Origin: Bacteroidia bacterium
GTDB lineage: Bacteria > Bacteroidota > Bacteroidia > CAIKAF01
Length of the DNA stretch: 64,000 bases
Direction of reading: 5' to 3'
NCBI GenBank assembly: GCA_030427255.1
Contig: JAUHWY010000009.1
Location: 24,950 to 88,949 of the forward strand
Positions 1 through 64,000 of the stretch are shown here, in pieces; position 1 is the stretch's first letter; every line of letters begins with the position of its first letter. Under the pieces are notes generated by a model. The model did no database searches and was not told the origin of the DNA. It saw nothing but the letters and a program-made list of their open reading frames with translations. The position numbers were made by a program, and so were the translations under genes.

Positions 1-1
1 C

Positions 2-1513
2 TGCAACTTTAGTGCCCAAACCACCAACAACGGCATCACCGGTGCCAATGGTCAACCCGGAGATGAAAACGAGGCCATGCTCAATGTGCAAGCCGGTGAA
101 ACCTTTGCTTTGTACATTTCCAACTATAATTTCGGTACAAACCAAAGTGGGTATCAGTTGGATTTTGGTCCATCCTCCGCTCAAGTTCCTGACAATACCG
201 CTCCTTCCATTGAATCGGTTAGCCCCAATTCGGATTGTGGAGCCACTCAGCTTACCGTAAGCTTTAGCGAAAACATTGATTGCAGCAGCATTCAAGCCGG
301 AGATTTTGTGTTGAATGGGCCGGGCGGACCATACAGCATAGCCTCTGTGTCGGGAGTGGGTTGCATAACCGGAGGGCAATATAGCCGCACCTTTACCTTA
401 ACCTTGGCACAAGCCATTAATGGGTCAGGTGCCTTTTCTTTAGACATTACAGGAAACATTTCCGATGTGTGTGGAAACAATTTAGCTCCAGGGCCCGGAT
501 TTGATTTTGACTACACAACCTTGGTCTTGAACCTTGGCTCCACAGATTCAGATTGTCCGGTGGACAATGGAACCGCAACTGTAAATGTGGTTGGAGGCAC
601 CCCGCCTTACCAATATCAATGGAACGATGTTAACGCGCAAACCACGGCCACTGCCACAGGATTACCCCGAGGCACCTATACGGTAACCGTGAGCGATGCT
701 CAAGGCTGCTCCGTGCAAGGGAGTGTGTATGTTGGCGACCCTACTGCTTTTACCATTGATGTGAATCAGGTGCCGGATACCTGCCAAGAGGGCAGTGGAC
801 AGTTGCAAGTAATTACCCTTGGGCCGCAGGCTCCTTTTACCTATACTTGGGAAGATACCATTGCCGGGAACAGCTTGTGGACCGGACTGGTAGGAGATAG
901 GGTGTATAAGGTATTGGTAACCGATGCCAATGGCTGCAAAAGAGATACCACGGTTTGGTTGGATAACGTAACCAACGATACCCTAAAGGCATTCTTTACT
1001 GTAGATAATGAGGAAGTAGATGTATTGACTCCCAATGTGAATTTCTTTAATGATTCCGAATACGAAAGTTCCATTGTTTGGGATTTTGGCGATGGACAAA
1101 GTCCCACGGACGAGAATCTAAGCTATTCATTTGCTGCCATAGGCAAATTTCCGGTAACCCTTTATGCTTTCGATAACAATGGTTGTGTGGATAGTTACAC
1201 CAGAACCATAGAAGTTACTTATGAGTTTACCTTTTTTGCTCCGGATGCCTTCACTCCTAATGGCGACAATTTGAATGAGTTTTTTAGGGTTACGGGTATT
1301 GGCATGGATCCCAATAAGTTTACCATGATTATTTACGACCGCTGGGGCAAGGAAGTTTTTCGTACCAGAAGTTTGGCGCAAGGTTGGGATGGCAGTGTAG
1401 ATGGAGCTCCTCCTATGGAGAGTGCGCAAGGCGTGTATAACTACAAAATTGAGGTTACCGAGTTGGACGGCACTCCACGTACCCTTCTGGGGAAAGTAGT
1501 GATGATTAAATAA
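2..1513 (+). CDS. T9SS type-B sorted adhesin with SprB and PKD modules (5' truncated)
   Basis: The reading frame is open from the first full codon at base 2, so the true start lies outside the window; the ATG at 77 is internal. In order I see a region ending near residue 170 with an Ig-like pattern, a SprB-type repeat (GGTPPYQYQW ... GTYTVTVSDAQGC), a second similar repeat, a PKD-like domain (VWDFGDG), and a C-terminal gliding-motility CHU_C domain (FAPDAFTPNGDNLNEFF ... IYDRWGKEVF ... GWDG ... GVYNYKIEV). CHU_C domains are known type-B signals for secretion through T9SS, so the protein is probably a large surface or secreted adhesin. The exact function cannot be told. A second protein of this class closes the window at 61.6-64 kb. 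Confidence 0.88.
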   Translation, partial: CNFSAQTTNNGITGANGQPGDENEAMLNVQAGETFALYISNYNFGTNQSGYQLDFGPSSAQVPDNTAPSIESVSPNSDCGATQLTVSFSENIDCSSIQAGDFVLNGPGGPYSIASVSGVGCITGGQYSRTFTLTLAQAINGSGAFSLDITGNISDVCGNNLAPGPGFDFDYTTLVLNLGSTDSDCPVDNGTATVNVVGGTPPYQYQWNDVNAQTTATATGLPRGTYTVTVSDAQGCSVQGSVYVGDPTAFTIDVNQVPDTCQEGSGQLQVITLGPQAPFTYTWEDTIAGNSLWTGLVGDRVYKVLVTDANGCKRDTTVWLDNVTNDTLKAFFTVDNEEVDVLTPNVNFFNDSEYESSIVWDFGDGQSPTDENLSYSFAAIGKFPVTLYAFDNNGCVDSYTRTIEVTYEFTFFAPDAFTPNGDNLNEFFRVTGIGMDPNKFTMIIYDRWGKEVFRTRSLAQGWDGSVDGAPPMESAQGVYNYKIEVTELDGTPRTLLGKVVMIK

Positions 1514-1550
1514 GTGGTCTTTTTTCAGTAATTCTTAAAAATACACTGCG

Positions 1551-1698
1551 GTAGGGATGGACGCGATAGCCCGGAAGCTCCGGATTTAGGGCAGCAGGAG
1601 CTGAGGAGGCCCCCGATGCTTCGGGGGACCCCGCAAGCCTTGCTGCCCTTAGCCGGAGCTGAGGACTAAAGCGGAGAGCCCGGCCACCGCCCAAAAAA
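1551..1698 (+). repeat. Intergenic long-hairpin repeat, copy R1
   Basis: This is the first copy of the intergenic family. The left end is AGGGATGGACGCGATAGCCCGG and the right end is GAGGACTAAAGCGG then AGAGCCCGG, followed by CCAAAAAA. Between them are two complementary arms, 1576-1596 and 1641-1660 (GGGCAGCA against TGCTGCCC), around an inner CCCCCGA/TCGGGGG hairpin. It lies 3' of the adhesin gene. R2 carries nearly the same core in the opposite orientation. Confidence 0.8.
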
Positions 1699-1741
1699 CA
1701 AAACATTGCATTCCCACAGCTGTTTTTTAAATGGATGTCTG

Positions 1742-1749
1742 TATTTTTG
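1742..1749 (+). promoter_or_regulatory. -10 element of the aminotransferase gene
   Basis: TATTTTTG matches the Bacteroidota housekeeping -10 consensus TAnnTTTG and lies 17 bases before the ATG at 1767. No clear -33 motif was assigned. Confidence 0.55.
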
Positions 1750-1766
1750 ATGTTTAATTCGATGCC

Positions 1767-2990
1767 ATGCCTTCAATTTCGACCAAAGGACGCGCTTTGC
1801 CTGCTTCTCCGATTCGAAAACTGGTGCCCTATGCCGAAGCAGCCCGCGCCAAGGGTCGAACCGTTTATCATTTGAATATTGGTCAACCTGATATTCCAAC
1901 CCCTCAAGTGGCTTTGGATGCCATTCGAAATTTTGATGAATCGGTCATAGAGTATTCGCATTCGGCTGGTTTTGAAAGCTATCGGATGAGGTTGGCTCAG
2001 TATTATCGAGGTCTGGATGAGCGCATAACCCATGAGCATATTTTAGTGACCACCGGTGGTTCGGAGGCGCTTATGTTTGGTTTGATGGCCACCTTAAACG
2101 AAGGTGACGAAGTAATCATTCCCGAACCTTTTTATGCCAATTATGCCAGTTTTTGTCTGGCTTCCGGTGCTTCTATTGTGCCGGTAACCTCCACCATTGA
2201 GCAAGGGTTTGCTTTGCCATCGATGGATGCTTTTGAGCAGGCCATCGGCCCCAAAACCAAAGCCATTATTATTTGTAATCCTGCCAATCCTACCGGTTAT
2301 TTATATACCCGCGCCGAGTTGGAGCGCTTGCGGGAATTGGTCTTGAGGCACGATCTCTTTTTGTTTGCCGATGAGGTTTACCGCGAGTTTGTGTATGACG
2401 GGAGGGACTATTTAAGTACCCTAAGTCTGGAAGGGCTCGACGAGCATTTGGTTTTGGTAGATTCTGTTTCTAAGCGTTTTAGCATGTGCGGTGTGCGGAT
2501 TGGAGCTATGGTTACTCGAAACCATCAAGTGTACCAAACCGTAATGAAATTTGCGCAAGCCAGATTAAGTCCTCCCACCTTAGGTCAAGTGGCTTCTGAA
2601 GCTGCTATGGATGTGCCGGATTCCTATTTTGAAGAGGTGAATCGTGAATATGTCCACCGCAGAGATGTAATGCATAAGCTGCTGTTGGAAATTCCAGGAG
2701 TGATAGCTCCCAAGCCGGGCGGGGCTTTTTACTTGGTTGCAGCCCTTCCGGTGGAAGATGCTGAGGACTTTTGTGCCTGGATGCTGAGCGAGTTTTCTTA
2801 TGAAAATCAAACCGTAATGTTGGCTCCGGCTGCCGGCTTTTACAGTACGCCGGGATTGGGAAAAAACCAAGTCCGTATTGCTTATGTATTGGAGGAAGAG
2901 GCCCTGAGAAAAGCCATGCTTTGTTTAAAAGAAGGCCTGCAAGTCTATACTAAGCTAAAATCCAAGGCAAAAGCTGCCCTTAGAGACTGA
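1767..2990 (+). CDS. Pyridoxal-phosphate aminotransferase, class I/II (aspartate aminotransferase-like)
   Basis: A complete 407-residue fold-type I aminotransferase that should transfer an amino group between an amino acid and a 2-oxo acid in the cytoplasm. Family marks are the N-terminal LNIGQPDIPTP segment, the NPANPTGY cofactor loop, ADEVY, and the lysine motif SVSKRFSMCGVRIG, whose lysine should hold PLP; a late R(V)RIAY segment matches the carboxylate-binding arginine region. Length is usual for the AspC/subgroup-I family. The substrate cannot be read from sequence. The stop at 2990 abuts the convergent NamZ-like gene with no gap. A TAnnTTTG -10 precedes the chosen ATG. Confidence 0.92.
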   Translation: MPSISTKGRALPASPIRKLVPYAEAARAKGRTVYHLNIGQPDIPTPQVALDAIRNFDESVIEYSHSAGFESYRMRLAQYYRGLDERITHEHILVTTGGSEALMFGLMATLNEGDEVIIPEPFYANYASFCLASGASIVPVTSTIEQGFALPSMDAFEQAIGPKTKAIIICNPANPTGYLYTRAELERLRELVLRHDLFLFADEVYREFVYDGRDYLSTLSLEGLDEHLVLVDSVSKRFSMCGVRIGAMVTRNHQVYQTVMKFAQARLSPPTLGQVASEAAMDVPDSYFEEVNREYVHRRDVMHKLLLEIPGVIAPKPGGAFYLVAALPVEDAEDFCAWMLSEFSYENQTVMLAPAAGFYSTPGLGKNQVRIAYVLEEEALRKAMLCLKEGLQVYTKLKSKAKAALRD

Positions 2991-4160
2991 TTACTCGAAA
3001 TCAGGATAAATCAAGTATTGTTTGCGGATTATTTTATACGCAAGCACATCCGGCATCCATCGTGCCCGTATGGTATCTAAGTCTGTGCCTTTTATTAACT
3101 CTTCGCGTACCCAGTGGTTGCCCATGAGTTTGTCAAAAAAGCTGGCGATGAAAAACTCGGATTTGGGTTCGTAGCGTTGGTATAAATCTTCGAGCCAAAG
3201 CAGGTAAATACCATTGAAATTGCGGATATATTCTATCCCAAACTTCCTTAAATCGTAACCACCACAGTTTTGGTTTTGGTATTTGGGTTTATCGGCCACG
3301 CCGGGAATAGATATTGGGGTTTTGGATAAATTTCCGTCCAAGCCGGGGTATCCTACCCACTGAAAAGGAAGGTCGGTGCCGCGACCCACGCTCACTTTGG
3401 TGCCCTCAAAAAAGCAGACCGAGGGATATAGATAAATAGAGGTCATATTTGGTAGGTTGGGCGATGGGGGAACAGGTAATTCATAAAAACTGGAATGGGT
3501 GTAGTTTTTGCATGCAAAAACACGCAAGTCTAAGGCCTCACTTTGCTTAATCCAGCCTTCGCCTTTCACCATTTGGGCATATTCGCCCACCGTCATTCCA
3601 TGCACCACGGGAACGGGGTGCATGCCTACAAAGGAACTGCAGGATGGTTCAAGCACAGGCCCATCCACATAATGCCCATTGGGGTTGGGGCGGTCAAGCA
3701 CCCAAAAAGGAATGCCCTGTTCGGCGGCTGCTTCCATGGCGAGGCTCATGGTGGAGATGTAGGTATAGAACCTAGCTCCAACATCCTGAATATCAAATAT
3801 TAGTATGTCCAAATCTTGCAATTCCTCCGGTCTGGGTTTTTTGTGCTTGCCATAAAGGGAAACCACCGGAATTCCGGTCTCCGGATCGGTATCGGAGTGC
3901 ACCCTTTGGCCTGCACTTGCATTGCCCCTAAACCCATGCTCCGGGCCAAAAACCCTAACTATATCTACACCTGACCTTTTGAGGCTGTCTACCAAATGAA
4001 CGCCATTGATTTCTGCAGTTTGGTTGGCAATGATGCCCACTTTTTTGCCTTTAAGCAAAGGAAGATAGCTGTTTACCTGATCTGCACCGGTCAGAATTTG
4101 AGCGGTAGCGCCGGTAGCGAGTGAGAGGAAGCAAAGAAATGCGGCAAAAAATAAATTCAT
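2991..4160 (-). CDS. namZ: DUF1343 protein, NamZ-like exo-beta-N-acetylmuramidase
   Basis: The mature protein begins with the DUF1343 signature: VGIIANQTAEI, VFGPEHGFRG, SLYGKHKKPR, IFDIQDVGARFYTYIST, LDRPNPNGHYVDGPVL. Members of this family (NamZ, formerly YbbC) release terminal N-acetylmuramic acid from peptidoglycan fragments, so a role in wall recycling or scavenging outside the cytoplasm is likely. I chose the ATG at 4160 over the ORF-track start at 4178: it opens directly into a signal peptide (MNLFFAAFLCFLSLATGATA), and the -10 at 4183-4190 would place transcription start near or past 4178. It is divergent from the FtsX permease and convergent with the aminotransferase. Confidence 0.85.
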   Translation of the reverse strand: MNLFFAAFLCFLSLATGATAQILTGADQVNSYLPLLKGKKVGIIANQTAEINGVHLVDSLKRSGVDIVRVFGPEHGFRGNASAGQRVHSDTDPETGIPVVSLYGKHKKPRPEELQDLDILIFDIQDVGARFYTYISTMSLAMEAAAEQGIPFWVLDRPNPNGHYVDGPVLEPSCSSFVGMHPVPVVHGMTVGEYAQMVKGEGWIKQSEALDLRVFACKNYTHSSFYELPVPPSPNLPNMTSIYLYPSVCFFEGTKVSVGRGTDLPFQWVGYPGLDGNLSKTPISIPGVADKPKYQNQNCGGYDLRKFGIEYIRNFNGIYLLWLEDLYQRYEPKSEFFIASFFDKLMGNHWVREELIKGTDLDTIRARWMPDVLAYKIIRKQYLIYPDFE

Positions 4161-4165
4161 AGGTG

Positions 4166-4173
4166 TACCTTTG
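4166..4173 (+). promoter_or_regulatory. -10 element of the FtsX-type permease gene
   Basis: TACCTTTG matches TAnnTTTG and lies 26 bases upstream of the TTG start at 4200. It sits inside the 5' leader of the divergent NamZ-like gene. Confidence 0.55.
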
Positions 4174-4182
4174 GGCATACAT

Positions 4183-4190
4183 CAAAGATA
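4183..4190 (-). promoter_or_regulatory. -10 element of the NamZ-like gene
   Basis: Read on the minus strand this is TATCTTTG, a full TAnnTTTG match, 22 bases upstream of the ATG at 4160. The two divergent -10 elements here are interleaved. Confidence 0.6.
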
Positions 4191-4199
4191 CAGGACTCC

Positions 4200-5420
4200 T
4201 TGATTTTAGCCAGATTCATAGCGCAAAGGTTTGGAAAAGGTGGCGGTTATTCTCGTCCGGTAGTTCGAATAGCCATTGCCACTATAGCACTTAGCCTGGC
4301 CGTTATGCTTTTATCCGTAGGCATTGTAACGGGTTTTAAGGAAGGCATAACCCACAAAATGGAGGGCATTGGAGCACATATACAAATTGCCGCGCTAAGC
4401 AATTCCATGTCCTTTGAAACCCAACCTGTACACAGAAATCCATCTTGGTTGCGCAAACTCAAAGGCATGCCCGGCTTACGTCATGTGCAGGTTTACGCTA
4501 CCAAACCCACCATATTAAAAACCAAAGAAGAAATTCAGGGCGTACTGCTTAAAGGGGTGGCCTCGGATTACGATTGGAGTTTTTTGACCGCCCATTTGGT
4601 ATCCGGTAGTATTCCGGAGAAGGGCCAGGCATTGCCCCCTAGAAGCCTGCTAATCTCTAAGAATATCGCTAAAAAGCTGCGTTTGGAGGTTGGCGACAGC
4701 CTTTCTGCCTATTATGTAAAGCAGGGTGGAACCATGCCTAGAGGCTATAAAATGGGTGTTCATGGCATTTATGCCAGCGGGGTGGAAGAAATGGACCAAA
4801 ACTTGCTCTTTTCTGACCTGGAAAGCGTGCAAGCCATGTACGACTGGAGCTCTTGGCATGTTTCCGGCATAGAATTGATGCTTACCGGCGTGGAAGCCAT
4901 GGAAGAAGCTTTGCCCTATGCCGACGAAGTGGTGCCTTACGAATTGTACATAAGTACTTTGCAAGAAAGGTACCCCGATTTGTTTCAGTGGCTGCCTTCG
5001 CTAGACCAAAATGCCCAAATCATTTTGGTTTTGATGATTGTGGTAAGTTTATTAGCCATGAGTTCCACCTTGCTCATTTTAATTTTAGAGCGGACTCAAG
5101 CCATAGGCCTTCTTAAAGCTTTAGGTATGCGCAACGGACAGGTGCGCGCCATTTTTTGGTTTCAAGCCGCTCGAATTTTATGGAAAGGCATGCTGTGGGG
5201 AAACTTTTTTGGTCTGGGGCTGGCCCTTTTGCAGCACCATTTTAAGTTTCTGGGGATGGATCCCGAAACCTATTATTTGGACTATGTGCCTGTGGCTTTG
5301 GTGTGGTTTAAATTTTTGCTCATTAATTTGGGTACCATGTGCTTAAGCCTGTTGGTTTTGGTGGGGCCCACCTACCTCATTACGCGCATTTCGGTCATTC
5401 GGGCACTCCGGTTTCATTAA
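4200..5420 (+). CDS. FtsX-family ABC transporter permease (LolC/LolE-like)
   Basis: A 406-residue inner-membrane permease: one N-terminal membrane helix (about residues 20-45), a large extracytoplasmic MacB-PCD-like region, then three C-terminal helices from about residue 270. The loop ILERTQAIGLLKALGMRNGQVRAIFWFQA is the coupling signature of FtsX permeases. The nearest known role is lipoprotein release from the inner membrane (LolCDE), but FtsX-family permeases also act in wall hydrolysis or export, and no ATPase gene is adjacent. The start is TTG at 4200; the next in-frame ATG would remove the first helix, and a TAnnTTTG -10 is suitably placed. Confidence 0.85.
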   Translation: MILARFIAQRFGKGGGYSRPVVRIAIATIALSLAVMLLSVGIVTGFKEGITHKMEGIGAHIQIAALSNSMSFETQPVHRNPSWLRKLKGMPGLRHVQVYATKPTILKTKEEIQGVLLKGVASDYDWSFLTAHLVSGSIPEKGQALPPRSLLISKNIAKKLRLEVGDSLSAYYVKQGGTMPRGYKMGVHGIYASGVEEMDQNLLFSDLESVQAMYDWSSWHVSGIELMLTGVEAMEEALPYADEVVPYELYISTLQERYPDLFQWLPSLDQNAQIILVLMIVVSLLAMSSTLLILILERTQAIGLLKALGMRNGQVRAIFWFQAARILWKGMLWGNFFGLGLALLQHHFKFLGMDPETYYLDYVPVALVWFKFLLINLGTMCLSLLVLVGPTYLITRISVIRALRFH

Positions 5421-5440
5421 AGTTTTAACTTCTCTTTTAT

Positions 5441-5600
5441 TTGGGCGCCTAATCCGTCTCCGGTTCCAAGTCCTCAGCCCCGGCTAAGGGCAGCAAGGCT
5501 TCCGGGGTCCCCCGAAGCATCGGGGGCCTCCTCAGCTCTTGCTGCCCTAAATCCGGGGCTTCCGGGCTTTCCACCTCCGCCGGGGCGCATTACGCTCCGA
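5441..5600 (-). repeat. Intergenic long-hairpin repeat, copy R2 (inverted)
   Basis: The reverse complement of this stretch carries almost the same core as R1, including GGATTTAGGGCAGCA, the CCCCCGATGCTTCGGGGG loop hairpin and TGCTGCCCTTAGCC, and ends in TAGGCGCCCAAA. It sits between the convergent ends of the FtsX permease and the 163-aa membrane protein, where a terminator would be expected. Confidence 0.8.
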
Positions 5601-5630
5601 AACAAGACCGCTCTCCTGCAAGGCAGTCTA

Positions 5631-6122
5631 TTAAAACCACTGTCCCCTTTTTCTAAACAACCATCTGCTAACCCAAAAGCCGGCCAAACCTAGTGCCAAC
5701 AAAACGGTAAGCAACCACCATTGAGCTTTTAATAAAAAAATATCAGAAAAGTCGGGTGCTGCGGGTATGGCCTGCACATTCAAATAGCTGCACACAAGCT
5801 CAAGTAGGGCGGCAATTCCGGGAAAAGCCATGAGCCATATTCCGGGCTTACCAAATAAAGCCCGGCCCGAAAACCAAAGCCAAATGCCACAAGCCAAGGC
5901 AAGGCTGAGGCTACTAAGTAATTTGGGTACCCAAACAAAAAACAGCAATTCACTTAGCGGAGGGTGTTTAGGCGTCCAAGAGGTAAATCGCCCCGCTTCA
6001 TCAAATACCTCTTTCCAAGGCTCGGCTTGGATTTGCAGCCACCATGCCAGGCCCACAAACAGCAATGCGGAGCCAAGCATAAGGAGCAATGCTTTGGCGC
6101 TTGGTTTTTGCCTGGGACTCAT
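5631..6122 (-). CDS. Small integral membrane protein, unknown function
   Basis: A 163-residue protein with about four hydrophobic segments (residues 10-30, 60-85, 92-115 and 132-153) and positively charged ends (MSPRQKPSAK, WLFRKRGQWF). I do not recognise the family. Its start overlaps the stop of the DUF4292 lipoprotein gene by four bases (ATGA), so it is the last gene of the nucleotidyltransferase-TPR-DUF4292 operon. In my recollection related genomes often have an M23 peptidase at this position; that cannot be checked here. Nothing visible gives an enzymatic role. Confidence 0.7.
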   Translation of the reverse strand: MSPRQKPSAKALLLMLGSALLFVGLAWWLQIQAEPWKEVFDEAGRFTSWTPKHPPLSELLFFVWVPKLLSSLSLALACGIWLWFSGRALFGKPGIWLMAFPGIAALLELVCSYLNVQAIPAAPDFSDIFLLKAQWWLLTVLLALGLAGFWVSRWLFRKRGQWF

Positions 6123-6943
6123 GGCTTGCTTTGAATCTCTTGAATGCTTTTTCGGGGGTAACTGTCGGGAACCGTAAAAGGAAAGCTCAGTTCCTCGTTG
6201 AGTTTATACTTGCTAAAATCCATTCGAATGGTGAGCCGGCGATTAGGTCCGGTGGACTTTAGACTAAGTTCTTGGGGCAGCAAATACCCCTCTTGTTCGG
6301 TGTAGGAGTGAATGGTAATGTCGGTGCGTTGCTGATGCTGTGGTTGTCCCAAAATGATTTGTTGAATTCTTCCGGGACTTTCAAAAGACAAAAATTGTCC
6401 GGGCAAAATAAGGTCCGGGCTTTCCTTCATAGATTCGGCTCCATTGGAAGCCGCCCAAAGCAATTCTCCTAAGGCACCTGTTTGGTAGCTTTCTTGTTTT
6501 TGGGTGAAAAAAGGACGTCCCAACATGGCTTCTTGCAATTGAAGCAGTTCAAAGGGAATGCCTGCTGCCTCGCTTAGGTCTCCGTTTGCACCGAAATAAT
6601 AATTTTTATTGAGTAGGTCGAGTGCTTGGGTAGAGTCGGGGAGAATAAGCAAGCGAAAGACCTCAAATATGGCAATGTCGGGCTTAATAGAAATCCAAAT
6701 AAGGCTGTCTTTTCTCATGCGCATACGGCCTTTGGCGCTAAAGCTTTTCTCTTGGGTTTCAATGGAGGCATTGAATTTAGATTCCAGCCATTCCCAAGAT
6801 TTGGGTTGGCCAATCAAGCTGTCTATGGGCAAGGAGGACAATTCCATGCTTTGATTTTCTTCCGGAACCTGTTGGCTTTGTTTTTTAGAAGAGCAACCAA
6901 ACCATAACCAAGCGCAGCAAAAAAGGCACAGCAACTTATTCAT
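6119..6943 (-). CDS. DUF4292 lipoprotein
   Basis: This 274-residue protein starts with a lipoprotein signal (MNKLLCLFCCAWLWFGC), with the lipobox cysteine at residue 17. The rest has the DUF4292 layout: SFSAKGRMRMRKDSLIWISI, then PDSTQALDLLNKNYYFG, a pattern reminiscent of LolA/LppX-type lipid-binding folds. It is therefore probably a periplasm-facing or outer-membrane lipoprotein that handles a lipid or lipoprotein. Its ATG overlaps the TPR gene stop by four bases, which implies co-translation. The function of the family is unknown to me beyond this structural hint. Confidence 0.8.
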   Translation of the reverse strand: MNKLLCLFCCAWLWFGCSSKKQSQQVPEENQSMELSSLPIDSLIGQPKSWEWLESKFNASIETQEKSFSAKGRMRMRKDSLIWISIKPDIAIFEVFRLLILPDSTQALDLLNKNYYFGANGDLSEAAGIPFELLQLQEAMLGRPFFTQKQESYQTGALGELLWAASNGAESMKESPDLILPGQFLSFESPGRIQQIILGQPQHQQRTDITIHSYTEQEGYLLPQELSLKSTGPNRRLTIRMDFSKYKLNEELSFPFTVPDSYPRKSIQEIQSKP

Positions 6944-8706
6944 GGGCGGTTATGGTTCATTTCAATTTTCTCCAGGAGTTCTTCCCTTGGATAAATGGAT
7001 TCATCTCGGGCTTTTTCCCAAAATTCAAGAGCTTTAGAGGTATTTCCTTTTACCTGATATAAGTCCCCCATTTGTTCCAATACCCTAAAATGGTCGGTTC
7101 CTCCCATTTGGAGTGCCATTTGTAAGGTTTGTTCGGCTTCCCCAATTTTATTTTGTTGGAGCAATACAAAGCCCTTGGTGCCTATATATTCCGGATTTTC
7201 AGGTGATATTTTCACGGCAAGTTCAGCCATTTCCAAAGCTTGGTTTAACCGTTCTTTACGTTCGGCCAAGTTCCGTGCGTAAGTATTTAAAGCACCGGCA
7301 TGTGTTTTGCGTAGGTTCATGGCCTGCTCTAATTCAGCATCTGAAGACTTATATTCTTTTAATTCATGGTACAGCTCACCAAGGAGCACATGAAATTTAA
7401 TACGGGTTTCACCGTCTTCAGGTAGGATAAAAGCCATGCCGTTGAGTAGCGTATTCACGGCCTCCTCGTACTGTCCGCTATAGCGCATGGCAGTAGAAGA
7501 AAAAAGGTAGGGCATAGGTTGGTTGGGAAATTCAATGGCCGCTCGTTCCGCATGGCTTTCCAATTGTTTCCAACGGCCCAAGTAAGCTTCGATACGCATT
7601 ACATGGTTCCAAACATCGTAGGAAGTGTTTCCAAAGTGTGTAATGCGAACAAAGTACTCTAAAGCTTCTTCATAGGCTTCTTTATCCAAGCTTCTTTGGG
7701 CAAAAATGGCCAAAAGTTCGGGGTCTTGAATGTCTTGATTTTGCTCAATGAGCTTTAGCAGCTGGTCGAATTGTTCTGCGCGCTCCGCATTTCTTTTGGA
7801 CAAGTCAAGAAAGGAATGAAGAATGGTAATTTTATGCTTAAGGGGTACTTCCTCTTTTTGAAAGGCCTTATAAATATAATGGAAGGCACTATCGAGCATA
7901 AATTGTTCTTGAAACAAACCTGCCATGGCCAATTCCACTTTGGGGTCTTCCGGGAAGCGGCTTTGTAATTTTCTATAGACCTCTAAGGCCTCTTTATTTT
8001 TATCTGCTTCTTGCAGTGCTTCTGCATAGGCGCCCATAACCAGAGGCATGTCCGGATGCTTCTTGTAAAACTTCTTGACCTTTTTTAGGTATTTGCTCGG
8101 TTTTTTATACCTCCGCAAAAGACCTAGTCGGCCTTGCATGGCCTCTTCGCTGTAATTTTGAAGTTTTAGGAGCTCCACATACAGTTCGTCGGCTTCGCTC
8201 CAGGCCTTGGACCGCGCAAACCGGTCGGCGGCTTCGAGGGCATAGTCCGGATTTTTTTTGCTTTGGTAGAGCGATTTGTATACTTCCCCACTTAAATCAA
8301 ACTTCTGCAATTCATCCAACAAATGGGCATAGAGCATGGCGTACCATTTTTGGTCGGGCTTTAACTCAAAGGCCTTTTGAGCGTAGGGCAGAGCCATTTG
8401 AGGGGATTGCAGACGCAGAATGTCGGCGGCCTCATAATAGGCTGCCGCTTCTGCCGGATGCAATTGGGTAATGTCTTTATAAAGGTTTAAGGCTTTGGAA
8501 TAGTTGTTCAATACCTTTTGGGTTGCGGCGTCGTAGTACATTTGTTTTAGCCGCATGGACTCCGGGGTTTCTTGGGCAGAAACAGAGGAGCCTGGGAGGC
8601 TACAAAGCAGTCCCAAAACCAATAAAACAGACCAAGCAAATGACTTATGAGCAGCTGGAATAATCTCCCAAACTAAGGTTTTCTGCGTGCTTTTCAATTT
8701 TTGCAT
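6940..8706 (-). CDS. Exported tetratricopeptide-repeat protein
   Basis: About 588 residues. After a signal peptide ending near VSAQ there is a long series of TPR helices (for example PAEAAAYYEAADILRLQSPQMALPYAQKAFELKP, and near the C-terminus AEQTLQMALQMGGTDHFRVLEQMGDLYQVKGNTSKALEFWEKA). TPR proteins are scaffolds, so this is probably a periplasmic or surface assembly factor. The ORF-track start at 8715 is a TTG; I chose the ATG at 8706. Even so the start lies 62 bases inside the upstream nucleotidyltransferase gene, an unusually long overlap that cannot be shortened without losing the signal peptide unless the TTG seven codons into the track ORF is used. Confidence 0.85.
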   Translation of the reverse strand: MQKLKSTQKTLVWEIIPAAHKSFAWSVLLVLGLLCSLPGSSVSAQETPESMRLKQMYYDAATQKVLNNYSKALNLYKDITQLHPAEAAAYYEAADILRLQSPQMALPYAQKAFELKPDQKWYAMLYAHLLDELQKFDLSGEVYKSLYQSKKNPDYALEAADRFARSKAWSEADELYVELLKLQNYSEEAMQGRLGLLRRYKKPSKYLKKVKKFYKKHPDMPLVMGAYAEALQEADKNKEALEVYRKLQSRFPEDPKVELAMAGLFQEQFMLDSAFHYIYKAFQKEEVPLKHKITILHSFLDLSKRNAERAEQFDQLLKLIEQNQDIQDPELLAIFAQRSLDKEAYEEALEYFVRITHFGNTSYDVWNHVMRIEAYLGRWKQLESHAERAAIEFPNQPMPYLFSSTAMRYSGQYEEAVNTLLNGMAFILPEDGETRIKFHVLLGELYHELKEYKSSDAELEQAMNLRKTHAGALNTYARNLAERKERLNQALEMAELAVKISPENPEYIGTKGFVLLQQNKIGEAEQTLQMALQMGGTDHFRVLEQMGDLYQVKGNTSKALEFWEKARDESIYPREELLEKIEMNHNRP

Positions 8707-9649
8707 AATTACCAATCATGGACCCTGATACAACGCAATTTTTCAGGTGGCTGTTTTCCTGAACAATAGAATTTGACACCACGGAATTTTCAATTTGGGT
8801 GCCATTTCCTATGGAAACGTAGGGTCCTACCACAGTATTTTTTAAAGATACATCACTTCCGATAAAGCAGGGCTCAATTATTACAGAATTTTCTTGACTA
8901 ATTTTTTGAGATATCAGATTTTCATGCGGGTGATTTAGAGCAAGCACCCTTTGGTTGGAGAAAACGGTTCCATCTTTGTTTCCGCAGTCGAACCATTCCT
9001 TAACGGTATCTGTCGATATCTTGTTTCCCTGTGCTCTAAGGCTTTCTAAAGCATCGGTGAGTTGGTATTCTCCTTTGCTGGTGATGTTGTTTTCCATTAA
9101 AAAATCCAACTCCCTCACTAGGTGTTGCGCATCTTTTAGGAAGTAAATACCAATGATGGCTAAATTGGAAACCGGCTGCTCCGGCTTTTCCACCATACCG
9201 GTTATAAAACCTTGCTGATCTAAGGTTACCACGCCAAAGGCTCGGGGGTCTTCCACCTCTTTGACCCAAATAATGCCGTCTTTGTTGGTGTCCATTTTAA
9301 AATCAGCCGAAAAAAGAGTGTCAGCAAAAGCAATTACAATCTTGTCTTGAAGCAAAGGACGGGCGCAGAGCACGGCATGAGCTGTACCTAAGGCCTCCTC
9401 TTGGTGAAAGATATGCCCTTTTGCTCCTACCTTTTCGGCTGTTTTTAGGAGCTTTTCTTCTACTTCAGGCCCAAAATCTCCAATGATAAAGCCTATGTTT
9501 TCAATTTTCTCGGGACAGGTTTTGGCAATATCTTCTACCAAGCGCTGAACAATAGGTTTTCCGGCAATAGGAATAAGGGGTTTGGGCACCGTAAGGGTAT
9601 GTGGGCGCATTCTTTTCCCCATTCCTGCCATTGGTATAATGATGTTCAT
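8645..9649 (-). CDS. Sugar-phosphate nucleotidyltransferase (RmlA-like) with left-handed beta-helix tail
   Basis: This 334-residue enzyme should join a nucleoside triphosphate to a sugar 1-phosphate, giving an NDP-sugar for envelope polysaccharide. The N-terminus carries the signature MAGMGKRMRPHTLTVPKPL (GxGxR...PKP) and a substrate segment EALGTAHAV, and the catalytic-core FADTLF corresponds to the usual aspartate-containing strand. Residues from about 245 onward (IIEPCFIGSDVSLKNTVVGPYVSIGNG) are hexapeptide repeats of a beta-helix. The nucleotide and sugar are not certain; dTDP-glucose or GDP-mannose type enzymes are possible. It is the first gene of the four-gene operon. Confidence 0.88.
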   Translation of the reverse strand: MNIIIPMAGMGKRMRPHTLTVPKPLIPIAGKPIVQRLVEDIAKTCPEKIENIGFIIGDFGPEVEEKLLKTAEKVGAKGHIFHQEEALGTAHAVLCARPLLQDKIVIAFADTLFSADFKMDTNKDGIIWVKEVEDPRAFGVVTLDQQGFITGMVEKPEQPVSNLAIIGIYFLKDAQHLVRELDFLMENNITSKGEYQLTDALESLRAQGNKISTDTVKEWFDCGNKDGTVFSNQRVLALNHPHENLISQKISQENSVIIEPCFIGSDVSLKNTVVGPYVSIGNGTQIENSVVSNSIVQENSHLKNCVVSGSMIGNYAKIEKHAENLSLGDYSSCS

Positions 9650-9687
9650 ATTTACTAATTTCTAATAGCCTGAATTCCGAAAGCCCA

Positions 9688-9695
9688 CAAATCTA
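9688..9695 (-). promoter_or_regulatory. -10 element of the nucleotidyltransferase operon
   Basis: On the minus strand this reads TAGATTTG, a full TAnnTTTG match, 38 bases upstream of the ATG at 9649. Confidence 0.5.
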
Positions 9696-9815
9696 AACAT
9701 ATCCCAATTTGCATGCCAAGCCATTAGAGATTATTATTTGGTTTCTCCCTAGTTTAAGCCCAGTATCTTGTTTGTAGGTCAGGCTTTCTGTAAAAAATTA
9801 AGGCTACTTTTAGGC

Positions 9816-10880
9816 ATGTTAAAGAAGCTGCCTCGGGTGTTAATTGTAGGGGATGGCTTGAGTGCCCATGTGTTGGCGCATCGAATGCATGCCGCAGGCA
9901 TTCCTTTTTTTTTGCAAGGAATGGATACCCTAGGGGCTGCTTCACCTGCGGCTTGGGGTCTATTGAATCCGGTGCATTTTAGAAGTTTTGGCCTTAGCTA
10001 TGGGGCCTCCTGGTACGAGGAGTCTCTAGCTTTTTACAAGGCCTTAGAACAAAAGCTTAGTCAAAAATTTGTGGATTATGCGCCTTTGGAGCACTTAGAT
10101 GCACGACCGGAAGCGCTGGTTCATTGGTCCATGGCTTGGGAGTCTGAGTTGTATTCCTTTATGGAAAAGCCAACAAAGGATAGTCTAGGGAATGTTCGGA
10201 TTGTTCTTTCTCAAGTGGCCATGGTTTCTGTACCCACTTTGCTGCAAGAAAGCCGAAATTACCTGCGCAAACAGGGGCTTTACCATCAAGCTTGGTTCGA
10301 TTGGCCCTATCCCGACTTTAATCACCGCGAGCCAATAGCGCATGCCGGAAATCAATTTGATGCAGTTGTTTGGGCGCAGGGGATTAGGTCTTTAGAGTCA
10401 GGGCCATTTAAAGCACTTCCTATTAAGCCTTCTAAGGGAGAAGGAATTCAGTTGAGCACTTCAGCTCAAGTTGGAGATAAGGTCATTAAACACAAAGGGA
10501 TGTTTGCCTTTCAAGACTCTCCGGGTTTCTGGAGGGTTGGATCCACCTACAGTTGGCACGATATGCGGCCGGAACCGAGTATGGAAGCTATGGAAGAGCT
10601 AAAGGCTCGGTTTATTGAATTAACCGGAATTAATGACTTTGCTTTGGTGGATCATTGGGCAGGTTTTAGACCCGCAAGTCCGGATAGAAAAGCCATGGTG
10701 GGGCAACATCCTCTGTTTGATCAACACTATGCCCTAAATGGCATGGGTAGCAAAGGGCTATTGATGGCCCCTTATTTGGCCAAAGCGCTCCAAGAAGAGA
10801 TGATGGGTGACTTAGGCAAAATACCTAAGCTGTGTAGCTTGGACCGATTTACCAAACGTTTGATTAATTTTAGGGAATGA
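9816..10880 (+). CDS. FAD-dependent oxidoreductase (DAO family)
   Basis: A 354-residue flavoenzyme. After a short lead the Rossmann strand VLIVGDGLSAHVLAHRM binds the FAD adenylate; WAQGI near residue 180 and the C-terminal stretch WAGFRPASPDRKAMVGQHP ... NGMGSKGLLMAPYLA match the D-amino-acid oxidase/glycine oxidase fold. The substrate is not evident. The ORF track starts at a TTG (9768); I use the ATG at 9816 because it directly precedes the Rossmann strand. The stop overlaps the next gene (ATGA), so the two are probably co-transcribed. Confidence 0.82.
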   Translation: MLKKLPRVLIVGDGLSAHVLAHRMHAAGIPFFLQGMDTLGAASPAAWGLLNPVHFRSFGLSYGASWYEESLAFYKALEQKLSQKFVDYAPLEHLDARPEALVHWSMAWESELYSFMEKPTKDSLGNVRIVLSQVAMVSVPTLLQESRNYLRKQGLYHQAWFDWPYPDFNHREPIAHAGNQFDAVVWAQGIRSLESGPFKALPIKPSKGEGIQLSTSAQVGDKVIKHKGMFAFQDSPGFWRVGSTYSWHDMRPEPSMEAMEELKARFIELTGINDFALVDHWAGFRPASPDRKAMVGQHPLFDQHYALNGMGSKGLLMAPYLAKALQEEMMGDLGKIPKLCSLDRFTKRLINFRE

Positions 10881-11596
10881 AATCAGCAGCTCTTTTGGTT
10901 TGCATGATTTGCTGTTTAAGCTTAAAGGGTCAGTCCGGCGAAGAGGTGGTATGCCATCCACGACCCATTCAGCTAATGATTTTGGGTGACAGTCATATGG
11001 TGGGTTATTGGGGTGAGTATTTTCATAGGAAACTGCACGAAAGCGGTCGGTTTAATATCTTAAACGTGGCTATAGGCGGAGCAGGCAGCTTGCACTTTAC
11101 CCAAAAGAAACTCACCAACCATTGTTGTGGATATAAGATTCGAAGAACCTGGGTTGGAGATGTGTTCAAAGAGGGAGACCATGTTCGAAGGATTGAAATG
11201 TCTTCTGTGGGTGATCAATCCGGTGTGGGGGTGGATTGGAATTATCGATTGGACAGTATGGTGGCCTATTGGCAACCCGAAATAGTCTTAATTGCTCTTG
11301 GAAGCAATAGGATAGATGCACACGAAGATTTAATTGAGCTTATTCGAAGGCCATGTCCTCAAACCCGCATTGTATGGCTTTCTCCCTTTAATCGCTTGGG
11401 TTTTGAGATTCGCCTTCAGTCCATAGAGCGGTGCATAAAAGGAAAGTCTTATTGTTCCTTGGTTCGTATGGATGACTTGGCAGGCCACGATACCCTGCTT
11501 ACCTTTCATTTGGGCAGTTATTCTGCTCGAAAAGTGGCTTTAAAGTCCGCAGAACGCGTTCTACCTATGCTCATTGAGGGGGCAAATCATAATTAA
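10877..11596 (+). CDS. Exported SGNH/GDSL-family hydrolase
   Basis: 239 residues with a signal peptide (cleavage near LKGQ). The catalytic serine is in LMILGDSHMVGYW (GDSH), the oxyanion region is near NVAIGGAG, the third block is IALGSNRID, and a late histidine in TFHLGSYSARK is the likely catalytic partner. SGNH enzymes remove acyl or acetyl groups from lipids, glycans or peptidoglycan; given its export, a cell-wall or polysaccharide O-acetyl esterase is plausible. The start overlaps the FAD oxidoreductase stop by four bases. Confidence 0.75.
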   Translation: MKSAALLVCMICCLSLKGQSGEEVVCHPRPIQLMILGDSHMVGYWGEYFHRKLHESGRFNILNVAIGGAGSLHFTQKKLTNHCCGYKIRRTWVGDVFKEGDHVRRIEMSSVGDQSGVGVDWNYRLDSMVAYWQPEIVLIALGSNRIDAHEDLIELIRRPCPQTRIVWLSPFNRLGFEIRLQSIERCIKGKSYCSLVRMDDLAGHDTLLTFHLGSYSARKVALKSAERVLPMLIEGANHN

Positions 11597-11665
11597 GGTG
11601 CCTTGAGCAAGCTATTTTAAGCACAAAGAGCTAAGGTCCCTGTTTTTTTCGGAATTTTGCGGCAG

Positions 11666-12463
11666 ATGCCCCATGATACAACTACATACATCTGGCGTGC
11701 AGCATTAGACAGCGCATCACAAGACAGTTCAACCGTTTCTAAAGCCCTTGAACCTGTTCTTGATTATCCTTGGAGGATGGAGGTTGCGGTAGAGACAAAG
11801 CGCCCCGAGTTTTTTGGCTTGCCTTACCAAAGAGATAAAGTATTGGGTTGGTATTGGTGGTTGTATTTGGTGCTTTGGTTGGCTGCCATGGTCTGGTTAA
11901 GGTGGGTTGAGGGTAGCGGATTTCGGCAGTTTTTGGGCGGTGTTTTGCAAAACGCCCGCTTACGGCAGTTTAGAGAAGAATATGGCAGCAGCTTTATGCC
12001 GCCCTTTTTCTTTCTTTATTTTTTAAGCATGCTAAGCCCATGGTTGTATTTGGTAAGCAAGAGGGTTTTGGAACCGGAGCAGGTTTGGGCTTGGTATGGA
12101 TTGGGCATTTGGTTGGTTTTGCCCCTAATAAAATCAGCTGTGGTAGGTTTAACCGGCCGTTTGTTTGGCTTGGAATCCTGGACAAGCCTCCACCGATTGG
12201 TTAGTTTTCAGAGTCAAACACTGCTTGGGCTTTGGTTTTTTGCATTGATGTTGCCCGACATGGTGGGTTGGCTTACGCCTTGGCCCGGCTGGGTTTTGCC
12301 GGGAATAGGATTGGGAATAGTACTTATTTATCAGCTCTTTAAATTAGCTACTTTGTGGCGAGTAAGTACTTTTATTTCCCTTATTTACTTCCTTTTGTAT
12401 CTTTGCACCCTCGAATTGTTGCCACTGTTTTGGTTAGTCAAAGCAACTTCAATTTGGATATAA
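11666..12463 (+). CDS. DUF4271 integral membrane protein
   Basis: About 265 residues: a short polar N-terminus followed by roughly six hydrophobic helices (YWWLYLVLWLAAMVWLRW, PFFFLYFLSMLSPWLYLV, and on to the C-terminus). The helix pattern and the position directly upstream of hemD match the DUF4271 family of Bacteroidota. The function is unknown; the recurring neighbourhood suggests a link to tetrapyrrole or envelope work, but that is inference. The track start at 11657 is a TTG; the ATG at 11666 is preferred. Confidence 0.8.
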   Translation: MPHDTTTYIWRAALDSASQDSSTVSKALEPVLDYPWRMEVAVETKRPEFFGLPYQRDKVLGWYWWLYLVLWLAAMVWLRWVEGSGFRQFLGGVLQNARLRQFREEYGSSFMPPFFFLYFLSMLSPWLYLVSKRVLEPEQVWAWYGLGIWLVLPLIKSAVVGLTGRLFGLESWTSLHRLVSFQSQTLLGLWFFALMLPDMVGWLTPWPGWVLPGIGLGIVLIYQLFKLATLWRVSTFISLIYFLLYLCTLELLPLFWLVKATSIWI

Positions 12464-12482
12464 ACGGGCTAATTTCCAAGGT

Positions 12483-13232
12483 ATGAAAATCAAGACGGTT
12501 CTCATCAGTCAGCCCCGACCAGAATCTGAGCGGTCGCCTTATTTCGATATTGCTAGAAATCACAAGGTTCAAGTTGATTTTCAGCCATTTATTGGAGTTG
12601 AGGGAGTTCCGGCGAATGAAATTCGCAAGCAAAAAATAGATTTGTCGGAGTTTGGTTGCATCATTCTTACTTCCAAGAACTCTGTCGATCATTATTTTAG
12701 ACTGGCCGGGGAAATGCGCTTTAACGTTCCCGAAGCCAATAAATACTTTTGCACCACCGAAGCCATAGCCCTTTACCTTCAAAAATATATTGTGTTTAGA
12801 AAACGCAAAATTTTCTTTGGACAAACAGGCTTGGAGGATTTAGCAGATACCTTTAAAAAGAATAAGAACGAGAAATTTTTGTTTCCCTGCTCAGACAAGC
12901 ACACCGACAAAATTTCCAGCTTTTTGAAGAATGCAAAAGTCCAATTTACTCCAGCGGTGTTTTACCGAACAGTGGCTACGGATATGAAAAACGTGCCCAT
13001 CAACAGTTACGATATGTTGGTGTTTTTTAGTCCCAATGGCGTGGAATCCTTGGTGCACAATTTTCCAAACTTTGAACAAGGTGAAATGCATATTGGGGTG
13101 TTTGGCGATGGAACCGCAAAGGCTGCAGAAGAAGCAGGCCTTAAAGTGCACTTAAAAGCCCCCTTGCCTAAGGCTCCTTCCATGACCATGGCTTTGGATT
13201 GGTACCTGGCTCAAAATCATGGAAAGAAATAA
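12483..13232 (+). CDS. hemD: Uroporphyrinogen-III synthase
   Basis: A 249-residue HemD-family protein that closes and rearranges hydroxymethylbilane to uroporphyrinogen III in haem synthesis. HemD sequences vary greatly; here the supporting features are the opening TVLISQPRPESERSPYF, the first-domain strand CIILTSKNSVDHYF, the second-domain strands VFYRTVATD and MLVFFSPNGVESL, and the late GVFGDGTAKAAEEAG loop. The stop (TAATG) overlaps the ATG of rnpA by one base, so translation of the two may be coupled. Together with ctaA at 36 kb it points to haem-dependent respiration. Confidence 0.87.
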   Translation: MKIKTVLISQPRPESERSPYFDIARNHKVQVDFQPFIGVEGVPANEIRKQKIDLSEFGCIILTSKNSVDHYFRLAGEMRFNVPEANKYFCTTEAIALYLQKYIVFRKRKIFFGQTGLEDLADTFKKNKNEKFLFPCSDKHTDKISSFLKNAKVQFTPAVFYRTVATDMKNVPINSYDMLVFFSPNGVESLVHNFPNFEQGEMHIGVFGDGTAKAAEEAGLKVHLKAPLPKAPSMTMALDWYLAQNHGKK

Positions 13233-13654
13233 TGGCTGAGGCTTGGAGCGGAGTTCCGGTCAAGCTGAATAAAAAGTCCATGCTCAAGAGCAAGATTGGG
13301 ATTGCCTTGCTGTTTGAGGAAGGAGTTTCCTTTTACAAACCACCTTTGCTCATTAAATATAGAGGTTGCGGGGGTGCCGCAGATTGTCGTTACATGGTTT
13401 CTGTGTCAAAAAGACGCTTTCCTAGAGCCGTAGATCGAAACCGGGTTAAACGCTTAATGCGGGAGGTTATCCGAAAGGGAGGGGTAGTAGAGCCTTGGCC
13501 TCAAGACATTGCCTTGATTTTTATAGGGAAAGGCACTCCACAGTTTAAGCACATTTGGAGGTCTTGGATTGGTTTTTTGGAGGCGTGGGAAGCCAAAAGC
13601 AGCAAAGAAATCCCCTTGGGTAGCAAGAATGATGATTCGGAGCACCCGGCATAG
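13232..13654 (+). CDS. rnpA: Ribonuclease P protein component
   Basis: 140 residues; the basic RNase P subunit that helps the catalytic RNA trim the 5' leader of tRNA precursors. The diagnostic motif SKRRFPRAVDRNRVKRLMRE lies at about residues 54-73 (RNR-x-KR). The ORF track begins 11 codons earlier inside hemD with a non-ATG codon; the ATG at 13232, overlapping the hemD stop, is the better start. In many bacteria yidD follows rnpA, but here yidD is about 42 kb away next to htpG. Confidence 0.92.
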   Translation: MAEAWSGVPVKLNKKSMLKSKIGIALLFEEGVSFYKPPLLIKYRGCGGAADCRYMVSVSKRRFPRAVDRNRVKRLMREVIRKGGVVEPWPQDIALIFIGKGTPQFKHIWRSWIGFLEAWEAKSSKEIPLGSKNDDSEHPA

Positions 13655-13690
13655 GGATGGCACGGAATGCCCTGCCTAATGGCGGCCGTT
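13651..13690 (+). repeat. Core-less remnant of the intergenic repeat (R3a)
   Basis: TAGGGATGGCACGGAATGCCC followed by GGCGGCC resembles the left and right ends of the long-hairpin family joined with the central arms missing. It begins on the rnpA stop codon. Confidence 0.4.
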
Positions 13691-13796
13691 TTCTTTAGAT
13701 TTAAGTTTTTTTATAGCCCTTGGTTTTTGGTTAAGCATACCAAGCGGATTAAGCTCTGTTTAATTTAGAAAGTTAGGCGTAGTTTTCACAGAATAA

Positions 13797-13915
13797 GCCA
13801 ACAACAGGGCGAGGAGGCTCCCGAACCTTCGGGAGACCCCGGAGCCCGTTGGTGGCCGGCCGGCATTGGCAGGCATGAAGAAACAGCCCGGCCCCCAAAG
13901 GGGGATGCCCCAAAA
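13797..13915 (+). repeat. Degenerate intergenic repeat (R3b) in the rnpA-ctp gap
   Basis: The gap 13655-13960 holds no gene. Its second half has GGCGAGGAGGCTCCCGAAC/CTTCGGGAGACCCCGGAGCC, a loop hairpin like that of R1/R2, then a right-end-like AGCCCGGCCCCCAAAG. The outer arms are weak (AACAGGGC against GCCCGTTG), so it looks like a decayed copy. The rest of the gap (13691-13796) is AT-rich and I see nothing else in it apart from the unassigned promoter of the following gene. Confidence 0.5.
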
Positions 13916-13960
13916 GAATCAAATTATGTACTTTTAAGTCTCTTTTGGCGTTAGCAAATC

Positions 13961-15700
13961 ATGCGTATGAATTCATTTAAATCGGCCAGACCCTATTTGT
14001 TTGGTCTTGTGTCGGGTGTTGTACTTACCGGTTTATTTGCCTTTGGGCAGCACTTTGAAATTTCTAAGAACTTGGAAATTTTCTCAGTGTTGATGCGGGA
14101 GTTGGACACCTATTATGTAGACGAAATAAATCCGGGAGATTTGACGGAGACCGCAGTTGAGTCCATGTTGGAATCGTTGGACCCATACACCAATTTTATT
14201 CCGGAGTCTGAAATTGAAAACCATAGGATGTCGACCACTGGGCAGTATGGTGGTATTGGGGCCGTTGTGCGCAAAAAGGGTCAATATGTTACCATTTACG
14301 AGCCATACGAGGAAACTCCGGCAGCCAAAGCCGGTTTACAGGCAGGGGATAAGCTGGTAAAAGTGAACGATAAGTCGGTGGTGGGAATGAGTACCGACGA
14401 TGTAGTGAAGTTATTGCGTGGGGCTCCCAATACCGGAGTGCGACTAACCATTGAAAGGCCCGGAGCATCGGAGCCAAAGGAAGTGGAGCTGATACGAGAG
14501 CGGATTCAAATGAAAAACGTTTCCTATTACGGCATGGCAGATGCCAGCAACGCCTACATAAAGTTGGAGCGTTTTACCCCAAATGCAGGGCTTGAAATTC
14601 GGGAAGCATTGGATTCGTTAAAAAGAGCCGGTAAGGTAGAAGGGTTGATCTTAGATTTACGCGGAAATCCCGGTGGATTGCTGCGTGAGGCCATTTCTGT
14701 GGTAAATAACTTTGTTCCTCGCGGAGAGTTGGTGGTGACCACCAAAGGGAAGGTGAGCGAATGGAATCAATCCTACCGTACCTTAGCCGACCCCGCTGAT
14801 GTTAATATTCCTTTGGTAGTGCTTGTGAATCGCGGGTCTGCCTCCGCCTCAGAAATTGTGAGTGGCACCATCCAAGACTTAGATAGAGGGGTGGTTTTAG
14901 GACAAAAAACCTTTGGTAAAGGCTTGGTTCAATCCACTCGACCTTTGGTTTATAATACACACCTTAAATTGACCACCTCCAAATATTACATTCCAAGTGG
15001 ACGTTGTATTCAAGCCTTAGATTATAGCCACAGAGATGCCAATGGCCGGGTAAAAGAAGTCCCAGACTCTTTGCGGACAAAATTTAAAACCCAAATGGGG
15101 CGTGTGGTGTATGACGGTGCCGGTATTTATCCGGACGTGCCGGTAAAGCCGGGTAAAACTCCCAATATTCTAAGGTCACTCGTCCGCAACGATTTGTTTT
15201 TTGAGTTTGCAACTGAATATGTGCAACAAAATCCCAGCATCAACAGTCCTTCGTCATTTGAAGTGAGCGACGGATTGTACCAAGAGTTTTTGGATTTTTT
15301 AGCTACCAAAGAGTATTCGTATACCACCCGCACCGAACAGCAGTTAGACGTTTTGGAAGAAACGGCGGAGAAAGAAGAGTATTTGGACCGTATACGTCCT
15401 GAATTTGAGGCCTTGTTGGCCAAAAAAGAGGACATGAAAAGCCAAGACTTAAAGCACTTTAAGAAAGAGATTTCTAAGTTTTTGCGGTTAGAAATAGTGA
15501 GCAGGTATTATTACCGAAGGGGAAGAATCGCTTCTGAAATTAAGGACGATGAGGAAGTACTGCAAGCTTTAGAGGTTTTAAACGCCTCCGGTAGGTACGA
15601 TTCCATATTGTCGCCCTCTTTTGTAATTCCCGCGGCAGATATGGCGGATGACGAAGAGGAGCTTTCTGAGGAAAGTCCTGAGGCAGGCGATGAAGAGTAG
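13961..15700 (+). CDS. S41-family C-terminal processing peptidase
   Basis: A 579-residue CtpA/Prc-type serine protease of the periplasm. Order: N-terminal signal anchor (PYLFGLVSGVVLTGLFAFG), a PDZ domain (YGGIGAVV ... AAKAGLQAGDKLVKVNDKSV, about 85-170), then the S41 core. The catalytic serine lies in NRGSASASEIVSG and the lysine in KTFGKGLVQ. Such enzymes process or degrade envelope proteins from their C-termini. The last 60 residues are acidic (DDEEELSEESPEAGDEE), longer than usual. It shares 11 bases with the glycosyltransferase that follows. Confidence 0.93.
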   Translation: MRMNSFKSARPYLFGLVSGVVLTGLFAFGQHFEISKNLEIFSVLMRELDTYYVDEINPGDLTETAVESMLESLDPYTNFIPESEIENHRMSTTGQYGGIGAVVRKKGQYVTIYEPYEETPAAKAGLQAGDKLVKVNDKSVVGMSTDDVVKLLRGAPNTGVRLTIERPGASEPKEVELIRERIQMKNVSYYGMADASNAYIKLERFTPNAGLEIREALDSLKRAGKVEGLILDLRGNPGGLLREAISVVNNFVPRGELVVTTKGKVSEWNQSYRTLADPADVNIPLVVLVNRGSASASEIVSGTIQDLDRGVVLGQKTFGKGLVQSTRPLVYNTHLKLTTSKYYIPSGRCIQALDYSHRDANGRVKEVPDSLRTKFKTQMGRVVYDGAGIYPDVPVKPGKTPNILRSLVRNDLFFEFATEYVQQNPSINSPSSFEVSDGLYQEFLDFLATKEYSYTTRTEQQLDVLEETAEKEEYLDRIRPEFEALLAKKEDMKSQDLKHFKKEISKFLRLEIVSRYYYRRGRIASEIKDDEEVLQALEVLNASGRYDSILSPSFVIPAADMADDEEELSEESPEAGDEE

Positions 15701-16604
15701 GCCGGAACCCAACCATGGCTTTAGTATTCTCATTCCTTCTTGGAATAACCTGGAGTTTTTGGAATTGCTGATTAAAAGCTTAAAAGCACACAGCAATTAT
15801 CCACACCAGATTATAGTGCATGTGAATGAAGGTTTAGATGGTACAAAAGCATTTTTGGAACGAGAGGGCATTACCTACAGCTATTCGAAGGGGAACGTTG
15901 GGGTCTGCAAGGCCCTAAATGCCGCTGCAGCCTTGGCAGAAAAGGAGTATTTGGTATTTATGAACGACGACATGTATGTTCTACCGGGCTGGGATATTCC
16001 ATGGGTGGAAGCCATTGAGTCCCGCAACGACGATATGTTCTTTTTTAGCGCCACCATGCTTGAACCAAAAGCTACAGGAAACAAAGCGGTGGTAGCACCT
16101 GTGGATTTTGGTCGGAATCCACAAACCTTTCAAGAAGCCAATTTGCTGGCTGCTTTTTCTAAGTTTAAGCGTCAAGATTGGCTTGGAGCTACCTGGCCTC
16201 CCAACCTTGTAAGCAAAAGGTTGTGGAATGCCGTAGAGGGCTATTCTATAGAATATACGCCGGGCTTGTATTCAGATCCCGACTTTTCAATGAAGCTTTG
16301 GATGCAAGGAGTTAGAGACTTTAGAGGCTTTGGTCAGGCCTTAGTCTATCACTTTATGAGTCGTTCAGTACAACGGGTGCCCATGAATCCCGGAAAAAAA
16401 ACCTTTGCCTGCAAATGGGGACTCATGCCGGGCTTTGTGCGTCAACAAATGCTCCAAACCGGAAAAAGGTATTCGGGGCCTTTAAAAAACAAGCCATGGT
16501 ATAGTCATCCCAAAGGCTGGGTTTCAAAATTTAGAGCACTTTTTTTGCGTCTGCGTTATGGCAAAAATGGTCCCAAATTCAGCTTTGGGAAATTTGGTGG
16601 ATAA
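15690..16604 (+). CDS. Glycosyltransferase family 2
   Basis: 304 residues with a GT-A fold: FSILIPSWNNLEFLELLIKSL opens the nucleotide-binding domain and MNDDMYVLPGWD carries the metal-binding DD motif. It should move a sugar from a nucleotide-sugar onto an envelope glycan or lipid at the cytoplasmic membrane face; donor and acceptor are not evident. The track start at 15648 would overlap the peptidase by 53 bases; the ATG at 15690 is preceded by GGCAGGCG and begins just before the fold. The 3' end overlaps the convergent HAD gene by 26 bases. Confidence 0.85.
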   Translation: MKSRPEPNHGFSILIPSWNNLEFLELLIKSLKAHSNYPHQIIVHVNEGLDGTKAFLEREGITYSYSKGNVGVCKALNAAAALAEKEYLVFMNDDMYVLPGWDIPWVEAIESRNDDMFFFSATMLEPKATGNKAVVAPVDFGRNPQTFQEANLLAAFSKFKRQDWLGATWPPNLVSKRLWNAVEGYSIEYTPGLYSDPDFSMKLWMQGVRDFRGFGQALVYHFMSRSVQRVPMNPGKKTFACKWGLMPGFVRQQMLQTGKRYSGPLKNKPWYSHPKGWVSKFRALFLRLRYGKNGPKFSFGKFGG

Positions 16605-17286
16605 GCTCAGGCAACTCCATTAAAGACTGAACTTGAAAAGCCTTGGGCGATAATTCTGCGGTTTCTCTATTGGGGTTAAACCAAACTGCTTGCCAATTCA
16701 TTTGACGAGCTCCGGCAATGTCTATATCGGGAGCATCACCTACCATAAGGCACTCTTGAGCTTTACACTTGCTTAATTTCATGGCCAATTTAAAAATGCC
16801 GGCATGGGGTTTTCTACATCCGGCCCTTTCTGAGGTAATGATATGTGTAAAGTAGTGGTCAATGCCTGAGGCTTTGAGCTTTATGGACTGTATTTCTTCA
16901 AATCCATTGGTGATTATGGATAAAGGAAAATGAGGGTGGAGTTGCTCCAAGGTATCTAGGCTACCTTCCACAAGTTTGGTTTGTTTGGGGGATCTATCTA
17001 CGTAGGCTTCGCCTAGTTTTTTGGCCAGGCTTCGGTGCAGCAAACCAAAATCGCGCAGCGTTAAAAAAAAACGCTGGTGCCTTAAAAAGTCTTTCCGCAT
17101 GTTGTTTTTGCGGTATTGTTCCCAGCACCATTCGTTATGGTATTCATAATGACTAATAAAGGCCAGCTTGGTAGGAACTATAGAACCTAAATCATAATAA
17201 TCGTAAATCTCTGCTAAGGTGGCTCGAGAATTGGAAGTGAAATCCCATAAGGTACGATCTAGGTCAAAAAAGATGTGTTTTATCAA
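16579..17286 (-). CDS. HAD-family hydrolase, YjjG-like nucleotidase
   Basis: 235 residues of the haloacid-dehalogenase superfamily: motif I IFFDLDRTLWDF with the nucleophilic aspartate, motif II SIITNGF, the lysine of motif III in CRKPHAGIF, and motif IV LMVGDAPDIDIAGA. The TNGF and DLDxTLWDF patterns match the YjjG group, which removes phosphate from (non-canonical) pyrimidine nucleoside monophosphates. It overlaps the next upstream gene by four bases and lies near upp, another pyrimidine gene, which fits but does not prove the role. Confidence 0.85.
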   Translation of the reverse strand: MIKHIFFDLDRTLWDFTSNSRATLAEIYDYYDLGSIVPTKLAFISHYEYHNEWCWEQYRKNNMRKDFLRHQRFFLTLRDFGLLHRSLAKKLGEAYVDRSPKQTKLVEGSLDTLEQLHPHFPLSIITNGFEEIQSIKLKASGIDHYFTHIITSERAGCRKPHAGIFKLAMKLSKCKAQECLMVGDAPDIDIAGARQMNWQAVWFNPNRETAELSPKAFQVQSLMELPELIHQISQS

Positions 17287-17750
17287 GCCCTAATGCTGTT
17301 AATAATGTTTACTATGGAAGCTCCAAATCCGGCGTAAATAGCCGACCAAAAAGCAACCCCAAGGGACATAATCCAAAATATGCGCCAGCGGTTTTTAAAA
17401 TACCTTACTGCTAAAAAGCATCCCAAAGGTAAACTTAATAATAGGGGACTTAAAAAAGCAATTCCCCATAAGCCGAATTTGGATTTTATGCCAATTAGGT
17501 TTCTGTTGCGCTTGGAAAAGGCCGATTTGCTTTTGCGGTTGGGCCAAATTTTGCGCAATATGGCTTTCCAAATGATTAAAATGCCTGTGCTTAGGTACAT
17601 AAAAAACAACACGCCCGTTATTCCTGAAACCAAACCAAACAAAAAGCCTTGCCAAAATGGCAACTCTTCTTTGACTATGTATAGGGGTACTAAAACGGCA
17701 AACTTAATGGTTGCCATAAAAGCAAAGGAAAAGAGCTCCAGCAGATCCAC
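17283..17750 (-). CDS. Small integral membrane protein, unknown (export-protein-like)
   Basis: 155 residues with four likely helices, a basic central loop (RKSKSAFSKRNRNLIGIK) and the segment GLWGIAFLSPLLLSLPLG, which resembles the proline-glycine re-entrant region of small export proteins such as PF06695. I am not sure of that assignment. It sits between upp and the HAD hydrolase on the same strand, six bases after upp and with an ATGA overlap to the HAD gene, so the three form an operon. Confidence 0.65.
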   Translation of the reverse strand: MDLLELFSFAFMATIKFAVLVPLYIVKEELPFWQGFLFGLVSGITGVLFFMYLSTGILIIWKAILRKIWPNRKSKSAFSKRNRNLIGIKSKFGLWGIAFLSPLLLSLPLGCFLAVRYFKNRWRIFWIMSLGVAFWSAIYAGFGASIVNIINSIRA

Positions 17751-17756
17751 CTAAGC

Positions 17757-18407
17757 CTAAAGTTTCGAGCCATAGGCCAAATCACCGGCATCGCCCAAAC
17801 CGGGAACGATGTAGGATTTTGAATTGAGTTCGGGATCAAGTTCTCCAATCCAAAAACTAGCCGGACCGGTGATGTGGTCTTGACAGTATGCCAAGCCCTC
17901 TTCACTTGCCAATACAGCAGCGATGTGGGTATGGTTTGGGGTGCCTCTCTCGGCTACAATTGCCTCCCAAGCCAGGACCATGCTTCTGCCTGTGGCCAAC
18001 ATTGGGTCGCATAAAATCAAGGTTTTTCCCTTTATAGAGGGAGAAGAAAGGTATTCAATTTCTATGGTAAAATCGTCGCCATGTCCCGGCTTTCTATAGG
18101 CAGAAATAACGGCATTTTCAGCATCGTCAAAGTAAGAAAGAAGGCCTTGATGCAAGGGTAGTCCGGCCCGCAAAATGGTGGCAATAACTAAGGGCTCGGC
18201 AGGTAGTTTGCTGCGGTGCGTGCCAAGTGGAGTAACAACTTCCTGTTCTTCGGCATGCAGCACTTTGCTTATTTCATAAGCCATCAATTCCCCACAACGT
18301 TCCAAATTACGTCTAAAACGCATTCTGTCGCCCTGCACATCTACATTGCGCATTTCAGAAATAAAGCGATTCAAAACCGAGGGCTTGTTTCCTAATACCT
18401 GCACCAT
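17757..18407 (-). CDS. upp: Uracil phosphoribosyltransferase
   Basis: Converts uracil and PRPP to UMP in pyrimidine salvage. The PRPP-binding loop ILCDPMLATGRSM, the TILRAGLPL strand and the C-terminal uracil-binding IVPGLGDAGDLAYG are all present. I chose the ATG at 18407 (216 residues), which begins MVQVLGNKPSVLNRF and matches the usual family start; the track start at 18437 adds ten unsupported residues. An AGGAGG lies only one base before the chosen ATG, probably too close to act as a Shine-Dalgarno site. Confidence 0.93.
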   Translation of the reverse strand: MVQVLGNKPSVLNRFISEMRNVDVQGDRMRFRRNLERCGELMAYEISKVLHAEEQEVVTPLGTHRSKLPAEPLVIATILRAGLPLHQGLLSYFDDAENAVISAYRKPGHGDDFTIEIEYLSSPSIKGKTLILCDPMLATGRSMVLAWEAIVAERGTPNHTHIAAVLASEEGLAYCQDHITGPASFWIGELDPELNSKSYIVPGLGDAGDLAYGSKL

Positions 18408-18495
18408 ACCTCCTGAATTTTGCCGAAAATTAGGCATTATATATGGATTTGCAGCTTCTATTTAAAACCCATCTTGGGCAATTTCCCAAGAGTAA

Positions 18496-19368
18496 CTAAA
18501 GAAATTTCCCGGGTATTTTATTCTCGGTATACACGGTATAGGCTTGGTCCTTGCCGCCAAAGCTTTGGTAAAAATTGGCTACTGCTTTTTGGTTTGACCC
18601 ACCAAAATCAACAAATTCTAAGCCTTCTTTTTCCGCCCTGTTCAATAGCTCGTGAAATAAAAAATACATGGCTCCACTTTTCTTGCCCAGCTCATTTACC
18701 GAACCGTGGATATAAGTTAGGCTGTTTTTATACACAAAAAAACAGGCCACGGCATGACAGTTTCTGTCTTGGTCTTGAATCGAATAATTCCAGGCCAAAC
18801 CGCGCTCTGTCCCTGCCAACATTAAACGCAATATGGCCTCCTTCCATTTCCCTTGCAAATGAGGCAAGTGTTTTCCTCGATTAGAGAAAAAAGACTCGTT
18901 AATAAACTCCGGACTGCTAGGCGCTAATGCCAAATGGAAATGTTTCGTCTTCTTTAGGTTACGGACCGCATTTTTTTTGAGTTCCAAAGGAAAGTTAGCT
19001 CTTTGGTATACCCGTTGATTGCCAACCATACCGGGCCAATCCAAGTGCAGCCCCATTTTTACAACACTTTTGGCAATGCTTTTGCGGAACTCAGAGAAAT
19101 GCGGAAGTTCTTCAGGATTGGGAGAATAAGGGCCTGAAGGTCGACACCAAATGGGCTGAAGGTAACTCACGGGGAAGCCCAATAGATTGCGGTGGGCCGC
19201 TTGTATCATGGTAGCCGTTTGTGGATGGTAAAACCCGGTCCAATTTTGGCCAACCAAAGCGTCCCAAAACCAGGAGTTTCCAAATACTAGAGCATTGCTA
19301 CAGGCCTGCAGCTGCTTGTCCCACCAATCCGGGTCTAAATTTTTCCTTGGAATGCATGTAAAACTCAT
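18496..19368 (-). CDS. FemAB-like acyltransferase (GNAT fold)
   Basis: A 290-residue protein of the FemAB/GNAT-like group. The C-terminal half has the characteristic run YIHGSVNELGKKSGAMYFLFHELLNRAEKEGLEFVDFGGSN followed by NFYQSFGGK, as in proteins that attach amino acids or acyl groups to peptidoglycan precursors or lipids. The substrate is unknown. Its ATG overlaps the stop of the upstream deacetylase gene by four bases, so the two probably act in one envelope-glycan modification step. Confidence 0.7.
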   Translation of the reverse strand: MSFTCIPRKNLDPDWWDKQLQACSNALVFGNSWFWDALVGQNWTGFYHPQTATMIQAAHRNLLGFPVSYLQPIWCRPSGPYSPNPEELPHFSEFRKSIAKSVVKMGLHLDWPGMVGNQRVYQRANFPLELKKNAVRNLKKTKHFHLALAPSSPEFINESFFSNRGKHLPHLQGKWKEAILRLMLAGTERGLAWNYSIQDQDRNCHAVACFFVYKNSLTYIHGSVNELGKKSGAMYFLFHELLNRAEKEGLEFVDFGGSNQKAVANFYQSFGGKDQAYTVYTENKIPGKFL

Positions 19369-20768
19369 ATGCGTTCAGGGCTTGGCTGGGTTTGGTTTTC
19401 AGCCATGAGCTCCATGGCCAACTTTAGGTGCTTCTTATACAACTTTTTCCAGGGCAGGGCCTCCGCCTCTCTAGCAAAGCTTCGGTCGTGCCAAATGCTG
19501 GAAAAGCAGCCTCCATACGCACTTAATGTCTCCATCATTTCCCTTGTTATTTCCCAAGCTTTTTTAGGACTGCACACTTGATGGTACCTAAATACCGTTT
19601 CCATTAAAGCAAATGGATGTATTCTTAAGGGGAGCTGTTTGTTGGTTCTAGGGTCAAAAGCATAAAAACTGTGTGCAATTCCGGCTCTGTAACCTAAACT
19701 ATGGGCATAACCCAAGGAATAATCGTGGGAAAACCCGGCAGCACCTGCTTCATGAACCCAGTCGGGCCAATCCATTTTTAAAAAATGGCGTCTTACATGT
19801 TTGAGGTCGTCCTCATTGCGAATAAAAGCGGCCAGTGCTTGCTTTTCCCGCTCCAAAACATCGGGTCTTTTATAGCTGGAATAGCTGGGATGCAAGGACA
19901 CAGGTCCAATTTTTTTTAGGCGTTTTATTAGCTTCTTGTACGGCCTTCTGTTGGGAGGCAAGCCATGGTCGTATTTGCTTTTGGGGCTTGCCAAAACAAA
20001 AATTCTGACCCGAATGTGGTACCTCACAATTTGTTTCCTAATCCAGAAATAGCCGTCGTAAGGGTCTTCCGCTTTCTTTAATAAAAGCGATTGTCGGTTT
20101 TTAAAGTCTTCGCCTGCGCCCTTGATCAAATCCAAGGCCAAGCCTCCCATGTTTCTCCAAAGGGGTTTGCCTTCAAATTTAAATCCATTGTCGATGTCAA
20201 GGGTCGATAAAAAGTCAAAATGGGGTGGTGGGAAAACAAGCCAAGGAAAAAGTGCCTCTAAGCGGTTCAGAAGCTCTCTTGCCCATATATTTACTATAGG
20301 AAGCTGCAAAAATTCATGCTTAAAGGCCAAGCTGTGTTTAGGCGCAAATCGGCCATGGGAATCTCGAGGCCCCGGCAAATACTCTTCATATCTGCTTACC
20401 AACCAAAATACCGCGGAAAACAGGTCAAAATCCGGCCACTCGCTGCCCTCCATGGGAAATAACTTCACATCCTTCCCTTTCCCCTTTACCGATATTTTTT
20501 TCCGCTCCAATCCGGACTCTTCTAAAAGTCCGGCGTTTGGAATATACAGGCCTTTCCGTTCCGGGGCTAGTCCATAAAAAATAGTTGGCTCTCGCTCCTC
20601 AACCTCATTTGCAGAGGTGTAAACTGCATAAGGAATAGGATTTGCCGGCAATTCCGAGAATAAAAGCTCCAAAACGTAACGGAGCCGTTCGGTCTCTTTG
20701 GCGCATACTACATGAATTATTGAGCCGTTTTTCATGGGCCTTAAAGGTAAGTTTTCCTTAGAATCCAT
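19365..20768 (-). CDS. Polysaccharide deacetylase-family protein (DUF7033-type N-terminus)
   Basis: About 467 residues. The N-terminal part (SIIHVVCAKETERLRYVLELLF ... FDLFSAVFWLVSRYEEYLPGPRDSHGRF) matches the domain that precedes deacetylases in Bacteroidota. The catalytic region starts at LSTLDIDNG, with the metal-binding Asp pair expected for NodB-like enzymes, then SLHPSYSSY. It should remove acetyl groups from a surface polysaccharide. The track start is a TTG; the ATG at 20768 is used, though the ATG at 20735 is also possible. Confidence 0.8.
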   Translation of the reverse strand: MDSKENLPLRPMKNGSIIHVVCAKETERLRYVLELLFSELPANPIPYAVYTSANEVEEREPTIFYGLAPERKGLYIPNAGLLEESGLERKKISVKGKGKDVKLFPMEGSEWPDFDLFSAVFWLVSRYEEYLPGPRDSHGRFAPKHSLAFKHEFLQLPIVNIWARELLNRLEALFPWLVFPPPHFDFLSTLDIDNGFKFEGKPLWRNMGGLALDLIKGAGEDFKNRQSLLLKKAEDPYDGYFWIRKQIVRYHIRVRIFVLASPKSKYDHGLPPNRRPYKKLIKRLKKIGPVSLHPSYSSYKRPDVLEREKQALAAFIRNEDDLKHVRRHFLKMDWPDWVHEAGAAGFSHDYSLGYAHSLGYRAGIAHSFYAFDPRTNKQLPLRIHPFALMETVFRYHQVCSPKKAWEITREMMETLSAYGGCFSSIWHDRSFAREAEALPWKKLYKKHLKLAMELMAENQTQPSPERI

Positions 20769-20807
20769 GGAACGGCCTGATTTTTGCTCTCCCTCAGTCA
20801 AAGCATG

Positions 20808-20815
20808 TACTTTTG
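20808..20815 (+). promoter_or_regulatory. Promoter of the sigma-54 activator gene
   Basis: TACTTTTG is a full TAnnTTTG -10, with TTTG at 20783-20786 as a -33 candidate (21-base spacing). The ATG is at 20851. Confidence 0.6.
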
Positions 20816-20850
20816 CATGGTAAGTGCATTGAATTTGTAAATCTATTGAT

Positions 20851-22026
20851 ATGGCCCATATTTTGGTAATCGATGACCAACAAAGTGTTCGAAACAGTTT
20901 TCGGGAAGTACTGGAGTATGAAGATTTTTCGGTAGATGAAGCCGAAGACGGTCAAAAAGGGCTCGACCTAGTTCGAAAAACAGCCTACGATGCCGTATTA
21001 TGCGATATTAAAATGCCAAAAATGGACGGTATTGAGTTCCTCGAAAGGGTAGTAGGCCTTGGCATTGAGGTTCCGGTAATTATGATAAGCGGCCACGGCA
21101 ATATTGAAACTGCGGTGGATGCCATTAAGAAGGGAGCTTACGATTATATCCCCAAACCTATCGATTTGCCTCGGTTGTTGGTAACCGTCCGCAATGCCCT
21201 TGAAAAGAAAAACTTGGTTACCGAAACCAAACAGCTAAAGAAAAAGGTCTCTAAGGGAAAGGTTCGCGATATTGTAGGCGAATCTGAACCGGTGCGCAAA
21301 ATTAAAGAGCTCATAGAGCGTGTTGCTCCTACCGATGCACGCGTGATGGTAACCGGGAGTAATGGAACCGGTAAGGAATTGGTAGCGCGTTGGATACATG
21401 AGCTTAGCCCTAGAGCCTCCGGTCCAATGGTTGAAGTTAATTGCGCGGCTATTCCATCCGAGTTGATTGAATCCGAGCTTTTCGGGCACGAAAAAGGCGC
21501 CTTTACCTCCGCAGTAAAACAGCGCCAAGGAAAGTTTGAACTGGCCAATAAAGGAACTCTTTTTCTTGATGAAATCGGTGATATGAGCCTTTCCGCTCAA
21601 GCCAAGGTCCTTAGAGCACTGCAAGAAAATAAAATTACTAGGGTAGGGGGCGACAAAGAAATTAAGGTGGATGTGCGTGTAGTGGCAGCAACCAACAAAG
21701 ACTTACGCAAGGAAATCGACGAGGGTCGCTTTCGCGAAGATTTGTTTCACCGCCTTAATGTAATTCCCATTCACGTTCCCAATCTTAACGACAGAAAGGA
21801 AGATATCCCCTTGCTGGCACTCACCTTTCTGGAAGAAATTCTAGAAGATCAGGGAATGCCCAAAAAGACCTTTAGCTCCGATGCACTCGAGCAGCTTCAG
21901 CAAATTCAGTGGACAGGAAACATCCGCGAATTGAGAAATGTGGTGGAGCGCCTCATTATTCTTTGCGACCAAAAAATAACCGGCGAAGACGTTCAAATTT
22001 TTGCAAAGCCCAACAAGTCAGCTTAA
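20851..22026 (+). CDS. NtrC-type response regulator, sigma-54-dependent, without a C-terminal HTH
   Basis: 391 residues. Residues 1-120 are a receiver domain (ILVIDDQ, phospho-acceptor Asp in VLCDIKMPKMDG, Lys in YIPKPIDL). Residues 145-375 are an AAA+ sigma-54 activation domain with Walker A TGSNGTGKE, Walker B TLFLDEIGDM and R-finger region FREDLFHRLNVIPI. The sigma-54 contact loop reads GAFTSA instead of the standard GAFTGA. The protein ends soon after the WTGNIRELRNVVERL sensor II helix, so the Fis-type DNA-binding helix-turn-helix is missing. I recall the same layout in other Bacteroidota. The partner kinase is not in the window. Confidence 0.9.
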   Translation: MAHILVIDDQQSVRNSFREVLEYEDFSVDEAEDGQKGLDLVRKTAYDAVLCDIKMPKMDGIEFLERVVGLGIEVPVIMISGHGNIETAVDAIKKGAYDYIPKPIDLPRLLVTVRNALEKKNLVTETKQLKKKVSKGKVRDIVGESEPVRKIKELIERVAPTDARVMVTGSNGTGKELVARWIHELSPRASGPMVEVNCAAIPSELIESELFGHEKGAFTSAVKQRQGKFELANKGTLFLDEIGDMSLSAQAKVLRALQENKITRVGGDKEIKVDVRVVAATNKDLRKEIDEGRFREDLFHRLNVIPIHVPNLNDRKEDIPLLALTFLEEILEDQGMPKKTFSSDALEQLQQIQWTGNIRELRNVVERLIILCDQKITGEDVQIFAKPNKSA

Positions 22027-22685
22027 TACTGCCTAGAGCCAAAGATTTGACTGCCTATCCGCAACATGGTGCTGCCTTGGGCAAGGGCTATTCCATAATC
22101 TTGACTCATGCCCATGCTCAATTCTTTCCAATCAGTACCGGCCTGTGGTTTGGTTTCCTCAAATAGCTGCTTTAAAAAGGCAAACTCCGACTCAATCCGG
22201 GCATTATCCTCCGTTAGACTTGCCATGCCCATTAAACCACGTGGCTTAATGTATGGATGGTCAAACAAAACTTCTTTTCGAATAAATTCCCTAAAGGCTT
22301 CCGGACTAAAACCATATTTGCTCTCCTCTTGAGCAATATGGATTTGGAACAAAATGCCTACCTCGGTTTGTTGTTTCTCGGATTCTTTTAGCAGCTCTCT
22401 ATACAGTCTGGGACTATCCACGCTGTGGATTAAATGCACCAAAGGCAATACCTGCTTTACTTTATTGCGTTGCAAGTGCCCAATCATATGCCAGCGTGTG
22501 TCGCTAGGCATTAAGGGTACTTTTTGGCTTAACTCCTGCACTTTGTTTTCTCCAAAATCCCGCACGCCTATTTCATAGAGTTTTTTTATAGCCTCTACGG
22601 GGTGGGTTTTTGACACAGCCACCAAACAAAGGTCATTTGGAAGACTGTTTTTTATCTTTTGATAAGCTTCCTCAGGGTATTTCAT
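22023..22685 (-). CDS. YggS-family PLP homeostasis protein
   Basis: 220 residues of the fold-type III PLP protein family (YggS/PLPBP), which binds pyridoxal phosphate and balances B6 and amino-acid pools but has no known catalytic reaction. The PLP lysine is in LVAVSKTHP; DFGENKVQEL, WHMIGHLQRNK and the C-terminal SMGMSQDYGIAL are typical. It lies eight bases after the DUF1015 gene and is the last gene of the serC operon. The 3' end overlaps the convergent regulator by four bases. Confidence 0.92.
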   Translation of the reverse strand: MKYPEEAYQKIKNSLPNDLCLVAVSKTHPVEAIKKLYEIGVRDFGENKVQELSQKVPLMPSDTRWHMIGHLQRNKVKQVLPLVHLIHSVDSPRLYRELLKESEKQQTEVGILFQIHIAQEESKYGFSPEAFREFIRKEVLFDHPYIKPRGLMGMASLTEDNARIESEFAFLKQLFEETKPQAGTDWKELSMGMSQDYGIALAQGSTMLRIGSQIFGSRQY

Positions 22686-22693
22686 ACCGCAAG

Positions 22694-23887
22694 TTACAAA
22701 GCTTCTGCAAGGTCAAGCATAACCAAGCCGCTCAAAAGCTTTGGCTCAAACCAAGTAGATTTTGGAGGCATATGGTGCCCTCGGTCGGCAATGGCTCTAA
22801 ACTGTTTGTGGCTTACTGCGGGCAACGCAATGGCTACCTGCCACTTTCCTCCCTTTACCTTGGCCTCTAAGCTTTGTCGGCTAATATCACCGCCCAAGAA
22901 ACCAAGCCTATCGTCTTTGCGTGGGTCTTCAATGCCTAAGTCCGGTCCCAATACTTCGTTTTGCAATTTTTCGGATGCGATATCCAATAATCCCCAAGCT
23001 TCTTTCGGTCGCAAAATATACCAACTGTCCTTAACAAACATGGCCAGCTCTCCCTGCGGAGGCGGAAAAGTAGCCAAGCCTTTAGTGACAAGGAAGTACC
23101 GATTCCAAAGGTTCCAGAATCCTTCGCCCTCCAATACATCCAAGCCTCTTAATAAACGATGAAAAGGCAGCAAGCCGGCTTCTTCTTCAGGAAAAACGGC
23201 GCAAAGTAAATATTGATCAGCTCCGGTACTCTTTCCTTGCGCTTTGCGTTCTTCGGCCAACCGAAACGAAGAGGCCATGCGGTGATGACCATCGGCAATA
23301 TAAAAGCAAGCCACCTCAGAAAAATACTGCTCTATGGAGGCTATATCTTTTGGATGGTCTATGCGCCAAAGTTCATGTGTGCCAAAACCCTCCATGGCAA
23401 ATTGCACCTCAGGAGCTTTGTTCAATACCCTTTGCGTGGGGGGCTTTTTTCCTCTAGGAGAAACATAGGTTAAATACACCGGCTCTGCATTGAGGTTGAG
23501 TTGTCCCAAATAGGCACTCAATTGAGCCTCTCTAGCTTCTAGGGTGTCTTCGTGTTTTTTTAACTGAGCTGCCCCGTCCTCTCCAAAAGCGGGAACAACA
23601 CCTATAATGCCGGTATAGACATGGCCATGGTTGTGTTGTCTATATAAATAATAGCCTGCCTCAGTGTCCCGAGCAAAAACACCGCGCTTTTGCATCTCCT
23701 CAAATATAATACGGCGGTTTTCTCCCAAATTTTCTTGGGCCAAAATCACTTGAAGGTAACAATCCGGAGCTTCTTCTTTGAGCCTCTCTAAATCTTGAGG
23801 AGTGTAACGGTCAAAAGGAAGGCTTACAATAGACGCTGCGTCTTTAGCCCGCGGCAACAAGCCGTGAAAGGGCTTTAAAACGGCCAT
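22694..23887 (-). CDS. DUF1015-family protein
   Basis: 397 residues matching DUF1015: an opening KPFHGLLPRA ... IVSLPFDRYTP, GYYLYRQHNHGHVYTGIIGVVPA, and the conserved YIADGHHRMASSFR segment with its His pair. The biochemical role is not established to my knowledge; the steady linkage with serC and serA suggests a job in serine or one-carbon metabolism. It is spaced by three bases from serA and eight from the yggS gene. The DGHHR motif resembles a ParB/sulfiredoxin-like site, but that is only a visual likeness. Confidence 0.87.
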   Translation of the reverse strand: MAVLKPFHGLLPRAKDAASIVSLPFDRYTPQDLERLKEEAPDCYLQVILAQENLGENRRIIFEEMQKRGVFARDTEAGYYLYRQHNHGHVYTGIIGVVPAFGEDGAAQLKKHEDTLEAREAQLSAYLGQLNLNAEPVYLTYVSPRGKKPPTQRVLNKAPEVQFAMEGFGTHELWRIDHPKDIASIEQYFSEVACFYIADGHHRMASSFRLAEERKAQGKSTGADQYLLCAVFPEEEAGLLPFHRLLRGLDVLEGEGFWNLWNRYFLVTKGLATFPPPQGELAMFVKDSWYILRPKEAWGLLDIASEKLQNEVLGPDLGIEDPRKDDRLGFLGGDISRQSLEAKVKGGKWQVAIALPAVSHKQFRAIADRGHHMPPKSTWFEPKLLSGLVMLDLAEAL

Positions 23888-23890
23888 AGC

Positions 23891-24862
23891 TTAAGAAAAA
23901 TGCTCCACCAACCGTTCCACCATTTCTTCCCCAATCCTTTGCTGGGCCTCCTGTGTCGATCCTCCAATATGAGGGGAAACAGAAATCTTGTCGTGGTTCA
24001 GCAAGGCAGCTTTGGGCTTGGGCTCTCCCTCAAATACATCGAGGCAGGCAAATCCTACTTTTCCGCCGGCTAAGGCATCCAACAAGGCTTCTTCATCCAA
24101 TATTCCTCCACGGGCTGTATTGATAAGTACCACTCCATCTTTCATTTGTTCCATCTCGGCAGCACCTACCAAGGCTTTACCATCTTCAGGCATAGGAACA
24201 TGGAAGGTAATGGCATCGCTGTGCTCAAACACTTCTTCCAAACTTACGGTGTCGTATTGAATGGTAAAGGTGTCGCCTGTTTGCAAAAAATCAATGTCCA
24301 ACTCGGCTTGCTTTACTACAGGGTCGTAGGGTAATACCCGCATTCCCAAACCTAAGGCAATCTTGGCTGTGGCCTGTCCAATTCTCCCAAACCCAACAAT
24401 ACCTAAGGTTTTTCCTTTCAATTCAAAGGCGGAAGCATAGGATTTTTTGAGCGCCGAAAACTCCTCTTGGCCCTTAATGGGCATTACTCGGTTGCTGTGA
24501 TGCAAAAAACGAGCTACCGAAAACAGGTGGGCAAAAACCGATTCAGCCACCGAATGGGTGGAGCTGTTTGGGGTATTGGTTACGGTTCTTCCTAAGGAAC
24601 GACCATAAGCCACATCAATATTGTCCATTCCTACACCACCGCGACCTACAAACTCCAAGTTAGGACAGGCGTCGAATAAGGATTCCCGCACCTTGGTGGC
24701 AGAGCGCACCAATAGAGCTTTTACCCCTTCTTGATTTATATAGCTTGCTAAGTCGTCCTGAGCTACCTTGTCGGTAATTACCTCAAAGCCTTTTTCGCGT
24801 AAGGACGCTACGGCATCGGCCGCCAAGCCATCGTTGGCTAAAATTTTGACTCCTTTCATCAT
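23891..24862 (-). CDS. serA: D-3-phosphoglycerate dehydrogenase
   Basis: 323 residues; oxidises 3-phosphoglycerate to 3-phosphohydroxypyruvate with NAD, the first step of serine synthesis. The Rossmann motif is GKTLGIVGFGRIGQATAK, catalytic arginine lies in INTARGGILDEEAL, and the histidine in SPHIGGSTQEAQ. The short form lacks the C-terminal ACT regulatory domain, so serine feedback through ACT is not expected. It overlaps serC by four bases. Confidence 0.93.
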   Translation of the reverse strand: MMKGVKILANDGLAADAVASLREKGFEVITDKVAQDDLASYINQEGVKALLVRSATKVRESLFDACPNLEFVGRGGVGMDNIDVAYGRSLGRTVTNTPNSSTHSVAESVFAHLFSVARFLHHSNRVMPIKGQEEFSALKKSYASAFELKGKTLGIVGFGRIGQATAKIALGLGMRVLPYDPVVKQAELDIDFLQTGDTFTIQYDTVSLEEVFEHSDAITFHVPMPEDGKALVGAAEMEQMKDGVVLINTARGGILDEEALLDALAGGKVGFACLDVFEGEPKPKAALLNHDKISVSPHIGGSTQEAQQRIGEEMVERLVEHFS

Positions 24863-25929
24863 CCGAATTTTTGAGCAAATTGGTTCATAACATCCACCAG
24901 CACATGCACACTTTCCAAAGGAAGGGCATTGTAGATGCTTGCTCGGTAGCCACCCACCGACCGGTGTCCTTTGAGTCCGTTGATGCCGGCCTCTTTAAGC
25001 ATGGCATCAAAATGCGATTTCAAACCTTCGTCTTCCAGCAAAAAGGTGGCATTCATGCCGGAGCGAACCGCAGGATCCACCGTGCCTTTAAACATGGGAT
25101 TACGGTCCAAGGCTTGGTAAAATGCATCCTTCTTAAGTTGATTCACCTTTCCAATCCAATCCAATCCGCCGTTTTCCTTTAACCATTCCAGGGTCAGCAT
25201 GGTCACATATATGGCAAATACGGGGGGCGTGTTAAACATCGACTCTTTGGCAGCATGTACCTTATAGTCCAACATGGTAGGAATATCCCTTCCTGTTTTT
25301 CCCAAGGCCGATTTTTTCACAATCACCAGGGTGGTGCCGGCTGGTCCTATGTTTTTTTGCGCTCCTGCATAAATTAAATCGAACTTTTCGGCATCGAATG
25401 GACGACTGAACATATCGCTGGACATGTCGCAGACCAAGGGGCATTTGGCTTCAGGAAACTCTTGGTATTGAGTTCCGTAAATGGTGTTGTTGCTGGTAAA
25501 ATGCAGGTAATCTGCATCGCTGGGAACCTCAATTTCAGGCAAGTAGGTATACTGCTTATCGGCCGAAGAACCAATTACTTCTACTCGACCAATGCGCTTG
25601 GCTTCTTTAATGGCATTGGAGGCCCAAGTACCGGTATCTACGTAAGCAGCATAGCCCGTGTCGCTCAAAAGGTTAAGCGCCGACATGTAAAACTGCATGC
25701 TGGCACCACCCTGCAAATACAAGACTTCGTACTCGTCTTTGGATAAGCCCGAAAGCTCGTACACCAATTGGCGCGCGCGCTCCATAACTTCAACAAACTC
25801 AGGTCCTCGATGCGAAACTTCAATTAAGGACAATCCTTTGTCTTGATAATTTTTTACGGCCTCTGAGGCTTTGCGTAACACTTCTTCGGGCAAAATAGCC
25901 GGCCCTGCGCTGAAATTGTGGATTTTCAT
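24859..25929 (-). CDS. serC: 3-phosphoserine aminotransferase
   Basis: 356 residues; transfers an amino group from glutamate to phosphohydroxypyruvate, and often also serves pyridoxal phosphate synthesis. Markers are the start MKIHNFSAGPAILPEEVL, LYLQGGASMQFYM for the phosphate cup, and IYAGAQKNIGPAGTT with the PLP lysine. First gene of serC-serA-DUF1015-yggS. A TTTCTTTG about 40 bases upstream is a near match to the -10 consensus. Confidence 0.95.
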   Translation of the reverse strand: MKIHNFSAGPAILPEEVLRKASEAVKNYQDKGLSLIEVSHRGPEFVEVMERARQLVYELSGLSKDEYEVLYLQGGASMQFYMSALNLLSDTGYAAYVDTGTWASNAIKEAKRIGRVEVIGSSADKQYTYLPEIEVPSDADYLHFTSNNTIYGTQYQEFPEAKCPLVCDMSSDMFSRPFDAEKFDLIYAGAQKNIGPAGTTLVIVKKSALGKTGRDIPTMLDYKVHAAKESMFNTPPVFAIYVTMLTLEWLKENGGLDWIGKVNQLKKDAFYQALDRNPMFKGTVDPAVRSGMNATFLLEDEGLKSHFDAMLKEAGINGLKGHRSVGGYRASIYNALPLESVHVLVDVMNQFAQKFG

Positions 25930-26003
25930 GTTGTGATGTTGCGGTTGTACCTATTGCAAAGAAATGAAAATTCGGTCAATGCCAAGGTTTAAGTTTTTGC
26001 AAT

Positions 26004-26150
26004 TTGGGGCGCCGGGCGGGCCCTTGCCTTTACTCCGGTGTAGCAAAGCCACTTGGCTGCAAGGGCGCCCGGGAGCTTCCTGTGGTCGCTCCGCCCGCCC
26101 GGCAGCCAAGGGCTTTGCCACATCCGGGGTACCGGCGCGGTCCCTGCGCC
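26004..26150 (-). repeat. Intergenic long-hairpin repeat, copy R4 (inverted)
   Basis: Arms 26036-26061 and 26102-26127 (AGCAAAGCC..TTGGCTGC against GCAGCCAAGGGCTTTGCC) enclose a loop GGGAGCTTCCTGTGGTCGCTCC. The outer ends GGCGCCGGGCGGGCCC and GGTCCCTGCGCC match the family ends in reverse. It lies between the serC start and the DUF4476 stop. Confidence 0.75.
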
Positions 26151-26186
26151 AAAAAAAATCCGCCCAAAGGCGGATTCTTTTTTTTT
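26149..26186 (-). terminator. Rho-independent terminator after the DUF4476 gene
   Basis: Perfect 8-bp stem AATCCGCC/GGCGGATT with a four-base loop (26157-26176). On the minus strand it is followed by a run of T (A tract 26149-26158), just beyond the DUF4476 stop; the plus strand also has a T run, so it could work both ways. Confidence 0.8.
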
Positions 26187-27219
26187 AATCTTTTATGTTG
26201 GTTCGAGCCCATTTTAAAAATTCGTCGAACTCTGTTTTTGTCTTGCTAAAGGTAAAGTTGTTTGTTAAAGTATAATAGTCCTCGCGGTCGGTTCTACCCA
26301 CTCTGCGGTATACATAAATGGCAAAATTGAGTTTGGTTTCATCGTAGGTGAATAGTTCCATAACTCCTTTAACCTGAGCTAGACTAAAACACTTGGAATC
26401 TGCCATGCGCTTGGCAGAGTTTAGCATTTCTTCTTCAAAGCTTTGGTCCTTTATGGTAGCCACTCCTTGACGGTATTCGCTGTCCCACATGCCATTGATG
26501 CAAAATATATCTCTCTCGGCCATTTCATAACGGCCCGAACCGGAACTTACGCTTCCTTGGTTATCGTCCATTTCGTCCCACCCATCGTCATGGTTGCCCA
26601 TATTTCCTCCGGAAGTGGTTGTAGTGGTAGTAGTGGTGCTGGACATGTTTACATTGCCATTGCCCATGCCGTCGTTTACGTTCATGTTTACCCCCATGCC
26701 CATACCGTTGTCGTTGGCATTTACACCAAAACTAATCGATACAGAGCCGTTACCTTGGTTTCCACCTGTTGTAGTTGTAGTTGTTGTGGTGCTTCCGCCC
26801 TGCACGTTTCCGTTCATGGATCCACCCATATTGCCTTGGTTCATGGACCCGTCGCCATCCACAGGTGTGCGCGTTACGGCAGGGGCTGTGCTTCCGGCCG
26901 GAGCTTCCGAAACGTAACGGTAGGTCCATTTGCCTTTGTTGTTTTGACGAATGGAGTAGGTCACTTCTTTGGCCGGAGATACCATCACTCCTTTATTAAA
27001 CTCACCAAAAGCCGGTTCTTCAAAAACCACTCTGGTTTGTACAAATTCGGTATTGATGCCATCAAAGCGGGCATTGGTGCCGGGCGTTAAGGATACTTGT
27101 TGGCCGTTAACGTACAAGGAAAAGCGTTCGCCGTTTTCTGAGAAAACGATAAGGCTACCCTGAGCAAATAGACTTGCCCCAAGGCTAAGGAACGCAAGGC
27201 TGGTAAAAAGCGTTTTCAT
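26185..27219 (-). CDS. Secreted DUF4476 protein with poly-threonine linker
   Basis: About 344 residues with a signal peptide (MKTLFTSLAFLSLGASLFAQ). The N-terminal part (IVFSENGERFSLYVNGQQ) and the C-terminal DUF4476 domain (about 255-344, FEEEMLNSAKRMADSKCFSLAQVKGVMELF) are joined by a low-complexity linker of Gly, Asn and Met with two runs of eight Thr. The linker codons for Thr vary, so the tract is kept at protein level and is not a simple DNA microsatellite. The function is unknown. The ATG at 27219 replaces the TTG of the track. Confidence 0.85.
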   Translation of the reverse strand: MKTLFTSLAFLSLGASLFAQGSLIVFSENGERFSLYVNGQQVSLTPGTNARFDGINTEFVQTRVVFEEPAFGEFNKGVMVSPAKEVTYSIRQNNKGKWTYRYVSEAPAGSTAPAVTRTPVDGDGSMNQGNMGGSMNGNVQGGSTTTTTTTTGGNQGNGSVSISFGVNANDNGMGMGVNMNVNDGMGNGNVNMSSTTTTTTTTSGGNMGNHDDGWDEMDDNQGSVSSGSGRYEMAERDIFCINGMWDSEYRQGVATIKDQSFEEEMLNSAKRMADSKCFSLAQVKGVMELFTYDETKLNFAIYVYRRVGRTDREDYYTLTNNFTFSKTKTEFDEFLKWARTNIKD

Positions 27220-27271
27220 AAACAATAATGTTTCGTTTAATAAATGTATAGCAAGGCTTGTGCCAAAAAAT

Positions 27272-27305
27272 CGTTCCCTGCTCCAAAGATAGGAAACAGG
27301 GAACG
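27272..27305 (-). terminator. Terminator after sppA
   Basis: Perfect 9-bp stem CGTTCCCTG/CAGGGAACG with a 16-base loop, 26 bases after the sppA stop, followed on the minus strand by ATTTTTT. The loop itself holds the -10 element of the next gene. Confidence 0.75.
27284..27291 (-). promoter_or_regulatory. -10 element of the DUF4476 gene
   Basis: Minus-strand TATCTTTG, a full consensus match, 64 bases before the ATG at 27219 and inside the terminator loop. A weaker TACATTTA lies closer to the gene. Confidence 0.45.
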
Positions 27306-27330
27306 AAAAATTTGGTTCAACTCGCTTTTG

Positions 27331-29121
27331 TTATTGAATTTTTAGCACAAAAGGCATGCGCATTTGCACGCCTTCCATACGCTTGGCGTCTCTAATGATG
27401 CGTAGGGTTTCAAAGGTGTTTTCCAATCCGTAATCGGCAAGTTTTGCTTCGGCCTCTGCATTGAAGCTTTCAAAAAATGCTTCAAATGGATCTTCTTTTT
27501 CAGGATAGCCTTTTATGGTATAGTCGTTGAGGCTGCTCATGCGCACGGCACAGGCAATGGCATCGTCCAGACCTCCCAAGGCATCTACCAAGCCCAATTC
27601 CAAGGCCATGGTGCCGGTCCAAACCCTTCCTTGTCCTATAGAGTCTACAAATTCCATAGTGAGGCCACGACCATCGGCCACTCTACGGCGGAAATCGGTA
27701 TAGACTTTATCTACGCTTTCCTGCAGCACTTCTTTTTCGCGCTCAGGCAGCGGGCGAGCACCGGAGGCAAAATTGGCGTGGCTGTGGATATTAACCGTAT
27801 CGGTGGTAACTCCCAGGCGGTCGTTAAGCATGGTTTGGGCATTAAACAGCAAACCAAAGACGCCAATGGAACCGGTAATGGTGTTTGGATTGGCAAAAAT
27901 GGAATCCCCTAAGCAGCTAATGTAATAGCCTCCGGAAGCGGCCAAATTACCCATGCTAACAATAAGTGGTTTTTCGGCCTTGAGCAAAGAGAGTTCCCGC
28001 CAAATGATTTCAGAGGCGAGAGCGTCACCACCCGGAGAATTCACCCGGAGTACAGCTGCTTTAACTTCATCGTCCTCGCGTACTTCCCGAATGGTTTCCA
28101 CCAAATCGTCGCTGGCAATTTCGTCGGAGCTACCTTTGCCGCGTACGATGCTTCCTCCGGCATAGATTACTGCAATGGTTGGGTTTTCGAGGCGATCTGC
28201 CACCCAATTGGCTTGCACCTTAGAGGCGTATTTGTGGAAAGCCAATAAGGGAGCATCTTCCGAAAATCCATCCTCCCATCCGGCTTTGGCGGCTACTTTG
28301 TCCATGAATTCATCCTCGTAGGCCAAAACGTCAATAAAGCCGTACTTAAGCGCTTCTTTTGCCTGGGTTACGCTAAGGTTACTTATAAGGCTGTCCAATT
28401 GGGGCATGGACATTTGAGTTCTTTGGGCTATGCGTTGCCCCATGCTTTGCCACATGCTGCCCAACAGGGCGCGCATTTGTTGGCGGTTGGCGTCGCTGGC
28501 TTGTTCGTAGAGGAAGGGCTCCACGGCGCTTTTGAATTTGTTTCCTTGAGGGCGTATAGCATAAGGTTCTACTCCTATTTTATCTAAAACTCCTTTGAAG
28601 AACATCATTTCGGCGCCTAGACCGGTCATTACAAAGTCGCCGTAGGGGTTGAGACCAATTTCGTCGGCAACAGACATAGCTAGGTAGGTTTTTTGAGAAA
28701 TGGTTTCTCCATAGGCCATAATGAATTTTCCGGATGCCTTAAAATTTTCTAAGGCTACCAACAATTCATCCATATTGGCCATGCCGGTGGGCATGCGGTC
28801 CATGTCCATATACAGACCTACTACTTTCTCGTCTTTTGAGGCTTCTTCCAAGGCACGTAATACAAAAAAGAAGTCGGCGCTTTTTTGGTTGTTTTCGTCA
28901 AAAGCAGCAAAGGGGTTTTCCTCAGGGCGGTCGACCAAAGCTTGGTTCCAATTTAAGTGAAGCACGGTTTGGTCTTTGACTTCCAAGAATACATTGTCTT
29001 GGTCTCCTTCAAAATCGCTAAAAATGGAAGAAATGCCTGCTATTAGAATGAAGGCAAAAACAACAAAGGCTAGAATTAAGCCAATAACGGATCCCAAAAA
29101 CGATCCCCAGAAGTTTCTCAT
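27331..29121 (-). CDS. sppA: Signal peptide peptidase SppA, 67-kDa type
   Basis: 596 residues; a membrane-bound serine-lysine protease that degrades leftover signal peptides. A membrane helix spans residues 8-32 (SVIGLILAFVVFAFILIAGI), followed by two tandem S49 domains. The lysine general base is expected in the first domain (PQGNKFKSAVEPF) and the serine nucleophile in the second (GNLAASGGYYISC). The double-domain length matches the E. coli-type enzyme. Transcribed alone, with a promoter at 29149 and a terminator at 27272. Confidence 0.93.
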   Translation of the reverse strand: MRNFWGSFLGSVIGLILAFVVFAFILIAGISSIFSDFEGDQDNVFLEVKDQTVLHLNWNQALVDRPEENPFAAFDENNQKSADFFFVLRALEEASKDEKVVGLYMDMDRMPTGMANMDELLVALENFKASGKFIMAYGETISQKTYLAMSVADEIGLNPYGDFVMTGLGAEMMFFKGVLDKIGVEPYAIRPQGNKFKSAVEPFLYEQASDANRQQMRALLGSMWQSMGQRIAQRTQMSMPQLDSLISNLSVTQAKEALKYGFIDVLAYEDEFMDKVAAKAGWEDGFSEDAPLLAFHKYASKVQANWVADRLENPTIAVIYAGGSIVRGKGSSDEIASDDLVETIREVREDDEVKAAVLRVNSPGGDALASEIIWRELSLLKAEKPLIVSMGNLAASGGYYISCLGDSIFANPNTITGSIGVFGLLFNAQTMLNDRLGVTTDTVNIHSHANFASGARPLPEREKEVLQESVDKVYTDFRRRVADGRGLTMEFVDSIGQGRVWTGTMALELGLVDALGGLDDAIACAVRMSSLNDYTIKGYPEKEDPFEAFFESFNAEAEAKLADYGLENTFETLRIIRDAKRMEGVQMRMPFVLKIQ

Positions 29122-29148
29122 GTCGGTTTAAATCAGTGGTTTGTAGTT

Positions 29149-29156
29149 CAAAAATA
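29149..29156 (-). promoter_or_regulatory. -10 element of sppA
   Basis: Minus-strand TATTTTTG, a full TAnnTTTG match, 28 bases upstream of the sppA ATG at 29121. Confidence 0.55.
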
Positions 29157-29280
29157 TTTATTAAAACGAAAGCACAGGGGTGGAAAAAGGTTTTTTGACA
29201 AGGTTTAAAGGCTTTTAACCATTGGATTTGGGGTGAGGATTGTTGTAAACACCAAATTTTTGCCTGTTTTTGCATTGGAA

Positions 29281-29432
29281 GACGCGCCAGGGATGCGAGC
29301 GGTTAGCGCCGGCTTGGGGCATGCCCGGGCGACGGGAGCCGGGCGGGCTGACGGAGGAAGCCCCGAACGGCCCCAGACGCCCGGAGCATGGGCCATGCCG
29401 GCCTATGAGCGGGCAGCCCGGTAGGCGCCCTA
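29281..29432 (+). repeat. Intergenic long-hairpin repeat, copy R5
   Basis: Left end GCGCCAGGGATGCGAGCGG, right end AGCGGGCAGCCCGGTAGGCGCCC. The arms GGGGCATGCCCGGGCG and CGCCCGGAGCATGGGCCATGCC face each other across a GGGAGCCGGGCGGGCTG loop. The right end touches the stop codon of the 133-aa gene. The gap 29122-29429 otherwise holds only the sppA promoter. Confidence 0.7.
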
Positions 29433-29831
29433 AGCAATCATAACCCCTTTTTGGTTGAGCAATGGAATTTGGGTAAAGTGCTCTTTAGAAACGGCCTCGG
29501 GCACAAAAATGTAGCGTTTGTCGTAAATCTGTTGGCCGAGGTAAAAGCTAATCCAGTATTCGTTGGTGATTTGGAACAAGGATTCGCGAATGGGTTCAAT
29601 GCGGATGGCGCTTTGGGGCGGGATTTCTTCGTAGAATTGCCGAATGGTGGCTGTTTCTTTGTTGCGCATGTCTATGGTTCCGTAGCCGCGGGAGTTGATA
29701 AGGACGTTTTGGAGCGATTCTTCGCGAAGGTTGATGAGGTAAACGGCCCAAATGTCCTCACCCTCGGAGGGGTCGGGGACAATGGCCACTGCCACTTCAG
29801 AAACTTTGGGATGTGGAATGTCTTTTTTCAT
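29430..29831 (-). CDS. Small conserved Bacteroidota protein, function unknown
   Basis: 133 residues beginning MKKDIPHPKVSEVAVAIVPD, with WAVYLINLREESLQNVLINSRGYG and EYWISFYLGQQIYDKRYIFVPEA. I recall similar proteins in the phylum that are often mislabelled as a phenylalanyl-tRNA synthetase subunit; nothing here supports a synthetase. It is mainly beta-strand and has no signal peptide or membrane segment. It overlaps nadE by four bases and is the second gene of that pair. The stop codon lies within the end of repeat R5. Confidence 0.75.
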   Translation of the reverse strand: MKKDIPHPKVSEVAVAIVPDPSEGEDIWAVYLINLREESLQNVLINSRGYGTIDMRNKETATIRQFYEEIPPQSAIRIEPIRESLFQITNEYWISFYLGQQIYDKRYIFVPEAVSKEHFTQIPLLNQKGVMIA

Positions 29832-31465
29832 GGCATGGGCGGTTTGGAAGTGATGGGGAATCGGCGTCCCGGGCCGAAGGCTTTGGAGCTCACCCTCAAT
29901 ACGGGCGGAGCTTGATGTCTTTTATACTCCGCATTTTTTAGCAAACGGAAAATGCGTTGCACTTGTTCAAAATCCATACCTTCTTCGATAAGTTGGTGCG
30001 GAGATTTTTGGTTTTCAATAAGTTCGAAAAGCAATTGATCGAGCAGAGGATATGGGGGCAGCGAGTCGCTGTCCTTTTGGTCGGGCCTTAACTCTGCCGA
30101 AGGTTCCTTGGTTAAAATATGCTCAGGAATACGGGCCTTGTTTTGGTTTAGGTAGTGGCAAAGCGCGTAAACTTGGGTTTTGTAAAGGTCGGCAATGATG
30201 GCCAGGCCGCCACACATGTCGCCATATAAAGTGCCATAGCCCACGGCTGCTTCGCTCTTGTTGGAAGTGTTGAGCAGAACAGCACCAGAGTCATTGGAAA
30301 TGGCCATTAAGAGTAGGCCACGGATGCGACTTTGGATGTTTTCTTCGGTGAGTCCTTGAGGCATTTGTCCTAAAACCGGTCTTAAACTTTGGCTAATGGC
30401 CTCAACGCTTGAGTTTATGGGCAGGGTATGGGCTTGGATTCCATTCCATTTGGCGAGTTCGAGGGCATCGGCAATGGAGTGGTCTGAAGAATAGGGAGAA
30501 GGAAGAAGGTAAGCCCGAACGTTTTCCGAACCTAAGGCATCTGCAGCCAAAACGGCAGTTAGGGCAGAATCTACACCGCCACTTAATCCAAGAATGGCCT
30601 TGGAGAATCCGTTTTTTTCAAAATAATCGCGAATTCCCAGGCAAAGCGCCTGATACATGTCTTCGAGGACATGTGGTGACGGAGCATTGCAGGGTTTGGG
30701 TAGCTCGGCAGTATTAAAGGTTAGGAAATCTTGTTGGAAGGAGGCCAATTGGAGGCATGGGTTTCCAGAGGCATCTAAGACAAAGGAGCTTCCGTCAAAA
30801 ATTAGTTCGGTATGAGCACCTACGTGGTTTAGGTAAATAAATGGGGTCTTAAAGCGTTTGGCCTGAAAGCATGCCATTTCCTGGCGCAGTGATTTTTGTT
30901 TGGAATGAAAGGGCGATGCGGTAATGTTGAGGATGAAATCGGCTTGGTCGGCTCCTGCTTCGAGAAGTACATCGCGGTGGTACAGACTGGGGTTTGGGGG
31001 CATGTGCCAGCTGTCTTCGCAAATGGCCAAAGCGAATTTTTCGCCTTTCCATTGCAGCAATTTGGGCTTTTTTTGGGAGGGCTCAAAATACCTGTCTTCG
31101 TCAAAGACATCGTAGGTTGGGAGTAAGCTTTTATGAGCGGCGTCCAGTATTTTTCCGTTTCCGAGCAAAAAGGCGGCATTGAAACAAGGTTTTCCTTGTC
31201 CCTGATTTTTAACAGGGGCGCCAACCACCATAGCTATTTGGTTGGAGGTTTGCGCAGCCAATTCCTCAAGCGCCGAATGTACCTCTTGGAAAATAGTATC
31301 CCAAAGCAGCAAATCTTGAGGAGGATAGCCGGTGAGCATAAGTTCGGGAAATACAACCAAATCGACGCCTGCATCCTTGGCTTTTTGGAATGCTTTAAGA
31401 CAGGTTTGGGTGTTGCCCTTAATGTCTCCCAATACCGTATTGGTTTGCACCAAAGCAATGTTCAT
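29828..31465 (-). CDS. nadE: Glutamine-dependent NAD+ synthetase
   Basis: 545 residues from the chosen ATG. Residues 1-260 form a nitrilase-type glutaminase with the catalytic triad Glu (FPELMLTGYPP), Lys (HKSLLPTYDVFDE) and Cys (LAICEDSW); the C-terminal half is the ATP-dependent amidotransferase with SGGVDSAL and NTSNKSEAAVGYGTLYGDMCGG. It makes NAD from nicotinic acid adenine dinucleotide using ammonia from glutamine. The track start at 31579 adds 38 residues unlike the family; the ATG at 31465 starts the first beta strand (MNIALVQTN) and has a -10 immediately before it. Confidence 0.95.
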   Translation of the reverse strand: MNIALVQTNTVLGDIKGNTQTCLKAFQKAKDAGVDLVVFPELMLTGYPPQDLLLWDTIFQEVHSALEELAAQTSNQIAMVVGAPVKNQGQGKPCFNAAFLLGNGKILDAAHKSLLPTYDVFDEDRYFEPSQKKPKLLQWKGEKFALAICEDSWHMPPNPSLYHRDVLLEAGADQADFILNITASPFHSKQKSLRQEMACFQAKRFKTPFIYLNHVGAHTELIFDGSSFVLDASGNPCLQLASFQQDFLTFNTAELPKPCNAPSPHVLEDMYQALCLGIRDYFEKNGFSKAILGLSGGVDSALTAVLAADALGSENVRAYLLPSPYSSDHSIADALELAKWNGIQAHTLPINSSVEAISQSLRPVLGQMPQGLTEENIQSRIRGLLLMAISNDSGAVLLNTSNKSEAAVGYGTLYGDMCGGLAIIADLYKTQVYALCHYLNQNKARIPEHILTKEPSAELRPDQKDSDSLPPYPLLDQLLFELIENQKSPHQLIEEGMDFEQVQRIFRLLKNAEYKRHQAPPVLRVSSKAFGPGRRFPITSKPPMP

Positions 31466-31469
31466 AGTA

Positions 31470-31477
31470 CAAAGGTA
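31470..31477 (-). promoter_or_regulatory. -10 element directly before nadE
   Basis: Minus-strand TACCTTTG ends four bases before the ATG at 31465. Transcription would begin at or very near the start codon, so a leaderless mRNA is likely. Confidence 0.55.
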
Positions 31478-31485
31478 GTATTTGC

Positions 31486-32367
31486 TTAACGACGGTTGAC
31501 CAGATAGACCCCTGAAAGGATAATGGCCATACCGACTAAGGTTTGCCAAATTAAGGATTCGCCCATCCACACGCCCCAAAGAATGGCGAAGGCAGGGATG
31601 AGGTAAGTTACCGAGGCTGCGAAGAGTACCGTGGTATGCCGAATAAGAAAGTTAAAAACCAGCACGGCTAAGGCTGTTCCCACCGTTCCTAACAGGGCCA
31701 CGTAAATTAGTGCTTTTTGATGTAAAGGGCTGTGCAAGCAAGGGCTGAGCGTTCCGTCGATAAGAAGCCAAAAAGCGGAAGGGAGCCCCACCAAAAAGAG
31801 TGCGATTCCGGTTACGGATACGGCGGATAGGCCTTGGAGTTTAGATTTAATGATGTTGGTAGAAAAGCCATAGCAAATGGCTCCCAGCAGAGGCAGGGCG
31901 GCAAACACCCATTGGTTTCCATTTACGGATAAGCCCTTTTGGGAAAGAATAAGAAATACGGTGCCTACTAGTCCAATGCCAATGCCAATGGCTCCAAACT
32001 TAGAAACCTTAAGCCCAAAGAAAAGCAGCCCCGCCAATAGGGTGAAAATAGGTGCCGTAGAATTGATGATGCCTGCAAGGGAGGAGTCGATTCGCGTAAT
32101 TCCGGCGGCAAAGAGTAAAGCGGGTATACCACTGCCTACCAAGCCTGTGAGCGAAAGCCAAATCCAGGCCGTTTTGGGTATTTTATGGAGTTTGGGCAAA
32201 ATAAAAGGCAACAAAGTGAATCCGGCAAAGGCTAAACGCAGCCGAGCCAGTTCCAGCGGGTTAAAGGCTTCTAAGCCTTTTTTCATGAGCACAAAAGAGG
32301 AACCCCAAGTGATTCCTAAAAGGGCAAGGACAAAAAATTGCCAACCTTTTTTCGAAAGATCAAACAC
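31486..32367 (-). CDS. DMT-superfamily transporter (EamA family)
   Basis: 293 residues with ten predicted helices as two EamA halves; FVLALLGITWGSSFVLMKKGLEAFNPLELARLRL opens the first and GAICYGFSTNIIKSKLQGLSAVSVT the second. Members export or import small metabolites such as amino acids, nucleotides or sugars; the substrate is unknown. The track start is a TTG; the GTG at 32367 gives a normal short cytoplasmic N-terminus (FDLSKKGW). Confidence 0.85.
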   Translation of the reverse strand: MFDLSKKGWQFFVLALLGITWGSSFVLMKKGLEAFNPLELARLRLAFAGFTLLPFILPKLHKIPKTAWIWLSLTGLVGSGIPALLFAAGITRIDSSLAGIINSTAPIFTLLAGLLFFGLKVSKFGAIGIGIGLVGTVFLILSQKGLSVNGNQWVFAALPLLGAICYGFSTNIIKSKLQGLSAVSVTGIALFLVGLPSAFWLLIDGTLSPCLHSPLHQKALIYVALLGTVGTALAVLVFNFLIRHTTVLFAASVTYLIPAFAILWGVWMGESLIWQTLVGMAIILSGVYLVNRR

Positions 32368-32434
32368 GCCGCAAAGGTGCAGCAAAAAAACATGCCACGG
32401 ATGTTAAAAATGCTGTCTTAAATCTGCTTGCGCG

Positions 32435-33688
32435 TTAATCCTTAGCAGCAGTTTCAGAGGCAAGGCCAACCAAATGGCCAAGTACTTCGAGGGCCTTTTC
32501 CATATCTTGCACCGAGCAATATTCGTGGATGCTGTGGATGGCCATTTCTCCGGTGAAGATATTGGGGCAGGGAAGGCCCATAAAACTCAGCCTGCTGCCG
32601 TCGGTACCTCCGCGAATGGGTTCTTCTACCGGCTCAAGACCTGCTTTTCGGTAAGCATCTCTAGCCAACTGCATGATTTGAGGATCTTTTTCAAGGGTTT
32701 CTCGCATGTTTCGGTACTGTTCTTTTTGCAGGTAGGTGTACCGGCTTTCGGGGTGCTTTTGGCAGACTTTTTCGGCGGTTTGGCGAATAATTTCTGCCAT
32801 TTCCTCGAGTTTATGGGCCTCAAAGTCTCTCAAAATAAAGCGAATGGTAGCTTCCTCCATGCGGCCTTCCAAGCCTGCGGGGTGAATGAAGCCTTCTCGT
32901 TTGCTGGTGGTTTCGGGTGATAATCGGTCTTGAGGGAGAAGGGATAGAAACTCACCGGCAAGTTTAATGGCGTTAATCATTTTACCTTTAGCGTATCCCG
33001 GGTGTGCGGCCTTGCCAAAAAAAGTAAGTTCTGCGGCATCGGCACAAAAGTTTTCGCCTTCCAAAGAGCCTCGCGGGCCTCCATCGAGGGTGTATCCAAA
33101 ATCGGCGCCTAATTTTTTCATATCCACTTTGTCTACACCACGGCCGATTTCTTCGTCAACGGTAAATAATATTCGAATGGGGCCGTGAGGTAGCTTAGGG
33201 TTGGCCATAAGTTGAGCTGCGAGTTCCATAATGATGGCAACTCCGGCTTTGTCGTCGGCACCTAAAAGGGTATTGCCGGAAGCAGTAATGATGTCTTCTC
33301 CTATTTTTTGTTTGAGGTAGGGGTGTTTTTCAGGGTCAAGGGGCTTGCCCGGTGCGTCGGGTAGTTCAATGGCTTTTCCGTTCCACTGTTTGTGGAGTAT
33401 TGGTTTTACATGAGTTCCTGAGCAATCCGGAGCGGTATCTACATGTGCGCAGAAACAAATGGTTGGAACCTTATGGTTCACGTTGGATGGAATAGTGGCA
33501 TAAACATAGCCAAAGCCGTCCATTTCGGCATCTTGGATACCAAGCGCTAGGAGTTGTTCTACCAAAAGCCGTCCTAAATCTTTTTGTTTTTCGGAAGAGG
33601 GGCAAGTTTCGGAGCTTGGGTCGGCTTGGGTATCGATTTGTACGTATTGCATCAGCCTTTCGGCTAAGGAATGATTGTTAAACCACAT
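32435..33688 (-). CDS. pepT: Peptidase T (tripeptide aminopeptidase)
   Basis: 417 residues of the M20B family, a cytoplasmic dizinc aminopeptidase that removes N-terminal residues from tripeptides. Visible metal and catalytic motifs: FCAHVDTAPD, LLGADDKAGVA, TVDEEIGRG and the late FTGEMAIHSIHEYC. The N-terminus MWFNNHSLAERLMQYVQIDTQ is typical. A TATCTTCG -10-like element lies 29 bases upstream. Confidence 0.95.
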   Translation of the reverse strand: MWFNNHSLAERLMQYVQIDTQADPSSETCPSSEKQKDLGRLLVEQLLALGIQDAEMDGFGYVYATIPSNVNHKVPTICFCAHVDTAPDCSGTHVKPILHKQWNGKAIELPDAPGKPLDPEKHPYLKQKIGEDIITASGNTLLGADDKAGVAIIMELAAQLMANPKLPHGPIRILFTVDEEIGRGVDKVDMKKLGADFGYTLDGGPRGSLEGENFCADAAELTFFGKAAHPGYAKGKMINAIKLAGEFLSLLPQDRLSPETTSKREGFIHPAGLEGRMEEATIRFILRDFEAHKLEEMAEIIRQTAEKVCQKHPESRYTYLQKEQYRNMRETLEKDPQIMQLARDAYRKAGLEPVEEPIRGGTDGSRLSFMGLPCPNIFTGEMAIHSIHEYCSVQDMEKALEVLGHLVGLASETAAKD

Positions 33689-33716
33689 GGCAAAAGGAAT
33701 AAAAAATAATGTGCTA

Positions 33717-33724
33717 CGAAGATA
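33717..33724 (-). promoter_or_regulatory. Likely -10 element of pepT
   Basis: Minus-strand TATCTTCG, one base from TAnnTTTG, 29 bases upstream of the pepT ATG. The same variant precedes kdsD. Confidence 0.4.
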
Positions 33725-33740
33725 GGGGATGCCAAAGGAG

Positions 33741-35168
33741 CTACCAACCCGGATGCACCAACAGCCTGGGTTCGCAATAGTCTTTCATGGCGTAGCGTAC
33801 TCCTTCTCTTCCCAAACCGGAGTCCTTAACGCCGCCGTAGGGCATGTGGTCTAGGCGTAGGGTCGGGGTTCTATTGATGAGTAGGCCGCCCACATCTAAG
33901 TTTTGAAATGCTTCTTGAATTTCGCTGTCGCGTGAGGTGAATAGTCCTGCTTGCAGTCCATAGCGTCCTTCATTTACAAGCTGTAGCGCTTCTTGAAAAT
34001 CGTGGTAAGGTTCAATACACACCGCCGGCCCAAACAGCTCTTCAGCCCTAACGCTCATTTGAGCTTTGGTTTGGGTGAGAATGGTAGGTTCATGTAGCGT
34101 GCCCTTTTGTTTTCCATGCAGCAAGGCTTTGGCTCCCTGATTTATGGCTTCTTGAATCCAATCGGACACCCGCCTGGCATTGGATGCATCTATCATGCAG
34201 GAGAAATTGGTATTTGGGGACTCCGGTGGCCCAACTTTAAGGTTTTTGGCTTCACGTACTAATGCTTCTGCGGTTTCCTCAAAGCGGCTATGGTGCACAA
34301 AAATGCGTTGCGTATGGATGCATATTTGGCCTGCATAAGCAAAGCAACCTTTGGTGAGTTGGCCAATGAAGTCATGAATGGGAGGAGCGTGTTCACTAAT
34401 TATAAGCGCTGCATTTCCACCAAGTTCCATTATGGATTTCTTTTTGCCGGCAGCCTGCTTAAGCTTCCAGCCTACCTTGTCTGAGCCGGTGAAGCTAAGG
34501 GTAGCAATTTGGGGATGCGTAACTAAAAGATTACCGGCTTCCCGGCTGGCGGGCAGTATAGAAACAGCTCCTTGAGGTAAACCACCCACTTCTTGAAACA
34601 ATTCGGCCAGCATAAGGGTAGCTAAAGGAGTTGAGGATGCAGGTTTAAGCACAATAGGTGCGCCACAAGCAATTGCCGGCGCCAATTTGTGTACAGCAAG
34701 ATTTAAGGGGAAATTGAAAGGGGAAATGCCTGCGACTAGGCCGGAGGGAACCCAACGGGTCCTACCGGATAAACCTTCACCTGCGGCAGTCCAATCCAGA
34801 CGCATGTATTCACCTGAGAATCGCCGAGCTTCTTCGGAGGCAATTAAAAAAGTTTCGGAGGCACGCCATACTTCGCCAAGCGCATCTTGATAAGGTTTTG
34901 CTGCTTCTCTGGCCAGGCTTTGGGCAAAGCTTTCGGCTTGGTTTTTAAGTTTTAGGGCTACTTCACGCAAAAAAACAGCACGTTTGTAGGCCGGCCAATG
35001 CAAAAGCGACTTTTGAGCTTCCAGACCCTTTTGGATGGCTTGTTCAATTAAGGATTCATCGGCCAAATGGACCCTTGCTAGTTCAGTTCCGTCCCAAGGG
35101 GCATACACAGGAAGCGTTTGGTTGGATTGAATCCACTGACCTGCCAAAAACAAGGGATATTCCTTCAT
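33741..35168 (-). CDS. NAD(P)-dependent aldehyde dehydrogenase
   Basis: 475 residues of the ALDH superfamily, oxidising an aldehyde to its acid. The glutamate base is in IMELGGNAAL, the nucleophilic cysteine in FAYAGQICIHTQRI, the cofactor loop is SFTGSDKVG, and ISPFNFPLNL is the conserved asparagine region. It resembles the lactaldehyde/non-phosphorylating glyceraldehyde-3-phosphate group, but the substrate is not determined. Transcribed alone on the minus strand. The upstream gap 35169-35272 shows no clear promoter consensus. Confidence 0.9.
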   Translation of the reverse strand: MKEYPLFLAGQWIQSNQTLPVYAPWDGTELARVHLADESLIEQAIQKGLEAQKSLLHWPAYKRAVFLREVALKLKNQAESFAQSLAREAAKPYQDALGEVWRASETFLIASEEARRFSGEYMRLDWTAAGEGLSGRTRWVPSGLVAGISPFNFPLNLAVHKLAPAIACGAPIVLKPASSTPLATLMLAELFQEVGGLPQGAVSILPASREAGNLLVTHPQIATLSFTGSDKVGWKLKQAAGKKKSIMELGGNAALIISEHAPPIHDFIGQLTKGCFAYAGQICIHTQRIFVHHSRFEETAEALVREAKNLKVGPPESPNTNFSCMIDASNARRVSDWIQEAINQGAKALLHGKQKGTLHEPTILTQTKAQMSVRAEELFGPAVCIEPYHDFQEALQLVNEGRYGLQAGLFTSRDSEIQEAFQNLDVGGLLINRTPTLRLDHMPYGGVKDSGLGREGVRYAMKDYCEPRLLVHPGW

Positions 35169-35272
35169 GGTAAAGCAATTTGAGTAAAACGGTCTTGCTT
35201 TGGTAAGGTATAAAAGAATAGAGCAAAAGACCAGATTAAGTCAAACGCAATTTGAGGCTATGTTTTGGCAAA

Positions 35273-35309
35273 TAAAAAAACAACAGACCTAAAAGCTAGG
35301 CCTGTTGTT
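35273..35309 (-). terminator. Rho-independent terminator ending the structured 3' region
   Basis: 13-bp stem 35279-35291 / 35297-35309 (AACAACAG.CCTA against TAGG.CTGTTGTT) with a G-U pair only on the minus strand, followed there by seven T. Confidence 0.8.
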
Positions 35310-35400
35310 TAGAAGCAATCCCTGCGTTATACGGATTCCCAGGCGGTTGAGCGTTGCCTAATGTTCCTTTATTCGTGATTAAAAAAAACGCAAGGATTGA
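35310..35400 (-). ncRNA. Candidate structured RNA or structured 3' UTR
   Basis: On the minus strand CAATCCTTGCGTT (35387-35399) pairs along all 13 bases with AACGCAGGGATTG (35316-35328), with one G-U pair that would be an A-C mismatch on the plus strand. The enclosed loop has a small AGGC/GCCT hairpin. The structure starts 16 bases after the stop of the 133-aa secreted protein and runs straight into the terminator. It could be a separate small RNA, a processed 3' UTR, or a bipartite terminator. I do not recognise the family. Confidence 0.45.
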
Positions 35401-35415
35401 ATGGGATAAAGCGCG

Positions 35416-35817
35416 TTAATCTCGTTGAACAACCCGAACTGTGTGGCAAAGCGTATAACCTTGCCCTGGGGCCAGTGGAGTACCGCATACCTTAAAATCG
35501 ATGTAGGCAGGGTCATTGGCAGAGGGTTTGAAGTTAACCCTGTCGCAACCAACCCTGCAATTGAGGCGGTCGTTGAAGGTTCCGGGAGCCTGTGGCCCTA
35601 CGGATTGCCAAGTTATTGTGCCTTCGTCTAAGCCTTTAATGTAAAGCGTTAAGGGATGTTCTGAGGCTTCAAAGACATGAAGTGTAGAGGATTCTGCTTT
35701 CATCAGGGCAGAAGGGTGCTGCATGTCGCCGGCCATAGGGCCATTTTGTGCATCCAGCGCATTGGCAGGAGCAATAGCGAACATGAACAGCGTGAGTGGG
35801 AGGTGCACGCATTTCAT
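35416..35817 (-). CDS. Small secreted protein of unknown function
   Basis: 133 residues with a signal peptide (MKCVHLPLTLFMFAIAPANA). The mature part has four cysteines in two pairs (LNCRVGCDRV and KVCGTPL ... YTLCHTV), which suggests disulphides outside the cytoplasm, and a beta-rich pattern (TLYIKGLDEGTITWQSVGP). No family recognised. The promoter at 35839 is good (TTTG-N20-TATCTTTA), and the 3' side carries the structured RNA region, so it is a monocistronic unit. Confidence 0.7.
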   Translation of the reverse strand: MKCVHLPLTLFMFAIAPANALDAQNGPMAGDMQHPSALMKAESSTLHVFEASEHPLTLYIKGLDEGTITWQSVGPQAPGTFNDRLNCRVGCDRVNFKPSANDPAYIDFKVCGTPLAPGQGYTLCHTVRVVQRD

Positions 35818-35838
35818 GGTGAGAGAGTTTTGTTAAAT

Positions 35839-35846
35839 TAAAGATA
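35839..35846 (-). promoter_or_regulatory. Promoter of the 133-aa secreted protein
   Basis: Minus-strand TATCTTTA with TTTG at 35867-35870, a spacing of 20 bases, close to the TTTG-N19-TAnnTTTG Bacteroidota consensus. Confidence 0.55.
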
Positions 35847-35925
35847 GGGCAAGAATTTTTAATAAACAAAATGCTCAGAATAATTTTTAGTTAGCAAACA
35901 AATACATGAAAAAGTCCGAAGGTTG

Positions 35926-35933
35926 TACCTTTG
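35926..35933 (+). promoter_or_regulatory. -10 element directly before ctaA
   Basis: TACCTTTG ends five bases before the ATG at 35939, so the transcript is probably leaderless or nearly so. It lies inside the extra N-terminal codons of the ORF-track start, which argues against that start. Confidence 0.55.
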
Positions 35934-35938
35934 ATTCC

Positions 35939-36967
35939 ATGACGTATACAACATCAGAGGGTAGACGTGCGGTAAGTGCTTGGTTGCTTGTAGGAATAGT
36001 TATGGTGTTTGTCATGGTGGCGATTGGTGGACTCACCCGCCTAACGGAGTCCGGCTTAAGCATAACCACATGGGATCCGATCATGGGTGCTGTGCCTCCA
36101 ATGCAAGCGGAGGACTGGGTGGAAGTATTTGATAAATATAAGGCTACACCGGAATACAAGCATAAAAACTCGGGCATGAGTCTTTCCGAGTTTCAATATA
36201 TTTTTTGGTGGGAGTGGATTCATAGGCAATGGGGACGTTTGATAGGTTTGGTGTTTATTATTCCCTTCCTTTATTTTTTGAAAAAGAAGTATTTACGCAA
36301 GAAAGGCGTTTCTCGTTTGTTGGTAATTTTGGGTTTGGGTGCTTTGCAGGCATTTTTAGGTTGGTATATGGTGGCTAGTGGCTTGGTAGACGAGCCCAGG
36401 GTTAGCCATTATCGCTTAGCGGCCCATTTGTGCACGGCTTTTTTGACCATTTCCCTTACATGGTGGCTTTGGATGGACATTCGTTACGATACCAAAATTC
36501 CTCCGGTGAATGCTCATCCCGGCTTTAGGTCGAAGGTTTTGATTTTCTTGGGTTTACTCAGTTTACAAATCGTATATGGGGCCTTTACGGCAGGAAAAGA
36601 TGCCGGACATGCTTCGGCCCACTGGCCTCAATGGACTTCGGATTCTTGGATGCCCATGGCTTCGGGTTTTGAACTAAGGGCGCTATGGAATGACCCCGCT
36701 TGGATTCAATTTACCCACCGCTGGTTTGCAGTATTGGTAGTGGGCTATTTGGTGTACTTGGCCTTAAGTTCCAGAAAACTAACGTTTAGTAGAAGGCAGA
36801 CCGAAGGGTTACGTTACATGCTCGGATTTGTGACCCTGCAATTTGTGCTTGGAGTACTTACCCTTTGGACAGAGGTTCAGGTGGTGCTTGCCTTATTTCA
36901 TCAATTGGGTGCCTTACTGTTGTTGATGGCCAGTCTATATTTTTGGCACCGTTTAAGGGCGGCTTAG
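35939..36967 (+). CDS. ctaA: Heme A synthase (COX15/CtaA)
   Basis: 342 residues with about eight membrane helices; oxidises the C8 methyl of haem O to give haem A for cytochrome oxidase. The haem-ligand histidines appear in WEWIHRQWGRLIG, HYRLAAHLC, IQFTHRWFA and LALFHQLGA, and the first loop reads GGLTRLTESGLSITTWDPIMG as in the COX15 type found in Bacteroidota and mitochondria. I use the ATG at 35939. The 3' end overlaps the deiminase gene by four bases (convergent). Confidence 0.93.
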   Translation: MTYTTSEGRRAVSAWLLVGIVMVFVMVAIGGLTRLTESGLSITTWDPIMGAVPPMQAEDWVEVFDKYKATPEYKHKNSGMSLSEFQYIFWWEWIHRQWGRLIGLVFIIPFLYFLKKKYLRKKGVSRLLVILGLGALQAFLGWYMVASGLVDEPRVSHYRLAAHLCTAFLTISLTWWLWMDIRYDTKIPPVNAHPGFRSKVLIFLGLLSLQIVYGAFTAGKDAGHASAHWPQWTSDSWMPMASGFELRALWNDPAWIQFTHRWFAVLVVGYLVYLALSSRKLTFSRRQTEGLRYMLGFVTLQFVLGVLTLWTEVQVVLALFHQLGALLLLMASLYFWHRLRAA

Positions 36968-38769
36968 TAAACCAACAGCTTTTGCACGCTTTTATTTTTC
37001 CCTTGCACGGCAGTAATCTGATACAATCCCGGACTCCATTCCTCAGAATTGAAAAAGAGTTGCTTATTGCCCGGTGCATAGGTTTTAGGATCTAAGGACC
37101 AAACCGTCCTACCCATCATGTCTTGAATCACGATACTTATGGGCTCCGCAGAGCTTACATGAATAGGAAGCACTGTTAATCCGGAGGAGGGATTGGGGTA
37201 AGCTTGCTTGGCAAAGAGCATAGCTTGGATTTTTTCTTGTTGCATACTGCCAAAAACCCTGAAACTCCATTGCCCTTGAGGGGCAGTGATTGGCCTTACT
37301 TGACTTTTTCCTGAATTTGCATTTGCGGCAATGTAATAAAACACTTGACTCCCCCCGGGAAGGCTAGGGATATTTGCTTCCCAAATATCGGAAGTGCCGG
37401 ATTGCAACTGCATGGGGAGCACTTGAAATGCTTGGGTAGTATCGGTAGTCCAGAATACAGTGGCATTAGCAATTCCTGAGCGATGCAAAATTTCTGCTTC
37501 CACCAAAAAGGGACCATTGGTCCAGCTATCTTCCAAGGGCAAATGCGAAATGTAGAGAGGGTCGTTTACTCCTACCGAATGGGTAATGCAATGGATGGCG
37601 CCTCCCTGTCGAATGATTTGCTGGTCGAGGTTGCTGTTTTGGCTGTCATCGTCGCAATCTATGCCAATAACTCTATAGCCTGGGAGGTTCTCTCTTAGAA
37701 TACGTAGAGCTGTGGTATCGTATTCTTCTCTGTAGGTTGGCACTAGAAGGGTTTTGTTTATGAATACCGCATTGCTGTAGGTTCGGTAATAGCCTCCATT
37801 GTTCGGGTAGAGGCCGGAAGTGCTTGGAGGCATAGGAATGCGAACCACCTTGAAAGGGGTGCCCCATTTGGTTTGGTAATTGCTGAGCAGGTATTGAAGG
37901 TTGGCTTCAATTTGAGGGCCATCGGCAATGCCTTGAGGGTACTGGCCCACGATAAGGGTTTGCTCGTCGAGCAATTTCATGTGCATGTCGATGTGATGGA
38001 TGCCATCGTAAGGCAGGTTGGTCATTTTGCAGTAATTGGCCATACCCATAAAGGCATCTATGGTTTGATCTACTTCGGCTTCTGATTTTCCGGGACTGTA
38101 ATAGGGGTTGCCCGGTTCATTTTCGTCGAGCACCAATTCGGAGGAGAAAAAATTTCCGCTGCCGTCGCTCATGAAATTGCCGCCAGTATGTACCAATTGG
38201 TTTGGTGTTGCATAGGTTTGGTACAATGGAATGCCTAAAGCTTGGCTGTAATGTTCCGGAATGGCATCGTCGTTGGGTCTTGGGCGATTGTAAATCCAAT
38301 CGACTAAAATGAGGTCGCCCACTTTATCGCGGTACACGGAATTGGCGGCATAATCGCGAATCCAAATGGAATTGAAGGGTACTTCCAAAAACTTAAGGTT
38401 TGAGCTAAGGGGCACATTAAAAGCTTGCAAATTGCTTTTTACGGCATTGGAATCGGAGCAATGGATAATAACGGTTGTTTCTTCTTGGGCGTAGCGGACG
38501 ATTTCGCGATGAATGGCCGGAAACGCCGTCCAGGTGATAACCAAAGCTTGGATTTCTTCCCATTCGGCCATGGTTCTTAATGAGCCACCGGGAGGAGTAG
38601 TAATTCCGTTTCGGTTGACCATTTGCTGTTGAATGTAGGCCGGCATGGCTTCTTTTTCGCCGGGAGCAAAACCTTTGGGTAGGGGAGGGTTGGACTGGGC
38701 AATTAGACCTAATTGGGCTAAAAAGAAGAGTAAAGCAATGAGCGGCAAGGCCAAAGAAGAACGAACCAT
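36964..38769 (-). CDS. T9SS-exported peptidylarginine/agmatine deiminase-family protein
   Basis: 601 residues. A signal peptide (cleavage near LGLIAQ) is followed by the guanidino-group deiminase fold: WIRDYAANSV, HTGGNF, GIHHIDMHMKLLDE and the catalytic-cysteine segment GGAIHCITHSVG near residue 405. A beta-sandwich follows, then a T9SS type-A sorting domain (AYPNPSSGLTVLP ... WSPGLYQITAVQGKNKSVQKLLVY). It probably converts arginine or agmatine groups to citrulline-type products on or outside the cell, the same overall plan as the Porphyromonas gingivalis arginine deiminase. Substrate unproven. Confidence 0.85.
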   Translation of the reverse strand: MVRSSLALPLIALLFFLAQLGLIAQSNPPLPKGFAPGEKEAMPAYIQQQMVNRNGITTPPGGSLRTMAEWEEIQALVITWTAFPAIHREIVRYAQEETTVIIHCSDSNAVKSNLQAFNVPLSSNLKFLEVPFNSIWIRDYAANSVYRDKVGDLILVDWIYNRPRPNDDAIPEHYSQALGIPLYQTYATPNQLVHTGGNFMSDGSGNFFSSELVLDENEPGNPYYSPGKSEAEVDQTIDAFMGMANYCKMTNLPYDGIHHIDMHMKLLDEQTLIVGQYPQGIADGPQIEANLQYLLSNYQTKWGTPFKVVRIPMPPSTSGLYPNNGGYYRTYSNAVFINKTLLVPTYREEYDTTALRILRENLPGYRVIGIDCDDDSQNSNLDQQIIRQGGAIHCITHSVGVNDPLYISHLPLEDSWTNGPFLVEAEILHRSGIANATVFWTTDTTQAFQVLPMQLQSGTSDIWEANIPSLPGGSQVFYYIAANANSGKSQVRPITAPQGQWSFRVFGSMQQEKIQAMLFAKQAYPNPSSGLTVLPIHVSSAEPISIVIQDMMGRTVWSLDPKTYAPGNKQLFFNSEEWSPGLYQITAVQGKNKSVQKLLVY

Positions 38770-38810
38770 AGGATGAGTAGCTTATTTACCTTGTGAAAAT
38801 ACAAAAAAAA

Positions 38811-38969
38811 TACTCCGCCAGGGAGCGATCCGACTAGCCTTTGGTTGCAAGTGCGGCCCTGCCGGAGCGAGGAAGTGGCGCGCAGCAAACTCCCGCAGCT
38901 CCTTGGCAGGGCCAGTGCTTGCAGCCAAAGCTAGTGGGGAGCGCCCGGTGCCTGCATGCCAAAAAAAAA
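38811..38969 (+). repeat. Intergenic long-hairpin repeat, copy R6
   Basis: Left end CCGCCAGGGAGCGATCC; arms 38835-38863 and 38904-38932 (TTTGGTTGCAAGTGCGGCCCTGCC against GGCAGGGCCAGTGCTTGCAGCCAAA, mostly paired); loop GGAGCGAGGAAGTGGCGCGC shared with R10; right end GGAGCGCCCGG then a T-rich complement. The only copy between divergent genes. Confidence 0.75.
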
Positions 38970-39002
38970 TCCAAAAAAGAAAAAAGAATAAGGCATGCAG
39001 GC
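38950..39002. repeat. 11-bp inverted repeat around an A-rich tract
   Basis: GCCTGCATGCC (38950-38960) and GGCATGCAGGC (38992-39002) are exact inverted copies around 31 A-rich bases. The right copy ends 15 bases before the -10 of the formimidoyltransferase gene, so it may be a protein-binding site or a cruciform. Confidence 0.45.
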
Positions 39003-39017
39003 AGGCGGCCAAAGCCT

Positions 39018-39025
39018 TACTTTTG
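39018..39025 (+). promoter_or_regulatory. -10 element of the formimidoyltransferase gene
   Basis: TACTTTTG, a full TAnnTTTG match, 16 bases before the ATG at 39042. It rules out the ORF-track start at 38841, which runs through repeat R6. Confidence 0.6.
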
Positions 39026-39041
39026 TCAAAAGCAACAAACC

Positions 39042-40724
39042 ATGCAGCAGCTCATAGAATGTGTACCCAATTTTTCGGAAGGTAGGAATCAGGCCGTGTT
39101 GGATGCCTTAGCGGAGGAAATCAGGCGTGTAGAAGGCGTTCGCCTATTGGACGTGGATCCGGGGGAGGCCACCAACCGCACCGTATTCACCTTTGTAGGT
39201 GCTCCTGAACCGGTGGTAGAGGCCGCTTTTAGAGCCATTAAAAAGGCCATGGCGCTCATAGACATGCGCAAGCACAGTGGTGCCCATCCCAGAATGGGGG
39301 CTACCGATGTTTGTCCATTGATTCCGATTCGAGGAATTAGCATGGAGGAGACCGTGGCTTGGGCCCATCGTTTGGCGAAGCGTGTTGGTGAAGAGCTTGG
39401 ACTACCTGTGTATTGCTATGAAAAAGCGGCCAAAGTGCCGGAGCGAAGTAATTTGGCCACAGTAAGGGCCGGAGAATACGAGGGTTTGGAAAAGAAACTT
39501 AAGCAGCCCAATTGGGCACCAGATTATGGCCCGGCAGCGTTTCATGCCGGTGCCGGTGCTACTGCTATTGGTGCGCGAAACTTTTTGGTGGCCTACAATG
39601 TAAATTTGAATACAACCTCTGTTCGCCGTGCCAATTCCGTGGCTTTTGATGTTAGAGAAAAAGGACGGGTTAAACGGGAAGGGAATCCCATAACGGGTAA
39701 ACCTGTTTTGGATGCAGAGGGAAACCAAGTTTGGGAGCCCGGAATGCTTAAAAGCGTTAAGGCCATTGGTTGGTATATTGAAGAGTATGGCTTGGCTCAA
39801 ATTTCGATGAACCTAACCGACATTAGCATTACCAAAGTGCACGAAGCCTTTGATGCGGTTTGCCTTTCTGCCGGGCGTCGCGGGCTTCGGGTTACAGGTT
39901 CTGAATTGGTGGGATTGATTCCCAAGCAAGCCTTACTTGATGCCGGTGTGCACTATTTACAAAAGCAAGGGCGCTCTACGGGCTTACCGGAACGCGAAAT
40001 CATTCGTATTGCTGTAAAGAGCTTGGGGTTGGACGAATTGAAACCATTTGATCCGGACAAGAAAGTAATTGAGTATTTGCTTGAGGACCCCAATCAAAAG
40101 CGACTGATAAGTAAGACGGTAGAGTCTTTTGCATTTGAGACGGCATCGGAGTCTCCGGCACCGGGTGGGGGTTCCATTGCCGCTTTGGCCGGGGCTTTGG
40201 GAGCTTCCTTGGGTACCATGGTAGCTAACTTAAGTGCGCACAAAAGAGGGTGGGACGATAGAATTGAATTTTTTAGTGGCTGGGCCGAGCGTGGCCAGCG
40301 GTTAAGTGAAAAGCTGCTTGGCTTGGTGGACGAAGATACCCGGGCATTTGAAGCCATTATGGAAGCCTTTGCCTTGCCTAAGCAAAGCGAGGCTGAGCAT
40401 GAGGTTCGGAAGCAGGCTATAGAGGCAGCTACGGTTCAGGCCATGCAGATTCCCATGGAAGTAATGCAAAGTTGTCTGGAAGGCTTAGAAGTGGCCGAAG
40501 CTATGATTGAGGAGGGGATGGCTTCCAGTTTGTCCGATGCGGCCGTAGGTGTATGGATGCTACGGGCGGGTCTTCAGGGGGCTTATTTAAACGTGAAAAT
40601 CAACGGCAAGGGCATGGAATCCAATGCAGAAGCCCAAGCGCTGCTTGAGGCTGGCAAAGCTTTGGAAGCAACTATGGAAACAAAAGCGCAGGAACTTTTA
40701 GAAAGGGTAGGCAAAAAGCTTTGA
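39042..40724 (+). CDS. ftcD: Bifunctional glutamate formimidoyltransferase / formimidoyl-THF cyclodeaminase
   Basis: 560 residues. Residues 1-330 are the formimidoyltransferase (MQQLIECVPNFSEGRN, HSGAHPRMGATDVCPLIPI, SMNLTDISITKVHEAFD), which moves the formimino group from formiminoglutamate to tetrahydrofolate. Residues 360-560 are the cyclodeaminase (ESPAPGGGSIAALAGALGASLGTMVANL), which releases ammonia to give methenyl-THF. The fused layout matches the animal-type FTCD. It links histidine breakdown to one-carbon metabolism; no hut genes are in the window. Confidence 0.93.
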   Translation: MQQLIECVPNFSEGRNQAVLDALAEEIRRVEGVRLLDVDPGEATNRTVFTFVGAPEPVVEAAFRAIKKAMALIDMRKHSGAHPRMGATDVCPLIPIRGISMEETVAWAHRLAKRVGEELGLPVYCYEKAAKVPERSNLATVRAGEYEGLEKKLKQPNWAPDYGPAAFHAGAGATAIGARNFLVAYNVNLNTTSVRRANSVAFDVREKGRVKREGNPITGKPVLDAEGNQVWEPGMLKSVKAIGWYIEEYGLAQISMNLTDISITKVHEAFDAVCLSAGRRGLRVTGSELVGLIPKQALLDAGVHYLQKQGRSTGLPEREIIRIAVKSLGLDELKPFDPDKKVIEYLLEDPNQKRLISKTVESFAFETASESPAPGGGSIAALAGALGASLGTMVANLSAHKRGWDDRIEFFSGWAERGQRLSEKLLGLVDEDTRAFEAIMEAFALPKQSEAEHEVRKQAIEAATVQAMQIPMEVMQSCLEGLEVAEAMIEEGMASSLSDAAVGVWMLRAGLQGAYLNVKINGKGMESNAEAQALLEAGKALEATMETKAQELLERVGKKL

Positions 40725-40774
40725 GGCCGTTGCGACCTTTTGTAATTTGCCCGAAGCTATTAGCTGTGGGTTAA

Positions 40775-43015
40775 ATGAAATTGATTTGGCGTTTTTTTCC
40801 GGTTCAACTGTTGCTGATTCATTTTCGGCAGAACGCCATATTGATCTTTTTTTGGTTGGTATTGTTGGGCATTGTTTCCGGTAGTTTAGGAGACTCTTAT
40901 GGCCTGTTTTACCTGTTTTTGTTTCCGGAATACTTAAACGAGGTTAGCGGTTGGTCTTACGGCATTTTGGGTTTTTCCTTTGGGGGCTTTATTATGTCTT
41001 TTCAGATATCAAGCTATATAATTCATGCCCGTAGATTTCCTTTTTTGGCCACTTTGGGGCGTCCCTTTCTTAAGTATTGCATTAACAATGCCCTAATTCC
41101 CTTAGCTTTTACCTTGTATTATTTGCTCAAGACCTCTCATTTTTTGAGAGAGAATGAGGCTCAGGATTGGGTAGATATTATATGGTGGCTCATGGCATTT
41201 TTAGGTGGAACGGCCCTTTTTATAAGCATTACCTTGGGTTACTTTTTCACCTTTAATAAGGACTTGGCGCGCTTGTTTGGGGTGGATGCCGAAAGTCGTA
41301 AATCGAGGCATGCCATACGGCCTGTAAAAATTCAGCTTGACCCGGCATTACGTGGGGCAAAACCGGTTTCTGTTGGCACCTGGAGGGTAGGAAGCTATTT
41401 AAGAAGTCCCTTTAAAATTGCCTTAGCCAGACCGGCAGACCATTACCAGCAAGAAATGCTTTGGCAGGTGTTCCGGCAAAACCATGTAAATGGTGCTGTT
41501 TTTGAGGTTATCGTTTTTGTATCGCTCTTGGTTTTGGGTTGGTTTAGGGAAATACCGGTGTTTCAAGTACCGGCAGGAGCTTGCTTTTTGCTGTTGTTCA
41601 CTATGTTGCTTATGCTGGCCAGCTCTGTACATTTTCTTTTAAAGCGCTGGTCAACGCTGTTTTTTATTTTGGTGTTTGTGGGCTTGCACTTCCTAAGCAA
41701 AAATAATGCGCTTACCATGGACTCTTTGGCCTATGGATTGAATTATTCTGAACCGGTGCGCTATCATCCCGACTCCATTCAAGCGGAATTAATGCGGGAA
41801 AAGCCTTTCCAAAAGGATTTGGCCAACCAGCGACTGATATTGGACAATTGGAGGGGGAAAATTCGAAAATCTTACCGAGCTTGGCGAAAGCCCAAGGCCA
41901 TATTTGTTCAGTGCAGCGGTGGCGGAATGAAGGCTGCCTACTGGAGTTTTTTATGCCTTCAAGCAGCAGATAGTTTAACCGGTGGAAAGTTCTTGGACCA
42001 CACCGTATTGCTTACCGGTTCTTCGGGCGGTATGATTGGCTCTTCTTTTTACCGCGAATTGTACCTAAGGCATGGTCAAGGCTTGGAAGATAGCCTCAGT
42101 AATCCCAAATACTTGGATTGGCTGGGCAGTGATTTACTCAACCCTGTGGCTACCACCATTGCACTAAATGACTTGTTGCTGCGCTTGCAGTATTTTGAAT
42201 GGGAAGGCAATATCTATCCTAAAGACAGAGGCTATGCCTTTGAGCAAAGCTTAAGCAAAAACTTGCAGGGATATTTAGATAAGCGGCTGATAGATTATGC
42301 CGCTTTGGAGGCCTCGGGAGTTATTCCTCAACTGATTTTTTCGCCCACCATATTAAACGATGGCCGAAGATTAATTATTGGAACTCAACCCTTGTCGTTT
42401 TTTTCCCTACCCATTCGCGAAGGTGCAGACCCTTATCGCCCGGCATTGGACAACGTGGAGTTCAGACGCTTGTTCGGCAAGCAAGGCGCCGACAGTTTGT
42501 TTTTTATGTCGGCTTTGCGCATGAATGCAAGCTTTCCCTACATTCTTCCCTCCGTAAGTTTGCCTTCCCGACCCCGAATGGAGATAAGCGATGCAGGTTT
42601 GCGTGACAATTACGGAGGGCAAACTTGTTTGGCCTACCTGTTTCAGTTGAGGCAATGGTTTGCCAGAAATACCAGTGGTGTAATACTGGTGCGTATTCAC
42701 GACAGCCGCAGCAATGCTTATGACGCCGATTTTAATCCCGGACTATTTGACCACATCTTTTCTCCGGTAGGAGGAGTGGTAAATAATGTGACTTCGGTAC
42801 ACTTGCAAGAGCAAGAACAAATGATAATGCAAGCCAAAGCTTGGTATAAAGGACGTGTGGATGTAGTCGACTTTAGGTTGGCCGATGTACTGCCCGACAA
42901 AATATCCATGAGTTTGCACCTGACCGAAAGAGAAAAGCGCACCATGGAACAAGCCTTAAAGCATCCCAAAGTCAGAGAAAATTTAAGCCGGCTTAGAAAC
43001 CTCCTGGGCAATTAA
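40775..43015 (+). CDS. Membrane-bound patatin-like phospholipase/hydrolase
   Basis: 746 residues. The N-terminal 330 residues hold about seven to eight membrane helices in two groups (residues 10-165 and 235-315) split by a cytosolic loop. The C-terminal part is a patatin fold: oxyanion loop VQCSGGGMKAAYW, nucleophile elbow LLTGSSGGMIGSS (GxSxG) and the dyad aspartate in EISDAGLRDNYGG. Such enzymes hydrolyse acyl esters of lipids. The fusion of a polytopic membrane domain to the catalytic part is uncommon among patatins I know. The substrate is unknown; it may act on membrane lipids. Confidence 0.8.
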   Translation: MKLIWRFFPVQLLLIHFRQNAILIFFWLVLLGIVSGSLGDSYGLFYLFLFPEYLNEVSGWSYGILGFSFGGFIMSFQISSYIIHARRFPFLATLGRPFLKYCINNALIPLAFTLYYLLKTSHFLRENEAQDWVDIIWWLMAFLGGTALFISITLGYFFTFNKDLARLFGVDAESRKSRHAIRPVKIQLDPALRGAKPVSVGTWRVGSYLRSPFKIALARPADHYQQEMLWQVFRQNHVNGAVFEVIVFVSLLVLGWFREIPVFQVPAGACFLLLFTMLLMLASSVHFLLKRWSTLFFILVFVGLHFLSKNNALTMDSLAYGLNYSEPVRYHPDSIQAELMREKPFQKDLANQRLILDNWRGKIRKSYRAWRKPKAIFVQCSGGGMKAAYWSFLCLQAADSLTGGKFLDHTVLLTGSSGGMIGSSFYRELYLRHGQGLEDSLSNPKYLDWLGSDLLNPVATTIALNDLLLRLQYFEWEGNIYPKDRGYAFEQSLSKNLQGYLDKRLIDYAALEASGVIPQLIFSPTILNDGRRLIIGTQPLSFFSLPIREGADPYRPALDNVEFRRLFGKQGADSLFFMSALRMNASFPYILPSVSLPSRPRMEISDAGLRDNYGGQTCLAYLFQLRQWFARNTSGVILVRIHDSRSNAYDADFNPGLFDHIFSPVGGVVNNVTSVHLQEQEQMIMQAKAWYKGRVDVVDFRLADVLPDKISMSLHLTEREKRTMEQALKHPKVRENLSRLRNLLGN

Positions 43016-44991
43016 AAGTCCAGCAAATCTTGTATGCTTTGTTTTAGCCGAACTTTAGGTAGGAAATTTTGCTCCAATTCCCCGGCAAAAGGAACGGGTG
43101 TATCCAATGAGGCCAAGCGCTTAACAGGGGCATCCAGCCAAGCAAAAGCTTTTTCTGAAATGAGCGCCGCAATTTCTGCCCCAAAGCCTCCCGTTAATGT
43201 GTCTTCGTAAAGAACCAATGCACGATTGCACTTTTTCACTGCTTCCAATATAGCCGCTTCGTCCAAAGGTATTAAGGTTCTTAAGTCAATAATTTCCAGG
43301 CTATTGTCCGGAAATTCTTTGGCGGCATCGAGGGCCCAATGTACGCCCATGCCGTAGGTGATAATGGCCAGTTTGTCTCCATGAAGACGCGAAATAGCCT
43401 TGCCGGGTTCTATAGTATAATATCCCTCAGGTACTTCGGAGGAAACCGAACGGTAAAGCGCTTTGTGTTCAAAAAACATAACGGGATTTGGGTCCTCAAA
43501 AGCAGTGAGGAGGAGCCCTTTGGCATCTTCCGGAAAGGCCGGATAAAAGACCTTTAATCCGGGCGTATGGCAAAACCAGCTTTCGTTGGATTGGCTATGG
43601 AAAGGTCCGGCTCCCACTCCGGCGCCCGTAGGCATGCGCACTACCACATCGGCGTTTTGACCCCACCGATAATGAATTTTAGCTAAATTATTCACTACTT
43701 GATTAAAACCCGAGCTTACAAAGTCGGCAAATTGCATCTCTACCATGGATTTCATGCCATGAATAGAGAGTCCCAAGGCGGTTCCAAAAATAGCCGATTC
43801 GCAGAGCGGTGTATTTCTAATCCGTGCTTCTCCAAACTTCTCTAAAAAGCCCTCTGTAGCTTTAAAAACGCCGCCGTAGGTCGCAATGTCTTGGCCCATA
43901 AAGACCAAATCGGGGTGTGCCTTTAAGGCTTCTTCCAGGCCCTCTTTAATGGCATCTACAAATCGAAGCTCTTTGCTGCGGCCGGGTTGAGGATGTGTAG
44001 GACGAAATTGAAAGGGAGCAAATACTTCCGAAAGTTCGTTTTGGGTATTGGCAGTTACTTCGGGTTCATCAAAAACCTTTTTAACCCCTGCATTGATTTC
44101 TTGCTTTATGTCCTGATGAATGGCTTCTAATGCACTAGCATCTGCCACCTTCTCTTGCAAGAGCCAGTTTCGATAGTTATCGACCGGATCCTTCTTTTTC
44201 CATGCTTCAAAAAGTTCCTGCGGGACATATTTGGTGCCGGAAGCTTCTTCGTGACCGCGCATTCGAAAGGTGATGCATTCCAGCAAAACAGGCCTTGGCT
44301 TTTCTTTTAAAGAAGCGGCCAATTCAGAAATGGTATGGTATACTTCAAGCAGGTTGTTGCCGTCAATAATCCTAGATTCCATTCCATAGCCTAAAGCTCT
44401 ATCGGCCAATTTTTCGCAACGGTATTGTTCATTGCTGGGGGTAGAAAGGCCATAACCATTTGATTCTATGCAAAATATTACGGGCAAATCCCAAACGGAG
44501 GCCACATTTAGCGCTTCATGAAAATCTCCTTCAGAGGTGCCTCCATCGCCGGTAATAACAAAACAAACCTTTTTCTCGTTTTTGAGCTTATGGGCCAAGG
44601 CAATGCCATCGGCAATGGCCAATTGAGGACCCAAATGCGAAATCATGCCTACCATGCGGTAGTCCTTAGTGCCAAAGTGAAACGATCGTTCCCGCCCTTT
44701 ACTAAAGCCATTTAATTTGCCTTGCCACTGGCTAAATAGCCGGTCAAAGGGCACGCCGCGTGAAGTAAACATGCCCAAGTTGCGGTGCATAGGCAACAAA
44801 TAGGTGTCTTGTTCCAGTGCCATGGCAGCACCCACCGAAATTGCCTCTTGCCCAATGCCCGAAAACCACTTAGAAATACGGCCTTGACGCAGCAACACCA
44901 GCATCTTTTCTTCAATCATCCGAGGGCGGACAAGGGCTTTGTACAAATCCAACAACTCTGCCTTGCTTAAGCCACCGCGTTCAAATTTCAT
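43012..44991 (-). CDS. 2-oxoacid dehydrogenase E1, fused alpha and beta subunits
   Basis: 659 residues; the thiamine-diphosphate-dependent E1 of a branched-chain-type 2-oxoacid dehydrogenase complex. The alpha half (1-320) has the ThDP motif GDGGTSEGDFHEALNVASVWDLPVIFCIESN; the beta half begins near residue 345 (LRFVDAIKEGLEEALKAHPDLVFMGQDIATYGGVF). Likely substrates are 2-oxoisovalerate and relatives, supplying branched acyl-CoA; pyruvate is possible. No E2 or E3 gene is adjacent. The track start at 45123 adds 44 residues; the ATG at 44991 with TACTTTAG upstream is better. Confidence 0.9.
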   Translation of the reverse strand: MKFERGGLSKAELLDLYKALVRPRMIEEKMLVLLRQGRISKWFSGIGQEAISVGAAMALEQDTYLLPMHRNLGMFTSRGVPFDRLFSQWQGKLNGFSKGRERSFHFGTKDYRMVGMISHLGPQLAIADGIALAHKLKNEKKVCFVITGDGGTSEGDFHEALNVASVWDLPVIFCIESNGYGLSTPSNEQYRCEKLADRALGYGMESRIIDGNNLLEVYHTISELAASLKEKPRPVLLECITFRMRGHEEASGTKYVPQELFEAWKKKDPVDNYRNWLLQEKVADASALEAIHQDIKQEINAGVKKVFDEPEVTANTQNELSEVFAPFQFRPTHPQPGRSKELRFVDAIKEGLEEALKAHPDLVFMGQDIATYGGVFKATEGFLEKFGEARIRNTPLCESAIFGTALGLSIHGMKSMVEMQFADFVSSGFNQVVNNLAKIHYRWGQNADVVVRMPTGAGVGAGPFHSQSNESWFCHTPGLKVFYPAFPEDAKGLLLTAFEDPNPVMFFEHKALYRSVSSEVPEGYYTIEPGKAISRLHGDKLAIITYGMGVHWALDAAKEFPDNSLEIIDLRTLIPLDEAAILEAVKKCNRALVLYEDTLTGGFGAEIAALISEKAFAWLDAPVKRLASLDTPVPFAGELEQNFLPKVRLKQSIQDLLDF

Positions 44992-45198
44992 GGACCTAAT
45001 TTTGGGACTAAAGTACGCAAAGCCCGTTTGAAAATTAGGCGAAAAGCAAAGCTTTGCACGGGCAAAGCGCATCACTTTTTGCAAGAATGATGGCCTAAAG
45101 CACCGCCAATATGCCCTTAGCACACCTCGCGTTTGGCTTTGAACACTTGAATGTCAGTCTTTTTTAGCACCTATTTGGTCTCCCTTCAAAAAATCCAT

Positions 45199-45206
45199 TA
45201 AATTTG
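45199..45206 (+). promoter_or_regulatory. -10 element of the 172-aa lipoprotein gene
   Basis: TAAATTTG matches TAnnTTTG, 23 bases before the ATG at 45230. Confidence 0.55.
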
Positions 45207-45229
45207 CAGCAAAGCTTAACCCAAGTCAT

Positions 45230-45748
45230 ATGCGATTGAAGCGTTTTACTCCTGTTGGTCTGTTGTTGTTGTTTGCAGCCGGCATTTCTTTGCAGAGCTG
45301 CACCCGCGAGGGATGCACCGACTTCCGTTCCGATAATTATGATCCCGAAGCCGAAAAGGAAGACGGTTCATGCGCACCCATCGAAACCACCCGTAAGTTC
45401 TTCGGAACTTTCATGAATACAGAGCGTTGCGATTCAAACACTGCCTTCGTATCCTACGTGGCTTTTGGTTCCGAGGAAAAGTTCGGCTATACCTTATCCA
45501 TTGACCACTATTTGGGCAACGAAGATGAGCTTGACTTAGGCCGGAAAAAACTCAACGCCGAGGTGCAACGCAACGAAATCGAAATCCTACCCCAACAAAT
45601 GGATACCCTCACCACCATTTGGTACATGGGAAAAGGAGTTCTTCGCAACCGCGACTTGATTTTAGACTACCAAATCGTAGATTCTTCCATCACAGACTCT
45701 ACCATGATGGTCATCAAATCTTGCCAAATCTTGGGTACGAAGTTCTAA
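45230..45748 (+). CDS. Lipoprotein with a C-T-D-x-x-x-x-N-Y-D-P cysteine motif
   Basis: 172 residues with a lipoprotein signal ending LQSC (Cys at residue 24). Directly after it is GCTDFRSDNYDPEAEKEDGSC, a version of the short two-cysteine motif (GCxDxxAxNYDPxAxxDDGSC) frequent in exported Bacteroidota proteins. The remaining 120 residues look beta-rich and unassigned. Function unknown. Single-gene unit with its own promoter and terminator. Confidence 0.75.
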   Translation: MRLKRFTPVGLLLLFAAGISLQSCTREGCTDFRSDNYDPEAEKEDGSCAPIETTRKFFGTFMNTERCDSNTAFVSYVAFGSEEKFGYTLSIDHYLGNEDELDLGRKKLNAEVQRNEIEILPQQMDTLTTIWYMGKGVLRNRDLILDYQIVDSSITDSTMMVIKSCQILGTKF

Positions 45749-45773
45749 ATCGAACTCTTGTTATCAATACATG

Positions 45774-45799
45774 AACCCGGCCATTGGTCGGGTTTTTTG
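45774..45799 (+). terminator. Rho-independent terminator after the 172-aa lipoprotein
   Basis: 9-bp stem AACCCGGCC/GGTCGGGTT (one G-U pair on the plus strand), three-base loop, then TTTT. Confidence 0.8.
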
Positions 45800-45801
45800 T
45801 T

Positions 45802-45965
45802 TTAGGGCGCCTTTTCCTGCCTTCACTGCTACGCTTCGGCCAAAGGGCGCACAGGGCTAAGCAGTACGTGGGCCCCGTATGCTCGGGGCCTCCGCCTGCC
45901 AAGCCCTGTATGCCCTTTGGCCTGCAGGGTATCCGTTCAGTCAGGGGCGCTTAAGCTCCGAATTA
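45802..45965 (-). repeat. Intergenic long-hairpin repeat, copy R7 (inverted)
   Basis: Arms GGCCAAAGGGCGCACAGGGCT and AGCCCTGTATGCCCTTTGGCC pair around an inner GGCCCCG/CGGGGCC hairpin. The outer TTAGGGCGCC matches the family right end in reverse. It lies between convergent gene ends, directly after a normal terminator. Confidence 0.7.
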
Positions 45966-45994
45966 GGAGCCTCTTTCCCTGCATTACATGAATC

Positions 45995-47209
45995 TCAAAA
46001 GAATCGGATGCCTCCGGTAATTCCCGGCCACCAAGCCCATACCCAATCATTTATGCTGCCATAAGCAGTTCTAAAGGTTGGGGCCAAAACAGTGCCCTTT
46101 CCATCTCCTGAACCCAGATTGTAGCGGTCCGACACCAAAAAATTAAAGGAAGGACCTAGGAACAAAGCAAACCCTTTCCCAAAGCTTAAACCCGCTTTGA
46201 GCTTTAATTGGTGCACCAAGGTTTGATTTCCTCTACCCGAGGACCAGGCTTCATTTATATTTAACCAGCTAACCACTTGCTCCACATCGGTATAGAACCG
46301 CTTGCTGTGCTCTGAATGCCAGCCAAAGCCCCATCCTACACCCCAATAAGGGTCCGCTTGGAAAGGATTGCTTCCTACCTGTACCACCGAATAGCCTTTC
46401 CGTCCGCCGCTTTTCCAAAGCAAAGCTGCAGGAAAAAGTTCTCCTGACTCTAATTCAATATGGTTGTAGCCTCCTTTTACAATATTAATAAGACCTAGGG
46501 TGGTGTTGCTTGCCGTTCCGGAATAGTTGAAAAGACCAATTTGGGTTTCGGAGCCTAGCATGCCCCAGTTAATCAACCCCATTTGCCAACCAAAAGAGCG
46601 GCCGGCCACGTTCGCTCCGGTGCTCCACTGTATTCCCCGATGCTCTCCTGATACAAAATTGCCAATTAAGGACACCTGCACTCCGTAGCCCTTTCCATAA
46701 ACCGTATTGGCTCCCAGGGCCCATTGCATACCGTAAAAGGCTCCTCCGTAATGGTTCCAAATATGGCTCAGTTGGGCTCCTCTAAAGCTATCGCCCCTCC
46801 CATAATTTAGTATCCAAGAAAACTGAAAGCCATCCATGCTTCCCAAATGCTTGGTCCAAGCTCCGGAAAATTGAACTCCCCGATTAAACCCGCGGGTATG
46901 GTTGGCCAATAAACCAAATTGCAGGCCTTGTTGTCCTCCGGCTTTAATGCTGTTCCAAAAACCCAATTGAAGGCCTTGAACCGCTGCCGTATGCGTCTGT
47001 ACAAAACCTAATTCAAACCCTTGAATTCCTTTATGCTTCCCATAAATCAGGTTTAAAGAAAAATGATGTGGACCTTTGGGTGTTTGAGGTATTTGTAAAG
47101 GGCTTATCAATGCTACAGAAGGCCTAAAGCCTGCACTATCCTGGGCCAGGCTTAGTAGGCTTTGTCCCACTAAAAAAACAATTAAATAAATTGATTTAAG
47201 GGATTTCAA
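45995..47209 (-). CDS. Repeat-rich outer-membrane protein (LA_2272-like surface repeats)
   Basis: About 404 residues with a signal peptide (KSLKSIYLIVFLVGQSLLSLAQ). The body is a chain of about 22-residue units of the form G.Q.G..N.......GVQ.S (for example GLQLGFWNSIKAGGQQGLQFGLLANHTRGFNRGVQFS), each predicted as a pair of beta strands; this resembles the LA_2272 surface-repeat family. The C-terminus ends in aromatic GGIRFF, as beta-barrel proteins often do. The track start at 47236 is a TTG 41 bases inside pbpC; I chose the TTG at 47209, which gives a normal signal peptide. The start remains uncertain. Confidence 0.65.
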   Translation of the reverse strand: MKSLKSIYLIVFLVGQSLLSLAQDSAGFRPSVALISPLQIPQTPKGPHHFSLNLIYGKHKGIQGFELGFVQTHTAAVQGLQLGFWNSIKAGGQQGLQFGLLANHTRGFNRGVQFSGAWTKHLGSMDGFQFSWILNYGRGDSFRGAQLSHIWNHYGGAFYGMQWALGANTVYGKGYGVQVSLIGNFVSGEHRGIQWSTGANVAGRSFGWQMGLINWGMLGSETQIGLFNYSGTASNTTLGLINIVKGGYNHIELESGELFPAALLWKSGGRKGYSVVQVGSNPFQADPYWGVGWGFGWHSEHSKRFYTDVEQVVSWLNINEAWSSGRGNQTLVHQLKLKAGLSFGKGFALFLGPSFNFLVSDRYNLGSGDGKGTVLAPTFRTAYGSINDWVWAWWPGITGGIRFF

Positions 47210-49532
47210 GGGTATTTGGCAACTTTTTATGGACAAAATATACTGTAAAGATACGTTGAATTCGGTGACCCTTATCGTCGGTAAGTGTTAATATATGCTT
47301 CCCTTCTGCGGGTTTCCAAGCCATTTGATGTGGCTCCAGCGTGGACCCTAACAAGGAGTCGTTGTCATGCCAAAAAATGCGGCGGTCTCTTTCCTTGTGG
47401 GTAAGCTCTATTTGCAAATATCCCTCTGCCTCAGAAAGCAACACATCGGTAAGAGGAACCGGGTAGCGGATAGACATAAGCGCTCCGCGATCTTCTCCAC
47501 AATTCGGTGCCTTAGGTAGTGGACGGTCCTGGGGCTTTCTAGAAAAGTAATAGGCGGCCTCAAGGGGCGGGAGTTGCAAATATGGATAGGCCTTACCTTC
47601 ACCCGGTTTGCATCCTGGCGCTAAGCGATAGGTTTCCTCAGCATCTTGTCTACCCATTTCATGAAATGGGCAAACAGGAACAGACTTGCCTTTATGTGGG
47701 GCCGCTATTTGTTTCGACTTGGGGCAGTTTGGTCCTGCTACAAAGCCTGTTTTTTCACAACTTTCCAAAAAGACTTGTATACTAGGTGCTTGAGGCGCAA
47801 TTGTGGGTTCGGGCAGTCCATGAAAAACCTCAAATAGGATAGGCGCAGCAGAATAAATGCCGGTAAGGCTGGGGCGACCGGTACCATCTGCATTTCCCAC
47901 CCAAACGCCAACCACATATTCACTGTTTAAACCAATGGCCCAAGCATCTTTGTTGCCATAACTGGTACCTGTTTTCCAAGCTATCCGCCGTGGAGCAGTA
48001 TAGTTGCTGTAAAAATGCTCAGGAGCCGGGGCGCTTACCTCTTTCATGGCTTCTAAAACCATATAGGCAGAAAGAGGACTTCCCTCCAAATCTGAAAACT
48101 TTTTCCCTTGATTCTTTAGTAGATGCAAGCCGGATAGGCTGTCCATTTGATACCAAGCACGCTGACCTAAAAAGGCATAGGACTGGGTTAATTCCCACAA
48201 AGAGCATTCCGCTCCTCCAAGGATTAAAGACAGCCCATAATGTGCGGCGCTTTTGTTGGCATGATGAAATTGCCATTGATTCAAGAACCTAAGAAATTGA
48301 TTTACACCTAGCCTTTGGAGTAGGTGAACGGCAGGAATGTTCAAGGATTTGGCAAGAGCTTGGGCCGCCGGAACCATACCTCGGTATTGTTGGTCATAAT
48401 TTTGAGGCATAAAACTCCCAAATGCCACCGGCGCATCCGGCAACCAAGTGTAGGGAAGCACAAGACCCTCTTCCAAAGCTTGGAAATAGAGCAGGGGTTT
48501 TAGAGTGCTCCCCGGACTTCTGGGGGCCTGAATTAAATCTACTTCTCCCGCGGTTATTTGGCTTCCATAGGGAAGGTTGGCACCATAGGCAAGTACTTCG
48601 CCATTCTTGACCCGTGCCACCAATATGGCCAAATGTTCCACCCTGTCTCTGCCCAAATTATAGGCTTGCCATTGCTTGATTTGCTGTTCTATCCGGGTTT
48701 GAAGTTCTCTCTCAAGCGTGCTGTTGAATTGGTGCTGCCTGTTCTGTATGCGCAAATGCTGCAAGGCATGAAAGCCTAAAGCGCTGAGTTGTTGGTTTAG
48801 ATTTGGAATTTGCTCCAAACTGTCGGTAGACAAACTTTGGGACAATTCTGGAAAAGCTTTGCTGAGGGAATAAAGCAAGCGATTGCGTTTGGTCTTTAGA
48901 TTTTCTTGCGATTTATTCGGATGCATTAAACCGGGGGCATTGGGCAATACCGCCAACAGCGCAGCCTCTGCCTGAGTTAATTCAGTTTTGGATTTATTGA
49001 AATAGCGCCAAGAGGCAGCGCTTAAGCCCACCACATTACCTCCATAGGGAGCGTGGCTGCAATAATCGGCTAGAATTTCGGATTTGCTGCACCTGGACTC
49101 CAAAACTAAGGCCTCAAAGCCTTCCCAGCATTTGTTCCATAAGCTCCGCGACCTGTTTTGGTGGGCTAAACGCCTGTTTTGCATACTTAAAGTAGAACCT
49201 CCTTGAACTACTTTCCGGGCTTGGATATTTTTCCAAAAAGCCCGTACAAGCGATTTTACATCCCAGCCCGAGTGAAACACAAACCGTCGATCCTCAAAAC
49301 TGAGTAGGGCCTGTGCATAATTGAATGGAATTTCTTTTTGGGTGAAAAACCTCCATTGCCCATCCGAGGCAATATGGGCGCTCATGAATTGACCCTCATT
49401 GTCGTTTAGAACCCAAGCAAATGGACTAGGCGCTTGGTTTAAGGGAAAAAACCTTAATACTGCCAGGCAAAAAAAGCAAGAAAAAGCCCAAACCAGCGTT
49501 TTATTTTTTCTCAGAAATGACATCTTAGGCAT
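47196..49532 (-). CDS. pbpC: Penicillin-binding protein 1C (bifunctional glycosyltransferase/transpeptidase-like)
   Basis: About 778 residues. After an N-terminal anchor helix come a GT51 transglycosylase (LLSFEDRRFVFHSGWD with the catalytic Glu, and GGSTLSMQNRRL), a transpeptidase domain (SPGSTLKPLLY serine-lysine motif, KSLN, and KTGTSYGNKDAW), then the C-terminal BiPBP_C domain typical of PbpC. It polymerises peptidoglycan at the inner membrane. The track start is TTG at 49568; the ATG at 49532 is used, with ATG 49523 also possible. It overlaps the outer-membrane repeat gene that follows. No alpha-2-macroglobulin gene is beside it, although the two are often paired. Confidence 0.92.
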   Translation of the reverse strand: MPKMSFLRKNKTLVWAFSCFFCLAVLRFFPLNQAPSPFAWVLNDNEGQFMSAHIASDGQWRFFTQKEIPFNYAQALLSFEDRRFVFHSGWDVKSLVRAFWKNIQARKVVQGGSTLSMQNRRLAHQNRSRSLWNKCWEGFEALVLESRCSKSEILADYCSHAPYGGNVVGLSAASWRYFNKSKTELTQAEAALLAVLPNAPGLMHPNKSQENLKTKRNRLLYSLSKAFPELSQSLSTDSLEQIPNLNQQLSALGFHALQHLRIQNRQHQFNSTLERELQTRIEQQIKQWQAYNLGRDRVEHLAILVARVKNGEVLAYGANLPYGSQITAGEVDLIQAPRSPGSTLKPLLYFQALEEGLVLPYTWLPDAPVAFGSFMPQNYDQQYRGMVPAAQALAKSLNIPAVHLLQRLGVNQFLRFLNQWQFHHANKSAAHYGLSLILGGAECSLWELTQSYAFLGQRAWYQMDSLSGLHLLKNQGKKFSDLEGSPLSAYMVLEAMKEVSAPAPEHFYSNYTAPRRIAWKTGTSYGNKDAWAIGLNSEYVVGVWVGNADGTGRPSLTGIYSAAPILFEVFHGLPEPTIAPQAPSIQVFLESCEKTGFVAGPNCPKSKQIAAPHKGKSVPVCPFHEMGRQDAEETYRLAPGCKPGEGKAYPYLQLPPLEAAYYFSRKPQDRPLPKAPNCGEDRGALMSIRYPVPLTDVLLSEAEGYLQIELTHKERDRRIFWHDNDSLLGSTLEPHQMAWKPAEGKHILTLTDDKGHRIQRIFTVYFVHKKLPNTLEIP

Positions 49533-49612
49533 TGTTCTTGCAAAAGATAAAGTTAAGTAAACGTCCAAAGCTTATGGATATGAAGCGGGAAAGCTGTATT
49601 TTTAACCTTGAT

Positions 49613-50488
49613 ATGCAATTCAAAGTTGTTTTGATGGGCTTTGCTGTGCTTTTTTCTTTAAGCGCAATAGCCCAAAATCCAGTACGCGTTGGCGTTTATG
49701 GAGGTATAAACCTAACCAACGTTTTGTCCACTGAGTCTCATTCGGTGCTGGAGCCAACTCCTGTTGGGCCCGACCGCGAGGGCAAGGAATATATCGAGTG
49801 GTTCAATTCGGAGCAAATGGGTTTTCAAGCCGGTCTAATGGGCTTGATTCCTATCACCGACCAGATTTCCGTTGTGCCTATGTTGCTGTATATGCAGCAC
49901 CATTTTCGCTACGATGTAAGCCAACGTTTTACTGATACCTTAAATCCGGACCCCTTGGTGTATGACCAGAGGTTTCGTCACCAACTTAGGTATTTGCAAA
50001 TTCCTGTAATGTTGCGTTGGGATATTGCGCCCAACCGATTTAGTCCCTTTGTGCAAGCGGGTGCTTATGCCGGTTTTTTAATCGACGGACAAAAAAGTTT
50101 GGATGAAAGGCTTTTGCCCGAAAGTCAATTGCCCCAAGACAATAACGAGGGCTTTGTTCGCGCCCAATCCGGTCCGGGCGACGATGCCCTACAATCCTTC
50201 GATGCCGGAATGCTGGGTGGACTTGGTGTGCGGTGGCGCGGAAATATCTTGGAAGTAGGCTTAATGGTGAATTTGCGCTGGGAACTTACGGCTCCGGTGT
50301 TGGATTCGCGAAGGTATGCCAATGCGGAAGGGTGGGCTACCTCCGCCATGGATGTCTATGATGAGTTTTCTATGCAGCACCTCGAAGCCGGGGTTTATCT
50401 CTTGCTCACTCCGGGCGCCGGGCAATCCTCAGGAAATTGGGCCAATTGCAGCTTTGGAAGCAATAAAAAACGCCGTAGAAGAAATTGA
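49613..50488 (+). CDS. Outer-membrane beta-barrel protein (PorT-like family)
   Basis: 291 residues with a signal peptide (MQFKVVLMGFAVLFSLSAIAQ). The mature protein starts VRVGVYGGINLTNV and shows alternating strands, with LRYLQIPVMLRWDIAPNRFSPFVQAGAYAGFLI being the hallmark of the outer-membrane beta-barrel-2/PorT group. The C-terminus is basic (SNKKRRRRN), unusual for a barrel end. Role uncertain; the group includes T9SS helper PorT. The ATG at 49613 replaces the upstream track start; TATTTTTA nine bases before it is a near -10. Confidence 0.75.
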   Translation: MQFKVVLMGFAVLFSLSAIAQNPVRVGVYGGINLTNVLSTESHSVLEPTPVGPDREGKEYIEWFNSEQMGFQAGLMGLIPITDQISVVPMLLYMQHHFRYDVSQRFTDTLNPDPLVYDQRFRHQLRYLQIPVMLRWDIAPNRFSPFVQAGAYAGFLIDGQKSLDERLLPESQLPQDNNEGFVRAQSGPGDDALQSFDAGMLGGLGVRWRGNILEVGLMVNLRWELTAPVLDSRRYANAEGWATSAMDVYDEFSMQHLEAGVYLLLTPGAGQSSGNWANCSFGSNKKRRRRN

Positions 50489-50493
50489 TACTT

Positions 50494-51660
50494 ATGAGAA
50501 GGATTCTTGTTCTTGGAATAGTACTAACGCTTTTTGGCTCCTGCTCCGATGATTTCGAAGAAGGAGATTCCTTCTTTCACGTCTTTAATGACGATATAGC
50601 TCAGGCCAAATATATGCCCGAGTCGGTCGCAATTACCGGCTCCGGCTACATGATGTTGTCGGCCAAAGGAGAATGGACGCCCCATGTGGTTTGGATGGAC
50701 GCCTCCGGAAATTTGGACGGTTCTTGGGAAGCTCCTCAAGGAGTTATACATCCGGCCTCGGGTATAGTGAGCTTGGGCGGCGTACCGCATTTTGTGTGCA
50801 TGGATCAGGTGACCCTTCAACCCATTCTTTTTGCTGCACCCTCGGCAGGACAAGTGGTGGAGATAGGTCGCTTGAGTGGAGGCCAATACCCGCTTTGTTT
50901 TGGCGCAGGTGCCGATGGCAATCCTTTTCTTGTGGCCTACGAGCGCCAATCCAGAAGAACCATGTTCTATCAAATGAATGCTTCAGGGGCAATTACGGGA
51001 ATAAAAGGGTTTAATAATCTGCAGGAAATAGACGATTTGGTATTAGCCCACATCAAACGCCAAAAGATGTATCCCTTTTTTGCCGGAGCTTTGCCCGGGG
51101 GAGGCTATTATTTCAATGGCTTGGTGAACTACAGTTATTCGTTTTTGCTGATTGACCAAGAATTGAACCAGCAAGCCTTGTATCAAGGAACACAGTATAA
51201 GGGAGGAGTGGCAGCCGCACTTCCCTTGGGTGAGGGTTGGGCTGTTCATCGTTTTTTAAACAACGAAATGTATTTTGGTTACCCGGTTTCTGTGGCACCC
51301 TCCGGAGTTTTTACCGCACAAAATTTAGGAGGAGGACTTAGGTTTCAATGGATGCCGGGCACGCCGGTCCGTTTTAAATCGCACAGTTTGGACGGAAAGA
51401 GCTATTTGTTGGTTGGCTACACCGGCACAGATGCCCAAATGCACCTGAGTGTTCTGTCCTCTTCAGGCCAAGAACTCGGAACCTTTGATTTGGGACAAGG
51501 CGCTCCGGCACGCTTGGCCGACATGGCCATTGACCAAGATGGCGGCGTGGTTTTGTGTGGTAGTTTTTCTGTGGCAGGTCAGTTTGTTCGCCCCGGCTTG
51601 TTTAAATTGGATTACAATGAGTTGCGGCTGTTGGCAGGACTAGAAGAGGAAGAATCCTGA
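50494..51660 (+). CDS. Lipoprotein of unknown function, propeller-like
   Basis: 388 residues with a lipoprotein signal (MRRILVLGIVLTLFGSC). The rest has recurring blocks of about 40-50 residues (GSGYMMLSAKGEWTPHVVWMDASGNLDG; LADMAIDQDGGVVLCGSFSVAGQFVRPGLFKLD) that suggest a beta-propeller like those in surface lipoproteins. No catalytic motif seen. It starts six bases after the barrel gene, and the two probably form an outer-membrane pair. The track start is a TTG overlapping that stop; the ATG at 50494 is used. Confidence 0.7.
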   Translation: MRRILVLGIVLTLFGSCSDDFEEGDSFFHVFNDDIAQAKYMPESVAITGSGYMMLSAKGEWTPHVVWMDASGNLDGSWEAPQGVIHPASGIVSLGGVPHFVCMDQVTLQPILFAAPSAGQVVEIGRLSGGQYPLCFGAGADGNPFLVAYERQSRRTMFYQMNASGAITGIKGFNNLQEIDDLVLAHIKRQKMYPFFAGALPGGGYYFNGLVNYSYSFLLIDQELNQQALYQGTQYKGGVAAALPLGEGWAVHRFLNNEMYFGYPVSVAPSGVFTAQNLGGGLRFQWMPGTPVRFKSHSLDGKSYLLVGYTGTDAQMHLSVLSSSGQELGTFDLGQGAPARLADMAIDQDGGVVLCGSFSVAGQFVRPGLFKLDYNELRLLAGLEEEES

Positions 51661-51716
51661 TTTTACCGGGAATTGGTTGTTCTGCTTGCAAACAAGATTT
51701 TATTAGAATCAGGAAT

Positions 51717-51871
51717 CTCCTCCGCCAGGGATTGCAGCGATAGCCCACAGCTGCTAAACCTGGGGACAAGTGGCTGAGGCGGGCGGAGCTTTAGCGAGCC
51801 ACGCCGAAACCCTTGACCCCTGGTTTGGCAGCGAGGACTATAAGCGGAAAGCCCGTTAGGCGGCCAAAAAA
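51717..51871 (+). repeat. Intergenic long-hairpin repeat, copy R8
   Basis: Left end CCGCCAGGGATTGCAGCGATAGCCC; arms 51750-51771 and 51812-51832 (GCTGCTAAACCTGGGG against CCCCTGGTTTGGCAGC); right end GAGGACTATAAGCGG then AAAGCCCGTTAGGCGGCC and eight A. The clearest full-length copy. It lies between convergent gene ends. Confidence 0.8.
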
Positions 51872-51883
51872 AATGAATAAAAT

Positions 51884-52690
51884 TTAGGCAAGATCCTTAG
51901 GCCTGAAAAAGGGCGCTGCCTCTTTCAATACGGCCTCTAATGCATTCAGGGGAATCATGTTGGGGCCATCGCTCCAAGCCTTGTCGGGGTTGGGATGCGT
52001 TTCCAGGAATAAACCGTCTACTCCCACGGCAAAGGCAGCCCGCAGCAGGTAGGGAATCATGGAACGGTTGCCGCCGGTTTTGCCATTGGCGGCTCCGGGC
52101 TGCTGCACGCTGTGGGTGGCGTCGAAAATGACCGGGGCAAAAGACCTCATAATGGGGATGTTCCGAAAATCGACCACCAAATCGCGGTAGCCAAAACTAG
52201 TACCCCGTTCGGTCAACCAAACCCTGTCTTTGGGCAAATCTCCTGTTTTCCGGATGGCAAATTGCATGTCTTCGGCGGCCATAAATTGACCTTTTTTGAT
52301 GTTCACATGCTTTCCACTGGCACCTGCCGCAACCAATAAATCGGTTTGTCGGCACAAGAATGCCGGAATTTGCAACACATCCACCACTTGAGCTACCTCA
52401 GGCACTTGTTGACTTTCGTGCACATCGGTGAGAACAGCCAAGCCGTATTTGCTGCGTATGTCTTCCAGCCAGCCAAGGGCTTTATCCATTCCGGGGCCAC
52501 GTTGGCTTCCGCCTGAAGTACGGTTGGCTTTATCAAAAGAGCTTTTGAAAATTACCGGCCAAGCCAGCGATTCTCCAATAGATTTGAGTGCTGCGGCTGT
52601 GGTGTCCAGAAGGTCGTAAGATTCGGCAAGGCAGGGACCGGCAATCAATAGGGGCCTTTCCGGCGCGAACCAAGGGTGTTTAGTAGACAT
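51884..52690 (-). CDS. kdsA: 3-deoxy-8-phosphooctulonate synthase
   Basis: 268 residues; condenses arabinose 5-phosphate with phosphoenolpyruvate to KDO 8-phosphate for lipopolysaccharide. Motifs: LLIAGPCLAES, VIFKSSFDKANRTS, RGPGMDKAL, LTDVHE, and FDATHSVQQPG. The cysteine in AGPC fits the metal-dependent class of the enzyme. The ATG overlaps the kdsD stop by 11 bases, so the first two committed steps of KDO synthesis are made together. It shows that this organism has LPS. Confidence 0.95.
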   Translation of the reverse strand: MSTKHPWFAPERPLLIAGPCLAESYDLLDTTAAALKSIGESLAWPVIFKSSFDKANRTSGGSQRGPGMDKALGWLEDIRSKYGLAVLTDVHESQQVPEVAQVVDVLQIPAFLCRQTDLLVAAGASGKHVNIKKGQFMAAEDMQFAIRKTGDLPKDRVWLTERGTSFGYRDLVVDFRNIPIMRSFAPVIFDATHSVQQPGAANGKTGGNRSMIPYLLRAAFAVGVDGLFLETHPNPDKAWSDGPNMIPLNALEAVLKEAAPFFRPKDLA

Positions 52691-53627
52691 CGTGCAATCG
52701 TATTATGCCCAACCACTGTTGGTTTTGCATTACGGGTAGAACCGAAATGGGGGAGGGGCGGTTTTCCATCAATTCCAATGCCTGGCTAAGTCGCGCGTCC
52801 GGGGCTATGGTAACCGGGCTTTGGTTCATTATGTCTTTGGCCTTTAAACGATCTACTTCCTTGTGTTGGAGCAAGGCTCGACGGATATCGCCCTCAGTAA
52901 TAATGCCTAACATGTGTTTGTTCTGAAATACTACTGCGGCGCCTAAGGGTTTTTCGGTCATGGCTAAAATAACATCTCTAAAGCCCTCTTCAGGCAAAAC
53001 GACCGCCACTTTGGGCGGAACATGCATCACATCGGAGACTTTAACATGAAGTTTGCGCCCAAGCTGTCCCCCCGGATGAATGTTGGCAAAGGCGGTTGCG
53101 TCAAATTCCCTATGCTCCGCCAAAGCATACAGCAGGCACTCTCCGCAAACTTGGGCTACCAAAGTGCTGGTGGAGGGCGAAAGGTTGCTGGAATCGGCTT
53201 CACGAGACACCTTACAGTCAATTATCCATTGTGCATGATGGGCCAGGGCACCTTGTTTGCTTCCCAAAAGGGCCAGCATAGGAAAGCTTAAAAAGTGTGC
53301 AGACTCCAATAAGGCCTGCCACTCCATTCCATTTCCACTATTTGAAATTGCTACCAGCATATCGCCTTTTTGCAACATGCCTAAATCGCCATGCAAGGCT
53401 TCTGCGGGTGACAAAAATGCAGCCGAAATACCTAAGCCGTGGGCTGTGGCTGTCAACTTTCTGGCAACATAGCCTGATTTTCCGGTACCACAAAACACCA
53501 AGCGCCTAGCCTCTGTACAAGCTTGTAACGCACTGTTCCAGTCGGCTTCCCAACGGTTTTCTAAACCTTTGAGGGCATCCCTGTATATGTTTAACCGCTC
53601 CTTTAAGGACAAGTGCGCTGCTGCCAT
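52680..53627 (-). CDS. kdsD: Arabinose-5-phosphate isomerase (KpsF/GutQ family)
   Basis: 315 residues; turns ribulose 5-phosphate into arabinose 5-phosphate for KdsA. The N-terminal SIS domain has VFCGTGKSGYVARKL, PAEALHGDLGML and ISNSGNG; two CBS domains follow (SDVMHVPPKVAVV and KDIMNQSPVTIA). The track start is a TTG; the ATG at 53627 is used, seven bases after a TATCTTCG -10-like element. Upstream of kdsA in the same operon. Confidence 0.93.
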   Translation of the reverse strand: MAAAHLSLKERLNIYRDALKGLENRWEADWNSALQACTEARRLVFCGTGKSGYVARKLTATAHGLGISAAFLSPAEALHGDLGMLQKGDMLVAISNSGNGMEWQALLESAHFLSFPMLALLGSKQGALAHHAQWIIDCKVSREADSSNLSPSTSTLVAQVCGECLLYALAEHREFDATAFANIHPGGQLGRKLHVKVSDVMHVPPKVAVVLPEEGFRDVILAMTEKPLGAAVVFQNKHMLGIITEGDIRRALLQHKEVDRLKAKDIMNQSPVTIAPDARLSQALELMENRPSPISVLPVMQNQQWLGIIRLHDVY

Positions 53628-53727
53628 GCCACGAAGATACAATCCTTGAGCCTTTCCGCTTTGCCATTTTGTCAGTTTTGTCCGCGATGGTACGGGCTTT
53701 GCTATTCTTTTCCCAAAATTTAGGCGT

Positions 53728-55557
53728 ATGAGTGCTACAGAAACCCAAAAAAAACAAGGGAAAATTCAGGTGCAAACCGACAATATCTTTCCCATTATCA
53801 AGAAGTTCCTGTATTCAGACAATGAAATTTTCCTAAGAGAACTGGTGTCTAATGCTGTTGATGCCATTCAAAAAATTAAAGTGCTAAGCTCCGCCGGAGA
53901 ATTTAAAGGCGAAATTGGCGATGCTAAAGTTTCGGTAAGCATAGACAAAGAAGCCAAAACGCTTACCATTTCCGACCATGGGGTGGGTATGACCGCTGAG
54001 GAAATCGAAAAGTATTTGAACCAAGTCGCTTTTTCCGGAGCAAGAGAGTTTCTTGAAAAATACAAAGGTGTAGAAGACAAGCAAACCATTATAGGGCACT
54101 TTGGCTTAGGCTTTTATTCGGCCTTTATGGTTTCGGAACAGGTGGAGGTCATCAGTAAATCTTGGCAAGAGCCCGATAAAGCCCACCGTTGGGTATGTGA
54201 CGGCAGCCCGGAATACAGTCTGGAACCTGCGGAGCGCAGCGAAAGGGGTACCGATATTGTGCTGCACATTAGCGAAGAAAACAAAGAATTCCTCGAAAAC
54301 GAACGCATAAAGCATATTCTGGAAAAGTATGGCCGCTTTTTGCCGGTGCCCGTATTTTTTGAAGATGCGCAAATCAATACCACCGAGCCGGCTTGGACCA
54401 AGGCTCCCGCCGACCTAAGTCAGGAAGATTACGCCAATTTCTACAAAGAGCTTTATCCCGGCAGCTACGAAGAACCCCTCTTTCATATCCACCTTAATGT
54501 AGATTACCCCTTCAACCTTACCGGAATCTTGTATTTCCCAAGAATTACAGACTCTTTTGACTTGCAGAAGAGAAAGATCAGTCTGTATTCCAACCAAGTA
54601 TTCATTACCGATGCAGTGGAGGGTGTGGTGCCTGAGTTTTTGACCATGCTTCATGGCGTGCTGGATTCACCGGACATTCCCCTAAACGTGAGCCGCTCTT
54701 ATTTGCAAGCCGATGGAAACGTGCGCAAAATCAGCGGACACATTACCAAGAAGGTGGCCGATAAACTCGAATCTTGGTTCAAAGAAGACCGCGAAGGTTT
54801 TGAGTCCAAATGGGAGGACATTAAGCTGTTTGTGCAATACGGAACCGTTACCGAAACCAAGTTTGCCGACCGCTCGGCTTCTTTTAGCCTCATCAAAAGC
54901 ACAGAGGGAAGCTTTAAGCCCTTGGATGACTGGAAAGAGGAGCTCAAAGACATGCAAACCGATAAAGACGGACAATTGGTGATGCTGTACTCGGCCCAAC
55001 CTGATGTGGACCACGCCTTTATTGAGCGCGCTAAAGAACGCGGCTACACCGTTTTTCATATGAATTCGCCCATTGAGGCGCATTACATTGGCTACCTGGA
55101 AAGCAAGCACGAAAAACTGCGTTTTGTGCGCGTAGATTCTGACTCTCCTGAAAAGCTCATCGATAAAGGAATTGAGGTCCCAGCCAAGCTCAATGAGGAG
55201 GAACAAAAGCAGATTGCTGAGCTGTTTGAACAAGCCAAAGGCGACACAACTCAACTTACAGTAAAATTAGAACACCTAAGCGAAAACGATCCGCCGGTAG
55301 TGATTACCGAGCCGGAATTTATGCGTCGCATGCAAGAAATGCAGCAGCCCGGCAGCCGCAACGAGGCCTTCCGCATGCACACGGCAGTCATAAATGGCAA
55401 CCACCCGCTTATGAAACGACTTTTGCTCCAAGCGGAAGAAGGTAGGCAAAAGGAAGTGGCCCAGCAAGCGCTTGATCTGGCCCTGCTCAGCAAAGGCCTA
55501 TTGAAAGGGGAGGCCATGACACGGTTCATGCAACGCTCGGTGGACTTACTGCATTGA
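53728..55557 (+). CDS. htpG: Molecular chaperone HtpG (Hsp90)
   Basis: 609 residues. The N-terminal GHKL ATPase domain has [26 protein letters not shown] and [13 protein letters not shown]; the middle domain has [12 protein letters not shown]; the C-terminal dimer domain is shorter than in eukaryotic Hsp90, as usual for bacteria. It refolds client proteins under stress in the cytoplasm. It overlaps yidD by four bases. Confidence 0.96.
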
Positions 55558-55796
55558 GTGCCCTGAAGCAAAGACTGCGGAAAGTACTCATCTTTCCTTT
55601 GGTGCTGTTGGTGCGCCTGTATCAAGGCATTCTATCGCCCTGGCTGCCCAACAGCTGCCGCTTCCAACCCACCTGCAGCCAGTACATGATCGAAGCCCTG
55701 CAAAAATACGGCCCCATCAAAGGCTTGTGGCTGGGCATCCGTCGCATCGGTCGCTGCCACCCTTGGGGCGGTTCGGGCCACGATCCGGTTCCATGA
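55554..55796 (+). CDS. yidD: Membrane protein insertion efficiency factor
   Basis: 80 residues: [35 protein letters not shown] and [13 protein letters not shown] are unmistakable YidD motifs with conserved cysteines. The family aids insertion of inner-membrane proteins near YidC. The start is TTG in the four-base overlap with htpG (TTGA). Elsewhere yidD usually follows rnpA; here it is about 42 kb away from it. Confidence 0.93.
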
Positions 55797-55817
55797 TTTA
55801 TGAAAATGGAAGGGTTG

Positions 55818-56009
55818 AGGGCGCCTGCCCCCTAAATGCTTTTGGACTTTTTGAAGAACCTCACCGGGGGCACCGGGCCTTCCCTTCAAGTCCTTACCAA
55901 CAAGCCAAGCAAGGCTAAGGAGGTGGGGGCTCCACAAAGTTCCGCCTCCTCTCCCAAGCCTTGCTAAGCTTATTGGTTCCGGGCTTTCCGTTCGGTCCCT
56001 GGCGCAGAG
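55818..56009 (-). repeat. Intergenic long-hairpin repeat, copy R9 (inverted)
   Basis: The longest copy. The outer ends AGGGCGCCTG and GGTCCCTGGCGC match the family in reverse. The arms ACCAACAAGCCAAGCAAGGCT (left) and AGCCTTGCTAAGCTTATTGGT (right) pair over most of their length around a TGGGGGCTCCACAAAG loop. It lies between the convergent ends of yidD and the 444-aa gene. Confidence 0.65.
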
Positions 56010-56015
56010 AAGATC

Positions 56016-57350
56016 CTACACCAATTTTTCCATCAGCGCATGCCTCCACCTTGGAAAACTGTCTACTAAGCTGGAGTTTTTGTGGCTATGGTGTAGCGCA
56101 AAGAATACCAGGTCTGAATCGACTAAACCTTCTTTAAACGCCCGTTTGTAGGGCTCTCGTTTCATGATTCTAAGTTTGCTAAGAATGGCTTCTATGCGTG
56201 CATATTGTTGCGGAATGGAAGAGGTCTCTTTTTCGAAGCTCCAAAGATAGGTAGCATGCGAATCCAGCAGTTCCCAAGCAAAATGGTGCTGGCTTTGGCC
56301 TTCAATAAAAAACAGAAAGCCAAAATCGGGATGTTGGGTAAATTTTAATGGCAAAGAGGGGCTTTGGAGTCGAGCCAAATATTGAATGTTGCGTTTGTTT
56401 CGGACATCTTTGGCATTTAAAAGATCGTTCATCAGGTCCTCCGGGCTTTGCCCAAAGACATTTCCTTCGGGTGGGTCTTCCTTGTTTCCATCAAAAAATT
56501 CCTCTGCACTAAACAAAGACTTGTCAGGGGCGTTGAGCAGGGGCTTTTTAGTAAAACCCAAACTACGCTGGAATTTTACTGTTGATATAAAATCCTCATC
56601 TATTCGGTCAATGTCCTTAGACGTAGCCGCTTGATGCACGATTTGATTGTCTATTGAAACGGAAATAGAGATTTCAATGGTTATTTTAGGCGTTTTTAAG
56701 GCCTTAGAGAACCAAGGTTTTATATAATTGAATTCGGGTAGAATATGGGAGTTTTCTATTTCAAAGCTGAGCGACTTATTAAGCTGTGGAATGCGCTTTT
56801 TAAATTGAACCCCCCCAAGAACAAAGTCCAAGTCGTCCATTTTTTTTGAAAATTTCAGAGCAATTCTGTGGCTTTGGGCATCGGGGATAGCCGGTTGAGA
56901 CTGGTTTGCCTCGGATTCCGAAGTCCAGAGGGTTGAGTACCCGGTTCTACTTTTACTGACTTCTTTCTCAAGAGGCGCATCCAAACCTCGAAAGATGGGA
57001 AAGCTTTTCAGTTCGGCCTTTCTGTAGGTAAAGAGTTGTTTTTCAAATTCCACCCAATCGATAAACTCAAAGTGTAGTAAATTTACTATTCGTTTAGGAT
57101 TTTGCGCCTTAAATTGTTCTATTTTATTTGTGGTGTAGTCGACTACTTCCACAAGAAGTAGGTTGGTGTTTTGGTCGTATGATTTTTGTTTGAGCTCCCA
57201 GAAATATGGAATATCTGGGTTAAAAGAGGTTGCAGGGTGGGGTATATTGGTTTGGCCAAAGCCCAGCAACAAGTCAGGATTGAGGTAAATTCCCTGCTTG
57301 CTAAGCCTAACGATAAAAGTTTTAGGGCTTTGCTTGGCTTCGGACTTCAT
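56016..57350 (-). CDS. Unrecognised 444-aa cytoplasmic protein
   Basis: 444 residues with no signal peptide or membrane helix. I do not recognise the family. The N-terminal 130 residues alternate strands and helices (TFIVRLSKQGIYLNPDLLLGFGQ ... IVNLLHFEFIDWVEFEKQLF), followed by a polar acidic centre with SAEEFFDGNKEDPPEGNVFGQSPEDLMND, and a C-terminal helical part rich in Leu/Phe with FALHHSHKN. No nucleotide-binding, nuclease or transferase motif stands out. It is flanked by repeats R9 and R10 and precedes nothing in an operon. It lies next to the exonuclease VII-like gene on the same strand. Confidence 0.65.
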   Translation of the reverse strand: MKSEAKQSPKTFIVRLSKQGIYLNPDLLLGFGQTNIPHPATSFNPDIPYFWELKQKSYDQNTNLLLVEVVDYTTNKIEQFKAQNPKRIVNLLHFEFIDWVEFEKQLFTYRKAELKSFPIFRGLDAPLEKEVSKSRTGYSTLWTSESEANQSQPAIPDAQSHRIALKFSKKMDDLDFVLGGVQFKKRIPQLNKSLSFEIENSHILPEFNYIKPWFSKALKTPKITIEISISVSIDNQIVHQAATSKDIDRIDEDFISTVKFQRSLGFTKKPLLNAPDKSLFSAEEFFDGNKEDPPEGNVFGQSPEDLMNDLLNAKDVRNKRNIQYLARLQSPSLPLKFTQHPDFGFLFFIEGQSQHHFAWELLDSHATYLWSFEKETSSIPQQYARIEAILSKLRIMKREPYKRAFKEGLVDSDLVFFALHHSHKNSSLVDSFPRWRHALMEKLV

Positions 57351-57387
57351 GGATTAAAAATAGCAAAAGGCCTTGGAAAGAAAAGCT

Positions 57388-57530
57388 CCCCACGGAGGAG
57401 GATTTCCCGCCCTGATGGAGCCGACCAGCCCGGTGATGCCATTGCTTAGTGCTTGTGAGGAGCGAGGATGTGGCGCGCCAGCAAACACCCGGAGCCCCAC
57501 AAGCACAAGCAGTGAGACCGTTGACGCGTT
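57388..57530 (+). repeat. Intergenic long-hairpin repeat, copy R10 (variant ends)
   Basis: Arms 57439-57457 and 57498-57514 (CCATTGCTTAGTGCTTGTG against CACAAGCACAAGCAGTG) enclose GGAGCGAGGATGTGGCGCGCCAGCAAACACCCGGAGC, nearly the R6 loop. The ends differ from the family consensus. The gap 57351-57740 holds no gene. Confidence 0.6.
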
Positions 57531-57707
57531 GTGTTTTCAAGGCGAATTAAGGCGCGTACAAATCGAAAGGCCGGAGTTTACCATGTGTAAATGAGGACCA
57601 CTGACGCTTCGGTCAGGATAAAAAACTTGAGGTTTGGACGCAACGCAGACCCTGACGTTCCTGTCAGGGCAGGATCGCCGCAAGAATAGCAATTCGTCAA
57701 CGGTCTC
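57514..57707. repeat. Exact 13-bp inverted repeat with two inner hairpins
   Basis: GAGACCGTTGACG (57514-57526) and CGTCAACGGTCTC (57695-57707) are perfect inverted copies. Inside them lie CTGACGCTTCGGTCAG (57601-57616) and CCCTGACGTTCCTGTCAGGG (57650-57669), two hairpins with the same CTGAC stem. The right copy continues into GCAATGG, which could also pair with the left arm of R10. Confidence 0.5.
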
Positions 57708-57740
57708 GCAATGGTAAGCCGGATGATGCAGACAGCAGGA

Positions 57741-58949
57741 TTAGCGGGCCAAAAAAATCAAGCTAAAGGTTAAAGCGAGGCCTGCCAAAATGGCGACAAT
57801 ATAGGCCAAGCGCAATTTGTTTTGCAGCTTTTGGTGTTGGCTTTCATGCTGGCTTTGTTGCTGCTGTATGGATTGGGCCAGCTGTTCTTTTTCCTGCAAA
57901 AAATGCTGTTGCCTTTGCTCCATATCGCGCAGTAGCTGAGTGATTTGCTCGCCTTGGCGGCGTGCTTCGAGCTGCCATTTTTCGCTGAGTTCTTTTTGTT
58001 CTTTGTTTTGTTGCTGCAGCAGGAGCTGTTGCTTTTCCATGCTTTGGAGTTGGCCGTGGAAGTGTTGCATGACCTCCTGGCGGATTTTGGCTTTGGAGTG
58101 CTCGTGTTGTTCGTGGTAGCGTTCAAAGCACTGGGCCAAAAACTGGCCAAAAGCGGTGGGGGTATTGAAGGCTTGGTGGGCTATTTTTTTGAGAAAAAGT
58201 CGGTCGGTAGCGTGGCCGAGCGCAGTAATCCATGGGCTATTTAGTTCCAGGGCTTGTTCGGCCAGTTCGGGGTCGTTAAAAATTTCGAGCCCTTCGCCGC
58301 CGCCGCGGACTAGGGCGAGTAGGTCGGGGGCGTCGGCATCTGCTTCTCTCAAGGATTGAAAGAGCACATTTTTTTGGTGGAAGGCGGTGCGTCGAAGGTC
58401 CCAGTGGAAGTGGTCCACGGCAGCTCCTGCGGCTTCTTTCATTTCTTGTTCAACAATGCTTCCGGAAGGCATGAGGCAGCAAATGGTAGGGTTTTTGCCT
58501 TGTGTCCAGGCGCTGCGCAGCACTTCTTCGATCATGGCCGTGGGCTGTTGAAGGCGTTTTTCCCACAGTTCTTGGCGGCGGATTTCGTCGGGGTCTTGGC
58601 TTTCGGGAGCGTTTTGCTGCAACAATTCACGAGCAATGAATTGCAGGGTAAAATATCCGTTGGCGTTGATTTTTCGCTGAAGCATTCCGCGCAGTTGCAC
58701 CTGCATGCCGTCGTGCAGATCGGCTTTCAGGTGGCGTGGGACGAGGAGGTTAATGCGGGCTTGGGCTTTTTGATCTCTAAGTCGGTCGTAATAATAGCTG
58801 CCGTAGAGTTGGCCGTTTCCGGCTTCAAAAACGCCATGGATTTGAAGCGGTTCGGTTTCGATTTTAACGTGCAGGGCTTGTTGGTAGGCCATCAGTAGCT
58901 CTGAGGGATTCCAACAAACCTCTAGGATTTGAGGCTTGGTGAGGGACAT
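57741..58949 (-). CDS. Membrane-anchored exonuclease VII large-subunit-like protein
   Basis: 402 residues in four parts: an OB-fold domain (about 33-110, GVFEAGNGQLYGSYYYDRLRDQKAQARINL, like the nucleic-acid-binding N-terminus of XseA); an XseA catalytic-type core (about 130-275) with LALVRGGGEGLEIFND (Arg215) and TALGHATD (His246, Asp249), matching known ExoVII active-site positions; a Gln-rich coiled coil (280-380); and a C-terminal membrane helix (381-400). The conserved Asp of the TSPTGAALxD region of XseA is not evident; here the segment reads MPSGSIVEQEM. No xseB gene is adjacent. Activity on single-stranded DNA is therefore possible, not proven. Confidence 0.7.
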   Translation of the reverse strand: MSLTKPQILEVCWNPSELLMAYQQALHVKIETEPLQIHGVFEAGNGQLYGSYYYDRLRDQKAQARINLLVPRHLKADLHDGMQVQLRGMLQRKINANGYFTLQFIARELLQQNAPESQDPDEIRRQELWEKRLQQPTAMIEEVLRSAWTQGKNPTICCLMPSGSIVEQEMKEAAGAAVDHFHWDLRRTAFHQKNVLFQSLREADADAPDLLALVRGGGEGLEIFNDPELAEQALELNSPWITALGHATDRLFLKKIAHQAFNTPTAFGQFLAQCFERYHEQHEHSKAKIRQEVMQHFHGQLQSMEKQQLLLQQQNKEQKELSEKWQLEARRQGEQITQLLRDMEQRQQHFLQEKEQLAQSIQQQQSQHESQHQKLQNKLRLAYIVAILAGLALTFSLIFLAR

Positions 58950-59065
58950 GCCTAAAATTAAGGCTTTGTTCTGCTTTTTTGTTTTGCTTGCTGGCTTTGT
59001 TTTTCACAAGCACCGGTTTACATCTTCAATGGTAAATGGTGAATGATTAGGGATAAATGATCAAG

Positions 59066-59121
59066 GATAAATGATAAATGATAAATGATAAATGATAAAT
59101 GATAAATGATAAATGATAAAT
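59066..59121 (+). repeat. Eight tandem copies of GATAAAT
   Basis: Exact 7-bp microsatellite, eight units in register, with looser copies just upstream (GGATAAATGATCAAG). It lies in the 533-bp gene-free gap 58950-59482, upstream of the exonuclease VII-like gene. Confidence 0.95.
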
Positions 59122-59154
59122 TGTTTGGACGAACTCTAATTATCATACATCATT

Positions 59155-59466
59155 CAGAGATGGGGCATCCCGTCGTTACGTTGTGGAGAAGAAAGGAGGC
59201 ATTCCGTCTTTACCGCGTCAACGAGAGCCGGAAGGAATTCCGTCTTTACTGCGTTATTGAGCGACGGTAGGCATTCCGTCTTTACTGCGTCATGAGAGAC
59301 GGAAGGCATTCCGTCTTTACCGCGTCATGAGAGACGGAAGGCATTCCGTCTTTACCGCGTCAACGAGAGAGGGGAGGCATCCCGTCTTTACTTCGTCATG
59401 AGAGACGGAAGGCATTTCGTCTTTACTACGTCATGAGAGACGGAAGGCATTCCGTCTATACCTTAT
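59155..59466 (+). repeat. Tandem array of about nine 35-36 bp hairpin units
   Basis: Unit consensus TGAGAGACGGAAGGCATTCCGTCTTTACCGCGTCA; the best units start at 59293, 59328, 59363, 59399 and 59434. Each holds AGACGGAA-GGCA-TTCCGTCT, an 8-bp perfect palindromic stem. Outer units are more decayed. No unique spacers occur between units, so this is not CRISPR. Flanks carry ATCATTC-type heptamers. Confidence 0.9.
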
Positions 59467-59482
59467 CATTCATCATTCATCA

Positions 59483-60988
59483 TTAATAACTAACCGTCAC
59501 CGACCCATTGCCCACCTGACTGCCCTGGGTATGTTGTACACCGGTAGCAATGTTTGGATCGGTATAGGAGGAGCCACCGCCACCGCCTCGGCAGTTGCCG
59601 GATGCGGCGCCACCATACCAACCACTGCCACCGCCATATCCTTCGCAACCGCAATTATTTCCAACTGTTGTACCGCCAAAGCCAAAGCCACCGCTAACTG
59701 CAGGGTTATTCATGCTGGAGCAGGTTCCTGTCCCACTTCCTGTTTGCGTTCCTCCATCGCCACCTGCGCTGTTGGGTGCTCTAAATCCTGCTTGACCGAC
59801 CAGACCTCCACCTTTGCCTCCTACGACCTCATTGCCGCTCCAAAAACCGCCGCCGCCACCGCCACCGGCGACCACTACACGATCGTTGAGTGAGGTACCA
59901 CCGCGGCGGATATCTGAAGCACCACCACCGCCATAACCGGCCGCATCACCGGCGCCGCCCCCATTCCAACCGCCTTGGCTTTGCCCACCTTGACCGCCTA
60001 CATTAATTTGCAGCACTTCGCCGGGAGTTACGGCCAAAGTACAAACCACTCGGCCTCCATAATTGGTGTTTGGGCCGTAGCCGCTGCCGCCTTGGGCTCC
60101 TCGAACATCTACTACAATGGAGTTTACACAACTGGGCACAGTAAAGCTTTGGGCTGCACCTGTAAAGCTGAAGGTTTGGCTTCCTGAAGGGCAGTTGATT
60201 ACAGCAACAGATTGAGTATCCGAATTTGTGCATCCATTGTTGTCAGTAACCGTTAGCGTTACTTGATAATTTCCAATTTGTGACCAAGTAACGCTTGGTG
60301 ATATTTGGACGGAAGACGCCGGGGTGCCGTTTTGAAAAGTCCAAGCATAGGTATTGTAACTTCCGTTGGCCGGGTTAAAGGTTGTAGGGGAGTTGATGGG
60401 AGCAGAAAGAGGACTAAAAGTAGCAGTTGGGGTTTGGAAATTTACCGGCAAAGTAAAGGGTGCGGAGTTCCCACAGCCATTTATAGCGGCTACGGTAATT
60501 GAGCCATTTACCGGTCCGTTGATGTTTAGGTAAAGGCTATCGCTGCCTTGGCCGGAGTGAATGGTCATTCCAGAGGGTAAGCTCCATTGGTACGAAGTGG
60601 CTCCGGAAACCGGGTTTACTACGTAAAGGAGGGCGGTATCTCCTATGCAAGCAGCGTTTGGTGAAGCAATAGCTTGTGGGGCGGGAGGCGCTTGAGAACA
60701 ACCGCATTGTAAATTGGCCCAACCCGTGGGAAAGAAGACTTCTACACATTCCGTTGTGGTATTGTAAATCTGCAAACCGGGAGCCGGGTTTGCAATGGCA
60801 TTGCGTTGGGTGGTGCTTAATCGAGGCATCAAAAATCCCTTATCGGTAAAGTCAATTTCCAATCCTGCAGACGGGTCGGGTTGGCTCGGCGCATTAGAGA
60901 TTTTAACTCCTTGAGCGACCAAGGTTAGGCTTAAAAAAGAAATGAGACAGGTTAGAAAAAATGACTTGAAGAGGGTAAGGGTTTTCAT
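59483..60988 (-). CDS. Secreted PKD and glycine-rich domain protein
   Basis: About 501 residues. A signal peptide (MKTLTLFKSFFLTCLISFLSLTLVAQ) leads to a short FTDKGFLMPRLSTTQRNAIANPAPGLQIYNTTT segment, common at the N-terminus of Bacteroidota tail-fibre-like or surface proteins. Then come an Ig-like repeat, a PKD domain (ITYAWTF-type FNPANGSYNTYAWTFQNG), and a C-terminal glycine-rich domain from about residue 285 (VDVRGAQGGSGYGPNTNYGGRV ... GGGGASDIRRGG) like that of ALK-type receptors and other Gly_rich proteins. It ends SVTVSY, without a T9SS sorting domain. Probably a surface or matrix protein. The ATG at 60988 is preferred to 61000. Confidence 0.75.
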   Translation of the reverse strand: MKTLTLFKSFFLTCLISFLSLTLVAQGVKISNAPSQPDPSAGLEIDFTDKGFLMPRLSTTQRNAIANPAPGLQIYNTTTECVEVFFPTGWANLQCGCSQAPPAPQAIASPNAACIGDTALLYVVNPVSGATSYQWSLPSGMTIHSGQGSDSLYLNINGPVNGSITVAAINGCGNSAPFTLPVNFQTPTATFSPLSAPINSPTTFNPANGSYNTYAWTFQNGTPASSVQISPSVTWSQIGNYQVTLTVTDNNGCTNSDTQSVAVINCPSGSQTFSFTGAAQSFTVPSCVNSIVVDVRGAQGGSGYGPNTNYGGRVVCTLAVTPGEVLQINVGGQGGQSQGGWNGGGAGDAAGYGGGGASDIRRGGTSLNDRVVVAGGGGGGGFWSGNEVVGGKGGGLVGQAGFRAPNSAGGDGGTQTGSGTGTCSSMNNPAVSGGFGFGGTTVGNNCGCEGYGGGSGWYGGAASGNCRGGGGGSSYTDPNIATGVQHTQGSQVGNGSVTVSY

Positions 60989-61000
60989 AGGTAGAGCCAT

Positions 61001-61220
61001 TTAAAAGGATATAAACATCAATTTAATACAAGTTAGAATAATTTCAAAATTCCATTAGTATCCTTCCGCATCGGATTTATTGGTTGCGAAAGGACTATTC
61101 AAGCGGTGAGAAGGGTGACAGATGCCGAACGTAAAGTGGCTGGACTTTATTAAATGGGTATACTAAACATACTCATTTGAGTGCATAGAATAGTAGCTAG
61201 GAGGGAGTGTGGTTTGAAAT
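61001..61220. other. Gene-free upstream region of the glycine-rich protein
   Basis: First part of the 594-bp gap 61001-61594. AT-rich, with no ORF I would support. It should hold the promoter of the glycine-rich protein gene, but I find no full TAnnTTTG there. A plus-strand GGGTAT/ATACTC hairpin lies near 61158-61180. Confidence 0.5.
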
Positions 61221-61246
61221 AGGTGTCGAGAGGCACCTCGTTTTTT
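61221..61246 (+). terminator. Orphan terminator-like hairpin
   Basis: AGGTGTC-GAGA-GGCACCT: a 7-bp stem with a GNRA-type tetraloop and one U-G pair on the plus strand, followed by CGTTTTTT. No plus-strand gene lies upstream, so it may end an unannotated small RNA. Confidence 0.5.
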
Positions 61247-61512
61247 GAGTTAAGCCATTTATTTGTGGGTTAATTTGGGGCAGATTGTTTCTGCAGCACT
61301 GTAATGTAGGTTGGTATTTACCTGCAAACTTTTTAAGGTCTTACCATTTTTTGGTCTAAAGTAGTCCAGATGTTTGGGTTTGCAGCTAAGAAAACGGACA
61401 CCATGAAGGGGATTTTAGACACAGACTTAGCGGCAAGGATTCTGAACTTGGGAGTCTAAGCCATAAATAGTTTATTATAAGGTAGATCAAAAGGGAAAAG
61501 AATTGGGAAATG
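61247..61512. other. Gene-free region, only a tiny ORF
   Basis: Second part of the gap. The only ORF I noticed is an 18-codon plus-strand one (61403-61459, MKGILDTDLAARILNLGV) with no promoter or ribosome-binding support. I see nothing else convincing. Confidence 0.4.
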
Positions 61513-61561
61513 AAAAAGAAAAGACTTAAAGAACAGAGTGTTCAAAAAGTCTTTTCTTTTT
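61513..61561 (-). terminator. Strong terminator after the second SprB-repeat adhesin
   Basis: Perfect 15-bp stem AAAAAGAAAAGACTT / AAGTCTTTTCTTTTT around a 19-base loop, 33 bases beyond the adhesin stop. It is followed by a T-rich stretch on both strands. Confidence 0.8.
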
Positions 61562-61594
61562 AAGATTAATGGATTTCATTGAAGAATTAGAGGT

Positions 61595-64000
61595 TCAATT
61601 CAAAAGAATAACTTTTCCAATTAGCTTTTCTTTGTTGCCGCTATATGTTTCAAGTTCTATTTGGTAAACATAGGCACCTTGAACCGGTGTATCTCCTTGG
61701 TAAGTTCCATCCCAACCCAACTCTGGCTTGCTGGTTTCATACAACTTTTGTCCCCAACGATTAAAGATAGCCATATAGAAGGTTTTGATGCCTTCTCCAT
61801 GGATAGAAAATGTATCGTTGAGACCATCACCATTGGGTGAGAATGCATTGGGAATGTAATAAGCATCTAGAACTTCGATTCTAGTAGTGCCACTTACTTC
61901 GCAGCCGTTTTTATCGGTTACCGTTAGGGTATACAAAAAGTCCCCGGGCGTTCCTGACACCGGTTGAGGACATTGACTACAGGAAAGGTAATCAGCTGGA
62001 GTCCATTCGTATAGTAAAGTTCCTGTACCTCCCCAAGCATAGCTAAAAATATAGGCGGAATCTCCAAAGTGAATGGTGTGTAAGCTGTCTTGAACCAATT
62101 CAAGTAAGGGAGGGTCATTCAAATTAAATACACCTTGAACTTGGCACCCCTCGGCATCGGTAATGGTAACAGAGTAGCTACCTGCTTGAAGTTGGTTTAA
62201 AGCCCAGTCAGTACTTCCATTATCCCACATTACCTGGTAAGGTGCTTGTCCTCCACTTGGTGCAAGAGAGATAGCCCCGTCTCTATCGCCATGGCAATCC
62301 AGGCTATTAACTTGCGCTGAAAAATGTAGGGAATCTGGTTCTATAAGTGCATAGTCTTTGCTTGTTATACACTGGTTCAAATCCAAAATACTGACTGAGT
62401 AGGTGCCGCCACTCAAACCTTGAATGGAAGGACCGGCCATCCCGTTACTCCATTGATAAATATAGGTTCCGGTTCCTCCTGAAACATTTACGATAATACT
62501 TCCATTGGAAGCGTTGGCACAATCGGGGTTGGTGACGTTTGCGTTCACTTGTAAATCAGGAGGGCCAAATAGGCTTATCGTATCTGTGGCTGAACATCCA
62601 TTTTCATCGATTACTGTTATCTGGTAGTTTCCTGCAGGAAGACCGTTGATGGTGCTACCAATCATTCCATTGTTCCACTGATAAGTCAAAGATCCGGTTC
62701 CGCCTTGTCCAAATGCTTGAAGACCTCCGTCCGCTGCATTTGGGCAGCTTACATGATAACCGTTATAATTGGTAGTAGTTTGTGCTAATACGCTAGGGGG
62801 AAGTGGGTCGGAAAGGCTTATGCTACCGCTAAAGCTGCACCCATTTTGATCGGTTACGGTAAAGCTATAACTTCCGGAAGATACACCGCTATTTAATGGT
62901 CCGGTTGATCCATTACTCCAAGTGGTGGTGTAGGTGGGTGTCCCTCCTAAAATATTTAGTCCAATGCTGCCATCTGAAGCACCAAAGCAAGAAATATCTG
63001 CTCCATTATAATTAGACAACACTTGTGGTGTTGCTAAAAGGGCTGGTGGAGAAGGGACATTAACTATAGCTGTGTCAGTACACCCATTGGCATCTATAAT
63101 GATAGCTTGCCAGGTTCCGGCCGGCAGGCCGTTAACTTGATTGTTTTGCATTTGACCTGCATTCCACGAAATATTGTAGGCAGGGGTTCCTCCGGTAGGG
63201 TTAACCATAGCCTGGCCATCGCTTATTCCAAAGCAGCTGACCCCTTGAATTAATTGGGCATTGCTATTTAATGGGGCTGGTTGGGAAACCGCAATGCTGT
63301 TGGAGTAAGTACAGCCATTGGCATCAGTAACCGTGTAGGCATAGGTGCCAACGGGTAACCCTCCCAAATTGAAAGTGTTTCCACCGTTGTTCCAAGCGAT
63401 TTGATAGATAGGTACCCCCCCTGAAGGAGTGACCAATAGGCTGGCATCCGAAGCTCCATGACATGAAATGTCAGTTCCATTGTAGTTCGAAGTGATTTGC
63501 GCATTGGCTGTTAGTGCAGGGGGCTCATTTATAGTCAAGCTAACGCTGTCTGTGCAGCCATTGGCATCAATAATGGTTCCTTGAATGGTTCCTGCACTTA
63601 ATCCTACGACCAAAGAACCTTGGGATTGTCCGGAATTCCAAATGATAGTATAACCAGGGGTTCCTCCAATTGGTGTCATTGATGCAATTCCATTATTCCC
63701 GCCAAAACAGCTTACATGCTGATTAACCTGACCGGCAGGGTTTAGGTCGGCTGGTTCGGTGATGGTGATGTTGTCGGTGAAGGTGCAACCGTTGGCATCT
63801 GTCACAGTGTAGCTGTAGGTTCCTGCCGCCACGCCATTGTTGGTCATATTGGTGGAACCATTGCTCCACAATATGGTGTAGTTGGGCGTTCCTCCAGTTG
63901 GTGTTGCGACCAGCGTACCGTCGGAAGCTCCATTGCAAGAGATTTGGGTTCCATTATAGTTGCTGGTTACGGTGGCCGTTGCGGTAATCAATGGCGGTTC
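61595..64000 (-). CDS. SprB-repeat adhesin with T9SS type-B signal (5' part outside window)
   Basis: The frame stays open to the window edge (the ORF-track start at 63991 is an internal TTG), so at least 802 residues are C-terminal to an unknown start. I count eight SprB-type repeats of about 70-80 residues (SCxGASDG ... GGTPxYxIxWxNG ... GxPAGTYxYTVTDANGC), then an Ig-like segment (SYAWGGTGTLLYEWTPADYLSC) and a CHU_C domain (YIPNAFSPNGDGLNDTFSIHG ... IFNRWGQKLYE ... GWDGTYQG ... KVILLN). Such proteins are T9SS cargo anchored at or released from the surface, often for gliding or adhesion. The repeats alternate in two subtypes. Confidence 0.88.
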   Translation of the reverse strand, partial: EPPLITATATVTSNYNGTQISCNGASDGTLVATPTGGTPNYTILWSNGSTNMTNNGVAAGTYSYTVTDANGCTFTDNITITEPADLNPAGQVNQHVSCFGGNNGIASMTPIGGTPGYTIIWNSGQSQGSLVVGLSAGTIQGTIIDANGCTDSVSLTINEPPALTANAQITSNYNGTDISCHGASDASLLVTPSGGVPIYQIAWNNGGNTFNLGGLPVGTYAYTVTDANGCTYSNSIAVSQPAPLNSNAQLIQGVSCFGISDGQAMVNPTGGTPAYNISWNAGQMQNNQVNGLPAGTWQAIIIDANGCTDTAIVNVPSPPALLATPQVLSNYNGADISCFGASDGSIGLNILGGTPTYTTTWSNGSTGPLNSGVSSGSYSFTVTDQNGCSFSGSISLSDPLPPSVLAQTTTNYNGYHVSCPNAADGGLQAFGQGGTGSLTYQWNNGMIGSTINGLPAGNYQITVIDENGCSATDTISLFGPPDLQVNANVTNPDCANASNGSIIVNVSGGTGTYIYQWSNGMAGPSIQGLSGGTYSVSILDLNQCITSKDYALIEPDSLHFSAQVNSLDCHGDRDGAISLAPSGGQAPYQVMWDNGSTDWALNQLQAGSYSVTITDAEGCQVQGVFNLNDPPLLELVQDSLHTIHFGDSAYIFSYAWGGTGTLLYEWTPADYLSCSQCPQPVSGTPGDFLYTLTVTDKNGCEVSGTTRIEVLDAYYIPNAFSPNGDGLNDTFSIHGEGIKTFYMAIFNRWGQKLYETSKPELGWDGTYQGDTPVQGAYVYQIELETYSGNKEKLIGKVILLN

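Follow-up and report, generated by a model that had tools for sequence, protein, structure and literature searches.

An exonuclease VII large-subunit-like family with a predicted membrane anchor in place of XseB

Exonuclease VII (ExoVII), a bidirectional exonuclease of single-stranded DNA, is familiar from textbooks as a DNA-repair enzyme that cannot work without its small subunit. A gene on the minus strand of the 64,000-nucleotide stretch of Bacteroidia DNA analysed here (the window) raises the question of what becomes of the large subunit, XseA, when the small subunit, XseB, is replaced by a membrane anchor. An initial annotation, based on the letters of the DNA, had described its product as an OB fold and XseA core joined to a Gln/Glu-rich helical arm and ending in a membrane helix where XseA would carry XseB, and had remarked that no xseB gene lay nearby. 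The features of the gene and protein on which the analysis relies are the following.

57741..58949, minus strand: whole gene (ATG start) for the 402-aa XseA-like protein P0001, predicted to be tail-anchored; a 90%-identical orthologue is present in the sister species (genome G006)
58614..58862, minus strand: OB-fold-like N-terminal domain, residues ~30-112, from the AlphaFold strand pattern and the ~400-column alignment of the model to PDB entry 8TXR; PF13742 match sub-threshold
58164..58532, minus strand: XseA catalytic core, residues ~140-262, from PF02601 and the fold match to 8TXR (E 2.4e-15)
58443..58445, minus strand: codon of Glu169, placed by alignments at the position of the catalytic D155 of E. 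coli
58296..58307, minus strand: RGGG motif, residues 215-218, R215 corresponding to E. coli R205; unchanged in every aligned sequence, both family and canonical
58203..58217, minus strand: GHATD motif, residues 245-249, H246 and D249 corresponding to E. coli H238 and D241; the His is invariant
57804..58160, minus strand: helical stalk, residues 264-382, with its Gln/Glu-rich part at ~280-382, from the AlphaFold helix and the Q+E content
57747..57803, minus strand: C-terminal hydrophobic segment, residues 383-401, a predicted tail anchor from hydropathy, placed alike in nearly all intact relatives

Anatomy of the protein

Sequence comparison and structure prediction together make it very probable that the protein is composed of an OB fold, an ExoVII core, a helical stalk and a C-terminal hydrophobic segment. 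The Pfam model PF02601 (Exonuc_VII_L) matches residues 196-379 with an E-value of 1.3e-20 and 74.6 bits, against a curated cut-off of 35.9, and the protein scores 73.1 bits on the TIGR00237 equivalog model, below the cut-off of 180. An AlphaFold2 model computed from 21 sequences (mean pLDDT 80.6, pTM 0.50) was compared with the PDB using Foldseek, and its top match was by far E. coli ExoVII (8TXR), the second match reaching an E-value of 2.9e-5. Global TM-scores between the model and 8TXR are 0.33-0.40 despite the length of the alignment, probably because the long helix sits differently. This helix is modelled as a single unbroken stretch of 138 residues (264-401), and Gln and Glu make up 41% of residues 280-382 versus 17% of residues 1-279. 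The hydropathy maximum of the protein (2.4-2.7) coincides with residues 383-401, ending one residue before the C-terminus, and no N-terminal signal or hydrophobic segment of comparable strength was detected by hydropathy in any family member. A cytoplasmic placement of the core is predicted, the charges flanking the tail segment giving only a weak positive-inside signal. The domain architecture of the initial annotation, including the membrane helix as a predicted anchor, is therefore borne out. The gene is under purifying selection, with a dN/dS of 0.13 relative to the equal-length orthologue of the sister species. Within this orthologue pair (L044 10691-11899 and L045 10671-11879), dS is 0.16 in the stalk and 0.52 in the core, values that derive from few sites.

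A clade apart from canonical XseA

A maximum-likelihood tree separates 29 divergent sequences from 21 canonical XseA proteins by one branch with a support of 100/100 and a length of 4.35, the placing of the Thermus and Meiothermus rows inside the clade being unsure. Across 395 genomes of the class, four divergent proteins match the family profile with E-values below 1e-130, whereas canonical XseA proteins match it with E-values above 1e-24. This divergent clade is an ExoVII large-subunit-like family in which XseB has been swapped for a membrane anchor, as predicted from sequence, and it is undescribed in the literature found, since no published description was retrieved from open-licence publications. 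In databases its members are labelled exodeoxyribonuclease VII large subunit and so go unnoticed. A sister family with an anchor for a small subunit indicates that the ExoVII core can be redeployed, and offers a test of what XseB is for.

Beyond the host family, the gene was found in 7 of 251 genomes of a second Bacteroidota family, at 25 genome loci with relatives that belong nearly all to Chryseobacterium, and on plasmids of Bacteroides ovatus, Prevotella, Thermus thermophilus and Allomeiothermus. One further relative lies on MT837462, an unannotated and unverified 7-kb faecal scaffold labelled as phage. A single C-terminal hydrophobic segment, predicted to be transmembrane, occurs in almost every intact member, in Bacteroidota and Deinococcota alike; it was not found in the Thermus ORF L059, is weak in the Allomeiothermus protein, and is missing from the truncated B. 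ovatus ORF, which counts against the tail-anchored nuclease proposed below. Broken copies also occur, namely a split ORF in C. balustinum (L112) and a copy with an in-frame TAG stop (G490). The stalk varies in length. In the Deinococcota members on Allomeiothermus pMESIL02 (L060) and Thermus pHB5002c (L058) it is nearly absent (~33 and ~69 residues, respectively), yet the C-terminal hydrophobic segment is kept. Among the Chryseobacterium relatives (L092-L111), protein lengths of 418, 447 and 476 aa differ in steps of ~29 residues and similar stalk segments are repeated, which suggests from sequence that the coiled coil grew by modules.

The genome containing the window (G000, 99.6% complete) encodes no second PF02601 protein, and no xseB (PF02609) was detected near the gene or anywhere in that genome, even at an E-value of 10, so that the absence first remarked upon for the neighbourhood extends to the whole genome. 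Among 16 genomes of the host family, 10 carry a canonical XseA (E ~1e-53 or better) adjoining XseB, two (G000 and G006) carry the divergent gene alone, and four carry neither. The initial annotation had allowed that this might be the only xseA, paired with a distant xseB in all relatives; it is indeed the sole xseA homologue of its genome, but no distant xseB accompanies it, and a separate canonical xseAB is carried by most relatives.

Across 30 carrier genomes (22 genomes, G000, G006 and six of the second Bacteroidota family), 29 are devoid of canonical XseA, and neither xseB nor canonical XseA exceeded the cut-off in any of the 22. This makes functional replacement the main rival to the role proposed below: a tethered single-subunit enzyme would perform ExoVII repair where xseAB has been lost. 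The host genus, in which four species carry canonical xseAB and two the divergent gene alone, fits such an exchange, although the site of the divergent gene differs from the canonical xseA locus of the congeners. Strict mutual exclusion was ruled out by genome G626, which carries both genes, and in the 251 genomes of the second family the one observed co-occurrence, versus ~2.6 expected by chance, does not amount to significant exclusion. Neither gene is present in ~150 of these 251 genomes, as in the four host-family genomes mentioned above, and the Chryseobacterium carriers may all stem from one loss of xseAB. Nor would a housekeeping repair enzyme be expected to travel on plasmids, to have decayed copies or to carry a membrane anchor. 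ExoVII is also missing from many non-carriers, and the carriers cluster in few lineages, so that replacement is suggested but not proven; we regard it as somewhat unlikely.

Active site and DNA binding

For the comparison of active sites, R205, H238 and D241 of E. coli XseA were chosen as what we take to be its motif residues; H238 is the residue mutated in PDB entry 8TXR. In the alignment, the equivalents of R205 and H238 (R215 and H246 in the window protein) are invariant in 29 of 29 family sequences, and the D241 position (D249) varies among Asp, Asn and Glu. The position of D155, alteration of which gives the catalytic-domain mutant D155A of E. coli XseA (PMC11077951), is likewise acidic in 29 of 29, being Glu in the window protein (Glu169) and in its G006 orthologue and Asp in the other 27 members. 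The initial annotation could not find the catalytic Asp, and it is indeed absent; the position, however, holds Glu169, so that the residue has been swapped for another acid and not lost. With the Asp kept in the relatives and the Arg and His invariant, the sequence does not indicate a dead enzyme, and catalytic competence of the window protein seems somewhat more probable than not from the conserved residues.

DNA binding is a different matter. The F63A variant of E. coli XseA has been described as DNA-binding defective, and E. coli XseA is reported to require XseB for binding DNA (PMC11077951). No aromatic residue aligned with F63 was found in the family. Given this and the reported need for XseB, the alignments indicate that the catalytic residues are mostly kept but that the DNA-binding surface and the XseB dependence must differ from those of E. 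coli XseA. Loss of XseB might mean loss of DNA binding, which, like the missing aromatic, weighs against the nuclease proposed below.

The missing aromatic, the long stalk and the Asp-to-Glu change shared by the window protein and its orthologue would also suit a non-catalytic or weakened sensor or adaptor, which would bind single-stranded DNA ends at the membrane and signal or recruit other factors, Glu169 then marking lost catalysis. A non-catalytic protein, also entertained in the initial annotation, is at odds with the Asp kept in 27 members, with the invariant Arg and His and with an exchange that remains acidic, as well as with purifying selection on the gene; nor is there a conserved partner gene through which it could signal. 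We therefore consider this reading improbable.

Genomic neighbourhoods and proposed role

No gene was found to be conserved next to family members across loci, and a partner gene was ruled out, the one pairing seen, with a PDDEXK nuclease, being restricted to two gut Bacteroidales records. In these two records, one a Bacteroides plasmid and the other the faecal scaffold, the gene abuts a PDDEXK_4 (PD-(D/E)XK) nuclease of the PADLOC candidate type PDC-S26 (L055 3250-6946 and L056 10695-13014); in L055 a PDDEXK_13/REase-ARP nuclease comes next, possibly forming a multi-nuclease cassette. Most loci have the gene on its own, which makes this a family of single genes and not a multi-gene system. 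The new protein system envisaged initially thus survives as a distinct family of 29 sequences, where a lone oddity might have been expected, but not as a system of several genes.

Further defence-related neighbours are found on the Prevotella plasmid, where a type I restriction locus and a PDC-S01 ATPase lie near the gene. On the chromosomes, the surroundings of the gene include SduA, UzuA, IetA, DzbA, PDC-S39 and a few other PADLOC matches. A survey of neighbours for defence genes, as proposed in the initial annotation, nevertheless gave no enrichment beside chromosomal copies: within two genes on either side, ~6-7 of 90 genes matched PADLOC models, versus a similar or larger number among genes farther out in these loci, which served as control, both figures being estimates because counts were by family only. 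Taken together, the plasmid neighbours and the lack of a chromosomal excess mean that the neighbourhood hints at defence on plasmids only. No recognised defence gene was found by PADLOC models beside the window copy, and no model of PADLOC-DB 2.0.0 matched the window protein itself, the best E-value (0.048) involving the coiled-coil region only. A phage-borne family was ruled out, since scans of viral contigs came back empty and the sole record labelled as phage, MT837462, is unverified.

The patchy spread, plasmid copies, varied neighbours and broken copies form an accessory pattern, and from this pattern we infer that the most likely role of the protein, held tentatively on the strength of sequences and the structural model, is that of a tail-anchored, XseB-independent ExoVII-type nuclease with an accessory function against foreign DNA. 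The C-terminal segment would anchor the protein in the inner membrane with the core facing the cytoplasm, the stalk would self-associate instead of binding XseB, and the core would degrade single-stranded or frayed DNA close to the membrane. Its targets would be DNA arriving or handled there during phage ejection, conjugation or transformation, and the tether would hold the nuclease off the chromosome. Pure defence does not predict that 29 of 30 carriers should be without canonical XseA, and the chromosomal neighbourhoods and the window copy, as detailed above, speak against a foreign-DNA role as well. The more specific proposal that the gene is a widespread, unrecognised single-gene defence or DNA-entry barrier, with a stalk of variable length and with self and non-self told apart by location, is possible but doubtful.

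A precedent for such a location is SNIPE, a membrane-bound GIY-YIG/DUF4041 anti-phage nuclease that cuts phage DNA on entry while sparing the chromosome, and that becomes toxic when the anchor is missing (PMC13190303). Like the window protein, SNIPE is encoded by a single gene, and the window protein is predicted from sequence to share its one transmembrane segment and the cytoplasmic position of its nuclease. The two differ in fold, an ExoVII core here and the unrelated GIY-YIG there, and in the anchor, which is C-terminal here and N-terminal in SNIPE; no GIY-YIG or DUF4041 Pfam match was obtained for the window protein. By analogy, then, SNIPE is a precedent in location alone and is not homologous. 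The PHP exonuclease and NTPase defence system offers a precedent for a single-gene single-strand DNA exonuclease in defence, but it has no ExoVII core, and no membrane anchor is mentioned in its description. Should the family act on DNA as it enters the cell, two unrelated nucleases, SNIPE and this one, would identify foreign DNA from where it is and not from its sequence.

The plasmid copies, which occur in two phyla, can also be read the other way round, with plasmids or other elements using the protein to process their own single-stranded DNA in transfer or to exclude competitors, and with chromosomal copies as remnants. The ParA and toprim-domain genes adjoining the gene on the small Thermus plasmid and the decay of some chromosomal copies agree with such a service to elements, but most copies are chromosomal and intact, both in Chryseobacterium and in the second Bacteroidota family, and viral examples are almost absent, which leaves it quite improbable. 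That the protein is an ordinary XseA, merely diverged and with a distant xseB that was missed, is suggested by its Pfam name and by the database names of its relatives, but is very unlikely in view of its TIGR00237 score (73 bits versus 180), the separate long-branch clade, the genome without xseB and the conserved hydrophobic tail. Compared with XseA (TIGR00237, PF02601; PDB 8TXR), the window protein shares the OB fold and core, the RGGG and GHxxD motifs and the C-terminal helical region; it departs from it in the absence of XseB from its genome, the hydrophobic tail, the Glu in place of the catalytic Asp and the lack of an F63-type aromatic.

The flanks of the gene hold further features. Downstream, 56016-57350 encodes a 444-aa protein without a match in Pfam, NCBIfam or PADLOC that is 66% identical in the sister species. 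On the other side, the neighbouring 505-aa protein (59483-61000) combines PKD domains with a match to the ALK/LTK glycine-rich domain of animal receptor kinases (E 1.1e-18). Between this neighbour and the gene lie two tandem arrays, one of a 7-bp unit (AATGATA, 13.4 copies, 59028-59121) and one of a 35-bp unit (59197-59461), and the corresponding upstream stretch of the sister species (L045 11980-12220) holds another tandem array instead. Predicted promoter-like sites on the minus strand sit within the 7-bp array, and it is possible, judging from the sequence, that array copy number affects expression of the gene.
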